Position numbers and translations under genes: made by a program. Below the pieces are notes generated by a model. That model did not search any database. It saw nothing but the letters and a program-made list of their open reading frames with translations, and had not been told where the DNA came from. From an uncultured Verrucomicrobiota bacterium (GTDB lineage Bacteria > Verrucomicrobiota > Verrucomicrobiia > Limisphaerales > UBA9464), in assembly GCA_903922605.1 (NCBI GenBank), contig CAIXUG010000076.1:1-48352 (forward strand): DNA of 48,352 bases, in the 5' to 3' direction. Below, piece by piece: positions 1 through 48,352 of the stretch (within the stretch, counting starts at the first letter, position 1; each line of letters opens with the position of its first letter).

Positions 1-35
1 CCTCTCCCTCAGGGAGAGGGCCGGGGTGAGGGGGA
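1..35. repeat. Palindromic intergenic repeat at left edge
   Basis: Bases 1-19 form a perfect palindrome with 9-base arms (CCTCTCCCT / AGGGAGAGG) around one C, followed by GGCCGGGGTGAGGGGG. It lies about 100 bases past the ccoG stop, so on the minus strand it could serve as a transcription end or REP-like element. The left end is cut by the window. Bases 36-123 show nothing else. Confidence 0.5.
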
Positions 36-123
36 AGGCAACTTGCGCCTTTCCGCATTCCCAATTCGCCAGGTGGTTTCCGTACGAGCTTTCTTTCATG
101 GCTACCTCATTTCTGAAACCGCT

Positions 124-1584
124 CTAGTGTCCGGGGCCGATGAAGGCGGTCTTCACGGTCTCGATGTGTTTGTCATTGGCGTAAACGCCGATGGAAAGCG
201 GGGTGGTGGCGCTGGGAAGCAGTTTCGGATCGATCTCCACCAGCACGGATGTCTGGGCGAGCTTGTCGCCCGGCACGATGAAGTCCTTGGCGCCGAGCAT
301 GACGACCCTGCCCTCGACGCCTTCCAGCCGAAACTGGATCGGCAGGGCCCCGTGGGTCTTGTTGATGATCTTGACCGTGTAGAGGTTGCTGATGCGGCCC
401 TCGGCGGCCTGTTGGAAGAGCGCGCCGGGCGCCCGCAGGAAGATTGCCTGCACGTCCGCGCGCGTCAGCACGAGGAAGGCGAACAGGGTGACCAGGCCCG
501 TGAGGATGACCGTGTAGAGCTTCATCCGGTTCGTGTAGCGCAGCGGTTGGCCGTGCTCAATGCCGTTGAGCGAGGCGTAGCGGATGAGGCCGCGCGGGCG
601 GCCGATCTTGTCCATCACGCTGTCGCAGGCGTCGATGCAGGCCGTGCAGTTCACGCACTCCATCTGGACGCCATTGCGGATGTCGATGCCGGTCGGGCAC
701 ACGCTCACGCACTGGTGGCAGTCCACGCAGTCGCCCTTGGACTCGGCGAGGCGCAGTTCGAGGCGCTGGTCGCGCTTCCACGGGGCGCGCTTCTCGCCGC
801 GCTTGTGGTCGTAGGCGACGACCATCGTGTTCTCGTCGAGCAAGGCCGACTGGAACCGGCCATAGGGACAGATGAAGGTGCAGGCCTGCTCGCGGAAGCG
901 CGCGAAAATCGCGTAGAACACCAGCGTGAACAGAACCATGAACCCGAGGCCCGCGAGGTGGTTCAGCGGGTTGTCGCGGATGATGTGCAGGAGCTGGTCG
1001 CTGCCGATGATGTAGCTGAGCAGCGTGTTGCCGATGATGAATGACAGCGCGAAGAACACCGCGTGCTTGAACAGCTTCCGCGCCGCCTTCTGAAGCGTCC
1101 ACGGCGCGGCGGCGAGGGCGCGCTGCTGGTGTGCGTCGCCCTCGATGAGGTATTCCAACTTCCGGAAGACCATCTCCATCATGATGGTCTGCGGGCACGT
1201 CCAGCCGCACCACAGCCGGCCAAACGCGGAGGTGAACACCATGATGCCGGCGAAGAACGTCAGCATCGCCACCGCGAAGATGATGCCATCCTCCGGCCAG
1301 AAGATGTGGCCGAGGATGGCGAACCTCCGTTCCACCACGTTGAACATCAGGAGCGGGTTGCCGTTAATGCGCACAAACGGCCCCGTGAACATCGTCCCGA
1401 TGAGCGCCCAGCTCATCCAAGTCCGCCAGCGGTACCACTGGCCGGCGGGCTGCTTCGCGTAGATCCAGCGGCGGCTGCCATCCTTGTCGGCCGTCGCCAG
1501 ATGTTCGCGGAAGTCCCGCCAGTCCACCTCGCGGGAGGCGAGGTGCTGGGTCTCCGGATCGTGCTGTTCGACGGGCGCGCTCAT
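124..1584 (-). CDS. ccoG: Cytochrome c oxidase accessory protein CcoG (FixG)
   Basis: A 486-residue polyferredoxin-type membrane protein of the CcoG/FixG family, which reduces Cu(II) for cbb3 oxidase assembly. Visible are several membrane segments, the family hallmark CGWTCPQTIMMEMVFRKLEY, a CTFICPYGRFQS stretch, and two 4Fe-4S clusters (CVDCHQCVSVCP and CVNCTACIDACD). The C-terminal part is an immunoglobulin-like domain typical of the family. Its ATG overlaps the ccoP stop by four bases (ATGA), so it is the last gene of the ccoI-to-ccoG operon. No ccoH is seen beside it, although ccoG and ccoH are usually neighbours; ccoH could lie left of the window. Confidence 0.95.
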   Translation of the reverse strand: MSAPVEQHDPETQHLASREVDWRDFREHLATADKDGSRRWIYAKQPAGQWYRWRTWMSWALIGTMFTGPFVRINGNPLLMFNVVERRFAILGHIFWPEDGIIFAVAMLTFFAGIMVFTSAFGRLWCGWTCPQTIMMEMVFRKLEYLIEGDAHQQRALAAAPWTLQKAARKLFKHAVFFALSFIIGNTLLSYIIGSDQLLHIIRDNPLNHLAGLGFMVLFTLVFYAIFARFREQACTFICPYGRFQSALLDENTMVVAYDHKRGEKRAPWKRDQRLELRLAESKGDCVDCHQCVSVCPTGIDIRNGVQMECVNCTACIDACDSVMDKIGRPRGLIRYASLNGIEHGQPLRYTNRMKLYTVILTGLVTLFAFLVLTRADVQAIFLRAPGALFQQAAEGRISNLYTVKIINKTHGALPIQFRLEGVEGRVVMLGAKDFIVPGDKLAQTSVLVEIDPKLLPSATTPLSIGVYANDKHIETVKTAFIGPGH

Positions 1585-2171
1585 TCGTAGATGATGGTCG
1601 AGACCGGGGCCTGATCCTCACGCATCTTGGGGTTCGGCGGATGGGTGCCCCGGAGGGTGTAGATGTAGCTGGCCACGCTGTGGATGTCGGAGGGCGTCAG
1701 CACGCCCTTCCAGGTCAGCATGCCCTTTTCGGGCACACCGTTGATGATGGTCTTGAGGTTGTCGCTGAACTTGTCGCCGTGGATCCAGTAGTCGTCGCAC
1801 AGGTTCGGCCCGACCAGTCCGCCGCCATCCGGCCGGTGGCAGGGGGCGCAGTAGGTGCCAAAGATCTGGTGGCCCTTGGCGAGGATGACCTGGTCCTTGG
1901 AGGGCTCCAGCGTGGCGAGGGAGGCCTCGAACTGCGCCTGCGCGGCATCCTTGATGGCGTTGCCGAGGGCCATCTCCTTGTCGTAGGCGGCAACCTGGAG
2001 GTCGCCCTTGCCCAGGACATGGTAGTAACCCATGTAAAACACGGCAAAGAGCGTGCAGAGGTTGAAGAGCCACACCCACCAGCGGGGCAGGTTGTTGTCG
2101 AGTTCCTGGATGCCGTCGTACTCGTGGTCGAGCAGCAGCGGGTCTTTCTTCGGGTCTTTCGGGTCATTCAT
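1581..2171 (-). CDS. ccoP: cbb3 oxidase subunit III CcoP, single-heme form
   Basis: A 196-residue CcoP. The N-terminal part (LLDHEYDGIQELDNNLPRWW then one membrane helix) is the conserved CcoP_N domain that packs on CcoN. It is followed by one cytochrome c domain with CAPCH and a likely axial Met in GVPEKGMLTWK. Textbook CcoP carries two heme c domains and is about 300 residues long, so this is a short monoheme form. The ATG at 2171 is chosen over one 33 bases upstream because a good AGGAG lies about eight bases before it. It overlaps ccoQ at its start and ccoG at its end. Confidence 0.92.
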   Translation of the reverse strand: MNDPKDPKKDPLLLDHEYDGIQELDNNLPRWWVWLFNLCTLFAVFYMGYYHVLGKGDLQVAAYDKEMALGNAIKDAAQAQFEASLATLEPSKDQVILAKGHQIFGTYCAPCHRPDGGGLVGPNLCDDYWIHGDKFSDNLKTIINGVPEKGMLTWKGVLTPSDIHSVASYIYTLRGTHPPNPKMREDQAPVSTIIYE

Positions 2172-2361
2172 GGCGGGAATCTCCTTCCTGGGCGGGCGTT
2201 TCATCGTCGGCGAGCGGCAGGATCTCCATGGTGTTCATGAGGGACTTCCGCTGGGCGAAGGTCCAGATGAGGGCACCGGTGAAGAAGGCGAAGAAGATGC
2301 AGATCGAGATGACGCCGTAGAGGCCGACGCCACCCAGATCGCTGAGCACGTTTTTGATCAT
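2164..2361 (-). CDS. ccoQ: cbb3 oxidase small subunit CcoQ
   Basis: A 65-residue protein with one membrane helix (about residues 10-36) followed by FAQRKSLMNTMEILPLADDE. The position between ccoNO and ccoP and the size match CcoQ, which stabilises CcoP in the oxidase. The start is the ATG at 2361, seven bases after the ccoNO stop; the stop lies inside the start region of ccoP (overlap 2164-2171). Similarity in this small family is weak, so the name rests mostly on position. Confidence 0.8.
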   Translation of the reverse strand: MIKNVLSDLGGVGLYGVISICIFFAFFTGALIWTFAQRKSLMNTMEILPLADDETPAQEGDSRHE

Positions 2362-2368
2362 GGTCGGT

Positions 2369-4549
2369 TCAGGGTTTGGGGCTGGGGTTGGAGGGGAGTG
2401 CCGGGACCGCCACGGGGGCGGCGACCGCCGCCTTCGGCGCGGACTTGATGTCGGTGCCGAGGCGCTGCAGGTAGGCGATGAGGCCGATGATCTCGGAATC
2501 GGGCGGGGCGTTGCTGACCGAGCCGATGCGGAGGTTCGCGACCACCTTGGCCGCCTGGGCGGCGAGGTCGGCCTGCGCGGGACCGTTCTCAAAACCGGCC
2601 GGATAGGGCACGCCGACCTTGCGGAGCGCGGAGAGCCGGGCCGGCAGGTCGTTGGTCGCCAGGGTCTGGGTCAGCAGCCAGGGATACGCCGGCATGATGG
2701 AGCCGGGGGAGGTGGAGCGCGGGTTCTCCAGGTGCTTGAAATGCCAGGCGTCGGGATACTTGCCACCCACGCGGTGCAGGTCGGGCCCGGTGCGTTTGGA
2801 ACCCCAGAGGAAGGGGTGGTCGAAGACGAACTCACCGGCCTTGGAATATTCGCCGTAGCGCTCGGTCTCGGAGCGGAGCGGCCGGATCATCTGCGAGTGG
2901 CAGCCCACGCACCCCTCGCGGATGTAGAGGTCGCGCCCGAGCACCTCCAGGGGTGTGTAGGGCTTCACGCTGGAGATGGTCGGGACGTTGTTCTTGATGA
3001 GGAACATCGGGACCATCTCGACCACACCGCCGATGGCGATCGCCACCACGGCGAGCACAGTGAGGAGGATCGGCTTGGATTCGAGCCAGCGGTGGCCCTT
3101 TTCCTTCGGGGCGCCGGCGTCATCGGAGATCGCGGCGGCCTGGGCTTCCGTATCGGGCTCGAACGAGCCGCCCTTGGCGGTGCGGTACAGGTTGTAGGCG
3201 CACATGATCGTGCCAAGGATGTAGAGCGAGCCGCCGATGGCGCGCAGGCGATAGAGCGGGACGATCTGGAGCACCGTCTCGAGGAAGTTCGGGTATTGGA
3301 GGAAGCCGTCCTTGGTGAACTGCTTCCACATCAGGCCCTGGGTCAGGCCGGAGCAGTACATCGGGATCACGTAGAACATGATGCCCAGCAGCCCGAGCCA
3401 GAAGTGCCAGTTGGCGAGCTTCACCGAGTACAGCTGCGTACGGTACAGGCGCGGGAAGAGGTAGTAAAGCACCGAGAACGTCAGGAAGCCGTTCCAGCCG
3501 AGCGCACCCGTATGGACGTGCGCGATGGTCCAGTCGGTGTAGTGCGAGAGCGAGTTCACCGACTTGATCGCGAGCATCGGGCCCTCGAGCGTGGCCATGC
3601 CGTAGGCCGTGACCGCCACCACCATGAACTTGAGCACGGGGTCCTGGCGGACCTTGTCCCAGGCGCCGCGCAGGGTGAGCAGGCCGTTCAGCATGCCGCC
3701 CCAGGAGGGCGCGATGAGCATGAGGCTGAACACCATGCCGAGCGACTGCGCCCAGTCAGGCAGGGCGGTGTAGAGCAGATGGTGCGGCCCGGCCCAGATG
3801 TAGATGAAGATCAGCGCCCAGAAGTGGATGATCGAGAGCCGGTAGCTGAACACCGGGCGGTTCGCGGCCTTGGGCAGGAAGTAGTACATCATGCCCAGGT
3901 AGGGCGTGGTGAGGAAGAACGCGACGGCGTTATGCCCGTACCACCACTGCACCAGCGCGTCCTGCACGCCGGCATACATGGAGTAGCTCTTGAACGGCCC
4001 GGCGGGCATCTCCATCGAGTTCACGATGTGCAGCACCGCGACGGTGAGCGCCGTGGCGATGTAGAACCAGATGGCGACGTACAGGTGCTTCTCCCGGCGG
4101 CGGATGATCGTGCCGAGCAGGTTCACCGTGAACGCCACCCAGATGAGCGCGATGGCAATGTCAATCGGCCACTCCAGCTCCGCATACTCCTTGCTGGTGG
4201 TGAGGCCGAGCGGAAGCGTGATGGCCGCCGAGACGATGATCGCGTTCCACCCCCAGAAATTGATCCAGCTCAGCCTGTCGCTGAACATGCGCGCCTTGCA
4301 CAGCCGCTGCAGCGAATAGTAGATGCCCATGAACATGCCGTTGCCCACAAACGCGAAGATCACGGCGTTGGTGTGCAGCGGCCGCAGCCGTCCGAAGGAC
4401 ACGAACTGCAGGTTCAGGTTGGCGGCGGGCCAGAACAGCTGGACGGCGGCGAGCAGGCCGGCGCACATGCCGACCAGGCCCCAGATGATCGTGGCGATGG
4501 CAAAGGCCCGCACGATCCGGTTGTCGTATTTGAATGTTTCTATCTTCAT
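2369..4549 (-). CDS. ccoNO: cbb3 oxidase fused subunits I and II (CcoN-CcoO)
   Basis: A 726-residue fusion. Residues 1-460 are CcoN, the catalytic heme-copper subunit, with the complete ligand set: H59 and H346 for the low-spin heme, H206 and H256/H257 for CuB, H344 for the high-spin heme, and active-site Y260 in GPHHLLY. A linker and one helix lead to CcoO (about 525-726) with heme motif CVGCH (547-551) and axial Met in PGSIMPAYPW (M619). It reduces O2 to water with high affinity while pumping protons. N-O fusions are known in several phyla including Bacteroidota. It sits two bases after ccoS and just before ccoQ. Confidence 0.95.
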   Translation of the reverse strand: MKIETFKYDNRIVRAFAIATIIWGLVGMCAGLLAAVQLFWPAANLNLQFVSFGRLRPLHTNAVIFAFVGNGMFMGIYYSLQRLCKARMFSDRLSWINFWGWNAIIVSAAITLPLGLTTSKEYAELEWPIDIAIALIWVAFTVNLLGTIIRRREKHLYVAIWFYIATALTVAVLHIVNSMEMPAGPFKSYSMYAGVQDALVQWWYGHNAVAFFLTTPYLGMMYYFLPKAANRPVFSYRLSIIHFWALIFIYIWAGPHHLLYTALPDWAQSLGMVFSLMLIAPSWGGMLNGLLTLRGAWDKVRQDPVLKFMVVAVTAYGMATLEGPMLAIKSVNSLSHYTDWTIAHVHTGALGWNGFLTFSVLYYLFPRLYRTQLYSVKLANWHFWLGLLGIMFYVIPMYCSGLTQGLMWKQFTKDGFLQYPNFLETVLQIVPLYRLRAIGGSLYILGTIMCAYNLYRTAKGGSFEPDTEAQAAAISDDAGAPKEKGHRWLESKPILLTVLAVVAIAIGGVVEMVPMFLIKNNVPTISSVKPYTPLEVLGRDLYIREGCVGCHSQMIRPLRSETERYGEYSKAGEFVFDHPFLWGSKRTGPDLHRVGGKYPDAWHFKHLENPRSTSPGSIMPAYPWLLTQTLATNDLPARLSALRKVGVPYPAGFENGPAQADLAAQAAKVVANLRIGSVSNAPPDSEIIGLIAYLQRLGTDIKSAPKAAVAAPVAVPALPSNPSPKP

Positions 4550-4551
4550 CT

Positions 4552-4740
4552 TCAGTTCTCTTGGTTGGTCACGGGAAAGGGAGTTTTGGTGGCCGGGGCG
4601 GAGTCGTCCTCGGCCAGGATGCGCAGCGGCGGTGTGCCGGTATCCTCGAACTGGCCCGCCCGCACGGCCCAGATGAAGCCGCCCAGGAAGAGCGCCGCGA
4701 CGACGAGGCTCGCTAGCATGAGGAAAAGGATGATATTCAT
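4552..4740 (-). CDS. ccoS: cbb3 oxidase maturation protein CcoS
   Basis: A 62-residue protein with an N-terminal membrane helix, then the CcoS signature FIWAVRAGQFEDTGTPPLRIL. CcoS is needed to insert heme and copper into the cbb3 oxidase. The start at 4740 gives a four-base ATGA overlap with the ccoI stop, and the stop lies two bases before the ccoNO start, so all are translated from one message. Confidence 0.92.
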   Translation of the reverse strand: MNIILFLMLASLVVAALFLGGFIWAVRAGQFEDTGTPPLRILAEDDSAPATKTPFPVTNQEN

Positions 4741-7250
4741 GGTGTGGCGGGTTCGGGGTTGGGGACCGCGGCCGTCAGGCCGGTCCGGTGGGCCGCCCAG
4801 CGGGTTGCACCGCACGCAAACAGCACGACCGAGACGGAGCTGAGCGGCATCAGCACCGCGCAGACGATGGGCGACAGCAGGCCGGTGGCGGCGATGCCGA
4901 TGCCCACGAGATTGTAGAGGCCGGAGAGGATGAAACCGGCGCGGATGATCCGCACCGCGAGGCGGGAAAATTCCAGCATCCGCGCGAGCTGCGGCAACTG
5001 GGCCGCATCGAGGATGACATCGCTCGCCGGCGAAAAGGCTCCCACCTGCTCGACCACGGCCACACCCACGTCGCTCTGCTTCAGCGCGCCGGCATCGTTC
5101 AGGCCATCACCCACCATCATCACCTTGCGACCGGCCTGCTGGAGGTCGCGGACGAAGCCGAGCTTGTCGAGCGGGCTCTGGTTGAACCGCAGCGTCGCGC
5201 GCTCGCCGAACAGCGTGCGGAAGCGCGCTTCTTCGCGGGCGTTGTCGCCGCTGAGCAGGGCGAGCTGGTAGCGGTCGCCGAGGTGGCGCACGAGTGCCTC
5301 CACCTCGGGGCGGAGCGGGCTGGTGAGCTGGAAGGAGCCCCGGAAACAGCCATCGAAGGCCACGCCCACCGAGTTGGCGGTCGGAACCACACCCGTTGGA
5401 ATCTTCACGTCACAACGCGCCAGCCAGGCCAGCGAACCCAGCCGGACCTGGCGCCCGTCGGCCACACCGGTGAGGCCGCAGCCGTGGGTTTCGCAGAAGG
5501 CGGTCACCATTGAGGTCGTTGCCCCGGTGGCCAGCGCCTGCACCAGCCGCCGCGAGTGCGGATGCACCGAATGCCGGGCAATCGCGAGCACCAGTTCCTT
5601 ATCCGCCGCGTCCAGCGGGACTCCGGTGAAGCTCACGCCTCTGGCGTCGTGGCCGGTGAGCGTGCCCGTCTTATCCAGCACGATGGTGTCCACCTCGGCC
5701 AGGCGTTCGAGCACGAGCGCGTGCTTGAGGAAGATGTGGGCGCGTCCGAAGACCCGCTGGGCCGTGCCCAGCGTGAGCGGGGCCGCCAGCGCCAGCGCGC
5801 AGGGGCAGGCGACGATGAGCACGGAAACGAACGCCTTCACGGCGATGGCCGGGTTCACCACCAGCCAGATCGCCCCCGCCGCCAGCGCCACACTCAGCAC
5901 CACCCAGGTGAAACGGCGACTGTAGCGGTTGGTGATGGTGTCAAGCGAGGCCCCGCTGTCCTTACGGAAGATCTCGTTGCTCCAGAGCGAGGTCAGGTAG
6001 CTCTGCGAGACGGGCTTCACCGTGACGACCTCGACCAGGCCGCCGGTCTGCCGGCCGCCGGCGTAGAGGTGCGTGCCCGGTTCGCAGGTGACAGGCTCCG
6101 ATTCGCCGGTGACGAAGCTGTAGTCGAGGCACGCGGTGCCCGCGACCAGCGTCGCGTCGGCGGGCAGCAGTTCGCCGCCCCGCAGGATGAGACGGTCGCC
6201 GACTTCCAGGCGCGAGATGGCGACCGTCTCCTCGCCGTCCGTCGTCCGACGAACCACGGAAAGCGGGAAGAAGCCCTTGTAATCGCGGTCAAACGCGAGG
6301 CGCTGGTGGGTCTTCTGCTGGAAGAGCCGTCCGCACAGCAGGAAGAAGATCAGCCCGGTCAGCGAATCGAGGTAGCCCTCGCCGTGCCGCCAGAGGATGT
6401 CGTAAACGCTCTGGCCATAGATGGCCGCGAGGCCGAGCGCGATCGGGATGTCCAGCGTCACCACGCGCTGCCCCAGGCTCAGCCAGGCGGTGCGCCAGTA
6501 ATCCGCGGCGCTGTATCCCAGCGAGGGCAGCGCCATCGCGAGGCTCAGCCAGCCGAAGACCGTGCGGAACATCGGACCGCTGAAGCTGTCCAGGCCGAGA
6601 TAGCCCGGGATGGCGAGCAGCATGATGTTGCCAAAGCAGAAGCCGGCGATTCCCAGCTGCAGTTGCTGCCGCTTCAGCGGCGAGGCGGCTTGGGGCCGGT
6701 CCAGTTCGCCGAACGAGAGCGCGGGCTCGTAGCCGATGGAGGTGAGCAGCGCGACCAGTTCGCTCAGTTTGATCTCGGCGGGGGCAAACGTGATGGCGGC
6801 TTCCCGCCGGCCGAAATCCACGGTCGAGCGGCCGATGCCCGGGTGCAGCCGGAAGAGATTTTCCAGCAGCCACACGCACGCGACGCAGTGGATCTGCGGC
6901 AGGTGCAGCGTGATCCTCGCCTGCCTTTCATTGGCAAAATCGAGCAGTTTCGCCTGCAACGCCGCATCATCCAGATAGCCCCAGCGCTTGTGACCGGCCC
7001 GGCCTCCAATGGTTTTTCCGGGGGTCTCACCGAGCTGATAATACTGGGCCAGGCCATTCTCCGTTAACAGGGCGTGAACGGTCTGGCAGCCCAGGCAGCA
7101 GAACGAATGGTCATGCGCGGCAAAGGCCTCGCGGGCGCACGGCTGGCCGCAGTGAAAACAGCGCGCATCTGCCACCGGGAGAATGTCCCTTCGGGCCTCC
7201 AGGTCGGTGCGGACACCGACAGGATCAAGTTGATTGATGCGTACCGTCAT
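4737..7250 (-). CDS. ccoI: Copper-exporting P-type ATPase for cbb3 assembly (CcoI/FixI)
   Basis: An 837-residue P1B-type ATPase and the first gene of the cbb3 operon. In order: an N-terminal Cys-rich metal-binding module (CFHCGQPC ... CCLGC, about residues 31-57), an HMA domain with CVAC near residue 123, membrane segments, the TGES actuator motif, the CPC copper site in VACPCALALA (about 480), phosphorylation motif DKTGT (about 525) and hinge motif GDGLNDAGAL (about 715). The architecture with the extra N-terminal Cys module is that of CcoI/FixI, which delivers Cu to CuB. Its start faces the actA operon across a 468-base gap. Confidence 0.93.
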   Translation of the reverse strand: MTVRINQLDPVGVRTDLEARRDILPVADARCFHCGQPCAREAFAAHDHSFCCLGCQTVHALLTENGLAQYYQLGETPGKTIGGRAGHKRWGYLDDAALQAKLLDFANERQARITLHLPQIHCVACVWLLENLFRLHPGIGRSTVDFGRREAAITFAPAEIKLSELVALLTSIGYEPALSFGELDRPQAASPLKRQQLQLGIAGFCFGNIMLLAIPGYLGLDSFSGPMFRTVFGWLSLAMALPSLGYSAADYWRTAWLSLGQRVVTLDIPIALGLAAIYGQSVYDILWRHGEGYLDSLTGLIFFLLCGRLFQQKTHQRLAFDRDYKGFFPLSVVRRTTDGEETVAISRLEVGDRLILRGGELLPADATLVAGTACLDYSFVTGESEPVTCEPGTHLYAGGRQTGGLVEVVTVKPVSQSYLTSLWSNEIFRKDSGASLDTITNRYSRRFTWVVLSVALAAGAIWLVVNPAIAVKAFVSVLIVACPCALALAAPLTLGTAQRVFGRAHIFLKHALVLERLAEVDTIVLDKTGTLTGHDARGVSFTGVPLDAADKELVLAIARHSVHPHSRRLVQALATGATTSMVTAFCETHGCGLTGVADGRQVRLGSLAWLARCDVKIPTGVVPTANSVGVAFDGCFRGSFQLTSPLRPEVEALVRHLGDRYQLALLSGDNAREEARFRTLFGERATLRFNQSPLDKLGFVRDLQQAGRKVMMVGDGLNDAGALKQSDVGVAVVEQVGAFSPASDVILDAAQLPQLARMLEFSRLAVRIIRAGFILSGLYNLVGIGIAATGLLSPIVCAVLMPLSSVSVVLFACGATRWAAHRTGLTAAVPNPEPATP

Positions 7251-7718
7251 TGCGGCACGACGATTAGTGAGTCAGCGCCCTGTCGCTAACCACGCCTTGC
7301 ACAGGAATAGGCCAATCCTGTCATTAGTTCGGGCCATGGTTTAAAAATTTCTGGCTAACACAGTCAGTTTTTTGAACCTTTTATGCGGGTTTTTGCCCTC
7401 TTGACTGTCGTTTGATTGCCCTTTGCTAATGAACACTTGCGCTCCCCCACTCGCTTGTGATTTTTTTCACGAGTGTTCGGCGCGTTGGTGTCCGGCAGCC
7501 TTCCGAAAGGTGCCGTCGGCCGCTAATCTCCGGAATTAGCCGCGAAAAAATAATTTTCCCGGCCAAAAAACGGATTGCGGGTCCCGCCTGGGCGGGTCAC
7601 AAAGCCGCTGCCTGAACAAGCGAAGCTAATTTTTAGGGTCTGAGTGGATTAGAGTAACGAACAAGCCGGTGGGTGCGGATGTGCCGCGTCCCGCTGGCTG
7701 GATGACAAGAACCGAGCG
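7251..7718. promoter_or_regulatory. Divergent control region between cbb3 and complex III operons
   Basis: A 468-base gene-free stretch, AT-richer than its surroundings, from which both respiratory operons are read outwards. It holds an ACAGGA/TCCTGT inverted repeat (7301-7321), a CRP/FNR-family-like palindrome (7456-7471), a GC-rich inverted repeat CCCGCC-TG-GGCGGG (7583-7596), and a possible plus-strand promoter TTGACT (7401-7406) with GCTAAT (7425-7430) at 18-base spacing. No gene is visible inside. Joint regulation of the two operons from here is inferred from the layout. Confidence 0.6.
7449..7475. promoter_or_regulatory. CRP/FNR-like palindrome
   Basis: Half-sites TGTGA (7456-7460) and TCACG (7467-7471) are separated by six T residues, matching the TGTGA-N6-TCACA pattern of CRP-family operators at 9 of 10 positions. 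It is nested in a second perfect inverted repeat CACTCG (7449-7454) / CGAGTG (7470-7475). It lies between ccoI and actA, a sensible place for a redox or energy regulator. The regulator is not identified. Confidence 0.4.
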
Positions 7719-8354
7719 ATGTCCTTCCTTTTCCCAAAGTGGGTGAACACGCTGCCGCTGAAGGTGGCGGTGGGTGCCGTGCTGGTCGCAACTGCGGCCA
7801 CTGCGGGCATCACCTATTACATGACGCCAAAGTGGACGCGCGTGGGCTACACGCCCAAGCAGCCGATCGCGTTTTCGCACAAGATCCACAATGAGCAGCT
7901 CGGCATCGACTGCCGTTACTGCCACTCGGCGGTGGAACGGTCCTGGTTCTCGAACATCCCGGCCAGCTCGACCTGCATGAACTGCCACAGCCTCGTCCTG
8001 AAGGACGACCCGAAGCTGGAGCTCGTGCGTAACTCCTACAAGACCGGCCAGCCCATTCCTTGGGTGCAGGTCCACAAGGTGCCGGACTACGTCTATTTCA
8101 ACCACTCGGTCCATGTGAACCGCGGCATCAGTTGCGTCCACTGCCACGGCCAGATCAACCACATGGACGAGGTGCAGCACGCCAAGCCGCTGTCCATGGG
8201 CTTCTGCCTGGATTGCCACCGCGCCCCCGAGGAAAAGATTCGCCCCGTCGAGCTGGTCACCCAGCTCGATTGGAAAGGCGTCGTGGACGGCAAAAAGCTG
8301 GTGCATGACTGGAACGTGAAGCCCGGCCAGAGCTGCTCGACCTGCCACCGATGA
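7719..8354 (+). CDS. actA: Alternative complex III pentaheme cytochrome c ActA
   Basis: A 211-residue protein with one N-terminal membrane helix (about 10-33) and five CXXCH heme sites in order: CRYCH, CMNCH, CVHCH, CLDCH and CSTCH. Five hemes plus an N-terminal anchor, directly followed by actB, is the ActA signature. It takes electrons from the quinol site through the ActB iron-sulfur clusters towards the monoheme cytochrome. The last codons overlap the actB start (ATGA). No strong Shine-Dalgarno is seen. Confidence 0.94.
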   Translation: MSFLFPKWVNTLPLKVAVGAVLVATAATAGITYYMTPKWTRVGYTPKQPIAFSHKIHNEQLGIDCRYCHSAVERSWFSNIPASSTCMNCHSLVLKDDPKLELVRNSYKTGQPIPWVQVHKVPDYVYFNHSVHVNRGISCVHCHGQINHMDEVQHAKPLSMGFCLDCHRAPEEKIRPVELVTQLDWKGVVDGKKLVHDWNVKPGQSCSTCHR

Positions 8355-11300
8355 AGACCATTCCCCCTGTTTGCCCCGAGCCGGAAGTCGGCCCGAAATA
8401 CTGGCGTTCCCTCGACCAGCTCGCCGAACGTCCCGAATTCCGCCAGTGGCTCGACCAGGAGTTCCCCTCCGGTGCCAGCATCGCCCCCGAGGGCGAATCC
8501 CGCCGCAACTGGATGAAGCTGATGTCCGCCAGCTTCCTGCTGGCCGGCCTCGGTGGCTTCGCCGCCGGCTGCCGCCGCCCGGAATCCACGCTGACCCCCT
8601 TCGCCAAGCAGCCCGAGAATTACGTCCACGGCGGCTGGCAGTACTTCGCGACCAGCTTCCCGAGCCGCGGCAGCGCCCAGGCGCTCGTGGTGAAGTCGAG
8701 CGACGGCCGGCCGACCAAGATCGAGGGCAACCCGCTGCACCCCGACAGCAACGGATCGACCGACATCACCGCGCAGGGCACCCTGCTGAACCTCTACGAT
8801 CCCGACCGCGCGTACCGTCACACCTTCCAGGGCAGCGACGTGAAGGCCGAGAAGGTCGTGGATTTCCTCTCCGCGACCGCCAAGAAGTTCGCCGCCAACG
8901 GCGGTGAAGGCCTCGCGATCCTCGCCGAGCGCAACTCCTCACCCTCCCGCGCGGCGTTGCAGGCCAAGTTTGCCGACAAGCTGCCGAAGGCGAAGTGGTT
9001 CCTGTACGAGCCGGTGGATTTCGCCATCGCCAGCCAGGCGGCCACCCTTGCGTTCGGCGCGAGCGTCACCCCGCACGTCCATTTTGAGAAGGCGAAGCGC
9101 ATCCTGTCACTGGACTGCGATTTCCTGAGCACCGACGCCGACACGGCGCACCACATCCGTGGTTTCGCCAAGGGCCGCAAGCCCGGTGACGGCATGAGCC
9201 GCCTCTACATGGTGGAGTCGCTCCAGTCGCTGACCGGCGGCAGTGCCGATCACCGCCTGCGGGTGCGTCCGACCGATCTCGTCAAGGTGGCCGCCCACAT
9301 CGGCAGCTTCCTGGCGGACGGTGAACTCGGCGTTTCGCTCAAGGCCCTCGCCAAGGGTTCGCCCGCCTCGGACAAATGGGCTTCGGAATGCGCCAAGGAT
9401 CTCGCCGCGCACAAAGGCGAGGCCGTGGTGGTGGCGGGCTATGGCCAGCCGCTTGCGGTCCACCTGATCGCCAATGCGCTCAACTCCCTGCTTGGAGGGG
9501 TCGGACCGGTGGTCCAGCTGCTGCCGAACCCGGAAAAGAGCGACGGCGGCATCGCCGAGGCGGTCGCCGCCCTGAACGGCGGGCTCGACACGCTGCTCAT
9601 CCTGGGTGGCAACCCGGCGTACAACGCCCCGGCCGATCTCGATTTCATCGCCGCCGCCAAGAAGGCCATGACGGTGGTCCGCCTCGGTTACTACGAGGAC
9701 GAAACCGCGCTGCTTTCGACCTGGCACCTGGCCGGTGCGCACTTCCTCGAATCATGGGGCGATGCCCGCACGAGCGACGGCACGGTGGTGCCCGTCCAGC
9801 CGCTCATCGAGCCGTTGTTTGGCGGCCTGACCGAGCTGGAAGTGCTGGCCCGCCTGCTGGGTGAGGCCAAGGCCAGCCCCTACGAGATCGTCCGCGCGAC
9901 CTTCACGGGCGACGACCAGGCCTGGAAGCAGTTCCTGCACGACGGTTATCTCAAGGACAGCGCCTACCAGCCCGTTTCGCCTTCGTTCGACGGCGGTGCG
10001 GTCGCGCAGGCGCTCGCCGGCTTCAAGCCGCTCGCTGCGTCCGGCTACGACGTCGTGCTCTATCGCGACGCCAAGGTGGATGACGGCCGCTACGCGAACA
10101 ACGGCTGGCTGCAGGAAGTGCCGGACCCCGTGACCAAGCTGGTCTGGGGCAACGCGGTCATCGTTTCGCCCGCGACGGGCAAGAAGCTGGGCATCTCCGA
10201 GCAGACCGGTGACGGCCGCAAGGACACGAGCGATAACGCCCACGCGCACGACGGCCAGTTCAAGAACCAGGTGATCAAGGTCACGATCGGTGGCCGTTCG
10301 GTCGAGGGCATCGCCTGGGTTCAGCCCGGTTTTGCGGACAACACCGTCGGTCTCGCCCTCGGCTACGGTCGCAGCAAGGTCGGCCGCGTCGGCACGGGCT
10401 GCGGCTTTGACGCCTACGTCTTCTACGGCACCGCCGGCGGCCACATCGCGACCGGCGCGAAACTCGAGCCGGTCTTCAAGAAGGATTACCTGGCCACGAC
10501 CCAGGAGCACGGCCTGATGGAAGGCCGCCCGGTCATTCGCGAGGCCAATCTCGACCAGTTCAAGACGAAGCCCGACTTCGTCAACTACATGGACCTGGAT
10601 GCGCATCTGCCGCATTACGTCCCGTACAACGAAGACGGTTCGATCAAGAACATCTACACGCATCCCTACAAGAGCCACCCGGAGACGAAGTCCGAGGTTC
10701 ACCAGTGGGGCATGACGGTGGATCTGGCCTCCTGCGTCGGCTGTGCGGCCTGCGTGATCGCCTGCCAGGCGGAGAACAACATCCCCATCGTCGGCAAGGA
10801 CCAGGTCATGCGCGGCCGTGAGATGCACTGGATCCGCATCGACCGCTACTACAGCCACGACGAGGCGCTGGAAATCACCAAGGAACACGCCGCCGCCGAC
10901 CCGCAGATGGCGGTGCAGCCGATGTTCTGCCAGCACTGCGAAAGCGCGCCGTGCGAGAGCGTCTGCCCGGTCAACGCCACCGTCCACGACGAGGAAGGCC
11001 TCAACGTGATGGCCTACAACCGCTGCATCGGCACACGGTACTGCGCCAACAACTGCCCGTTCAAGGTCCGGCGCTTCAACTTCTTTGACTTCAACAAGCG
11101 CGAGACCGACTACGCCAAGGTCCAGGGCCAGTTCTTCCTGAACACCGGCAATCTCTACAAGGGGCCCACGGCGGAGAACCGCAACGAGGCCCCGAACTGG
11201 GAAATCATCAAGCTGGTCAAGAATCCCGACGTCTCGGTCCGCATGCGCGGCGTCATGGAGAAGTGCACATTCTGCGTGCAGCGCATCGAGCAGGCAAAGA

Positions 11301-11677
11301 TCGCCCAGAAGGGCATCGCCCGCGACAGCGCGAACGTGCGTGTGCCGGACGGCGGCATCAAGACCGCCTGCCAGCAGGCCTGCCCGGCCGAGGCGATCAC
11401 CTTCGGCAACCTGCTCGATCCCGAGAGCGCGGTGTCGAAGCTGAAGAGGGATCCGCGCAACTACACGGTGCTCGGCTTCCTCGACATCAGGCCGCGCGTC
11501 ACCTACCTGGCGCGCATCCGCAACCCGAACCCGGCCATGCCCGACGCGAAGACCACGCCGGATTCGATCCGCGACTACGAGAAGTTCCGCCACGAGAACC
11601 CCTTTACCGATGAATCCGGCCACGGCCACGAAGGCCAACACGCGGCGGTTCCCGTCGCGCCGAAAGGAGCAGCATAA
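8351..11677 (+). CDS. actB: Alternative complex III molybdopterin-like/iron-sulfur subunit ActB
   Basis: A 1108-residue protein. After about 50 residues comes a twin-arginine-like segment (RR at 51-52, hydrophobic run to about 73), then GFAAGC resembling a lipobox. Residues about 80-770 form the molybdopterin-oxidoreductase-like domain, which lacks the cofactor in known ActB proteins. The C-terminal ferredoxin part has [11 protein letters not shown] (from 795), [14 protein letters not shown] (from 860), [19 protein letters not shown] and CQQACP. It is the large periplasmic subunit passing electrons to ActA. It overlaps actA by four bases and actC by one (TAATG). Confidence 0.94.
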
Positions 11678-13161
11678 TGGGTAACGCCGCCTCCATACCC
11701 GCTTCCGCCGTCGCTGGCAAAAAGCACGACCACGATCACTCGGCCCCGCCGAAAATCGTGGCGGTGGACTGCCCCAAGGAGCTCGAGCGCGAACCGCTCG
11801 TCCTGAACGGGCGTTCCTTCCACTGGATCACCAACCGGATCGCCAACGTCTGCGAGGACGACATGCCGGCCTGGTGGTGGCCCGCGTTCATCATCAGCGC
11901 GGGCGTGATGGGGATGATGTTCTCCCTGCTGGCCTACCTCGTCTCCACGGGCGTGGGTGTGTGGGGTCTGAACAATCCCGCCGCCTGGGCGTGGGACATC
12001 ACGAACTTCGTCTTCTGGATCGGCATCGGCCACGCCGGCACGCTGATCTCGGCGGTGCTCTTCCTGCTCCGGCAGAAGTGGCGGACGTCGATCAACCGCT
12101 CTGCGGAGGCCATGACCCTGTTCGCCGTGGCCTGCGCCGGCATCTTCCCGGTGTTCCACACCGGCCGGGTCTGGTTTGCGCTCACGCCGGGCTACCTGAT
12201 CCCGATGCCGAACTTCAACTACATCTGGCCGCAGTTCCGCTCGCCGCTGCTGTGGGACGTGTTCGCGGTCTCGACCTACGGCACGGTCTCGTTGATCTTC
12301 TGGTATGTCGGCCTGATTCCCGACCTTGCGACCCTGCGCGACCGCGCCCGGAACAAGGTCCGCGGCTTCTTCTACGGCCTCTTCTCGCTCGGCTGGACCG
12401 GTTCGAACCGCCACTGGAGCAACTATGAGAAGGCCTACATGATCTTCGCCGGCATCAGCACGCCGCTGGTGCTCTCCGTGCACTCGATCGTGTCGTTCGA
12501 CTTCGCCGTGTCCAACGTCCCCGGCTGGCACACGACCATCTTCCCGCCCTACTTCGTCGCCGGCGCGATCTTCTCCGGCTTCGGCATGGTGCTCACGCTC
12601 CTGGTGCCGATGCGCACGCTGTTCAAGCTGGAGGACATCGTCACCGTCCGGCACATCGAGCTGATGTGCAAGGTCATCCTCGCGACGGGTTCCATCGTTG
12701 GCTACGCCTACGGCATGGAGTTCTTCATCGCGTGGTACGGCGGCAGCCCCTACGAGCTGTACGCCTTCAAGAACCGCGCGTTCGGCCCCTACTGGTGGGC
12801 CTACTGGAGCATGATCACCTGCAACGTGATCAGCCCGCACTTCTTCTGGTTCAAGTGGTGCCGCTCCAACATGGTGTTCGTCTTCCTCGCCTCCATTGTC
12901 GTGAACATCGGCATGTGGTTCGAGCGGTTCGTCATCATTGTGACGTCGCTGCACCGCGACTACCTGCCCGCGAGCTGGGGCTACTTCACGCCGACCTGGG
13001 TGGATGTGTGCACCTTCATCGGCAGCTTCGGCCTCTTCATGACGCTGTTCCTGCTGTTCATCCGCTATCTGCCGGCCATTGCCATGTCGGAAGTGAAGGG
13101 CGTGACGCCGCAGGCGGATCCGCACCATCCGCTGGGTGGGGCGAAAGGAGGGCACCACTGA
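11677..13161 (+). CDS. actC: Alternative complex III integral membrane subunit ActC (NrfD-like)
   Basis: A 494-residue polytopic membrane protein of the NrfD/PsrC type. A His-rich soluble N-terminus ([11 protein letters not shown]) is followed by [18 protein letters not shown], typical of ActC, and about ten hydrophobic segments including [29 protein letters not shown] split over two helices. It forms the quinol-binding and proposed proton-translocating half of the complex, paired with ActF. It is translationally coupled to both neighbours (TAATG at its start, TGATG at its end). Confidence 0.94.
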
Positions 13162-13694
13162 TGAGCGCCACCGCCAAAACCTACGGGCTGCTGGCCCAGT
13201 TTGACACGGCTGCCGGAATTTTCGAGGCCGCCCTCAAGGTCCGCGACGCGGGCTACAAGAAATGGGACGTCTTCACGCCGTTCCCGATCCACGGGATGGA
13301 CGAGGCCATGGGGCTGAAAAACTCCAAGGTCGGCTATTTCACCATCTGCGGCGGGGTCACCGGCTTCTTCACGGGCATGACCATGATCTGGTTCATGAAC
13401 ATGTTCGACTACGGCCTGGTGGTCGGCGGCAAGCCGCTGTTCACGCCGCTGTTCGCCTTCCCGGTGAGCTACGAGCTGACGATCCTGCTCAGCGCGTTTG
13501 CGACGCTCTTCGGCATGCTGGTGCTGAACCGGCTGCCCAAGCTCTACAACCCGCTCTTCAAGGTGGCGCGCTTCAAGGCGGCCACGGACGACAAGTTTTT
13601 CATCTGCATCGAGGCCGCCGATCCGAAGTTCGCCGAGGCCAAGGCGGTGCTCGAAAACGCCGGTGCCACGGCCATTGATATCGTGGAGGACTGA
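13161..13694 (+). CDS. actD: Alternative complex III subunit ActD (DUF3341)
   Basis: A 177-residue protein with two membrane helices (about 55-80 and 95-120) and a cytoplasmic N-terminus. The motif YGLLAQFDTAAGIFEAALKV, and KWDVFTPFPIHGMDEAMGLKNS after it, is the DUF3341/ActD signature. The start ATG at 13161 overlaps the actC stop by one base and is preceded by GGAGGG. ActD is a small peripheral part of the membrane arm; no redox cofactor is expected. Confidence 0.93.
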   Translation: MSATAKTYGLLAQFDTAAGIFEAALKVRDAGYKKWDVFTPFPIHGMDEAMGLKNSKVGYFTICGGVTGFFTGMTMIWFMNMFDYGLVVGGKPLFTPLFAFPVSYELTILLSAFATLFGMLVLNRLPKLYNPLFKVARFKAATDDKFFICIEAADPKFAEAKAVLENAGATAIDIVED

Positions 13695-13695
13695 A

Positions 13696-14340
13696 ATGCG
13701 CTACTTCCTCGCCCTCTTTGCCCTCGCCGTTCTCGGTGTGATCGGCGTGCTCGGTTTCCGTGGTGACACCTCCCGGCAGTCGCCCCGCATGGCCGAGATC
13801 TATCCCGACATGCTCACGCAGCCGAAGCTGCGGCCGCAGACCACGACCAAGTTCGCCGGTTTCGCCGATGGCGCCTCGTCCCGTCTGTATCCCGCCGGCA
13901 CCGTCGCCCAGACGGTCGGCTTCCGGGACAACACGACCTACCGGGACGACCCCTACAACACCGGCAAGGTGGGCACGGGCACGAACTTCGTCGAGGTGAG
14001 CCCGGTGCCGGTCACTGCGGAGCTCGTCAAACGCGGCCAGGACCGGTTCAACATCTATTGCCAGCCCTGCCATGGTGCCCAGGCCGACGCCGTCGGCGGA
14101 ATGGTCAAGAAAATGGGCGCGACCACGATCGCCAACCTGCAGGACGCCCGCATCGTCAAGATGCCCGACGGCGAAATCTTCAACACCATCAGCAACGGCA
14201 AGAACACGATGATGCCCTATGCCGGGAACGTTCCCGTGGCCGACCGCTGGGCCATCGTGGCCTACGTCCGCGCCCTCCAGCTCAGCCGGCTGGGCGCCAA
14301 GGACGACGTGCCCGCACCCGTGCTCGAAAAGCTGAAATAA
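13696..14340 (+). CDS. actE: Alternative complex III monoheme cytochrome c ActE
   Basis: A 214-residue cytochrome with an N-terminal membrane anchor (about 2-22), a PYNTGKVG region, one heme motif CQPCH near residue 125 and a likely axial Met in NTMMPYAG. It is the electron exit of the complex to soluble cytochrome or oxidase. No lipobox Cys is present, so anchoring is by the helix. The ATG at 13696 is chosen because GGAGGA lies just upstream and it follows the actD stop by one base. Confidence 0.93.
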   Translation: MRYFLALFALAVLGVIGVLGFRGDTSRQSPRMAEIYPDMLTQPKLRPQTTTKFAGFADGASSRLYPAGTVAQTVGFRDNTTYRDDPYNTGKVGTGTNFVEVSPVPVTAELVKRGQDRFNIYCQPCHGAQADAVGGMVKKMGATTIANLQDARIVKMPDGEIFNTISNGKNTMMPYAGNVPVADRWAIVAYVRALQLSRLGAKDDVPAPVLEKLK

Positions 14341-14350
14341 GGCGATACCC

Positions 14351-15643
14351 ATGAACTTCTCCCTGATTTTCAAACGCCTGCTCGCGCTGTTCGCGTGCGC
14401 CGGCCTGCTGACCTTCGCGTCAGCCCGCCTGCTCGCCGCCGAGGCGGAGCACGAGGCCCCCGCCGCCGGTGCCGCCGCCGAGGCGCACATGGAGGGCGCA
14501 GCCGTCCACCACACTGTCGTCAGCGCCGAGGCCAAGGATCCGACCTATCTCGACCAGTTCCTCTATAGCTACCTCACGGCATTCATGTTCTGCCTGAGCA
14601 TCGTGATGGGCGGCATGTTCCTCGTGATCGTGCACTATCTGTTCGACGCCGGCTGGAGCGTGCCGCTCCGGCGCATCAACGAACAGATCGCCTGCCTGAT
14701 CCCCTACCTGGGTGTGGCCGGCATACCGATTCTGATCTTTGGCACGGATGTTTATCCCTGGTGGACGATTGATCCGGCCACCGATCACGCGTTGAACGTG
14801 AAGAAGATCCTCTTCAACCCGGTTTCCTTCCGAGTGCTCTTGGTCCTGATTTTCGGCCTTTGGAGCTTCATGGCGCTGCGTTTCCGCAAATGGTCCATCG
14901 CCCAGGACAAGGATGGGGCGGCGATCTGGTCGCGGAAGTGCCGCTTCCAGGCGGCCTGGGGCATCTACGCCTTTGCCTTCTCGCTGACGGTTGCCGTGTT
15001 CCTGCTGATGAAGTCGCTGATGCACCAGTTCTTCAGCACGATGTACGGTGTCTATTACTTTGCCGGCAGCGTCTGGGTGACGCTGGCGACGGTGTACGGC
15101 ATCATGCGCTTCCTCGAAAAGCGCGAGCTGCGGGGCGTGATCTTCAAGAACACGGTCCACTTTCTCGGCACGCTGTTCTTCGCCTTTACCGTATTCTACG
15201 CGTACATCCACTTCTCCCAGTACTTCCTGATCTGGAACGCGGCCATCCCGGAAGAAACCTTCTGGTACGTGAAGCGTGAGGCCGGCAGCTGGTGGGGCGT
15301 GGGCATGCTGATCCTGTTCGGGCATTTCTTCGTCCCGTTCCTGATTCTGCTCCGCATCGACACCAAGATGAACATGGTCACCATGGGACCCCTGATCGTG
15401 TGGGCCTGGCTGATGCACTACGCGGACATGACCTTCAACGTCATGCCGGTGCTCTACCCGAACGGTCTGCACCTCACGCTGTGGGATCCGATCTGCTGGT
15501 TTGGCCTCGCGGGGGTCTTGGCCTACATCTTCTGGAAGAACTACAAGAAGGCCGCGCCCTATCCGCTGAAGGATCCGCGCCTGAAGGAAGCCCTTAACCA
15601 TCACGAAGTCCCGGCACCCGGTGCCGCCGCCGCCCATCACTGA
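14351..15643 (+). CDS. actF: Alternative complex III integral membrane subunit ActF
   Basis: A 430-residue polytopic protein, the second NrfD-like half of the complex (partner of ActC), with about ten membrane segments from residue 75 onwards. Odd here is the N-terminus: a signal-peptide-like run (about 8-30, ending ARLLAAEA) and an Ala/His/Glu-rich stretch to about residue 60 precede the usual start of the family. The first core segment follows DPTYLDQFLYSYLTAFMFCL. It starts ten bases after actE. Confidence 0.92.
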   Translation: MNFSLIFKRLLALFACAGLLTFASARLLAAEAEHEAPAAGAAAEAHMEGAAVHHTVVSAEAKDPTYLDQFLYSYLTAFMFCLSIVMGGMFLVIVHYLFDAGWSVPLRRINEQIACLIPYLGVAGIPILIFGTDVYPWWTIDPATDHALNVKKILFNPVSFRVLLVLIFGLWSFMALRFRKWSIAQDKDGAAIWSRKCRFQAAWGIYAFAFSLTVAVFLLMKSLMHQFFSTMYGVYYFAGSVWVTLATVYGIMRFLEKRELRGVIFKNTVHFLGTLFFAFTVFYAYIHFSQYFLIWNAAIPEETFWYVKREAGSWWGVGMLILFGHFFVPFLILLRIDTKMNMVTMGPLIVWAWLMHYADMTFNVMPVLYPNGLHLTLWDPICWFGLAGVLAYIFWKNYKKAAPYPLKDPRLKEALNHHEVPAPGAAAAHH

Positions 15644-15651
15644 TTGCTGCC

Positions 15652-16008
15652 ATGAGCGAATCCTCCTGCAGTTCCTGGAAAAAGACCGTCGCGACCGTGG
15701 TCGGCGTGGCCGGCACGCTGGCTGTCTTCGGTGTGCTCACGGTCTATCTTGTCCGCGCCAACAAGCCGGCCCCCGTCGGGGTCGCCCGGGGCGAGGAGCG
15801 CAAGAAGGTCTGGACCGAGCTTCAGAACGCCAATGCGGACATCCTGAACAACTACGGGGTGGTGCGGGCTGACAACGGCACCTACCGCCTGCCGGTTTCG
15901 AAGGCGATGGAAGTGCTGGTGACGGAATGGAAGGACGGCAACGCCGCCGGCCGCGCCAAGCTGCTGCAGCGCCTCGACGCATCGTTGAAGGCTCCGAGCT
16001 ACGAATAA
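15652..16008 (+). CDS. Small single-helix membrane protein between complex III and the shadow oxidase genes
   Basis: A 118-residue protein: short Ser/Cys-rich N-terminus (MSESSCSSW), one membrane helix (about 13-35), and a soluble tail of about 80 residues with KKVWTELQNANADILNNYG and VSKAMEVLVTEWKDGNAAGRAKLLQRL. It has no heme or metal motif. I do not recognise a named family. It lies eight bases after actF and 15 before the CcoN-like gene, so it is probably a subunit or assembly partner of the same complex. The tail length and topology suggest a peripheral scaffold role (inference). Confidence 0.75.
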   Translation: MSESSCSSWKKTVATVVGVAGTLAVFGVLTVYLVRANKPAPVGVARGEERKKVWTELQNANADILNNYGVVRADNGTYRLPVSKAMEVLVTEWKDGNAAGRAKLLQRLDASLKAPSYE

Positions 16009-16023
16009 GTTCGCCGCCTGAGC

Positions 16024-17448
16024 ATGAGCCAATCCTGCTGCAACACCTCCACCGAAGTTCCGGCCGAAGTTTCGGGCCGGGAGCCGGTACTTTTCCTGTT
16101 TGGCAGCGCCATCCTGTGGCTGCTGGCGGGGCTGGCCCTGTCGCTGCTCGCCTCTGCGAAGCTGAACCTGCCCGGCCTGCTGGCCGGCTGCGAATGGTTC
16201 ACCTATGGCCGGGTGGAAGCCGCCGCGCGGACCGCGCTGGTGTTCGGCTTCGCCTCACAACTGGGTTTCGGCGTCGCCCTCTGGCTGCTGACGAAGACCG
16301 GTGCCGCCCGGCTGTCCGGCCCCGGAGTGGCCGTGATCGCGACCATTTTTTGGAACCTTGCCCTGACGCTGGGCGTGGTGGGCATCCTCGCTCTGGGCAG
16401 CAACGGTCTGCCCGGCTTGGAACTGCCCAAGCAGCTGGCCCCGACGCTCGGCCTCGCCATCGGCGTGCTGTCCCTCATCGGTTTTTCTACCTTCGCCAAG
16501 CGGGAGGCCGGCAGTTCCTCACCCACCCAATGGTATCTGATGGCCGCGCTGCTCGCGTTTCCGCTGCTGTATCTCACGGCGCAGGTGACGCTCCTGTTCT
16601 TCCCCTCGCGCGGTGTGGTGCAGGCCATTTCCGCCGGCTGGTTTGGTCAGGGCGTCCTGTTCCTCTGGCTCGCGCCGCTGGCGTTGGCCTCGCTCTACCA
16701 TTTTATTCCTGCCTCCACCGGCGGTGCAGTGCGCTCACCGGCGCTGGCCCCGCTCGGTTTCTGGTCCTGGCTCATCTTCGCGAGCTGGACCGGGGCCGCG
16801 AGCCTGACGGGTGGTCCGGTGCCGGCCTGGGTCATCACCGTCAGCGTGGCTGCCAGCGTATTGCTGCTGATTCCGGTGACGCTCATCGCCGTGAACCTGA
16901 CCATCTGCGGCCCGGCCAAGTGCACGACGACGAAATACTTCGCCCTGCTGGCGTTGGCCGCGTTCACGCTGGGTGGATTCGCCTTCGCGCTGACCTCGCC
17001 GCGCTGCGCCCAGGCGGTGCTGCACTTCACGCAGTTCAACGTCGCGCTGCGCGAGCTGTTCCTCTTTGGCTTTGTCGGCCCTGCACTCTTCGCCGCCTTC
17101 TACGCCATCGTTCCGCAACTGGCCGGTCGCGAATTTCCCTGCCGTCTCTCCCCGAAGGGGCACTTCGCCTTCACCGTGCTCGGCCTTGGCCTGCTGCTCC
17201 TCGCCTCGGGCGTGGGCGGCTGGAAGCAGGGCTGGCTGCTGGCCGATCCGAAGGCCGACTTCGCCGCCGTTTCCGCCGGGCTCAAGCCGTGGCTCTGGCT
17301 GCACACGCTGGCCCTGGCCATCTACGCCTTTGGCCAGCTGGCGGTCGTCGCCAATTCCGTGTGGTTGATTTTCGAATGCGTAAAGCCCCTGCGGCAGCCC
17401 GTGCTGGCGCTGTTCACCGAAACCCGGCCGGCCGTGGCCGGCAAATGA
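16024..17448 (+). CDS. CcoN-like membrane protein lacking all heme-copper ligands
   Basis: A 474-residue protein with about 12 membrane segments. It aligns by eye, largely without gaps in the blocks, to the catalytic CcoN in this same window. GRLRPLHTNA corresponds to GRVEAAARTA (low-spin heme His to A68). WYGHNA corresponds to WFGQGV (CuB His to Q209). GPHHLLY corresponds to GAASLTG (two CuB His to A259/S260, active-site Tyr to G263). YTDWTIAHVHTG corresponds to FTQFNVALRELF (heme His pair to L342 and E344). Flanking fold residues persist, for example HFxxxxLG and SGxxxQG. It therefore cannot bind hemes b/b3 or CuB in the normal way and is probably structural. It is read with actA-F and followed by CcoO-like and cytochrome genes. 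Confidence 0.85.
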   Translation: MSQSCCNTSTEVPAEVSGREPVLFLFGSAILWLLAGLALSLLASAKLNLPGLLAGCEWFTYGRVEAAARTALVFGFASQLGFGVALWLLTKTGAARLSGPGVAVIATIFWNLALTLGVVGILALGSNGLPGLELPKQLAPTLGLAIGVLSLIGFSTFAKREAGSSSPTQWYLMAALLAFPLLYLTAQVTLLFFPSRGVVQAISAGWFGQGVLFLWLAPLALASLYHFIPASTGGAVRSPALAPLGFWSWLIFASWTGAASLTGGPVPAWVITVSVAASVLLLIPVTLIAVNLTICGPAKCTTTKYFALLALAAFTLGGFAFALTSPRCAQAVLHFTQFNVALRELFLFGFVGPALFAAFYAIVPQLAGREFPCRLSPKGHFAFTVLGLGLLLLASGVGGWKQGWLLADPKADFAAVSAGLKPWLWLHTLALAIYAFGQLAVVANSVWLIFECVKPLRQPVLALFTETRPAVAGK

Positions 17449-17452
17449 ACCG

Positions 17453-18109
17453 ATGAACTCCGGTCCGCTCCTCTATTTCGGTCTGGTGGCGACGCTCGCG
17501 GCGTCCTGGTTCGGCTTCGTCGTCGTGCCCCACCAGCAGCTCGGCGCACTCCAGCCCGAGACGGGTGCCAACGCCGCCGGTGTGGAAGTCACCTATCCGG
17601 CCGCCCGCAGCGGCGAGGCCGCGCAGGGCCGGGCCGTTTACCAGTCCCTCGGCTGCGTCTCCTGCCACAGCCAGCAGGTCCGCTCGGAAAACAATGGCAG
17701 CGACCTCGCCCGGGGTTGGGGCCATCGCCGGACCGTGGCGCGGGACTATCTTTTCGACCCGACGCCGCTGCTCGGTGTCAGCCGTCTCGGTCCCGATCTG
17801 GCCAACTACGGCGAACGCCTCGGCACGAATTCCTTTCCAATCACGCGTCTGTACCGTCCGAGCCTCGTCGTGACCAATTCGACCTGTGCGGCGGTTCCCT
17901 TCCTCTTTGAAGAGCGGCCCATCCGCCGCAGCGGTCCTTCCCCCGAAGCCCTCGCCTTGAAAGGTGAAGACGCTCCGGCCGCCGGCAAGGAAGTCGTTCC
18001 CACGCTGCGCGCCCATCAGCTCGCCGCCTACCTGCACAGCCTCGGCACCACCGCCGACCTGCCCGAAGCTCCGCTGCCGCCCGCCGAAGACGCCAACGCC
18101 CCGAAATGA
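17453..18109 (+). CDS. CcoO-like monoheme cytochrome c with Cys in place of axial Met
   Basis: A 218-residue protein with an N-terminal membrane anchor (about 5-25) and a CcoO-type cytochrome domain: GRAVYQSLGCVSCHSQQVRS (heme Cys68/Cys71/His72), RDYLFDPTPLLG and RLGPDLANYGERLG match CcoO of the fused ccoNO gene. The stretch HLENPRSTSPGSIMPAYPWL of CcoO aligns gap-free to RLYRPSLVVTNSTCAAVPFL, putting C145 where the sixth heme ligand Met sits. No Met other than the initiator occurs in the protein, so His/Cys or His/other ligation is expected. It lies four bases after the CcoN-like gene, its presumed partner. Confidence 0.85.
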   Translation: MNSGPLLYFGLVATLAASWFGFVVVPHQQLGALQPETGANAAGVEVTYPAARSGEAAQGRAVYQSLGCVSCHSQQVRSENNGSDLARGWGHRRTVARDYLFDPTPLLGVSRLGPDLANYGERLGTNSFPITRLYRPSLVVTNSTCAAVPFLFEERPIRRSGPSPEALALKGEDAPAAGKEVVPTLRAHQLAAYLHSLGTTADLPEAPLPPAEDANAPK

Positions 18110-18843
18110 GAGCCGAAGCGAACACAATTTTTTCTGTCCGGTCCCGCCGTGGGCAACGCGGTTTCGGGCTGGTGAATTCCTTCCTGCTGTCGGGCGCGGC
18201 GGTCCTGCTCGTCTGGGGCGGGCTCTACGTCGGCAAGTACGGCGGCCGTTTCGACGGTGACGAGTACAGCGAGATTCCGCATGGCCGGCCGGCCAAGGTC
18301 GTGGCCGGTTCGGAAGATCCTAACGCGAAGGTTCTCAAGCTGGGTGCGCGTGTTTTCCAAAACTGCGCCGCCTGCCATCAGGCCGATGGCAATGGTGACC
18401 CCAGCAAGAACGTCCCGCCGCTCGCGGGTTCCGACTGGGTGCTGACGGAATCCCCGAACCGCATCATCCGGATCGTGCTCAACGGTCTGGGCGGGCCGAT
18501 CACCGTCAAGGGTACTCCTTTCAATGGCGGCGCGATGAATCCGTGGCGCAAGACGGCGGACAATCCGTCCGGCCTGACGGTCGAGGAAATCGCCGCCGTG
18601 CTCAGCTACGCCCGCAACACCTGGGGCAACAAGGCCGGCATCATTTCGGTCGATCAGGTCAGCGCCATTGCGAAGGAAACCGAGAAGCGCACCGACCCCT
18701 GGACGCCTGATGAGCTGCTGAAGGTTCCCCTGACCGGTGGCGCGACGGCTTCCGCCGCCCTGACGCCGGATCAGCTGAAGGCCGCCCTCAAGGCCATGCC
18801 GGCCGATGCGCTCGACGCCCTGCTCAAGGACGTGAAGAAGTAG
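18106..18843 (+). CDS. Membrane-anchored monoheme cytochrome c, last gene of complex III operon
   Basis: A 245-residue class I cytochrome c. A basic N-terminus and one membrane helix (about 22-43) precede a heme domain with CAACH (87-91), PPLAGSDW and a likely axial Met in NGGAMNPW. A tail of about 70 residues follows (TPDELLKVPLTGG, TPDQLKAALKAMPADALDALLKDVKK) with no cofactor motif. It overlaps the CcoO-like gene (ATGA). By position it is the CcoP counterpart of the shadow oxidase, though it has no clear CcoP_N helix motif. It may carry electrons from ActE to the cbb3 oxidase. Confidence 0.85.
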   Translation: MRAEANTIFSVRSRRGQRGFGLVNSFLLSGAAVLLVWGGLYVGKYGGRFDGDEYSEIPHGRPAKVVAGSEDPNAKVLKLGARVFQNCAACHQADGNGDPSKNVPPLAGSDWVLTESPNRIIRIVLNGLGGPITVKGTPFNGGAMNPWRKTADNPSGLTVEEIAAVLSYARNTWGNKAGIISVDQVSAIAKETEKRTDPWTPDELLKVPLTGGATASAALTPDQLKAALKAMPADALDALLKDVKK

Positions 18844-18864
18844 GCGGATTGCAGGCTGCCGAAA

Positions 18865-18892
18865 GGATCAAGCAACGGAGCTGATCCGTTGC
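18865..18892. terminator. Hairpin after the complex III operon
   Basis: An 8-base-pair stem GCAACGGA (18872-18879) / TCCGTTGC (18885-18892) with a 5-base loop lies 28 bases past the last stop. A competing stem GGATCA (18865-18870) / TGATCC (18882-18887) shares bases with it. No T run follows, so termination would not be of the simple intrinsic type. Confidence 0.4.
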
Positions 18893-18912
18893 CAAGGGCA
18901 GGTAGCCGCCGG

Positions 18913-19027
18913 GCAGTAATCAGTGAGTCAGTGCTCAGTCCTGAGTCAGGGGTCATGACCATCGCCCCGGCCAATCGACCACTGCGTCTTCTCTGATTAC
19001 TGGTTCACCGATCACTGATTACTAGTC
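18913..19027. repeat. Inverted heptad-repeat cassette (AGTAATC family)
   Basis: A perfect 12-base inverted repeat AGTAATCAGTGA (18915-18926) / TCACTGATTACT (19012-19023) brackets 85 bases. Each arm lies in a degenerate 7-base tandem array (left: AGTnnnn units, one of them 8 bases long; right: CTGATTA, CTGGTTC, ACCGATC, ACTGATT). It fills the gap between the complex III operon and ade. Confidence 0.6.
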
Positions 19028-19087
19028 GCCTAAACGCGGGCTTTTGGTGAAACTGGCGGCGCACCGGGCACCCAACCCAACATTGCC

Positions 19088-20908
19088 ATGTCCTCGCTCA
19101 ACCGCTTCTCCGTTGCGCCGCTTTACACCGTCACCCGCCGGCTGGCCGCCGTGGCCATGGGTAGCGAGGCCCCGGAGCTCGTGCTTACCGGAGCGCGCGT
19201 GCTCTCGACCTACACCGAGCGCATCCATGAGGGCAAAGAGGTCTGGTTGGCCGCAGGCCGCATCGCGGCGGTGAAACCGGCCGGCGAGTCCAAACGCCTG
19301 GGCCACACCGCACCCACCTACGACTGCGCCGGGGGCATCCTCGCACCGGGCCTGGTGGACCCGCACATCCACATCGAGTCCTCGATGATCACCGCGTGCG
19401 CCTACGCCGAGGCCGCGCTGCTGAACGGCACCACGACCATCTTCTGCGACTCGCACGAGATCGGGAACGTGTGCGATGTCGCCGGGGTCGAATGGATGCT
19501 CGAAGACGCCCGGCAGGCGCCACTGAACATCTTCCTCACGCTCCCGAGCACGATTCCCGCAACGAATGCCACGCTCGAAACTGCCGGCGGTGACTTCACC
19601 CCGGAAAAGGTGGCCGGCGTGTTTGACCGCTGGCCCGAGGCTGTGGCGCTCGGCGAGAAGATGGATTTCGTGCCCGTCGCGCTCGGCGATCCGCGCAGCC
19701 ACGGCGTGATCGCCGAGGCGCTGAAGCGGGGCCGGCCGGTCTGCGGGCACATTTACGGGCGCGAGTTCGTCGCGGCCTGCGCCGCGAGCGGCGTGACCGA
19801 CACGCACGAGTCCATCGACTGCGAGATCGCGAACGACTTCCTCGAGGCCGGCCTGTGGATCTTCCTCCGGGGCGGCAATCCCAAGACGCCATGGCATTCG
19901 CTGCCGCTCGCCATCAAGGCCGTCACCGAACTCGGCGCCAACCCGAAACGCGTGTGTGTCTGCACCGACGACCGCGATGCGGATGACCTCTTTCTCTTCG
20001 GGCAGGACTGGGTGGTGCGCGAGGCCGTGAAGGCGGGCCTGAAGCCGGTCACGGCTTGGAGCATGGGCTCGCTGCATCCCGCGACGCGTTACGCGATGGA
20101 TGGCGAGATCGGCGCGCTCGGCCATTCGCGCCGGGCGGACATCGTGCTGCTCAACGACGTGCTGGAGCCGCAGTGCACCTGGTACGGCGGCGAACTGGTC
20201 GTCGAACATCGTCGGGTTACGCCGCGTCTCGAAGCCGCGCTGGCCAAGCCCTACCGCTATCCGGCGGCGGCCTACCGCACCGTCCATTTTGCGGACGATG
20301 TGAAGCTGTTGCCGGAACTGCCGAAGTCACCGTGCACGGCCAACCTCTTGCGCGTGGCGCTGCCCGGCATCATCACCTTCCACGACCGGGTGCCCTTCAC
20401 TCCGGTGGCCGGTCCCACTGCTGATTCGGCCTGGGCAGCCACGCTGGCGGCGCAGGGCGATCTCTGCTTCCTCACCGTCATTGAGCGTCATGGCAAAAAC
20501 GGCGGCGTGGGTTATGGCCTGCTGAAGGATTTCGGGCTGAAGTCCGGCGCGGTGGCGAGCACCGTGGGCCACGACGCGCACAATCTCGTCGTGGCCGGCA
20601 CCAATGAGGCCGACATGCGGGTGGCGGTGGATGCCCTGAAAAAATCCCAGGGCGGCGTCTGTGTGGTGCGCGACGGAAAGATTCTTGCGCTGGTCGAGCT
20701 GCCGATTGCCGGCCTGCTCTCGGACCAGCGGGCCACCGTCGTCGCGCGGGAGTCGGAGAAGCTGAAACAGGTGTGGGTGGAGGCCGGCTGCGTGCTGCCG
20801 TACATGGGCTTCAACCTCCTGCCGCTCTCGGTCATCCCGGAAATCCGGCTGACGGACAAGGGCCTGGTCCTGGTGCCCTCGATGACCCTCGTGCCGCTGT
20901 TTGAGTGA
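19088..20908 (+). CDS. ade: Adenine deaminase
   Basis: A 606-residue amidohydrolase that converts adenine to hypoxanthine in purine salvage. The metal-binding motif [13 protein letters not shown] is followed by [22 protein letters not shown] (metal His), GVTDTHES and [13 protein letters not shown] (catalytic Asp), all characteristic of Ade. [22 protein letters not shown] and the C-terminal HDRVPFTPV and [12 protein letters not shown] also fit the family. Length matches other Ade enzymes. It stands alone and converges on mutL. Confidence 0.93.
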
Positions 20909-20926
20909 AAAGGCAATCGATGCGCC

Positions 20927-21029
20927 AAACGCCAAATAAAAGCCAAATTTCAAAGCTCAAAGCTCAAAAAAGCTCCGGAACAAGTGGGGGACGTCGGCGT
21001 TTCTTTGGAGCTTTGAGCTTTGAGCTTGG
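20927..21029. repeat. Inverted heptad-repeat cassette (CAAAGCT family), between ade and mutL
   Basis: A perfect 15-base inverted repeat CAAAGCTCAAAGCTC (20951-20965) / GAGCTTTGAGCTTTG (21008-21022) encloses 42 bases. The arms are tandem 7-base units. It sits between the convergent ade and mutL genes and could fold into a long hairpin, so it may double as a two-way terminator. The identical 15-base arms recur in front of trpD. Confidence 0.7.
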
Positions 21030-21044
21030 CATTTCTCCCCGTTT

Positions 21045-23063
21045 TCACCCCGTCCGGCCGAACTTCTTCTCCAGCTCCCGCCAGTTCATCTCGATGAGCG
21101 TGGGACGGCCATGCGGACACGTGTAGGGCATGGTGCAACGGCGCAGGTCATTCACCAGGTTTTCCAGCTCGGGACCGCGCAACGGGTCGTTCGCCTTCAC
21201 CGCGTGGCGGCAGACGGTCTTGGCGATGACATCCTCGCCGAGCCGGGCGCTGTTCACACCGGCCCCGGCGCTTTTGAGGGCATCAATCAGCTCGAAGGCG
21301 AACTGTTTCGGGTTCCCGGCCTTCACAAAGGGCGGCAGCGCATCCAGCAGGAAAGTGCGCTCGCCGAACTCGCTCAGGCCCACGCCGAGGCGCGTGAGCG
21401 TGTCCAGGTTCTGCCGCACGAAGTCGGCGTCACGCGGCGTCAGCTCGACCGTCTCGGGCAGCAGCAGGCGCTGGGAGGGGGCGAGCTGGGCGCTCTCGAT
21501 GCGCGCGAGCATCTGTTCGAACAGGACGCGCTCGTGAGCCGCGTGCTGGTCGAGCAGCACGAGCCCCCGGTCGGACTCCAGCACCACGTACAGTCGGCCC
21601 ACGACCCCCACGAGCCGCAAGGGCACGTGCAACAGTGGCACGGCGACTTGGGGGCGTGCCGGGGCGGCGAGGGCGGCGGGGCCGGCATCCGTCGGCGCCG
21701 CTGGCGTGAGGTGCCGTACGAAATCCGCCTCAACCAATGGGCCTTTGGCTGCTGCCGCCACCGGTGCCGGGGCGGCCGAGGGCCGGAGCGAAAGCGGCAG
21801 TGAGGTCTGCGACGCCGTGGCGACGGTCTGGGGCGGGGCCAGGCGGAAGTCCGCGCCCGCTCCGAGTTCGCCAGCCACCGTTGTGGGTGCGGATGCTGGC
21901 GTGGCAATCTTCACGGGCGCTGGGGCGTGGTCCGTCGGTGACGTGCTGCCATGGAAAGCCAGCAACGTATCCCGCACCGCCTTCCCCACAAGACGCCGCA
22001 CGGCCTGTTCCTCGCGGAATTTCACCTCGCGCTTCTGCGGATGGACATTCACGTCGACGGCGGCGGGGTCGAGTTCTAGAAAGAGGCAGCAGACCGGGTA
22101 ACGGCCCCGCATCAGCGCGGTATGGTAGCCCTCGAGCAGGGCGAAGTTCAGGCCGCGATTCTCCACCGGGCGCTGGTTGACGAACAGGTGCTGCTCGTCC
22201 CGCGTGCCGCGCGACACGCCGGGCGCCCCGATGAAGCCCCACAATCGGAATCGCGCGGTTCGCGGTTTCGGCAAGGAGTCACCGGCGGCGAGTGTGCGAC
22301 CCAGGACCTCGGACTCGGGACCCGGGACTCCGTCGGGCGCCTCCTCGATCTCCGTGGCGAACTCGACGGGCAGCAGCGGCACATCCGCCCCATGCAACTG
22401 GCGTAGCCGTTCGCGCAGGGCGCCGAAGCGCTCGGCGGCGGTGGCCCACTTCACGGGCGGGAGCTGCCAGAGCATGCGCCCATCGCTGATGAACGTGAAA
22501 CCGACCTGCGGGTACGCCAGGGCGACCAGCGTGAGGTAGTGGGCGATGTGGGCGCGCTCGGTCTCCTCGCTGCGGAGGAACTTGCGGCGCGCGGGCAGGT
22601 TGAAGAACAGCTGGCGAACCTCGACCGAGGTGCCGGTGGGAGACGCCGCCGCCTTCACCTCCAGGATCTTCCCGCCGTGAATCACGATCTGGTTGGCCTC
22701 CCCCGAGGTCTCTTCCCGTTCCCGGGTGGTCAGCGTGAAGCGGCTGACGCTGGCGATACTCGGGACGGCTTCGCCCCGGAAGCCCATGGTGGCAATGGCG
22801 GCCAGATCTTCGGCACGCCGGATCTTGGAGGTGGCGTGCCGTTCGAGGCAGAGCAGCGCGTCATCCCGGCTCATGCCCAGGCCGTCGTCGGTCACGCGGA
22901 TCAGGCTGCGGCCGCCGGCACCGATCTCGACCGAGATGCGCGTGGCCTCGGCGTCGAGGGAATTCTCCACGAGCTCCTTCACCACGCTGGCGGGCCGCTC
23001 CACGACCTCACCCGCCGCGATCTGGTTCGCGACGTGTTCCGGGAGCAGGCGGATGCGGTTCAC
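21045..23063 (-). CDS. mutL: DNA mismatch repair protein MutL (endonuclease type)
   Basis: A 672-residue MutL. The N-terminal GHKL ATPase shows ELVENSLDAEATRI, DDGLGM, RHATSKI and GFRGEAVPSIASVS. The C-terminal domain has the nicking-endonuclease signature DQHAAHERVLFE near residue 503, together with CRHAVKANDPL and CPHGRPT, so it should nick DNA like MutL of organisms without MutH. The start is GTG at 23063 (MNRIRLLPEHVANQIAAGEVVERPASV). Residues about 244-253 (GVPGPESEVL) come from an in-frame heptad repeat just before the transducer domain. mutS is not in the window. Confidence 0.95.
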   Translation of the reverse strand: MNRIRLLPEHVANQIAAGEVVERPASVVKELVENSLDAEATRISVEIGAGGRSLIRVTDDGLGMSRDDALLCLERHATSKIRRAEDLAAIATMGFRGEAVPSIASVSRFTLTTREREETSGEANQIVIHGGKILEVKAAASPTGTSVEVRQLFFNLPARRKFLRSEETERAHIAHYLTLVALAYPQVGFTFISDGRMLWQLPPVKWATAAERFGALRERLRQLHGADVPLLPVEFATEIEEAPDGVPGPESEVLGRTLAAGDSLPKPRTARFRLWGFIGAPGVSRGTRDEQHLFVNQRPVENRGLNFALLEGYHTALMRGRYPVCCLFLELDPAAVDVNVHPQKREVKFREEQAVRRLVGKAVRDTLLAFHGSTSPTDHAPAPVKIATPASAPTTVAGELGAGADFRLAPPQTVATASQTSLPLSLRPSAAPAPVAAAAKGPLVEADFVRHLTPAAPTDAGPAALAAPARPQVAVPLLHVPLRLVGVVGRLYVVLESDRGLVLLDQHAAHERVLFEQMLARIESAQLAPSQRLLLPETVELTPRDADFVRQNLDTLTRLGVGLSEFGERTFLLDALPPFVKAGNPKQFAFELIDALKSAGAGVNSARLGEDVIAKTVCRHAVKANDPLRGPELENLVNDLRRCTMPYTCPHGRPTLIEMNWRELEKKFGRTG
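22304..22331. repeat. In-frame GGACYYS heptad repeat inside mutL
   Basis: Four 7-base units in exact register: GGACCTC, GGACTCG, GGACCCG, GGACTCC. On the coding strand they encode GVPGPESEVL, a loop before the transducer domain that I do not expect in other MutL proteins. Confidence 0.65.
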
Positions 23064-23110
23064 GGCGGAAAGCTCACGGCGGAAAGTTCAAAGTTCAAAG
23101 TTCAAAGTTG
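23061..23110. repeat. Heptad repeats at the mutL start
   Basis: A 14-base tandem pair CACGGCGGAAAGCT / CACGGCGGAAAGTT (23061-23088) begins exactly on the mutL start codon. It runs into four AAAGTTC-type units (23083-23110, the last AAAGTTG). All have period 7 or 14. Confidence 0.65.
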
Positions 23111-23484
23111 GCCAACGGTGTCGGATGCACCCCCGGCTTTGGAGGGCTGGGCCGCCGATAACGTGATTCCGAAACCGCCGCTCCAGCGTCTTTCCGTAAC
23201 CAAGGGCGCTGGATAACCAATGCGTCCCACCGCTCCAGAATCGGGCTGGGAGTCCTTGGGAATTGCTTGCGGGCCAAGCGGAAGGACTTTTTCCAGTTGC
23301 GGTGAACGGTTTCCACACGTAGGTGCATCCGGTGAAAACGTTCAAAAAAATCTGCCGAAATATCTTGCCGAAGAGCCAAGCAATAAAGGATTTGTGTGTT
23401 GACAGCTCGCTTCAAGATTTCTACAAGAAGCGCGCATTTTAGCTCGAAAATAACCGGCGTGAGAGTGTAACCTGTTTTCCTCGT
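23064..23484. promoter_or_regulatory. Divergent region between mutL and the exopolysaccharide locus
   Basis: A 421-base gene-free stretch. The mutL-proximal end holds heptad repeats (23061-23110). The distal end carries a plus-strand promoter candidate with TTGACA (23399-23404), a 17-base spacer and TACAAG (23422-23427), about 60 bases before the beta-barrel gene. The middle has no recognised element. Confidence 0.5.
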
Positions 23485-24690
23485 ATGAATAAGCTTATCC
23501 GTGCTGCCGGCATGCTGTCCCTTGGGACGGCCAGCCTCGCCGTCCAAACCTTTGTCTGCGCTGCCGACGATGGCAAGTCGTGGAACATTTCGGCTGCGCT
23601 GAGGGGTTTCTATGACGACAACATCTACACCCGGCCCAACGGCCCGGGCAAGCTCGACAGCTTCGGCTTCGAGATAAGCCCGGGGATCAAGTACCGGATC
23701 GCCACCGACGACACCACGGTACGGTTCTCGTACACCTACTCGGCGAAATATTTTGATGGCCGGCCGCAAGGCACTGACAAGTGGGACCAGAGCCATATCA
23801 TTGATGCCGCGCTGAAGCATTCGTTCAGCCCCCGCGTGTCGTTGGATCTGAATGATCGCTTTGCGGTCGCCCAAGAGCCTGAGCAGATTGGCCAGGGTGG
23901 CACCGAATTCCGGGCCAACGGCAACAACAAGAGCAATCGTGCGAGCATCGCCGGCACGATCGGGTTGACGTCGCAGTTCGGCCTTGTGATCGGCTATAGC
24001 AACAACTTCTACGATTACGAAGACCAGGCCTACGCGGTCTCGCTGAACCGCATGGAGCATAATCCGTCGGTTGACCTGACCTACCAGCTCAAGCCTGCCA
24101 CGGTGCTGGTTGCCGGTTATGCCTACAGCATTGTCGATTTCGACACGGTGAGTCCGGACCGTGACAATCAGTCGCATTTTCTGCGGGTTGGCATCGACCA
24201 GAAATTTTCCCAGGAATTGACCGCCTCCGCCCGTGTTGGCGCCCAGATCGTCGATTATGCTTTCGCGGGCCAGAAAAACATCACGTCGCCCTATGCGGAT
24301 CTGAGCCTTAAGTATGCGTTCACGCCGGATGCAAGCATGACGGTCGGGGTTTCCCACAAGCACAACGCGACGGACGTGATTCAAGCCGAGGATCAGGAAA
24401 GCACGGCCGTTTACGGTGTGTTTGCCTACAAGTTCACGGCCAACCTGAGCGCCAAGCTCATCGCCCAGTACCAGAATTCGGAGTTCAACTCCACGGAAGC
24501 GGATCTCAACGGCAAAACGGAGGATTATTACTCGTTCGGCTTCAACCTAGGGTACATGGTGACGACCAACATCTCCCTGGATGCCAGCTACTACTACGAC
24601 AAGCTCGAAAGCGACAACTCGGTCGCTCTCCTCGCTCCGCGCAGTTTCTCGCGCAACCGGGTGTTCCTCGGGGTCCGTTTCTCGTACTGA
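23485..24690 (+). CDS. Outer-membrane beta-barrel protein of exopolysaccharide locus
   Basis: A 401-residue protein with a signal peptide (about 1-27, ending FVCAADD) and alternating aromatic beta-strand patterns to the end. It closes with RNRVFLGVRFSY, a C-terminal aromatic residue as in BAM substrates. It resembles the BBP2_2 (beta-barrel porin-2) group often found first in polysaccharide export clusters. It lies directly before the Wzc-like and Wza-like genes, so a role in letting polysaccharide cross or bind the outer membrane is likely (inference). A hairpin with a T run follows it. Confidence 0.8.
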   Translation: MNKLIRAAGMLSLGTASLAVQTFVCAADDGKSWNISAALRGFYDDNIYTRPNGPGKLDSFGFEISPGIKYRIATDDTTVRFSYTYSAKYFDGRPQGTDKWDQSHIIDAALKHSFSPRVSLDLNDRFAVAQEPEQIGQGGTEFRANGNNKSNRASIAGTIGLTSQFGLVIGYSNNFYDYEDQAYAVSLNRMEHNPSVDLTYQLKPATVLVAGYAYSIVDFDTVSPDRDNQSHFLRVGIDQKFSQELTASARVGAQIVDYAFAGQKNITSPYADLSLKYAFTPDASMTVGVSHKHNATDVIQAEDQESTAVYGVFAYKFTANLSAKLIAQYQNSEFNSTEADLNGKTEDYYSFGFNLGYMVTTNISLDASYYYDKLESDNSVALLAPRSFSRNRVFLGVRFSY

Positions 24691-24712
24691 GTTCAATTTC
24701 GATGTTATTCAT

Positions 24713-24745
24713 GGAGGCTGGATAATATCCTAGCCTCCTTTTTTT
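24713..24745 (+). terminator. Intrinsic terminator or attenuator abutting the next start codon
   Basis: Stem GGAGGCT (24713-24719) / AGCCTCC (24732-24738), extended inward by GGAT/ATCC, is followed at once by seven T residues (24739-24745). The next base is the A of the ATG of the BY-kinase gene. It can end the beta-barrel transcript and meter read-through into the kinase gene. Confidence 0.75.
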
Positions 24746-26917
24746 ATGGACTTACAAAAGACCCCGCCGTCAACGGAAGGGAAACTGCATTTTCTGGATT
24801 ACTGGCGGATCATCCGTATCCGGAAAGTGATCATTCTGGCGGTTTTCCTGCTAGTCGTGATCACCACCACCGCGGTGACGTTCGTGCTGCCGCCCTCCTA
24901 CTCCAGCACCGCGCGCATCCGCGTCGAGCGCGACGCGCCCGACATCACGCTGTTTGGCATGCCCTCCGCCTCGGCATCGTACGACCTGTACTACCTGATG
25001 ACCGAGTTTGAGGTGCTGAAATCCCGCAAGATCCTCGACCCGGTCATCGAGCAGCTGAATCTCAACAAGAAATACGCCGACAAGTACAAGTCGACCCGGG
25101 AATATACCACGCAGGAGTCCTATGATATCCTGACCCGTGAGCTGGAGGTGAAGCAGTTCCGCAACACCAGCATCATCGAGATCACCGCCCTCAACGGCGA
25201 GAAGCAGCTGGCAGCGGACATCGCCAATGCGGTGGCCCGGGACTATGAAAAGTACCGTGACGAGCTCCGCACCGGCAAGGAGGACCGCGGCTACAAGGCC
25301 CTGACCAACCAGCTGGCCGGTCTGGACATAGAATTGAAAAAGAAGGGGGCCACGGTCGACAAGATGAAGATCGACGGGCAGATTCCTGACATCGTTGACA
25401 GCGGGCAGGAATTCCAGTCCCTGTCCACCGATGAGATCCGCCGGCTGGGCATGCTGAAGACGGACACGGAAGCCCGTCTGAGCCAGGAGGAAACGATCCT
25501 GACCAGCCTGAAGGCGGTCCAGGGCGATGCCCTGCGCAATGCCATCAACGTGGCCCATCCCACCCCCCAGCTCACGCAGCTGATGCAGGATCTCAGCCTC
25601 ACCGAGGTGAAGAAGGCCTCGCTCCTGCCCGACTACGGACCCGCGCATCCCGAAGTCAAAAAGGTGAATGACGTGCTGGCCACGATCAACGCGCAGATCG
25701 AAGACGCGGTGGCGGGCATCATGACCACCATGGACATGCAGGTCCAGGCGGACCGCCAGATCCTGAAGAACGTCCAGGAAAAATTCACCTCCGCCAAGCA
25801 GGAGGACGCGCAGAAGCGCTCGGATTATGCGCCTTACCGGAATGAAAAGCGCGAGTTCGACACCATGCGCAAGATGTATGATTCACTCTATGCCCAGGTG
25901 ACCCAGGAGGCTGTCAACAGCAGCATCTCCAAGAAGGCCAGTGTGGAATTCATCGACCCGGCGCTGCCCGGCATCCGCCCGGTCAAGCCGAGCAAGATCC
26001 TCAACATCAGCCTGGGCTGTGTGGCGGGTCTGCTGCTGGGTGTGGGTCTGGCGTTCTTCATCGAGTACCTCGACACGAGCGTCAAGACCATCGACGACGT
26101 CGAGCAGGCGCTGCAGGCGCCGGTTCTGGGTGTCATTCCCCAGAACGTCGGTGCGCTCATCCACGAGGGGCCCGAGAGTCCGCACGCCGAAGCCTATCGC
26201 GTGCTGCGGACCAACGTCCTGTTCTCTCGGAAGGATGCCAACCTCCGCACGCTGACCGTGGTCAGCGGTGGTGCCGGCGAAGGCAAATCCACCACGATCT
26301 TCAACCTCGCGACCATCTTCGCGCAGCAGGGCAGCCGCGTGCTGATCGTGGATTCCGACCTGCGCCGTCCCAGCCTGCACAAGCTGCTGAACGTCTCCAA
26401 CAACCTGGGTCTGACCAACTACCTGCTGAAGCAGAACAAGCTGGAGGAGGTCGTGCAGACCACCCCGCAGCCGGGCATGGACTTCCTGCCCAGCGGCAAG
26501 CTGCCCAGCAGCTCGATGGGCATCCTCAATTCCGCGGCGATGCGGGCCTTCATCGAGGAGACCAAGAGCCGTTACGACTTCGTCTTCTTCGACTCCCCGC
26601 CGATCATGGGTGTCAGCGACGCTTCCATCTTGGCGAGCGAGGTCGACATGGCCATCCTCGTCGTGCAGTACCGCAAGTACCCGCAGCAGATGACGCTCCG
26701 TGCCAAGCAGATGGTGGAAAAGGTCGGGGGCAAGCTCCTGGGCGTCGTGTTGAACAACATCAACATCTCGCAGGACAGCTACTACTACTACTACAGCGGC
26801 TACTACTACGATTACTATTCGAAGAGCGATGACAGCAAGCCGGCTTCCGAGAAGGGGGCTTCCGGGTCCAAATCGGGATCGGGTAAGGCGGGCCTGGACA
26901 TCAAGCAGAAGTACTGA
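24746..26917 (+). CDS. Polysaccharide co-polymerase / BY-type tyrosine kinase (Wzc-like)
   Basis: A 723-residue inner-membrane protein. Residues about 15-110 are the Wzz domain with a first helix at 29-50. A long periplasmic coiled-coil part follows, then a second helix near 425-445 after the Pro-rich VEFIDPALPGIRPVKPSK. The cytoplasmic kinase has Walker A GGAGEGKST (about 507), Walker A' VLIVDSDLRRP (about 532) and Walker B FVFFDSPP (about 611). The tail near 680 has ten Tyr in a tight cluster (YYYYYSGYYYDYY), the autophosphorylation region. It sets chain length and export through the Wza-like protein encoded next. No Shine-Dalgarno is free before its ATG because a terminator-like hairpin sits there. 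Confidence 0.92.
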   Translation: MDLQKTPPSTEGKLHFLDYWRIIRIRKVIILAVFLLVVITTTAVTFVLPPSYSSTARIRVERDAPDITLFGMPSASASYDLYYLMTEFEVLKSRKILDPVIEQLNLNKKYADKYKSTREYTTQESYDILTRELEVKQFRNTSIIEITALNGEKQLAADIANAVARDYEKYRDELRTGKEDRGYKALTNQLAGLDIELKKKGATVDKMKIDGQIPDIVDSGQEFQSLSTDEIRRLGMLKTDTEARLSQEETILTSLKAVQGDALRNAINVAHPTPQLTQLMQDLSLTEVKKASLLPDYGPAHPEVKKVNDVLATINAQIEDAVAGIMTTMDMQVQADRQILKNVQEKFTSAKQEDAQKRSDYAPYRNEKREFDTMRKMYDSLYAQVTQEAVNSSISKKASVEFIDPALPGIRPVKPSKILNISLGCVAGLLLGVGLAFFIEYLDTSVKTIDDVEQALQAPVLGVIPQNVGALIHEGPESPHAEAYRVLRTNVLFSRKDANLRTLTVVSGGAGEGKSTTIFNLATIFAQQGSRVLIVDSDLRRPSLHKLLNVSNNLGLTNYLLKQNKLEEVVQTTPQPGMDFLPSGKLPSSSMGILNSAAMRAFIEETKSRYDFVFFDSPPIMGVSDASILASEVDMAILVVQYRKYPQQMTLRAKQMVEKVGGKLLGVVLNNINISQDSYYYYYSGYYYDYYSKSDDSKPASEKGASGSKSGSGKAGLDIKQKY

Positions 26918-26944
26918 GGCGGTTAATTGCGGTAGATTCGTCAA

Positions 26945-27565
26945 ATGACAATGAATTGGTCCCTTGCCAAATGCCCGCGCGCCCTGTGGGCGCTGCTCAG
27001 CCTTGCCGCCGGCCTGCTTTTCAGCGGCTGTGACACCGGCCGAAATACTCCGGGTGGCCCCACGCCGCCGGCACCTCCGCAGGACATGCTCCGGGCCGGT
27101 GAACACATCAAGATTATCTATCAGGACATTCCCGACGCCCCGCCCACGACGGAACAGCAGATTCCTGAAAATGGAAAACTGATGCTGCCCAAAGGTGTCG
27201 AAGTCATGTTTGCCAACCGGCTGCAGACGGAGGTGGAACACGAGATTCAGGACATCTACGTCAATCAGAAGCACCTCTATCCGCGGATGACGGTCAACAT
27301 CGAGCGGCAGGGGCTGGCCGTCTCGGTCGGTGGCGAAGTCCGCACGCCGGGCATGGTGATGCCTCTGGGCCAGATGACCGTCACCCGGGCCATCAACGCG
27401 GCCGGTGGGTTTAACGAATTTGCCGACCGCTCCGATGTCATTCTCACCCGGGCGATCACCAAGGAGCAGATCCATGTAAACGTAAAAAGGGCGGTCGACA
27501 ATCCGGCCCTGGATCTGCCGGTTTATCCGGGCGATTCCATCCAGGTGAACCGCCGGATTCTCTGA
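26945..27565 (+). CDS. Polysaccharide export lipoprotein (Wza-like, SLBB)
   Basis: A 206-residue protein with a lipoprotein signal peptide ending in LLFSGC (Cys about 30). It carries a Poly_export domain (LRAGEHIKIIYQDIP ... GKLMLPKGVEV ... YVNQKHLYPRMTVNIE) and one SLBB domain (VSVGGEVRTPGMVMPLGQMTVTRAINAAGGFNEFA). It forms the outer-membrane part of the export channel with the Wzc-like kinase encoded 27 bases upstream. It is short compared with Wza of enteric bacteria and lacks the C-terminal amphipathic barrel helix. The ATG two codons later (26951) is an alternative start. Confidence 0.9.
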   Translation: MTMNWSLAKCPRALWALLSLAAGLLFSGCDTGRNTPGGPTPPAPPQDMLRAGEHIKIIYQDIPDAPPTTEQQIPENGKLMLPKGVEVMFANRLQTEVEHEIQDIYVNQKHLYPRMTVNIERQGLAVSVGGEVRTPGMVMPLGQMTVTRAINAAGGFNEFADRSDVILTRAITKEQIHVNVKRAVDNPALDLPVYPGDSIQVNRRIL

Positions 27566-27619
27566 GGCGGCGAACAAACGGCCGTCGGCCCAAAGGATCC
27601 AGATTTAGCCGGTGTCATG

Positions 27620-27660
27620 GGTCTGCTGATGGGGCAGACCGGTGCGCCGGCCTTTTCTTT
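27620..27660. terminator. Possible terminator after the export operon
   Basis: Stem GGTCTGC (27620-27626) / GCAGACC (27634-27640) is followed by a GC-rich stretch and a T-rich run TTTTCTTTTC from 27653. It lies between the convergent Wza-like and glycosyltransferase genes. Confidence 0.45.
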
Positions 27661-27725
27661 TCTATGAGGAATGCGAGGCCATCCCCCGTCAGCCCATCGG
27701 CACCGTCTCTGCCGCATCGCCGGCA

Positions 27726-28811
27726 TCAAAGCCTGCGGATGATCTGGTCGAGCGTCTGGCTCAGCGTTTCGTAATTGCACTCGCGCCGGGCCACGTCGGG
27801 AAGGCGGTGGCGGATTTCGCAGAGTTCCGGATGGTCATGAAGCTGGCGGATACGGTCGGCCAGCCGTGACGGATATCCCGGGTCCACCTCGCCGGAATAG
27901 CTGAGCAGCATCAGTTCCGGCAGCAGAATGGCCGCCTCACCCACCCGGCTGGCCAGAATGAAGCGCTCCGCCGCCATATACTCGGGGAGTTTTCCGGTGG
28001 TGCGGACCTGGCCGGGGATGTTGTTCGTCTGCGTGGACAGGGCGACATCCATCAGCCGGAGGTAAGTGGGTACCTGGGCGTACGGGATTCGCCCGCTAAA
28101 GACGAGGCGGTCCGCCACGCCGGCTTCCCGGGCTTTGGCCTCCAGCCACGCGCGCCCATTGCCATCGCCGATGACCAGTCCGGTCACGGGCAGGTCCTTC
28201 AGTCTGGTGAGCGCCTGCACAAGATCCCAGCCGTAGCAGAGATTGAGCCGCGGGCTGAACACCAGCGAGCCCATGACGCCCACAACAAACCGGTTTTCCA
28301 GGCCCAGCTGCTGGCGCAGCGCGGCGACCGATTCCGGCGTGGCCGACCCCTGTTCCGCGTAGCCGTCGCGAACCACCTGCACGCGGGGAAAGCCCTGGGT
28401 CAGCAGGTATTCGCGATGCCGGGTGCCGCGGACGACGATGGTGGCGGCGTGGGTCTGCGCCAGCTTTTCCATGAACCAGAGCAGAGGGAGCCGCCAGCCG
28501 GCGTTGATGCCGGACAGCTTCGCCATCCAATAGATGGCATCACCCGTATCCAGCAGATAGGGCAGGCCATGCCGGCGTTTCCACCAGACGGCCAGCAGCG
28601 CCCCGGGCAGGGCGGTGTTCAGGACATACACCAGATCGGGCTGCAGCCGTCCGAGTTCACGGTGCCAGTGCCAGAGCGAAACCAGACGGTTCCCCTCGCG
28701 GAAAAGGAAATGGACCGAAGCGGACAGCCGACACGCCAGTCCGCGGGCGCGGACTGCCTCAATGCTGCCGGAGCCGCCATTGACGAGGAAAACAACCTTG
28801 GTTGCGTTCAC
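27726..28811 (-). CDS. Glycosyltransferase, GT4-like
   Basis: A 361-residue protein of the GT-B fold. The N-terminal half has the acceptor-side pattern (VVFLVNGGSGSIEAVRARGLA, PDLVYVLNTALPG). The C-terminal half has VVGVMGSLVFSPRLN, VIGDGNGRAWLEAKAREAGVADRLVFSGRIP and a donor-binding region around GKLPEYMAAERFILAS. The start is GTG at 28811, overlapping the previous gene's TGA, so it is translationally coupled to the second glycosyltransferase. It probably adds one sugar of the exopolysaccharide repeat; donor and acceptor are unknown. Confidence 0.82.
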   Translation of the reverse strand: MNATKVVFLVNGGSGSIEAVRARGLACRLSASVHFLFREGNRLVSLWHWHRELGRLQPDLVYVLNTALPGALLAVWWKRRHGLPYLLDTGDAIYWMAKLSGINAGWRLPLLWFMEKLAQTHAATIVVRGTRHREYLLTQGFPRVQVVRDGYAEQGSATPESVAALRQQLGLENRFVVGVMGSLVFSPRLNLCYGWDLVQALTRLKDLPVTGLVIGDGNGRAWLEAKAREAGVADRLVFSGRIPYAQVPTYLRLMDVALSTQTNNIPGQVRTTGKLPEYMAAERFILASRVGEAAILLPELMLLSYSGEVDPGYPSRLADRIRQLHDHPELCEIRHRLPDVARRECNYETLSQTLDQIIRRL

Positions 28812-29914
28812 AGGAGGTGTTTTTCCCGGAACACCTGTTCGTAGACCGCCCAGGTCTCGGCGGCGCAGACCTTCCAGGTGTGCTGTTCGATGGTCTTGCG
28901 GGCGGCCACGCCGATCCGCCGGGCCGCTGCCGGATCACCGGCGAGCTGATGCAGTTGCACGCGCAGGGAGGCGGCATCGTGCGGTTCGCACAGCAGGCCG
29001 TTTTCGCCGTGCGTGACCAGCTCGGCGGCCCCGATGTTCCGGCCCAGAACGACCGCGATGCCGCTGGCCATGGCCTCGGTGGCCACCATGCCGAAAGGAT
29101 CGTAATCGTTGGGATAGACGAAGACGTCGGCGGCGCGAAAGGCCTCCTCGGACTTGGGCTCGAAGCCGTGGAACGTGACCCGTTCGCTGACGCCCAGTTC
29201 CTCGGCCTGGGCCCGGAAACGCCTGAGGTCGGAACGGGTGACCACCAGCAGGTGCGCCTGCGGGAAGGCCGGGAGCTGTTCGATGACCTCCTCCAGCCCC
29301 TTCACCGCCTCGCCCATGAACAGCCAGGCCCAGCGGTCGAGCGGAATCCGGTATTTGGCCCGGAGCGCGGCCCATTCGGCGTCATCCTGCGGGGGGCGGA
29401 ACTGTTCGGTGTTGGTTCCGTGGTAGATGGTGCTGACCGCCTTGTTCCACCCGTATTCCTGGCGCATCTCACTGGCGAGCGCGTTGGAAATGGCGATCAG
29501 CCGGCTGGCCCGGCGCTGGCGGTAAAAGGCCCGTTCAAAAGGTGTGACCAGCTTGATGACGAGGTGCGGACGGTGGTCCTGGGTGCGCAGCCGGCGGCCC
29601 CGGGCGGCGTTGCAGATGTGACCGGTGATGATGTCGGCGCTCCAGCCGGTCAGGCCCTGGGCGTGGATCAGGTCCGGCTGGTCGCGACGCAGCATCCTTT
29701 CCGCTGCGGGCAGGAAACTGAAGACGGTCGTGAGTATGTTGTACCGGATGGTGGGCACATGCCGCCAGGTGACCGGCAGGGATTCCGGCGGGCGGTACGT
29801 GTTGGAATAGATGACAAACTCCGCCCGTGAATGCAGATGCCGAACCAGTTCGACGCAGTAGCGTCCCTGGCCATAATTGGCATCGAAGTCATGCACCACG
29901 AGAGCGATTTTCAT
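28808..29914 (-). CDS. Glycosyltransferase, GT4 family
   Basis: A 368-residue GT-B enzyme. It shows ALVVHDFDANYGQGRYCVEL at the N-terminus, LIHAQGLTGWSADI, the kinked region PFERAFYRQRR, YHGTNTEQFRPP and the C-terminal nucleotide-sugar motif DPFGMVATEAMASG, whose Glu pair is typical of the family. It is strongly similar along its length to the gene at 30050 on the other strand, making an inverted, divergent paralogous pair. It is the first gene of a two-gene minus-strand unit. Confidence 0.88.
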   Translation of the reverse strand: MKIALVVHDFDANYGQGRYCVELVRHLHSRAEFVIYSNTYRPPESLPVTWRHVPTIRYNILTTVFSFLPAAERMLRRDQPDLIHAQGLTGWSADIITGHICNAARGRRLRTQDHRPHLVIKLVTPFERAFYRQRRASRLIAISNALASEMRQEYGWNKAVSTIYHGTNTEQFRPPQDDAEWAALRAKYRIPLDRWAWLFMGEAVKGLEEVIEQLPAFPQAHLLVVTRSDLRRFRAQAEELGVSERVTFHGFEPKSEEAFRAADVFVYPNDYDPFGMVATEAMASGIAVVLGRNIGAAELVTHGENGLLCEPHDAASLRVQLHQLAGDPAAARRIGVAARKTIEQHTWKVCAAETWAVYEQVFREKHLL

Positions 29915-30049
29915 CCGGTAGCCGGGCGTCGGAAACGATCACAGCATTGATCGGCCCCGAAGCCTAGGAAGTTCCGAACCCGGGCGGCAAGCTCCACCCT
30001 GGGCCATGGCTTGACGGCTGCCACGCACAACCCGGAGGCTGGGGCGGAG

Positions 30050-31156
30050 ATGGATGTTGCCCTGGTCGTCCACGACTTTGACCGCAATAACGGTCAGGGG
30101 CGTTATGTCATCGAGCTGACCCGGCGACTCCGCGACCGCTGCCGCTTCACCGTCTATTCCAACACCGCCGACCCGGGGGCCCTGGAAGGAATTGTCTGGG
30201 AGCACGTACCCGCCTGGCGACGGCGGCACATCACGGCCGTGTTCACTTTTCTGGCCGCCGTCGAGGCCCGGCTGATTGGCCGCCATCACAATCTCATCCA
30301 CGCCCAGGGGCTTTCTTCCTGGCGGGCGGATGTGGCGACGGTACACATGATCAATGCCGCCCGGGTGCGCCGGCTGTCACCGGCCCGGCGGCGTGACCGG
30401 CTGTTTTCGCAGATTGTGACGCCATTCGAACGGGCGTTCTACCGCCGCCGGCGGCTGCGCCATGCCATCGTGATGGCGCGGACACTGGGGCGGGAACTGC
30501 AGGAGGAATACGGCTGGGACCGGGCTCTCAGTGTGATCCCGCACGGCACCGATGCCGAACAGTTCCGTCCGCCGACCGATGCAGCGGAACGTGCGGAATT
30601 GCGCGACCGTTTTCGGGTTCCCCAGGATCGCTGGGCCTGGTTGTTCGTGGGCGAGGCGGTCAAAGGGCTGGGACAGGTCATCCAACAGCTGCCGGCCTTT
30701 CCGCAGGCGCACCTGCTGGTGGTGTCGCGGTCGCAGCTGGCGCCGTTTCAGGAGCAGGCCCGGCGGCTGGGAGTGAATGCGCGGGTCACGTTTCACGGTT
30801 TCGAGCCCCGACCCGAGCTGGCCTATCGCGCGGCCGACGCCTTCATCTATCCCAGCGCCTACGACCCCTTTGGCATGGTGGCCACGGAAGCGATGGCCAG
30901 CGGCCTGCCGGTGGTGGTGGGCTGCGAAACCGGGGCCGCAGAACTGGTGACCGAAGGGATCGACGGCCTGCTCTGCGATCCGGCGCAGCCGGCCAGCCTG
31001 CCGGCGCAGCTCGCCCGGTTGGCTGCCGATCCGGCCGGTGCGGACAGGCTGGGGCAGGCGGCGCGGGCGACCATCCGGAGGCATAGCTGGGAAGCCTGCG
31101 CCGAGGCCACGCTGGCCGTTTATCGCAAGGTTGTGGAAACTCCACGCTTGTCCTAG
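30050..31156 (+). CDS. Glycosyltransferase, GT4 family (paralogue of the divergent neighbour)
   Basis: A 368-residue GT-B enzyme. Shared landmarks with the gene at 28808-29914 are ALVVHDFD, HAQGL, TPFERAFYR, EEYGW, HGT..EQFRPP, RWAWLF.GEAVKGL, QLPAFPQAHLLVV and DPFGMVATEAMASG. The start ATG at 30050 is chosen because it aligns with the paralogue's start (MDVALVVHDFD against MKIALVVHDFD); a TTG at 30011 in the same frame is less likely. It probably adds a different sugar in the same pathway. Confidence 0.87.
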   Translation: MDVALVVHDFDRNNGQGRYVIELTRRLRDRCRFTVYSNTADPGALEGIVWEHVPAWRRRHITAVFTFLAAVEARLIGRHHNLIHAQGLSSWRADVATVHMINAARVRRLSPARRRDRLFSQIVTPFERAFYRRRRLRHAIVMARTLGRELQEEYGWDRALSVIPHGTDAEQFRPPTDAAERAELRDRFRVPQDRWAWLFVGEAVKGLGQVIQQLPAFPQAHLLVVSRSQLAPFQEQARRLGVNARVTFHGFEPRPELAYRAADAFIYPSAYDPFGMVATEAMASGLPVVVGCETGAAELVTEGIDGLLCDPAQPASLPAQLARLAADPAGADRLGQAARATIRRHSWEACAEATLAVYRKVVETPRLS

Positions 31157-31187
31157 AGGCTGCCGTCCAAAACTCTTCCCCCTTCGC

Positions 31188-32372
31188 ATGAGTTCCGCCG
31201 CCTTGCCGCGAGTCCTGTTTGTGGTTGAAGGCCACACGGACATCCGTTTTGTGGCGGGTCTGGCGGGGGTCTGTGATCTCACGATGCTGGTGCCAGCGGC
31301 GACCTTCCGCGCGAGCGGCCTCGACAACCGCATGCGCGAGGCGGGGCTAAGGGTGCCGGTGCATGAGCTGCCCGGCGGTCGCATGGCCTTTCAATGGCGG
31401 TCTTTTCTCTGGCTCTGGCGGCATGCCCGGGAGTTCCAGGTGATCCTTTCGCAGGAACTGCTGCGCGGCACGCTGAGCGCCAATCTCGCCGGCTCCCTGC
31501 GCGGGGTGCCGGTGGTGGCCAGCGTGCTGGTGCCGGCGATCGAGTATTTCCGGTGCCGCCGGGAACGCCGCCAGATCGGACCGGTGAAAGCCTGGGCCGG
31601 CGAGACGCTGATGCGCTGGCTGATGACCGTGAACGGCCGGCTGGTGACCCGTTGCGTGGCGTGGGGGCCCTACCTGCAATCGGTCGCCGCGCGCTACTGC
31701 TCCCGGGTGCAGCCCGGCCATTATTACGGCGTCGATACCGGTTATTTCCGCCCGGCGGATGCGGCCGAGCGGTCGGAACTGCGCCGTCGGCACGGTCTGC
31801 CGGTAGAGCGTTTCCTGATTCTTTTCCCCAGCCGCGTCAGCCACGAGAAGGACCCGGAAACGGTGCTCCGGGCCACCGCCCAGCTGCGTGAGCGCGGCCT
31901 TGACGCGGTGGTGCTGAATCTCGGTGGCGGCTACGAGGATTTCCTGCGGCTGGCCGCCGAACTGAAGCTTCAAGGCGCCTCCGGGTGGGCCCTGGGCCGG
32001 CCGGCCATGCACCCCATGCGCGAGCTGGCGGACTACTTCCGGGCGGCGGACGTGATCTGCCAGGCCTCACTGGAGGAAGGGCTTTCGCTGGCCACGCTCG
32101 AAGGGCTGGCCTGCGGCGTGCCGGTGGTGGCCAGCTCGGTGGGCGGCATGGCCGTGCGCCTGCGGGATCACGCGCTCCTGACGGATCGCCGCGATGCCAA
32201 AATGATGGCCGATGCCTTTGAAAAAGTGGCGCGCGAGCCGGAAACGGCGCGGGTCCAGGCCATGCGCGGCCGTGAATGGGTGGCCGCCGAATGCCACCGG
32301 GAAACCGCCTTTGCCGACTGGCACCGGATCTTCGCGGAACTGGCCGCCGATCAGTCTTTTCGCCGGCGGTGA
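31188..32372 (+). CDS. Glycosyltransferase, GT4-like
   Basis: A 394-residue protein with an N-terminal LPRVLFVVEGHTDIRFV, mid-region YYGVDTGYFRPADAAERSELRRRHGL, then FLILFPSRVSHEKDPETVLRA split by a turn, VLNLGGGYEDFL, and the donor motif QASLEEGLSLATLEGLACG with VPVVASSVGGM. These are the marks of a GT4 enzyme. The start at 31188 is chosen over an upstream in-frame ATG because that extension lies inside the previous gene and is low-complexity. Its end overlaps the end of the convergent ligase gene by 22 bases. Confidence 0.85.
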   Translation: MSSAALPRVLFVVEGHTDIRFVAGLAGVCDLTMLVPAATFRASGLDNRMREAGLRVPVHELPGGRMAFQWRSFLWLWRHAREFQVILSQELLRGTLSANLAGSLRGVPVVASVLVPAIEYFRCRRERRQIGPVKAWAGETLMRWLMTVNGRLVTRCVAWGPYLQSVAARYCSRVQPGHYYGVDTGYFRPADAAERSELRRRHGLPVERFLILFPSRVSHEKDPETVLRATAQLRERGLDAVVLNLGGGYEDFLRLAAELKLQGASGWALGRPAMHPMRELADYFRAADVICQASLEEGLSLATLEGLACGVPVVASSVGGMAVRLRDHALLTDRRDAKMMADAFEKVAREPETARVQAMRGREWVAAECHRETAFADWHRIFAELAADQSFRRR

Positions 32373-33979
32373 AGCGGCGCGAAGAGCCGGCGGTCGTTCG
32401 GGCTTTTGATCTCGCGCGGCGGCAGGGGCTTGGCTTCGGGCTGCTCGCGCTGGAACAGGAAGCGTTTCTTGGGGGCGGGCGGGCGGATGGCGCGGATCCG
32501 GCTGGTCACCTGCTGCACGGCCTCGGGCTTGCCATCATTGAAGAGCAGCCGGGTCTTCCGGGTCTGGATGAACGACACGAACATCGCGTTCGTTTTCACG
32601 TCTTCCGGCGCGAGCTTTTCCAGCTTGCGGTATTCGAGCGTGAGCCGGTCCAGGGCGCCGAGGAAGAACCAGAGCAGCGCGCCGTTGGGAATGGCGAGGA
32701 AGGGTGAGCCGGTGGGCATGATGCCGACGGCGATCATGAACATGGCACCCGCCGGCACGCCGACGATGGCCAGGGGCGTGTCGCGCAGCTCCTTCATGTT
32801 GCGGAAGGCGTCGAGCACGCCGGCGATCAGGAGCCAGAAAAAGACGGTGATGCCTAGGAAGCCCATCTCCACCCCGAGGCGTCCCAGATCACCGTCCACG
32901 GGTCGCCAGTCGAATTCGCGCGTCAGGTTCGACAGCACCGCCGGCAACCCGTGACCGCTGCGGCCGAGGCCGCCGCCGAAGGGCAGAGACATCAGGCTTT
33001 CAAACATCGGCAGCACGACGATGGAAAGGCGGCCGATGAAGCTTTGCGGGTCCATGAGCGTGCTGAAGCGTTCCAGCGAGTCGCCGTTTCCCGAGGATTG
33101 CTGGCTCGCCTTGAAGGCCAGCAGGATGAGTACGGGCACGAGGATGTACTGCAGCAGGTTCCGGCGGTACCAGGCCGTGAAGATGAGGCCGGTCGCCATC
33201 ATGAACATGGACGTGCGGGAACCGCTCAGCACGATGCCGTAGGCCATGGGGGCCGCCAGGGCGAGCAGGATGATGCGTTCCTTCCAGGAGTTGCCCGCCA
33301 CGGAAAAGCGCGAGATGGCGAACATGACGCAATAGGCCATCGTGCCACCGAAGGCCGCCGCCGTGACGAACGTGGAGAATACGCGCAGCTTCGCCTCACC
33401 CTTGGAGTTGGAATAGAAGGTGTTGAAAAACTTGGCCGCGAACTCCGCGTCCTCCGCCATCTTGGCCCGGATCTCCTCGGGCGACTGCCGCATGCCATAC
33501 ACGGCGGTGATCGCGGCGAGGATGATGATCAGCCAGAAATACAGCTCGACCTGGCGCACGCTGCGCACGAGGTGGTAGCCGAGCGCGAAGGTCAGCGGGA
33601 TGAAGCACCAGGCGCGGAACGCCGAAAGGCCGGCCAGCAGCGGTACGCCAAAGGGCATGATCAGGTAGAAGCAGGCCACGCCGACGAACGCCTTGAGCGC
33701 GTTGCCCACGCGGCTGTTGGGAATCCACGGGTCCATGCGGGGCACCGAGGCCAGCGTGACGATCAGGGCCAGCATCAGCGGGATGTCGAAGGCGAACGTC
33801 GTCAGTGCGCCCCGGAAGCGGAGCTTCAGCCACCCGTGGAAGAACCCGATGATGATCGCGGAGATGAAGAGGAAGTTGCCGAGCTGGTTGTGCGCGAACA
33901 GCGCCCGGAACCGCGTGAACATGTTCCCGCCGGGATTGGCGGCGGCGGGCGGCGGTCGGGTGGCGGTGGCGGCGTTCAT
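32351..33979 (-). CDS. O-antigen ligase/polymerase-like membrane protein
   Basis: A 542-residue protein with about 12 hydrophobic segments and a large central loop (about 190-230). The conserved segment YGIVLSGSRTSMFMMATGLIFTA matches the Wzy_C/WaaL core (SGSRT motif with Arg). A soluble Lys/Arg-rich tail of about 100 residues ends FAPLHRRRKD. In this setting it probably polymerises repeat units or ligates the polymer. It overlaps the downstream glycosyltransferase (ATGA at 33976-33979). Confidence 0.85.
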   Translation of the reverse strand: MNAATATRPPPAAANPGGNMFTRFRALFAHNQLGNFLFISAIIIGFFHGWLKLRFRGALTTFAFDIPLMLALIVTLASVPRMDPWIPNSRVGNALKAFVGVACFYLIMPFGVPLLAGLSAFRAWCFIPLTFALGYHLVRSVRQVELYFWLIIILAAITAVYGMRQSPEEIRAKMAEDAEFAAKFFNTFYSNSKGEAKLRVFSTFVTAAAFGGTMAYCVMFAISRFSVAGNSWKERIILLALAAPMAYGIVLSGSRTSMFMMATGLIFTAWYRRNLLQYILVPVLILLAFKASQQSSGNGDSLERFSTLMDPQSFIGRLSIVVLPMFESLMSLPFGGGLGRSGHGLPAVLSNLTREFDWRPVDGDLGRLGVEMGFLGITVFFWLLIAGVLDAFRNMKELRDTPLAIVGVPAGAMFMIAVGIMPTGSPFLAIPNGALLWFFLGALDRLTLEYRKLEKLAPEDVKTNAMFVSFIQTRKTRLLFNDGKPEAVQQVTSRIRAIRPPAPKKRFLFQREQPEAKPLPPREIKSPNDRRLFAPLHRRRKD

Positions 33980-35139
33980 CGCGGGGCCCGGGCGGACAGG
34001 GCCCGTGCGTAGATTTCCTCCGTGCGCCGCGCGTGGGTGGCCGAGCCAAACAGGGAAATCGCGCGCCGGCGTCCGGCGGCACCAAACTGCATCAGGCGTT
34101 CGGGCGAAGCGAGGGCTTCCTGCAGGGCGGCGGCCAGGGCCGTGGTGTCACCCACCGGGACCAGCCAGCCGGTTTCGCCCGGGGCAATGATCTCGGCGGG
34201 GCCGACTGCGGCAAAGGCGACCACCGGCGTGCCCAGCGCCTGGGCCTCCGCCACCGTCAGGCCGAAATCTTCCTCCAGGGCCGGATGCGCCACCAGTGTG
34301 CTGGCCGCCAGGAAGCCGGCCAGATCGGCATCGGGCACGAACCCGGTGAAGGTCACGCGGTCGGCGATGCCCAGTTCCTTCGCCAGCGCGCGCAGCTCCT
34401 GCTGGTATTCGGTCTCCTGCCCGAAGAGCGAGCCGCCGATCACGATGCCGTGCGCGTGGGCAGACGGTTGCGCGTGAATCACCCCGGCCAGCGCCTTCAG
34501 GAAATGCAACTGGCCCTTGAAGCGTTGCAGGCGTGCCCCGACCGAAATCCAGCGCCGGTCGGCGGGGATCCCGTACCGCTGGGCGAGGGCTTCGCGCGGC
34601 GCGGCGGCGGCGAGCTGCTCCAGCCGGCCCGGATTCACCCCCGGCCAGATCATCGTCGAAGGCAGCCCCTGGGCGCGGAAATAGTCATCCGTGCGCGGGC
34701 AGTTGCTGAGCACGTGGGCGGTGGGGATGGCAAGGATCGCGCGCGTATGCCACGAGGGCTGTTCCACCGTGTGGGTGGTCCACACTTCGGGTATGCCCGC
34801 CAGCTTTGCGGGAATGCCCCCATACACGTGCGCCCGGAAACCGTTGCTGTGGATCAGGCGCAGGCCGTGCTCACGGATCAGGCGGCGGATCTTCCAGAGC
34901 GTGCCGGCGATCTTGTGCACCTCGCGCATCCGGTGCGTTTCCAGCACGTGTACCTCGACGTCCAGCTCGCGGAGAAAACCCTCGAGCGGACCGGGCCGCA
35001 ACTGGATGACGTGCGGGCGGAAACGGCTGCGATCCAGCTCCCGCAGGCACTCGATCATGAGCGTCTCGGCACCGCCCTTCTCCCCCACACAGGAAATCCA
35101 GGCAAACGGTACGGGCGCGGGTGAGGTGGCAGGCGGCAT
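33976..35139 (-). CDS. Glycosyltransferase, GT4 family
   Basis: A 387-residue GT-B enzyme. It shows WISCVGEKGGAETLMIECLREL at the N-terminus (split by a loop), LIHSNGFRAHVYG, the donor half ISVGARLQRFKGQLHFLKAL, RVTFTGFVPDADLAGFLAAS and the motif HPALEEDFGLTVAEAQALGTPVV, whose EDFGLTVAEA is the Glu-X7-Glu element. ATG 35139 is chosen; a GTG at 35223 would add 28 residues without similarity to the family. It is read with the ligase gene as a two-gene unit. Confidence 0.88.
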   Translation of the reverse strand: MPPATSPAPVPFAWISCVGEKGGAETLMIECLRELDRSRFRPHVIQLRPGPLEGFLRELDVEVHVLETHRMREVHKIAGTLWKIRRLIREHGLRLIHSNGFRAHVYGGIPAKLAGIPEVWTTHTVEQPSWHTRAILAIPTAHVLSNCPRTDDYFRAQGLPSTMIWPGVNPGRLEQLAAAAPREALAQRYGIPADRRWISVGARLQRFKGQLHFLKALAGVIHAQPSAHAHGIVIGGSLFGQETEYQQELRALAKELGIADRVTFTGFVPDADLAGFLAASTLVAHPALEEDFGLTVAEAQALGTPVVAFAAVGPAEIIAPGETGWLVPVGDTTALAAALQEALASPERLMQFGAAGRRRAISLFGSATHARRTEEIYARALSARAPR

Positions 35140-35306
35140 GGCTTGGCCGGTCAGGACCGGAACCCGCGTAGTTTCGACGGTGCGGCGGGCCGAGGCAACA
35201 GGCTTCCAAGGCTGGCGGTGCAATTCGTCACAGGAGGATAACTCGGCATGTTGGGCTTGCCTCTGTAGCCCATGGCGCTTTCTGCTGGGGCCGGACGCAA
35301 TCTTGC

Positions 35307-36218
35307 ATGAGCTTCGCCGACCGCTTTCTCAAACCGGAATACTGGTTCCAACCGGGCCAGGTCTGGCGTCGGCTGCGCCGTCGCGGCGCCATGCCGACCG
35401 AGGCGGACGTGATGACTCCCTGGGGTCTGCCCATGCATGTGCGGCCCTTTGAAACGGTCGGACACGCCCTCTGGCACCTGGGCGTCCTGGATCTCGTGGC
35501 CTGCGAGGTCTGCTGGCGGCTGCTCGATCCTGGTGAGACAGCCGTGGATATCGGGGCCAACATCGGCGTGATGACGGGCCTGTTCGCCACGCGCTGCGGC
35601 CCGACCGGGGAAGTCTGGAGCTTCGAACCGCATCCCACGATACACGGCGAACTTGCGGCACACGTCGCGGCCTGGCAGCGCGCCGGCAAGCCGCTCGCGC
35701 CCGTGCGGCTGCGGAAGGAGGCGCTCAGCGATACGACGGGCGAGGCCAAGCTGTTCGAGCCGGTGGTGTTCGAGGGCAATCACGGCGCGGCGAGCCTGGA
35801 GGAATTTTCTTCCGAATCAGGCCGGACCAACACGACCGGAGGGAAACACTTCACGGTTCCGGTCGCGCCTTTCGACGGGATATTCCCCAAGGACCGCTCG
35901 GTAGGCCTGTTCAAGATCGATGTGGAGGGACATGAGCCCAAGGTGTTCGCCGGCGCGGCCGAGGCGCTGCGGGCCCGGCGCATCCGGGACATCGTCTTTG
36001 AGGAGCATCACGCCGCGCCCAGCCCGACGGTGAAGCTGCTCACCTACGCCGGCTACACGGTTTTCTTCCTGGGCCGCAATTTCTGGGGTCCACAGCTCAC
36101 GGTGCCGGATGACCAGACGGCCCGGCCCGCCTGGCTGCCGCCCAATTTTCTGGCGACGCTGGAGCCTGAACGGGCGCTGTCACGGTGTCGCGACCGCGGC
36201 TGGCAGGTACTGCGCTAA
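35307..36218 (+). CDS. FkbM-family methyltransferase
   Basis: A 303-residue SAM-dependent enzyme. AVDIGANIGVMTGLFA is the SAM-binding glycine loop, VWSFEPHP the acidic strand-2 motif, and GLFKIDVEGHEPKVFAGA the FkbM hallmark. Such enzymes O-methylate sugars in surface polysaccharides, which fits the locus. It stands alone at the right end of the polysaccharide region, divergent from the preceding glycosyltransferase. Confidence 0.9.
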   Translation: MSFADRFLKPEYWFQPGQVWRRLRRRGAMPTEADVMTPWGLPMHVRPFETVGHALWHLGVLDLVACEVCWRLLDPGETAVDIGANIGVMTGLFATRCGPTGEVWSFEPHPTIHGELAAHVAAWQRAGKPLAPVRLRKEALSDTTGEAKLFEPVVFEGNHGAASLEEFSSESGRTNTTGGKHFTVPVAPFDGIFPKDRSVGLFKIDVEGHEPKVFAGAAEALRARRIRDIVFEEHHAAPSPTVKLLTYAGYTVFFLGRNFWGPQLTVPDDQTARPAWLPPNFLATLEPERALSRCRDRGWQVLR

Positions 36219-36356
36219 CGGCACGAAAAAAGCCGCTGCCCGAGTGTGCGCTGTTGGGAATTTGTCAGCCAACTGTTCACTCGAAAGGGGGTCCTGTTGG
36301 AGGTCGGAGGGATATGCTGGAAATGCCCGAACCCTCCCGAAAGCAGCTTAACTTCA

Positions 36357-36385
36357 TTGACTCACAGCCGATACCGGCTTGTAGC
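36357..36385 (+). promoter_or_regulatory. Weak promoter candidate for the H-NOX operon
   Basis: TTGACT, a 17-base spacer and TGTAGC, roughly 65 bases before the H-NOX start. The -35 is good, the -10 poor. The rest of the 232-base gap (36219-36450) shows no other element. Confidence 0.3.
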
Positions 36386-36450
36386 GGCCAAAACCGCCCT
36401 TTACGCTTTGGTGACGCCGGAAAAACCAACCTTCCTGCAACCCTACCTCC

Positions 36451-37005
36451 ATGAAAGGCATCGTTTTCAATCTGTTGGAAGAAGCCGTCATCCAGCAGTT
36501 CGGCGAAGAAACTTGGGAACGGTTGCTGGACGCGTCCAAACTGGACGGTGTGTACACGTCCATCGGCAGCTACCCGGATGAGCACCTGTTGCGGCTGGTG
36601 GAAGCCGCCTCGGCCGCGCTGAACCTGCCTCCGAATGCCGTCGTGCGCTGGTTCGGCGTGAGTGCATTGCCGCTCTTGGCCAGGAAATATCCCACCTTCT
36701 TCGAGAAGCATCAATCCACCCGCCCGTTCCTGCTCACGCTCAACGGCATCATCCATCCCGAAGTCCGGAAGCTCTATCCTGGCGCCGACGTGCCGGACTT
36801 TGAATTCGACATCTCGTCCCCGGACGTGCTCGTGATGGTTTACCGTTCCAAACGCCGGCTTTGCGCTTTCGCGGAGGGGCTGATTGAGGGCGCGGCGGTC
36901 CAGTTTGGCGAGACTGCGACCATCGGCCATCCGCAGTGTCTGCACCGGGGCGACTCCGCCTGTCGCCTGGAAATCCGGTTTTTTGGAAGGCCGCCCCAGC
37001 CATGA
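36451..37005 (+). CDS. H-NOX heme gas-sensor protein
   Basis: A 184-residue stand-alone H-NOX (HNOB) domain, the bacterial relative of the heme domain of soluble guanylate cyclase. The heme ligand His is at residue 102 (NGIIHPEVRKLYPGA), the heme-bending Pro at 115, and the propionate-binding YxSxR motif at 131-135 (YRSKR), all at the canonical numbers. Residue 140 is Phe, not the Tyr that gives O2 binding in Thermoanaerobacter, so NO sensing is expected. It overlaps the hybrid kinase frame by four bases (ATGA), the usual H-NOX/kinase pairing. Confidence 0.93.
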   Translation: MKGIVFNLLEEAVIQQFGEETWERLLDASKLDGVYTSIGSYPDEHLLRLVEAASAALNLPPNAVVRWFGVSALPLLARKYPTFFEKHQSTRPFLLTLNGIIHPEVRKLYPGADVPDFEFDISSPDVLVMVYRSKRRLCAFAEGLIEGAAVQFGETATIGHPQCLHRGDSACRLEIRFFGRPPQP

Positions 37006-37157
37006 GCGACGCCGGGATGGCCGCCGAACTGGAGCGGTTGCGCCGTCGTCTGGAGCGGGAACGGTAGATCCGGCTGGAAGCCGAGCAGCTCGCGGAGCAG
37101 GGCACCCGGCAGCTCTACGAACGCCAGCAGCAGCTCGAACTCCTTCAGATCATCACG
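37002..37157 (+). other. 5' part of the kinase frame, interrupted by an in-frame TAG
   Basis: From the ATG at 37002 the kinase frame reads MSDAGMAAELERLRRRLERER and then meets TAG at 37065-37067 (codon 22). The same frame then continues as an unbroken coiled coil ([20 protein letters not shown]) into the GAF domain. Both sides clearly belong to one coiled coil, so this is a single nonsense change, a read-through site or a sequence error. Confidence 0.85.
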
Positions 37158-39257
37158 GTGGCGGCCAACGAGGCCGATTCCGTCGAGGCGGCCATGCAGG
37201 TCGCCCTCGATCAGATCTGCGGTTATACCCGCTGGCCGGTGGGGCACGCTTACGTGGTGAGCGAAGGACCCGCACCCGTCCTTCGGCCGACCCGCCTGTG
37301 GCATCTGGCTGATCCGGTGAAGTTTGACGCGTTCCGGCGGGTTACCGAGGCCATGTCTTTCACGCTGGGGGTGGGTCTTCCCGGCCGGGTCTGGGCTGCG
37401 GGCGGGCCGGTATGGGTCCCGGACATCATGGTGGACTCCAATTTCCCGCGCGCCAAGGCGGCCACGGCGATCCATGTGCGCGGGGGCTTCGCTTTCCCGG
37501 TGCTGGCCGGGGCCAAGGTGGTGGCGGTGCTGGAATTTTTCTCCCATGAACCGGCGGCGCAGGATGATGTCTGGCTGGCGGTGACCGCCCAGATCGGCAC
37601 CCAGCTCGGGCGCATCTTTGAGCGCTGGCAGGCCCAGGCGGAACTGCGGGCCGCGAAGGATGCCGCCGAGGCCGCGAACCGCGCCAAGGGAGAATTTCTG
37701 GCGACCATGAGCCATGAGATCCGGACTCCCATGAACGGCGTGCTCGGCTTTACCCAGCTGCTGCTCGACACGCCGCTCAGCCCGGAGCAGCGGGAATTTG
37801 CGTCGACCATCCGAAGCTCGGGCCAGGCGCTGCTCGTCATCATCAACGACATTCTTGATTTCTCGAAAATCGACGCCAACAAGCTGGAACTGGAGCAGGT
37901 GCCTTTTGATCCGGTGCCCGCCGTCGAAGAGGTCATGGAACTGATGGCGGGCACTGCGGAGCAAAAGGGCCTGGAACTCGTTCTCCAGACAGACCCGCAA
38001 ATGCCGCGCCGGGCGATGGGCGATCCGGGGCGCTTGCGTCAGATCCTCCTCAATCTCGTGGGGAACGCGGTGAAGTTCACCGAGCATGGCCACGTGCTGA
38101 TTGACCTCCGACAGGAGCCAGATTCCCGCGGCCAGACCTGCCTGCTCAGGATCGCGGTCACGGACACCGGCATCGGCATCCCCCGGGAAAAACAGGGCCA
38201 GTTGTTTGAGAAATTCACACAGGCCGACGCGTCCACGACCCGCAAGTTTGGCGGTACCGGCCTTGGGCTGGCCATCTCCCGGCGGCTGGTCGAGCTGATG
38301 GGCGGGGCCATGGGCCTGCAGAGTGTGCCGCAGCGCGGTTCCACTTTTTGGTTCACCCTGCCGCTGCCGGCCGATCCGTCCCCGCTTCCGGTCCCGGCGG
38401 CCCTGGATGCCCTGCGCGGGATCCGGGTGCTGGTCGTGGATGATCTGGAGGTGAACCGGCGGGTGCTACGGGCGCAGTTGGACAATTGGAACGTAGAGCA
38501 TGATTGCGCCGGCTCGGGTATGGAGGCCCTTGACAAACTGCGCGCCGCTGTCGCCGAGGGCCGTCCTTTCCGCGTGGCCTTGCTGGATCTCCTGATGCCG
38601 GAGATGGACGGCGTGACTTTGGGAAGGCGGATTCTGGTAGATCCGGAAATTCGGACGACCGCCATGGTCATGATAGCATCGGGCGGCCAGCGTGGTGACG
38701 CCCGGCGTTTTCTGGAGCTCGGCTTTGCGGCGTTCCTCCTCAAACCCCTCGTCCGACCGGCGCAACTGCTCGAGGCCCTCACCCGTGCGCTGGGTGGCGC
38801 CCCGCACAGCCTTCACCAGCCGTCCTCACCCGCCATTGCCGTTCCGGCCAGCCCACCGCCACCGGTGGAAGCGGCCTCCGCTGGAACCGTGATCCGAATC
38901 CTTCTGGCCGAGGACAACCAGGTCAATCAGCGGCTGGCAGTCCACATGCTCCGGAAATTCAACTGCCGGGTGGATGTGGCCGGCGACGGGCGCGAGGCGG
39001 TGGAACTGTTCCGTCAATTCCCTTACGACGGTGTGCTGATGGACTGCCAGATGCCGGAGATGGACGGTCTCAAGGCAGCGGGAGTCATCCGAGGTCTGGA
39101 AATTTCCGGCCGACGGGTGCCCATCATCGCGCTAACGGCGAATGCCATGCCGGGTGACCGCGAGCGGTGCCTTGCGGCCGGCATGGATGACTATGTCAGC
39201 AAACCCCTCCGGCTCGGCGACCTTCAGGCCGTTTTGTCCCGGTGGGTCAGGTTGTAG
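37158..39257 (+). CDS. H-NOX-associated hybrid histidine kinase (GAF-HisKA-HATPase-REC-REC)
   Basis: At least 699 residues from the GTG at 37158; the natural start is probably the ATG at 37002 but TAG at 37065 separates them, and ATG 37194 (after GAGG) is the other restart. Order: GAF domain (about 1-150), coiled coil, HisKA with phospho-His in [15 protein letters not shown], HATPase with [20 protein letters not shown] and [10 protein letters not shown], first REC ([12 protein letters not shown]) and second REC ([14 protein letters not shown] of the last strand in VSKPLRL). There is no membrane segment, so it is cytoplasmic and fits partnership with H-NOX. No output domain or dedicated response regulator is in view. 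Confidence 0.88.
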
Positions 39258-39278
39258 TCGAAGATTACACCGGCTGCT

Positions 39279-39794
39279 TCAGGCCACCGTGCTGAGCTGC
39301 TGCTCAAGTATCTCCGTGACTGTGCGGAACTTGGCCGCGTTTTCCGGCTTCAGCTTCATCAGCAGTTTGTGCGCCTCCAGGCAGCAGGTGGCCATCTCGG
39401 TCTTGGAATGCTGAGCGAGCTCGAGTTCCTGGCACTCGGCCAGCTTGTGCTCGGCAATGCAGTTTTCCAGCACGTCAACCAGAGGTAGCACGCCCAGATT
39501 GTCGAGCAGGTCGAGCACGCGGGCATTGGCGCCGACGATCGTGAAGTGCTGCCAGTCGTCTCCCGGGGTCGGCCCCATCTCGGTGGCCAGCCCGGCCAGC
39601 ACGCCGGAAAAGGTGCTATCCATGAGCAGGCAGCCACTCAGGTCGAGGGCAAAGCGGGCGATCCCGTCACCATGCAGCCGCTGGATGAGCTGCTGAAAGT
39701 CACGGGCATTCTCCGCCGCCGCACGGCCGGCAATCTTGATGATCGCGGCGGGCGGCTCGACAAGAACCAGAATTTTACAGCCTGGTAGTGGCAC
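39279..39794 (-). CDS. STAS-domain protein (anti-sigma-factor antagonist type)
   Basis: A 171-residue protein. Residues about 10-115 form a STAS domain with FALDLSGCLLMDSTFSGVLAGL, where Ser in DST is the usual phosphorylation site, and FTIVGANARVLDLLDNLG. A C-terminal extension of about 55 residues (ECQELELAQHSKTEMATCCLEAHKLL split by a turn) is helical and unassigned. The start is GTG at 39794. It converges on the hybrid kinase with 21 bases between stops and sits 44 bases past the Lrp-like gene. A role in partner switching is likely; the partner is unknown. Confidence 0.82.
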   Translation of the reverse strand: MPLPGCKILVLVEPPAAIIKIAGRAAAENARDFQQLIQRLHGDGIARFALDLSGCLLMDSTFSGVLAGLATEMGPTPGDDWQHFTIVGANARVLDLLDNLGVLPLVDVLENCIAEHKLAECQELELAQHSKTEMATCCLEAHKLLMKLKPENAAKFRTVTEILEQQLSTVA

Positions 39795-39838
39795 AGCGGA
39801 ATTAAGGTCGGCCCGGCGGCTCCAAGCGTCAAGCAGCC

Positions 39839-40318
39839 TCAGGGTGTGATGGCCAGCCGGCTTTCCGTCTCCTGATGCTGCATGAGCACCCCCTGCTCCT
39901 TGTAAGCACGGAGGACAAAATGCGTCGCCGTGGAAAGCACTCCCTGCAAGGTGGATAGCTTTTCCGAGACAAATGAGGCCACCGTGCGCAGGTTGGTCCC
40001 CTCGACCTCGACCAGCAGGTCGTAGCCGCCGGACATCAGGTGGCAGGAGCGCACCTCAGCATATTTGGCGATGCGCTCCGCGAGCTTGTCAAAGCCGCCG
40101 CCACGCTCGGGAGTAATACGGACCTCGATCAGGGCGCGGACCAGATCGCGGTCCAGCTTCTCCTCGTTGAGCACGGCCCGGTAGCCCAGCACGGTGCGAT
40201 CCGCCTCGAACTGCTTTACGCGGTCGCGAACCTCGGCCTCGGTCAGGTTCAGCATCGCGCCCATCGTGGCGGGCGACATGGCGGCGTCTTCAGCGAGCAG
40301 TTTCAGCAGCGGATCCAT
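39839..40318 (-). CDS. Lrp/AsnC-family transcriptional regulator
   Basis: A 159-residue protein: N-terminal winged helix (MDPLLKLLAEDAAMSPATMGAMLNLTEAEVRDRVKQFE across two helices) with GYRAVLNEEKL at the domain border, then the RAM ligand domain (VRALIEVRITPERGGGFDKLAERI, VRSCHLMSGGYDLLVEVEG, ATHFVLRAYKEQG). The start at 40318 gives the normal family length; the longer open frame upstream is made of palindromic repeats. Its target is probably a metabolic gene, but none is evident nearby. Confidence 0.9.
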   Translation of the reverse strand: MDPLLKLLAEDAAMSPATMGAMLNLTEAEVRDRVKQFEADRTVLGYRAVLNEEKLDRDLVRALIEVRITPERGGGFDKLAERIAKYAEVRSCHLMSGGYDLLVEVEGTNLRTVASFVSEKLSTLQGVLSTATHFVLRAYKEQGVLMQHQETESRLAITP

Positions 40319-40657
40319 GGCGGGATTGAACGGGGCGACGGGGCGGGTTGGAAGATTTTTATGGTGCCCACTCTCCGTCGGCCTCGCAGAGCGAGACAAT
40401 GAGGTTAGCCGTGGGCCTCGGCCCACGGTCGTCGTCAGTCGCGCATTCCGTCGCGTAGCGACGGTTGAATCACACGTTCCGAAGGGCCAACGTTTCATGC
40501 GTGACGCCAGCGAGCATCTGTCCTGAACCGTGGGTCGAGACCCACGGTTACCGTCACCGGGTCGCTCCGCGACCCGAAAAAGTCCCACCGATAGGCCCGC
40601 CACGGCTCACTTCACACCTGCTGCCTGACACGGCTGCTCCACGGCCACGGAGTCGAT
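40319..40657. repeat. Palindrome cluster upstream of the Lrp-like gene
   Basis: A 339-base gene-free stretch with four near-perfect hairpins: CCGTGGGC/GCCCACGG (40409-40428), CCGTCGC/GCGACGG (40448-40464), AACCGTGGGTC/GACCCACGGTT (40526-40549) and CGGGTCGC/GCGACCCG (40558-40576). The first and third share the CCGTGGG core. They look like REP-type elements. They lie between the 3' end of dus and the Lrp-like start. Confidence 0.65.
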
Positions 40658-41743
40658 TCATAGGGCGCACGCGGTCTCGGGGACTGCCTCTGGGGCGGTC
40701 GCGATCGGCGCATCCGGGCTGAATGGGACCAGCGGCATCGGCTCGTCGTGGTCGAGATACTCGGCGCAGATGCCGAAGAACTCGGCCCGTGCCGAGGCCC
40801 GGCGGATCCGGTTCAGGAACAAGGCGGATTCCGGGGCGCTGCGCCCGACCCCCATGCCGAGGAAGTTGAGGTACTTCTTCATCTTCTCGACCTGGAATTT
40901 TTCCTGCGATTCCGGCGGCTCGGTGGCCTCGTAGAGTTCGCCGATATAGGTCAGCACGTCGCGCCCGGTCGGCAGCCGTACCGGCTCGCCGCGCAGATGG
41001 CTTCGGATCTGGCCGTAGAGCCAGGGGTTGCGGATGCAGCCACGACCGATCATCAAGCCTTTCGCACCCGTGCTGGTCAGCACCTCCACCGCGCGCGCCG
41101 GCGAATGGATGTTGCCATTGGCCAGCACCGAGCAGGGCACCGCGGCCGCCGCCCGTGCGATGTAGTCGTAATGCACTTCCGTGCGGTACATCTCCTTCAC
41201 GGTACGGCCGTGGACCGTGAGCAGATCGAGGGAGTGCCGCGCAAAGATCGCAAGAAACTCATCGAACACGCCGGGATCGTCGAAGCCGATGCGGGTCTTC
41301 ACGGTGAACTTCACACCGCGTTCGCCGATGGCCTCGCGCATCGCGCCGAGAATGCCATCGACGCGCGCGGGTTCGCGCAAAAGTCCGCCGCCGGCGCACT
41401 TGCGATAGACCACCGGCGCGGGACAGCCGAGATTCAGGTCCACGGCGGCGACCGGATAGTGCTGCAGCTCCTTCGCCGCCCGTACAAGCGACGGGATATC
41501 ATTGCCGATGAGCTGGGCGATGGCGGGCCGGCCGGTCGGGTTCTTGATCAGGCTTTCGAGGATCCACTTTTCGAGCCGGCTCGTGGGATGCACGCGGAAG
41601 TATTCCGTCCAGTACACGTCCGGCCCGCCGTAGCGCGCCATGAGCCGCCAGAAGGGCAGGTCGGTCACGTCCTGCATCGGCGCGAGCGCGAGCAGGGGTT
41701 CCGGGCGCGCCAGCAGGGCGGCGAATTGGGCGGGCTGGTCCAT
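40658..41743 (-). CDS. dus: tRNA-dihydrouridine synthase
   Basis: A 361-residue FMN-dependent Dus enzyme that reduces uridine in tRNA D-loops. It has LALAPMQDVTDLPFWRL, IAQLIGND, DLNLGCPAPVVYRKCAGGGLL (catalytic Cys), KTRIGFDD, LTVHGRTVKEMY, VLANGNI and GLMIGRGCIRNPWL. The start ATG at 41743 is four bases after the helicase stop, so they form one unit. The exact Dus class (A, B or C) is not assigned. Confidence 0.92.
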   Translation of the reverse strand: MDQPAQFAALLARPEPLLALAPMQDVTDLPFWRLMARYGGPDVYWTEYFRVHPTSRLEKWILESLIKNPTGRPAIAQLIGNDIPSLVRAAKELQHYPVAAVDLNLGCPAPVVYRKCAGGGLLREPARVDGILGAMREAIGERGVKFTVKTRIGFDDPGVFDEFLAIFARHSLDLLTVHGRTVKEMYRTEVHYDYIARAAAAVPCSVLANGNIHSPARAVEVLTSTGAKGLMIGRGCIRNPWLYGQIRSHLRGEPVRLPTGRDVLTYIGELYEATEPPESQEKFQVEKMKKYLNFLGMGVGRSAPESALFLNRIRRASARAEFFGICAEYLDHDEPMPLVPFSPDAPIATAPEAVPETACAL

Positions 41744-41747
41744 GTGG

Positions 41748-43946
41748 TCAGAAGGGCGAGTCGCCGTCGAATTCCTCCGGGAAGTCGTCGGACGACTGCG
41801 CTGCGGGCGGAGTGGGGGCGGGGCTGGGATAGGCGTTGAACACCGGCCGCAGGTTCCATTCGTCCACCAGCTCCTTGGGCAGCTCACCGAGGAAGCGCGA
41901 GGGCTGTTGCAGCGCGTTGCCGCCGCCCTGCATGAAGCGCAGCAGCGGATGGCACAGGTAGAGCTCGTTCCGCGCGCGCGTCACGGCCACGTAGAACAGG
42001 CGGCGCTCCTCCTCTTCGCCCTCGGTGGAATCCAGCGAACGGGCGCTCGGGAACAGCCCGTCGCAGAGCATGATCACGAACACCGTGCCGAACTCCAGAC
42101 CCTTGGCCTGATGCACCGTGGAGAGCTTGAGGCGTTCCTCGTCCTCGTCGTCGCGCGTCTGGTTTTCCTCGGCCTCGACGTTGGTTTGGAGCGCGAGTTG
42201 CGAGAGGAACTCCGCCACGCTCGGAAACTGGTCGGCGTAGTTCGCTAGCTGCTCCAGATCGTCCAGCCGGTTGCGCGGGTTTTCATAGGTGGCTTTGAGG
42301 TAGTCCTCGTAGTCGGCCTCGACCACGAGCCGGATGAACCGTCCGGGCGCATTGCGGATGGCGTCGCCCTCGCACTGCGCAATCGTGGCGGTGAACTGCG
42401 CCCACGCCGCCGCAGTCTTGCCCGGCACAGCCTTCGCGATCGCGGTGAGCAATGGCGCGATCGGGACATACGGCGCCACCGGCACCGGCGTCCCATCGCC
42501 CCCATCATTGTCCGAAATCTCAACTACCGCGACGGGCGCCGCCTCCAAACCCGGGACTTCGGACCCGGGACCCGGGACCCGGGACCCGAGACGCGCGCTG
42601 AAAGCGGCGAACAGCTTGTCCGCGCCCTTGCCGCCGATGCCGGGCAGCATCCGCACGAGCCGTTTGAAGGCCAGCTCGTCCTGCGGGTTGGTCACGAGCT
42701 TGAGGTAGGCCGCGACATCCTTGATGTGCGCCTGCTCGAAGAAACGGATGCCGCTCGTGATCGTGAACGGGATATTGCGGCGCGTGAGTTCCAGCTGCAG
42801 TTCCAGCGCGTGGAAATGCGAGCGGTACAGCACGCACATGTCATCCAGCCGCTGGCCCTCGTCGCGCAGTTCGAGCACGCGCTGCGCGATGAACGCAGCC
42901 TGCTCGCCGCCTTCGCCACAGACGACCAGCACCGGGCGCGGACCGGAGGCGCGGGCAGCTTTCAGGGCTTTTGGAAACTGCCGCGTGTTCGCCGCGATGG
43001 CGGCGTTGGCCAGGGCGAGGATCTCCGGCGTGCTGCGGTAATTCGTCTCGATCTTGAAGACCTGCGCGCCGGGATACCGCTGCGGGAAATTGAGGATGTT
43101 GGCGAAGTTCGCCCCACGCCACGAGTAGATGCTCTGTGCGTCGTCGCCGACGGCCATGAGGTTGTGATGCCGGGCGGAAAGGGTGTCGAGCAGCTCAGCC
43201 TGCAGGATGTTCGTGTCCTGATATTCGTCCACGAGCACGAACTGGAAGCGCCGCTGGTACAGCTCGCCCACATCGGCGTTCTCCCGCATCACGCGGAGCC
43301 AGAGCACCAGCAGGTCGTCGAAATCCATCAGGCCGGCGGCGCGTTTGCGGGCCGCGTAGCGCTTCTGCACGTCGGCGATGACGTCGGTCAGCGGCAGGAA
43401 GCTCTCGTAGTCCGCTTCGAGCAGTTCCGGCAGCGTGCGTCCCGTGTTCAGCGCCATGGAAAAGATATCGCCGAGCACCTCCGGTTTGGGGAAGCGGGTC
43501 GCCTTCACGTCCACGCCCGCGTCGGTGATGCAGGTGGCCAGCAGGTCCTTGGCATCCTCGCGGTCCGCGATGGTGAAATCCTGCCGGTAGCCGAGCCGGT
43601 CGGCATGGCGGCGGAGGATGCGGTTGCCCACGCTGTGGAAGGTGCCGCCCCAGAGCCGCGACAGCTCACCGCCCAGCAGATCACCGACGCGCTGCATCAT
43701 CTCCCGCGCCGACTTGTTGGTGAAGGTGAGGAGCAGGATGCGCTCGGCCGGAATGCCCTGCTCGATCAGCCAGGCCACCCGGTAGGTCAGGGTGCGCGTC
43801 TTGCCCGCGCCCGCGCCGGCCAGCACGAGGGCCGGTCCCGGGGCGGCGGTGACGGCGGCGAGCTGCTGGGGATTGAGTTCCCGCGCGTAATCAATCCGCA
43901 ACGGGGCATCCGAGCGGAAGGGATTGAGCTGATAGTCACGCGGCAC
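41748..43946 (-). CDS. UvrD/PcrA-type superfamily 1 DNA helicase
   Basis: A 732-residue 3'-5' helicase of DNA repair. It has Q motif LNPQQLAAV, Walker A LAGAGAGKT, LLLTFTNKSAREM, GTFHSVGNRIL, DEYQDTN, GDDAQSIYSWRGA, TNYRSTPEI, LSTVHQAKGLEF and YVAVTRAR. The start is taken as GTG 43946 because the frame upstream crosses a terminator and the HD gene. In the 2B subdomain, after LPGIGGKGADKLFAAF, an insert of about 40 residues begins with SRVPGPGSEVPG, encoded by five heptad repeats (42554-42588). Beside dus it forms a two-gene unit. Confidence 0.92.
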   Translation of the reverse strand: MPRDYQLNPFRSDAPLRIDYARELNPQQLAAVTAAPGPALVLAGAGAGKTRTLTYRVAWLIEQGIPAERILLLTFTNKSAREMMQRVGDLLGGELSRLWGGTFHSVGNRILRRHADRLGYRQDFTIADREDAKDLLATCITDAGVDVKATRFPKPEVLGDIFSMALNTGRTLPELLEADYESFLPLTDVIADVQKRYAARKRAAGLMDFDDLLVLWLRVMRENADVGELYQRRFQFVLVDEYQDTNILQAELLDTLSARHHNLMAVGDDAQSIYSWRGANFANILNFPQRYPGAQVFKIETNYRSTPEILALANAAIAANTRQFPKALKAARASGPRPVLVVCGEGGEQAAFIAQRVLELRDEGQRLDDMCVLYRSHFHALELQLELTRRNIPFTITSGIRFFEQAHIKDVAAYLKLVTNPQDELAFKRLVRMLPGIGGKGADKLFAAFSARLGSRVPGPGSEVPGLEAAPVAVVEISDNDGGDGTPVPVAPYVPIAPLLTAIAKAVPGKTAAAWAQFTATIAQCEGDAIRNAPGRFIRLVVEADYEDYLKATYENPRNRLDDLEQLANYADQFPSVAEFLSQLALQTNVEAEENQTRDDEDEERLKLSTVHQAKGLEFGTVFVIMLCDGLFPSARSLDSTEGEEEERRLFYVAVTRARNELYLCHPLLRFMQGGGNALQQPSRFLGELPKELVDEWNLRPVFNAYPSPAPTPPAAQSSDDFPEEFDGDSPF
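42554..42588. repeat. In-frame GGACYYS heptad repeat inside the helicase gene
   Basis: Five 7-base units in register: GGACTTC then four GGACCCG. On the coding strand they give SRVPGPGSEVPG. The insert lies in the 2B subdomain, away from the helicase motifs. Confidence 0.7.
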
Positions 43947-43984
43947 GACCGGGAAATAAGCCCCGGGGCGCGCCGAATGCCGAA

Positions 43985-44017
43985 CAAAAAAGCCGGGCGT
44001 GTGGCCCGGCTGGTTTT
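43985..44017 (-). terminator. Intrinsic terminator after the HD-domain gene
   Basis: Stem AGCCGGGC (43991-43998) / GCCCGGCT (44004-44011) with a 5-base loop; on the minus strand it is followed by a run of six T. It lies 12 bases past the HD gene stop and just ahead of the helicase start. Confidence 0.85.
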
Positions 44018-44028
44018 TGTGGCGGCGC

Positions 44029-44895
44029 TTAGGCGGCGGCGCGGGTCGCCATCGCGAGGTGCTTTTCGAGGCGCTGGATGTTGGCCTCGATGGCCTCGAT
44101 GTACTCGTTGCGGCCCTCAGGGGCGGGCCGGGCGAGATAATGGAAGAGACCCAGGAAATCGTTTTCAATTTTCGGCAGGACGTACTTCCGCCAGAAGGCG
44201 GGCGTTTTCTCCGTCAGATCCTGCACCGAGTTGAAGAGCATGGCCGGGCCGCCCTTGCCCGCGTTGAACTGGGCCGATTCGGAGAACTCCTCGAAGAGGA
44301 TGGGCAGCTTTTCCACATAGTCACCCGCCGCCATCTGGCCGAGCAGGTCAGCGGTGCCGAGCGCAAAGCCGGCAATGCGTTCCTCCTCCGACTGGAAGGG
44401 GATGGCCGCCAGCTTGGCCCCCACGCCCGTGCAACGGATCATGTGCTGCACCGCATGGACCTGGCGCAGCGAGTAGCCGTGGTGCCAGAGGAGCCGTTCC
44501 GCAAAGTCGCAGGAGCGGTTGACATGGGTGGCGGTGTATTTTGCACCGGTGCCATCCCGGTCATCCCGGCGCTTCAGATAGCCGGAGTCATGCAGCAGGA
44601 TCGCGAGCAGCCCCAGCTCGAACATCTCCTGGGAAAGGATCGGTTCCACCCCCGCCTCCATCCGGCCACGCAGCAGGGTCGAGAAGGCCAGGGTGCCCTG
44701 CAGAGTGTGCTCCAGATCGTGATAATGGGCGTCAATCCGCAGAAAATCGGGGTTGTCCCCCCGGAAATAGGCCTCCACCCAGCCAAAGGCCCGGGATACG
44801 AAGGTGGCGTCCCCATCCGGAAACATGCACCAGTAATCCTGGGCCACCCGGTGTTCAACCGAGCGCGGATCACGCGTGTTTACGGCAAGGAGCAT
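44029..44895 (-). CDS. HD-domain metal-dependent phosphohydrolase-like protein
   Basis: A 288-residue HD-superfamily protein. Metal-ligand landmarks are DAHYHDLEHTLQG, LLAILLHDSGYLKRR (the HD pair), then ATHVNRSCDFAERLL and HAVQHMIRCTGV. This resembles the catalytic part of cyclic-nucleotide phosphodiesterases and related hydrolases; the substrate is not predictable. The ATG at 44895 is preferred; a GTG at 44931 in frame would add 12 residues. An 11-base inverted repeat lies around the start, and a strong terminator follows. Confidence 0.82.
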   Translation of the reverse strand: MLLAVNTRDPRSVEHRVAQDYWCMFPDGDATFVSRAFGWVEAYFRGDNPDFLRIDAHYHDLEHTLQGTLAFSTLLRGRMEAGVEPILSQEMFELGLLAILLHDSGYLKRRDDRDGTGAKYTATHVNRSCDFAERLLWHHGYSLRQVHAVQHMIRCTGVGAKLAAIPFQSEEERIAGFALGTADLLGQMAAGDYVEKLPILFEEFSESAQFNAGKGGPAMLFNSVQDLTEKTPAFWRKYVLPKIENDFLGLFHYLARPAPEGRNEYIEAIEANIQRLEKHLAMATRAAA

Positions 44896-44907
44896 GGGCA
44901 GGGAAAA

Positions 44908-44984
44908 TATCAAATCTGAGCTCGTCTGCACGTCTTTTTGTGTCGCACAAGTTACGCCAAGTGCAGATTTGATAGAAATATCAT
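44908..44984. promoter_or_regulatory. Inverted repeat and palindrome upstream of the HD gene
   Basis: TATCAAATCTG (44908-44918) and its complement CAGATTTGATA (44964-44974) flank 45 bases. The right arm overlaps a 5-4-5 palindrome TGATA-GAAA-TATCA (44970-44983). The AT-rich, symmetric layout suggests an operator pair. No regulator is identified. Confidence 0.35.
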
Positions 44985-45037
44985 GCCTCTTAGTACTGAT
45001 TATTAGTGATACCAGCCGGTAGTGTCGCAGGCCTGCG

Positions 45038-46084
45038 TCAGGTGTTTTGAGTGGCCAGGGTGGCCAATTTGCGGGTCACCGCCCCGGAATCGATGGTTTT
45101 TCCGGCCAAATCCCAGCCGGCGGCGATACTTCCAGCCTTGCCGGCGACAAACAGGGCGGCGGCCGCGTTCAGCAGCACGGCGTCCCGCCGGGGTCCGCGA
45201 TCTTCACCGGCCAGCAGGCGACGGATGATTTCCGCGTTGGCGGCGGCATTTCCCCCGGCCAGATCGGCCAAAGTTGCCGGGTGCAGGGGCAGCTCGGCGG
45301 CAAACCATTCCGACTGGTGGAAGGCCCGATCCTGATAAAATTCCCCGATCCAGTTGGCGCCCAAGGTGGAGAACTCGTCCAGCACCCCGTGGCCGGGAAC
45401 GTCCCCGGCCACCACCATGGCGCGGCGGATGCCCAGCGCCTGCAACGTGCGGGCAAGCGGCTCGACCAGTTCGCGCCGGGAAGTACCCACGAGCTGCACG
45501 CTGGGCCGCACCGGGTTGAGCAGCGGCCCGAGGAAGTTGAAGAGGGTCCGCTGCCCGCGTTCGGCGCAGAGCCGGCGGGCCGGGCCGATGGCCTTGAACG
45601 ACGGGTGAAATTTCGCAGCAAAGAGAAACGAGAAACCGTGGTCGCGCAGGGAGATGGCGACCTGGTCCGGCGTCTGCTCGATGGGAATACCCAGCGCCGC
45701 AAGGACATCCGCGCTGCCGGATTGCGAGGTGATGGCGCGGTTGCCATGCTTGGCCACCGTCACTCCGGCCGCAGCACAGACGAGCGCGACCGTGGTGGAG
45801 ATGTTGAAGGTGTTCAGCCGGTCCCCGCCCGTCCCGCACACGTCGAGAATTTCCCGGGCGCGGGTCACGGCATCCAGCGGCACCGGCGTGGCGCGTTCGC
45901 GCAGCTCGTGGGCAAAGGTGGCGATCTCCTCCATGGTCTCGCCTTTTTGCGCGAGCGCAGCCAGGAAGTCGGCCTTTGGCTCCGGCGCCACGGCCTCGTC
46001 CGCCAATACCGTGACGGCCCGGGCGACCTGTTCCTGGGACAGGTGCTGACCGGCGCGGACATGGGCAATGAGTTCTGCGAGCAC
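45038..46084 (-). CDS. trpD: Anthranilate phosphoribosyltransferase TrpD
   Basis: A 348-residue enzyme of tryptophan synthesis, joining anthranilate and PRPP. It has DVCGTGGDRLNTFNISTTVA (PRPP loop), KHGNRAITSQSGSADVL, FHPSFKAIGPARR, RTLFNFLGPLLNPVRP and GDVPGHGVLDEFS. The start is placed at GTG 46084 (VLAELIAHVRAGQHLSQEQ). An in-frame ATG at 46126 would add MELGALSFEF, which is heptad-repeat DNA rather than family sequence. No other trp gene is adjacent. Confidence 0.93.
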   Translation of the reverse strand: MLAELIAHVRAGQHLSQEQVARAVTVLADEAVAPEPKADFLAALAQKGETMEEIATFAHELRERATPVPLDAVTRAREILDVCGTGGDRLNTFNISTTVALVCAAAGVTVAKHGNRAITSQSGSADVLAALGIPIEQTPDQVAISLRDHGFSFLFAAKFHPSFKAIGPARRLCAERGQRTLFNFLGPLLNPVRPSVQLVGTSRRELVEPLARTLQALGIRRAMVVAGDVPGHGVLDEFSTLGANWIGEFYQDRAFHQSEWFAAELPLHPATLADLAGGNAAANAEIIRRLLAGEDRGPRRDAVLLNAAAALFVAGKAGSIAAGWDLAGKTIDSGAVTRKLATLATQNT

Positions 46085-46093
46085 AGGTGGAGA

Positions 46094-46215
46094 ATGAAAT
46101 TCAAAGCTCAAAGCTCCAAGTTCCAAAGCGCCACCAACGATTCAAACGCGGAACTACACCAAGCCACGCGTTGGGGATTTTGAGCTTTGAGCTTTGAGCT
46201 TCTTTGGAATTTGGA
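46094..46215. repeat. Inverted heptad-repeat cassette (CAAAGCT family), between trpD and sua5
   Basis: The same perfect 15-base arms as between ade and mutL: CAAAGCTCAAAGCTC (46102-46116) and GAGCTTTGAGCTTTG (46182-46196), here 65 bases apart. Further 7-base units flank them (AAGTTCC, TTTGGAA). It fills the divergent gap of trpD and sua5, so the promoters of both must lie in or beside it. Confidence 0.75.
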
Positions 46216-46244
46216 ATTCGGCCCTTGGAGCTTACAACCCTCGC

Positions 46245-47288
46245 GTGCCGTCCGCCGAAATCCTGTCCACGCACACGCCCGCCCTGTTCGCCGCTGCTGT
46301 CGAGCGGGCGGCCGTGCTCCTGCGGGCCGGCGGAATCGCCGCGCTGCCAACCGAGACGGTTTATGGCCTCGCCGGCAACGCCCTCGACGCCGCGATCGTC
46401 GCGAAGATTTACGCGGCGAAAGGGCGGCCCGCGCACAATCCCGTGATCGTCCACGTCGGTTCGCGGGCGATGGCCCGGGAATGCTCCTCGGCATGGCCCG
46501 CGCTGGCTGACCGGCTGGCCGATGCCTTCTGGCCGGGACCGCTCACGCTCATCGTGCCGCGTGCGTCGCACATTCCCGACATCGTCACCGCGGGCGGCCC
46601 GACCGTGGGTGTGCGTTGGCCCCTCCATCCGCTCATGCCGGCGGTCATCCGCGCCTGCGGCTTGCCGCTCGCCGCCCCCAGCGCCAATCTCTCCGACCAG
46701 CTTTCGCCGACCAACGCCGCGCATGTCGCCAAGCAGCTCGGCGACCGTATCCCGCTCATCGTGGATGGCGGCGACTCCAACGTCGGCATCGAAAGCACCG
46801 TGGTCGATGTGACCGGCGACGTGCCGCGCGTCCTCCGGCCCGGCATGATTTCCGCCGAAGCGATTGCCGCCGTCTGTGGGAACGTAGTCCCGGGTCCCGG
46901 GTCCGAGGTCCAAAGTCCCGGCGAAGGCGCGTTACGGAGTCCGGGGATGCTTGCGAAACACTATTCGCCCAAAGCCCGGCTTCTTATCTTAAACTGGCGC
47001 GACGAAGCCGACCTGCTCACCCAACTCAAGACTTTGGACCTTGGACCCGGGAGCCGGGACTCGCACCCCGGGACAACGCACGTGCTGGCTCACACGCACA
47101 TTCCCTTGGGTGGTCGGTTCGCCCACGTCAGCGTGATCCCGCACGACGCCGAAGCCTTTGCCCGCGCCCTCTACGGCGAACTGCACCACTGCGACGACGC
47201 CGGCGCGAAACTGATCGTCGTGGAAGCCCCGCCCGAGACTCCCGAATGGGCCGGCATCACCGACCGCCTGCGCCGTGCGGCGGCGTAA
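46245..47288 (+). CDS. Threonylcarbamoyl-AMP synthase (Sua5 type)
   Basis: A 347-residue enzyme making the threonylcarbamoyl-AMP used for t6A37 of tRNA. The YrdC/TsaC domain (about 15-205) has GGIAALPTETVYGLAGNA, KIYAAKGRPAHNPVIVHV, FWPGPLTLIV, VGVRWPLHP and APSANLSDQLSPT. After the linker, RSPGMLAKHYSPKARLL is the Sua5-type hinge, followed by the small C-terminal Sua5 domain. GTG 46245 is taken as start; upstream is repeat DNA. Two in-frame heptad repeats lie inside: 46887-46921 in the linker (VPGPGSEVQSPG) and 47031-47072 in the Sua5 domain (TLDLGPGSRDSHPG). Confidence 0.92.
   Translation: MPSAEILSTHTPALFAAAVERAAVLLRAGGIAALPTETVYGLAGNALDAAIVAKIYAAKGRPAHNPVIVHVGSRAMARECSSAWPALADRLADAFWPGPLTLIVPRASHIPDIVTAGGPTVGVRWPLHPLMPAVIRACGLPLAAPSANLSDQLSPTNAAHVAKQLGDRIPLIVDGGDSNVGIESTVVDVTGDVPRVLRPGMISAEAIAAVCGNVVPGPGSEVQSPGEGALRSPGMLAKHYSPKARLLILNWRDEADLLTQLKTLDLGPGSRDSHPGTTHVLAHTHIPLGGRFAHVSVIPHDAEAFARALYGELHHCDDAGAKLIVVEAPPETPEWAGITDRLRRAAA
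46887..46921. repeat. In-frame GTCCNNN heptad repeat in the Sua5 linker
   Basis: Five units in register: GTCCCGG, GTCCCGG, GTCCGAG, GTCCAAA, GTCCCGG. They encode VPGPGSEVQSPG between the two Sua5 domains. Confidence 0.7.
47031..47072. repeat. In-frame heptad repeat in the Sua5 C-terminal domain
   Basis: Six 7-base steps: ACTTTGG, ACCTTGG, ACCCGGG, AGCCGGG, ACTCGCA, CCCCGGG. They encode TLDLGPGSRDSHPG. Confidence 0.6.
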
Positions 47289-47344
47289 CGAGCAGATACC
47301 TACAAGAGTGCGCGATTTTCATAGCCCTTGCCCAATTCCTCAGA

Positions 47345-47728
47345 ATGCCCAAACGCAGTATCAATCAGGTCGTGGAAGATTGGCTGTTCAACTCCAACTA
47401 TCTGTTTCACTTGGAGTGGTCGTTCGAATCCCCTTCTGAAATCAATGACTCGTCACTGTTCGATTTGGTTTGTGAAGAGCCGGAAATGGCCTGGTCCATC
47501 ACCCTGCAGATTTTGGAGCATCCCTTGACGCAGGAGCCGGAGTCCCTTCTCGCCGCCGGCCCAATGGAGAGCTTGTTGGGGAGGCATGGGCCGCATTTCA
47601 TCGACCGAGTCGAGCGCGAAGCCAGGCTAAACCCCCGCTTCAATCACCTGCTCGGCGGCGTCTGGCGGCATGGGATGTCGAACGAGGTTTGGACCCGGGT
47701 TCAAAAGGTGCGTCGCGAGGTGTGGTGA
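47345..47728 (+). CDS. DUF6869-like small protein of unknown function
   Basis: A 127-residue soluble acidic protein. The core EMAWSITLQILEHPL followed by LAAGPMESLLGRHGPHFIDR and FNHLLGGVWRHGM resembles the DUF6869 family (recognised by pattern, not by search). No catalytic motif is evident. It starts 56 bases after sua5 on the same strand. Its gene has lower GC content at the start than its neighbours. Confidence 0.7.
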   Translation: MPKRSINQVVEDWLFNSNYLFHLEWSFESPSEINDSSLFDLVCEEPEMAWSITLQILEHPLTQEPESLLAAGPMESLLGRHGPHFIDRVEREARLNPRFNHLLGGVWRHGMSNEVWTRVQKVRREVW

Positions 47729-47746
47729 CACGGATTGCCGCCCGCC

Positions 47747-47781
47747 GACCTTGGACCTTGGACCCGAGACTCGGGACCTCG
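47747..47781. repeat. Intergenic GACCTTG heptad repeat
   Basis: Five units in register: GACCTTG, GACCTTG, GACCCGA, GACTCGG, GACCTCG. It belongs to the same family as the in-frame copies and lies between the DUF6869-like gene and the PEP-CTERM remnant. Confidence 0.7.
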
Positions 47782-47815
47782 TAATCGCACTTCGAAATTC
47801 CCTGCGATGGCCGGA

Positions 47816-48230
47816 TTAGCAACGTGACCGGCGGCGGAAAGCGGCAAAGCCGACCAGTCCCAGGGCCATGCAGGCGGCCCATTCCACGGGCTCGGGCACG
47901 GTAGTCGTGATGGATACCGCATCCAGGGCCAAATCCTTGCCGAACGTTCCCTGAAGGTCCGTAAAGCGCAGGGTGGTTTCCGAAGTGGTGGCCGTGAAAG
48001 TCAGCGTTGTGGGAGCCAGCCAGCCCAGCGTCCCTGCCGAATCGGTGGCTGCGGACAGAACCGAGTCCGAAGCGTCGAGAATTTCACCCTTCACATTCAC
48101 CGTGCCGCCATTGTTTCCCGCTTTGCCGACGGAATAGGTCACGGAATAGGTCATGCCGACATCCGTGGCGAACGATTGGGATAACGTCCCGCCGTTGGGG
48201 GTGTTGCCCGCATTAGAGCATTTCCATAAA
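47816..48230 (-). pseudogene. PEP-CTERM secreted protein, 5' end missing
   Basis: The minus-strand frame ends with VPEPVEWAACMALGLVGFAAFRRRSRC cut in parts: VPEP signal, hydrophobic helix and Arg-rich tail, the sorting signal read by exosortase. Before it is a beta-sandwich like that of choice-of-anchor proteins (GGTLSQSFATDVGMTYSVTY, TTLRFTDLQG, LALDAVSI). Going upstream, the frame stays protein-like to about 48230 (YLWKCSNAGNTPNGG) and then meets a stop. No signal peptide remains. The break coincides with the edge of the IS630-like element, so the gene was probably cut by that insertion. Confidence 0.65.
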
Positions 48231-48352
48231 TAATGTATCTATACAAAGCCTAAGGACTGTGGTGAGCTTGGGCATGCGAGCGATCCCGGTGGAGCTGCGG
48301 CGGCGGATACTGCGGCTGTACGAGCGTGGCAAAACCACGCGGGAGATAGCCG
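48231..48352 (+). mobile_element. Left part of an IS630-like insertion sequence
   Basis: The DNA from about 48231 no longer fits the PEP-CTERM frame, is AT-rich at first (ATGTATCTATACAAAG), and leads into a transposase start. The exact left end and terminal inverted repeat cannot be fixed without the right end, which is outside the window. Confidence 0.5.
48274..48352 (+). CDS. IS630-like transposase, N-terminal fragment (window edge)
   Basis: The first 26 residues, MRAIPVELRRRILRLYERGK then TTREIA, form the opening of a helix-turn-helix as in IS630-family transposases. A GTG four codons upstream is an alternative start. The gene runs off the right edge. Confidence 0.6.
   Translation, partial: MRAIPVELRRRILRLYERGKTTREIA

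Follow-up and report, generated by a model that had tools for sequence, protein, structure and literature searches.

A CcoN-Type Subunit without Metal Ligands at the End of the Alternative Complex III Operon in the Verrucomicrobiia: A Candidate Structural Subunit

Gene Content of the Locus

What role can an oxidase core subunit have when the residues that would hold its metals are gone, and why should it be kept in the operon of another respiratory complex? This question is raised by a locus in the window, the whole stretch of 48,352 nt analyzed here (contig CAIXUG010000076.1 of assembly GCA_903922605.1, an uncultured Verrucomicrobiota bacterium of the Limisphaerales). The gene set of alternative complex III (ActA to ActF, with cofactor motifs) is complete in the window, and the operon runs in the order actABCDEF-small-Nx-Ox-Px:

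7719..8354, plus strand: actA, pentaheme cytochrome c subunit of alternative complex III (five CxxCH; PDB ActA chains 8k9e_A, E-value = 7e-59, and 6f0k_A, E-value = 1e-56)
8351..11677, plus strand: actB, iron-sulfur subunit (Fer4 domains; operon position)
11677..13161, plus strand: actC, NrfD-like membrane subunit (PDB 6f0k_C, E-value = 4.5e-198)
13161..13694, plus strand: actD (Pfam ActD, E-value = 3.5e-62)
13696..14340, plus strand: actE, monoheme cytochrome c (Cytochrome_CBB3 domain, one CxxCH; operon position)
14351..15643, plus strand: actF (PDB 6f0k_F ActF, E-value = 3e-53)
15652..16008, plus strand: SMALL, small conserved protein (homologue in 105/128 loci)
16024..17448, plus strand: Nx, CcoN-type subunit of 474 aa, six ligand His and catalytic Tyr replaced
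17453..18109, plus strand: Ox, CcoO-like monoheme cytochrome (CxxCH at 68-72 kept; Cys145 for axial Met)
18106..18843, plus strand: Px, monoheme cytochrome c (CxxCH at 87-91 and Met144 kept)
2369..4549, minus strand: canonical fused CcoN-CcoO with all ligands present (for comparison only; outside the module)

The first-pass annotation had described a module tightly packed behind actF, in which Nx is followed by a CcoO-like cytochrome and a monoheme cytochrome c. Both points hold, and the gaps from actF through SMALL, Nx and Ox to Px, taken from the coordinates, are 8, 15, 4, and -4 bases. SMALL had no match in Pfam or NCBIfam, and Px is probably membrane-anchored via its N-terminus.

Identity and Fold of Nx

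Nx matches Pfam COX1 (PF00115) above the curated cut-off (E-value = 2.6e-32) and NCBIfam ccoN far below the equivalog cut-off of that model (E-value = 2.7e-26). It also aligns, as had been claimed, with the active CcoN of the window itself (22% identity, E-value = 6e-19). Structure prediction, which the same annotation had proposed as a check, recovered the 12-helix CcoN fold: the AF2 model (pLDDT 87), whose underlying alignment also contained intact homologues, has twelve long helices by count and superposes on 3mk7_D with a Z of 51 and 1.7 Å over 438 residues. The alignment confirmed that all six metal-ligand His are replaced (A68, Q209, A259, S260, L342, and E344; His 0/6). The active-site Tyr had been placed wrongly at G263, which aligns with a different Tyr that is Gly in the intact relatives compared. 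Counting along 3mk7_A in the alignment led to Y251, which we take to be the catalytic Tyr of C-type oxidases, and the corresponding residue of Nx is A253, six positions ahead of the His pair. The ligands are missing in every one of the eight genomes read from the window's genus, counting that of the window itself, so the loss is neither chance nor an artefact of a single genome. Heme b and copper are presumably absent from ligandless Nx.

Two candidate explanations of the emptied site were rejected. Filling of the pocket by bulkier side chains does not fit, since the summed pocket volume falls in the ligandless copies of families f1, f46, and f50; in f43 it rises slightly (+245 cubic Å over all columns). 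New His ligands elsewhere in the window's family were rejected as well, the only column with at least 75% His being 380, which is His in intact copies too. Group-specific His columns (at least 75% of ligandless rows) were found near 48 in the order, at 191, 260, and 334 in f42, at 68, 380, 444, and 467 in f38/f54, and at 344, 380, 438, and 444 in f44/f61/f63; partial or altered heme binding is possible in groups with such columns.

The Ox and Px Cytochromes

Ox carries the FixO domain (PF02433, E-value = 2.6e-12) with CVSCH as its heme motif. The position of the Met that we take to be the axial ligand of its heme c is Met in 39/39 intact rows and Cys145 in the window lineage, with Cys or His in f1 and some other lineages. 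Such a replacement may put this heme off the high-potential path, and the loss of Met in the window lineage weakens a simple wiring role for Ox. Px keeps both the His and the Met of its heme. No significant association was found between Met loss in Ox and the ligandless state of Nx, with at most four informative independent pairs. Where a non-intact row has 2.4 kb of flank or more, two or more ORFs with CxxCH lie downstream (81/81 rows); an apparent absence of the heme motif from Ox in twelve rows was rejected as an effect of ORF trimming, the motif being present once full ORFs were used.

Distribution and Gene Order Across the Class

Among 189 genomes of the class, 132 bear both Nx and ActF, one bears Nx alone, four ActF alone and 52 neither, a co-occurrence with complex III that the first reading had put forward for checking. 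The order ActE-ActF-SMALL-Nx-Ox-Px was kept, for the genes detected, in 125/128 loci, and the three departures (G047, G194, and G189) may be mis-assigned matches. We infer from operon and co-occurrence that Nx, Ox, and Px are physical subunits of complex III. An aa3-type cox1 lies directly downstream in 22/128 loci, both ligandless and intact ones; together with the intact orthologues, this makes an active oxidase bound to the complex, i.e., a supercomplex, plausible.

The proposed coupling to the cbb3 oxidase encoded next door was not supported. Among the matches listed, Nx lies within 15 kb of cbb3 only in G000, G002, G004, and G011. Two genomes of the same genus, G005 and G007, have them on separate contigs, and Nx is far from a contig end in both; in several further genomes contig ends obscure the distance. 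A further heme-copper oxidase match was detected in 84 of the 85 non-intact genomes checked (in G047 as a contig-end fragment only). The 85th, G048, has a bd oxidase and no other heme-copper oxidase, so that every one of the 85 carries a further oxidase match. This genome offers no further heme-copper oxidase to feed, which counts against an exit of electrons from complex III to a separate heme-copper oxidase. G065 (99% complete) has an intact Nx as its only heme-copper oxidase match and no match to a bd oxidase.

Intact and Ligandless Orthologues

In the 128 orthologous loci, the ligands are kept in 39 and 87 retain zero to two of the six His, while the remaining two are a copy with a single change and a fragment; G029 and G051, whose state was not read, were dropped. 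Both states occur within five families. Nx had been called a paralogue, but it is the orthologue of a ligand-complete and presumably active oxidase that occupies this operon position in other genera of its family. For the trees and for the counts of flanking CxxCH, further oxidases and cox1, non-intact means any state other than HHYHHHH. G158, with its single changed ligand, thus counts as non-intact, as do the fragments G094 and G122 in the analyses that contain them; the tally of 128 loci keeps these apart.

The reading that we favor, and hold to be probable, is that the oxidase core has been kept as a non-catalytic scaffold subunit of complex III. Nx-Ox-Px would originally have been a working C-type (cbb3-like) oxidase whose genes closed the operon of alternative complex III. 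In numerous lineages of the class, among them that of the window, its core would have lost the ligands of both b-hemes and copper together with the Tyr and further residues that intact copies conserve, with the protein being retained. Nx would then be a non-catalytic membrane subunit of complex III, docking Ox and above all Px with its His/Met heme, and menaquinol electrons would exit the complex via Px, to be taken up by a soluble carrier or by a separate oxidase of the aa3 or canonical cbb3 type. Both the electron path through Px and the assembly of the three proteins with complex III are inferred here. A wider proposal, which we advance tentatively and consider somewhat less likely than its negation, is that alternative complex III and an oxidase form an obligate assembly in this class, and that the oxidase half became, in many independent events, a structural subunit free of cofactors, with the attached cytochrome re-ligated afterwards from Met to Cys in at least four families; the assembly would then be a different quinol:cytochrome c oxidoreductase that is annotated as a high-affinity oxidase.

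The recurrence of the loss bears directly on whether two old operon types (an intact and a ligandless one), or their Nx genes, were instead exchanged between lineages, with about four losses. This is improbable in our judgment, even if the all-row Nx tree (without G003, G094, G122, G146, G031, and G026, being near-copies and fragments) groups most ligandless copies and needs only four changes, and even if an outgroup with a simpler model draws 7 of 14 ligandless sets to the base and not to their families. We read the all-row grouping as long-branch attraction; gene exchange between lineages is another possible source of it. The trees of ActC+ActF (without G036) and of Ox+Px (without G042 and G170, no Px) both mix the two states within families, with 16 state changes (12 forced by starred branches) and 12 changes (6 forced), respectively. 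When ligandless Nx clades were placed one at a time without outgroups, f1, f43 (pair), and f50 joined the intact copies of their own families, and f57, as well as G231 alone, did not. At the His pair, 31 ligandless rows of the order share a deletion of one residue that is absent from all f1 rows. Since the neighbor-gene trees and some of the lone-clade Nx trees pair ligandless copies with intact ones of their own family, ligand loss seems to be recurrent in many lineages of the class. Progressive decay of Nx under relaxed constraint and on the way to loss is the least likely reading and would surprise us: the longer branches of many ligandless rows, a dN/dS of 0.26 in the f38 pair and the lack of an Nx match in 4/136 ActF-bearing genomes would agree with it, but no in-frame stop occurs in any Nx among the matches listed, and in the remaining eight ligandless pairs, dS being saturated or nearly so in two, dN/dS is 0.07–0.13, like the 0.03–0.13 of intact pairs. 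Five ligandless f1 pairs fall at 0.07–0.09; three ActC comparisons with dN > 2 were extraction artefacts and were left out. A recent pseudogene was rejected on the same grounds. The first-pass annotation held that relatives keeping the His would mean a recent decay; such relatives do exist, but entire genera and families have the ligandless form, on which purifying selection acts, and we read the loss, from these comparisons, as conversion rather than decay.

Strong purifying selection on Nx would also suit a ligandless protein that has taken on a new activity: it might conduct protons, bind a quinone or lipid where the pocket has been emptied, or help with assembly or with the delivery of heme. 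The pocket is indeed emptied and not filled, and of the five ligandless genera in f1, four carry Q209 and E/Q344. Nevertheless, we consider such an activity unlikely: the replacement residues vary between lineages, the window's family has only the His column that intact copies share and other groups few specific ones, and 21 of the 34 intact-conserved positions kept by at least 80% of ligandless rows are Gly, Pro, or Trp, which look structural.

Relation to Known Systems

With the C-type (cbb3) oxidase CcoN/CcoO/CcoP the module shares the fold, the N-O-P order, the CxxCH of CcoO and, in intact orthologues, the six His and the Tyr; it differs in that the window copy has no ligand, the axial Met is missing from Ox, Px has a single heme and the genes belong to the act operon. 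C-type oxidase genes beside alternative complex III were already known: the available text of PMC8498564 (citing Refojo 2010) describes the Flavobacterium complex with aa3 oxidase as a supercomplex, and a C-type oxidase next to the complex in verrucomicrobial methanotrophs and Opitutaceae. The operon logic is shared with the window; in that text the enzyme is taken as an oxidase and ligand loss is unmentioned. The accessible part of PMC6688271 treats the cbb3 that verrucomicrobial methanotrophs encode beside complex III as a terminal oxidase and links it to high oxygen affinity; those of PMC8498564 and PMC11102522 likewise count it as a terminal oxidase, and PMC10205796 places cbb3 among three terminal oxidases, without giving its location. 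The four methanotroph-like (pmoA-bearing) genomes in our set have ligandless copies; should the named strains prove to be the same, the published oxidase reading would not stand.

Among the titles and abstract openings listed by our literature searches, none gave an account of ligandless C-type subunits beside complex III. The comparative picture of recurrent ligand loss among the orthologous loci is a new result. Such recurrent stripping with retention of the protein is a natural experiment on the cohesion of complex III-oxidase assemblies, and intact and ligandless relatives make the structural and catalytic roles of an oxidase subunit directly testable. Similar cases have been described, as far as the available portion of PMC10715153 goes. 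The deranged COX1-like protein of Acetobacter was described as having no metal-binding residue at all and, like Nx, is retained in a gene cluster and was proposed to be structural, but it sits with CtaB in another bacterial group, whereas Nx is C-type, belongs to the complex III operon, keeps its cytochromes and has lost its ligands recurrently over a whole class. The deranged bc1 complex of acidophilic Acetobacteraceae has also lost cofactor ligands with the complex retained and a structural role proposed, in an unrelated protein family.

Operon Structure and Predicted Fold of Nx

The complex III-linked C-type oxidase core without metal ligands is a real and widespread feature, and represents an oxidase core repeatedly converted into a conserved subunit. 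Domain, motif and solved-structure matches showed that the alternative complex III (ACIII) operon of the window is complete from actA to actF, and it is followed by near-contiguous or overlapping Nx, Ox and Px genes:

ActA: five CxxCH motifs
ActB: iron-sulfur domains
ActC, ActD, ActE: remaining members between ActB and ActF
ActF: match to the solved ActF chain 6f0k_F
15652-16008: SMALL, between actF and Nx
16024-17448: Nx, CcoN-type protein (474 aa), COX1 family (E-value = 2.6e-32)
17453-18109: Ox, CcoO-like cytochrome, directly after Nx
18106-18843: Px, monoheme cytochrome c, overlapping the end of Ox

SMALL, a conserved gene, matched nothing in Pfam or NCBIfam; homologues were detected at 105 of the 128 orthologous loci. 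The C type is nearest to Nx, since cbb3 subunit I chains make up the top five solved-structure matches of its family profile. The AF2 model, built on 25 aligned sequences including intact ones (six His ligands and Tyr present), has a pLDDT of 87 and twelve long helices and matches 3mk7_D (Z 51, 1.7 Å over 438 residues), bearing out the CcoN fold. The six His of CcoN are replaced by A68, Q209, A259, S260, L342 and E344, exactly as the first-pass annotation had read them. Its placement of the catalytic Tyr at G263 was wrong: counted by hand along 3mk7_A aligned with an intact relative, the Tyr six residues ahead of the His pair is Y251, which we take to be catalytic, and the equivalent residue in the window is A253. 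Membership of Nx among catalytic cbb3 oxidases thus fails.

Distribution and Linkage to Complex III

An Nx homologue was detected in 56 of 58 relatives. Ligand state was read at 128 orthologous loci, from 54 of these 56 and 74 further class genomes hand-chosen from search matches (one to ten per family). Nx was intact in 39 (including G122, N-truncated and missing the first ligand position) and ligandless, with zero to two of the six His, in 87 (none kept in 47, one in 33, two in 7); the other two are G158, with a single change, and the fragment G094. Both states occur in five of the 62 families, the window family f1 among them; 43 have ligandless copies only and 14 have only intact ones.

Mixed families (family: intact, ligandless)
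f1: 17, 17
f43: 2, 2
f46: 3, 7
f50: 1, 2, plus G158
f57: 2, 1

In G066 and G143 (L095, L096; one family) the His pair of low-spin heme b remains and the His of the active site are gone, which may represent an intermediate state. In the single genome G158 (L113), five of six His and the Tyr are present and the first CuB His is Arg; either an error or a recent loss could account for this.

An act gene was detected at 123 of 128 loci (exceptions G026, G058, G087, G094, G122), and among the genes detected the order ActE-ActF-SMALL-Nx-Ox-Px is kept in 125. The proposed co-occurrence with ActF was confirmed in one draw of 189 class genomes, dropping Nx matches of E > 1e-15 and ActF matches of E > 1e-25 (the G150 Nx, 1.7e-16, passes): both in 132, Nx alone in one (G122, 5.2-kb contig), ActF alone in four (G064, G068, G076, G086), neither in 52. 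On seven public contigs (L154 to L160) Nx is ligandless throughout, with act genes in all three checked (L155, L157, L158), agreeing with the wider picture. At G087:C1:962473-972207, Nx and ActF are not adjacent: ActF is some 7 kb upstream, so something has been inserted between them; a nos cluster within the ACIII genes is reported for Methylacidiphilum caldifontis (PMC11102522).

The divergent cbb3 oxidase, earlier proposed as partner, is a local feature beside the window operon. At 22 of 128 loci (17 non-intact, i.e., ligandless, G158 or fragment; 5 intact), Nx is followed in the same orientation, after 1.3 to 2.5 kb, by an A-type cox1; 105 of the 128 have at least 3.7 kb of downstream sequence. 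All ten genomes searched of the methanotroph-like family f42 carry pmoA, marking them as presumable Methylacidiphilaceae; the four f42 states read (G070, G087, G105, G141) are ligandless, each with cox1 after Px. In published work on Methylacidiphilum, cbb3 genes adjoining ACIII are taken as oxidase genes (PMC6688271, PMC8498564, PMC11102522).

Searches for heme-copper and bd oxidases, whose counts take in fragments, gave at least one further heme-copper match in 84 of 85 non-intact genomes (in G047 a contig-end fragment only) and another in 36 of 38 intact ones. Intact Nx is the sole heme-copper match in G065 (f43, 99% complete), with no bd match, and in G060, with weak bd-like matches (best E-value = 1.9e-17). 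G048 has ligandless Nx, no other heme-copper match and a strong bd match. Weak COX1-family frames adjoin a stronger COX1-family gene at G112:C34:30056-31258 (E-value = 1e-9) and G129:C1:4498533-4499714 (E-value = 3e-8).

Recurrent Ligand Loss

The Nx tree (129 rows, ligand columns masked) required four changes, most ligandless copies being lumped, many on long branches. The ActC+ActF tree (104 rows) required 16, 12 forced by starred branches, and the Ox+Px tree (102 rows) 12, six forced, the latter uniting f1 rows of both states within a starred clade of 19. When each ligandless clade of Nx was analysed separately, with outgroups left out, ligandless f1 fell within intact f1; the f43 pair grouped with its own family (94), as did f50 (100); f53 fell next to f50 (98), f46 with its own and related families (100) and a sample of other order families next to intact f1 (100). 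Contrary to this, f57 fell next to f67 without support and G231 by itself outside f43; f42, f38/f54 and f47, with no intact row in their own families, were weakly or moderately placed. With an outgroup and a simpler model, 7 of 14 sets were pulled to the base (f1 genera g1/g2/g8, f50, f57, f42, f53, f38/f54, f47). In the order, 31 ligandless rows share the deletion of one residue at the His pair, which occurs in no f1 row. Trees give the number of changes, not their direction; we read them as losses because outgroup rows are intact and regain of six His and Tyr is implausible. On this reading, five or six losses would be the minimum and a dozen possible; exchange of the Nx gene between lineages, in place of repeated loss, is a weaker alternative.

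Conservation and Putative Role

Decay of Nx is largely excluded by open frames (no in-frame stop inside any Nx match listed) and by dN/dS. Ligandless values are 0.075 (window versus L154), 0.091, 0.075, 0.086 and 0.071 in five f1 pairs, 0.077 in g8 (dS saturated), 0.13 and 0.11, respectively, in f42 and f44 (dS near 1), and 0.26 in f38; intact pairs give 0.03-0.13 in four, the fifth being saturated. Other intact-conserved residues were lost along with the ligands: among 127 such positions, 38 are kept in <35% of ligandless rows (here including truncated G122) and 34 in 80% or more, 21 of these being Gly, Pro or Trp.

All 81 non-intact rows with 2.4 kb or more of sequence after Nx have at least two CxxCH ORFs there. 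The Px CxxCH is present in all aligned rows; Met144 of Px is kept by 100% of intact rows and by 99% of the ligandless ones. Nx-Ox-Px most likely serves complex III as scaffold and cytochrome dock; an ancestral C-type oxidase core would have repeatedly lost its ligands and been retained in that role. Ox keeps its CxxCH. At residue 145, presumably the axial Met ligand of heme c, each of the 17 ligandless f1 rows (the window among them) has Cys, as do f38 (3), f60 (2) and one f63 row, and two rows (G071, G169) have His; the remaining 62 ligandless rows and every one of the 39 intact rows keep Met. His/Cys c-type hemes are usually of low potential, so that in the Cys-bearing lineages electrons may leave through Px, with Ox in a structural role. 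Once pairs were made independent, Ox Met loss showed no significant association with Nx ligand loss; Cys for Met was found only where Nx is ligandless.
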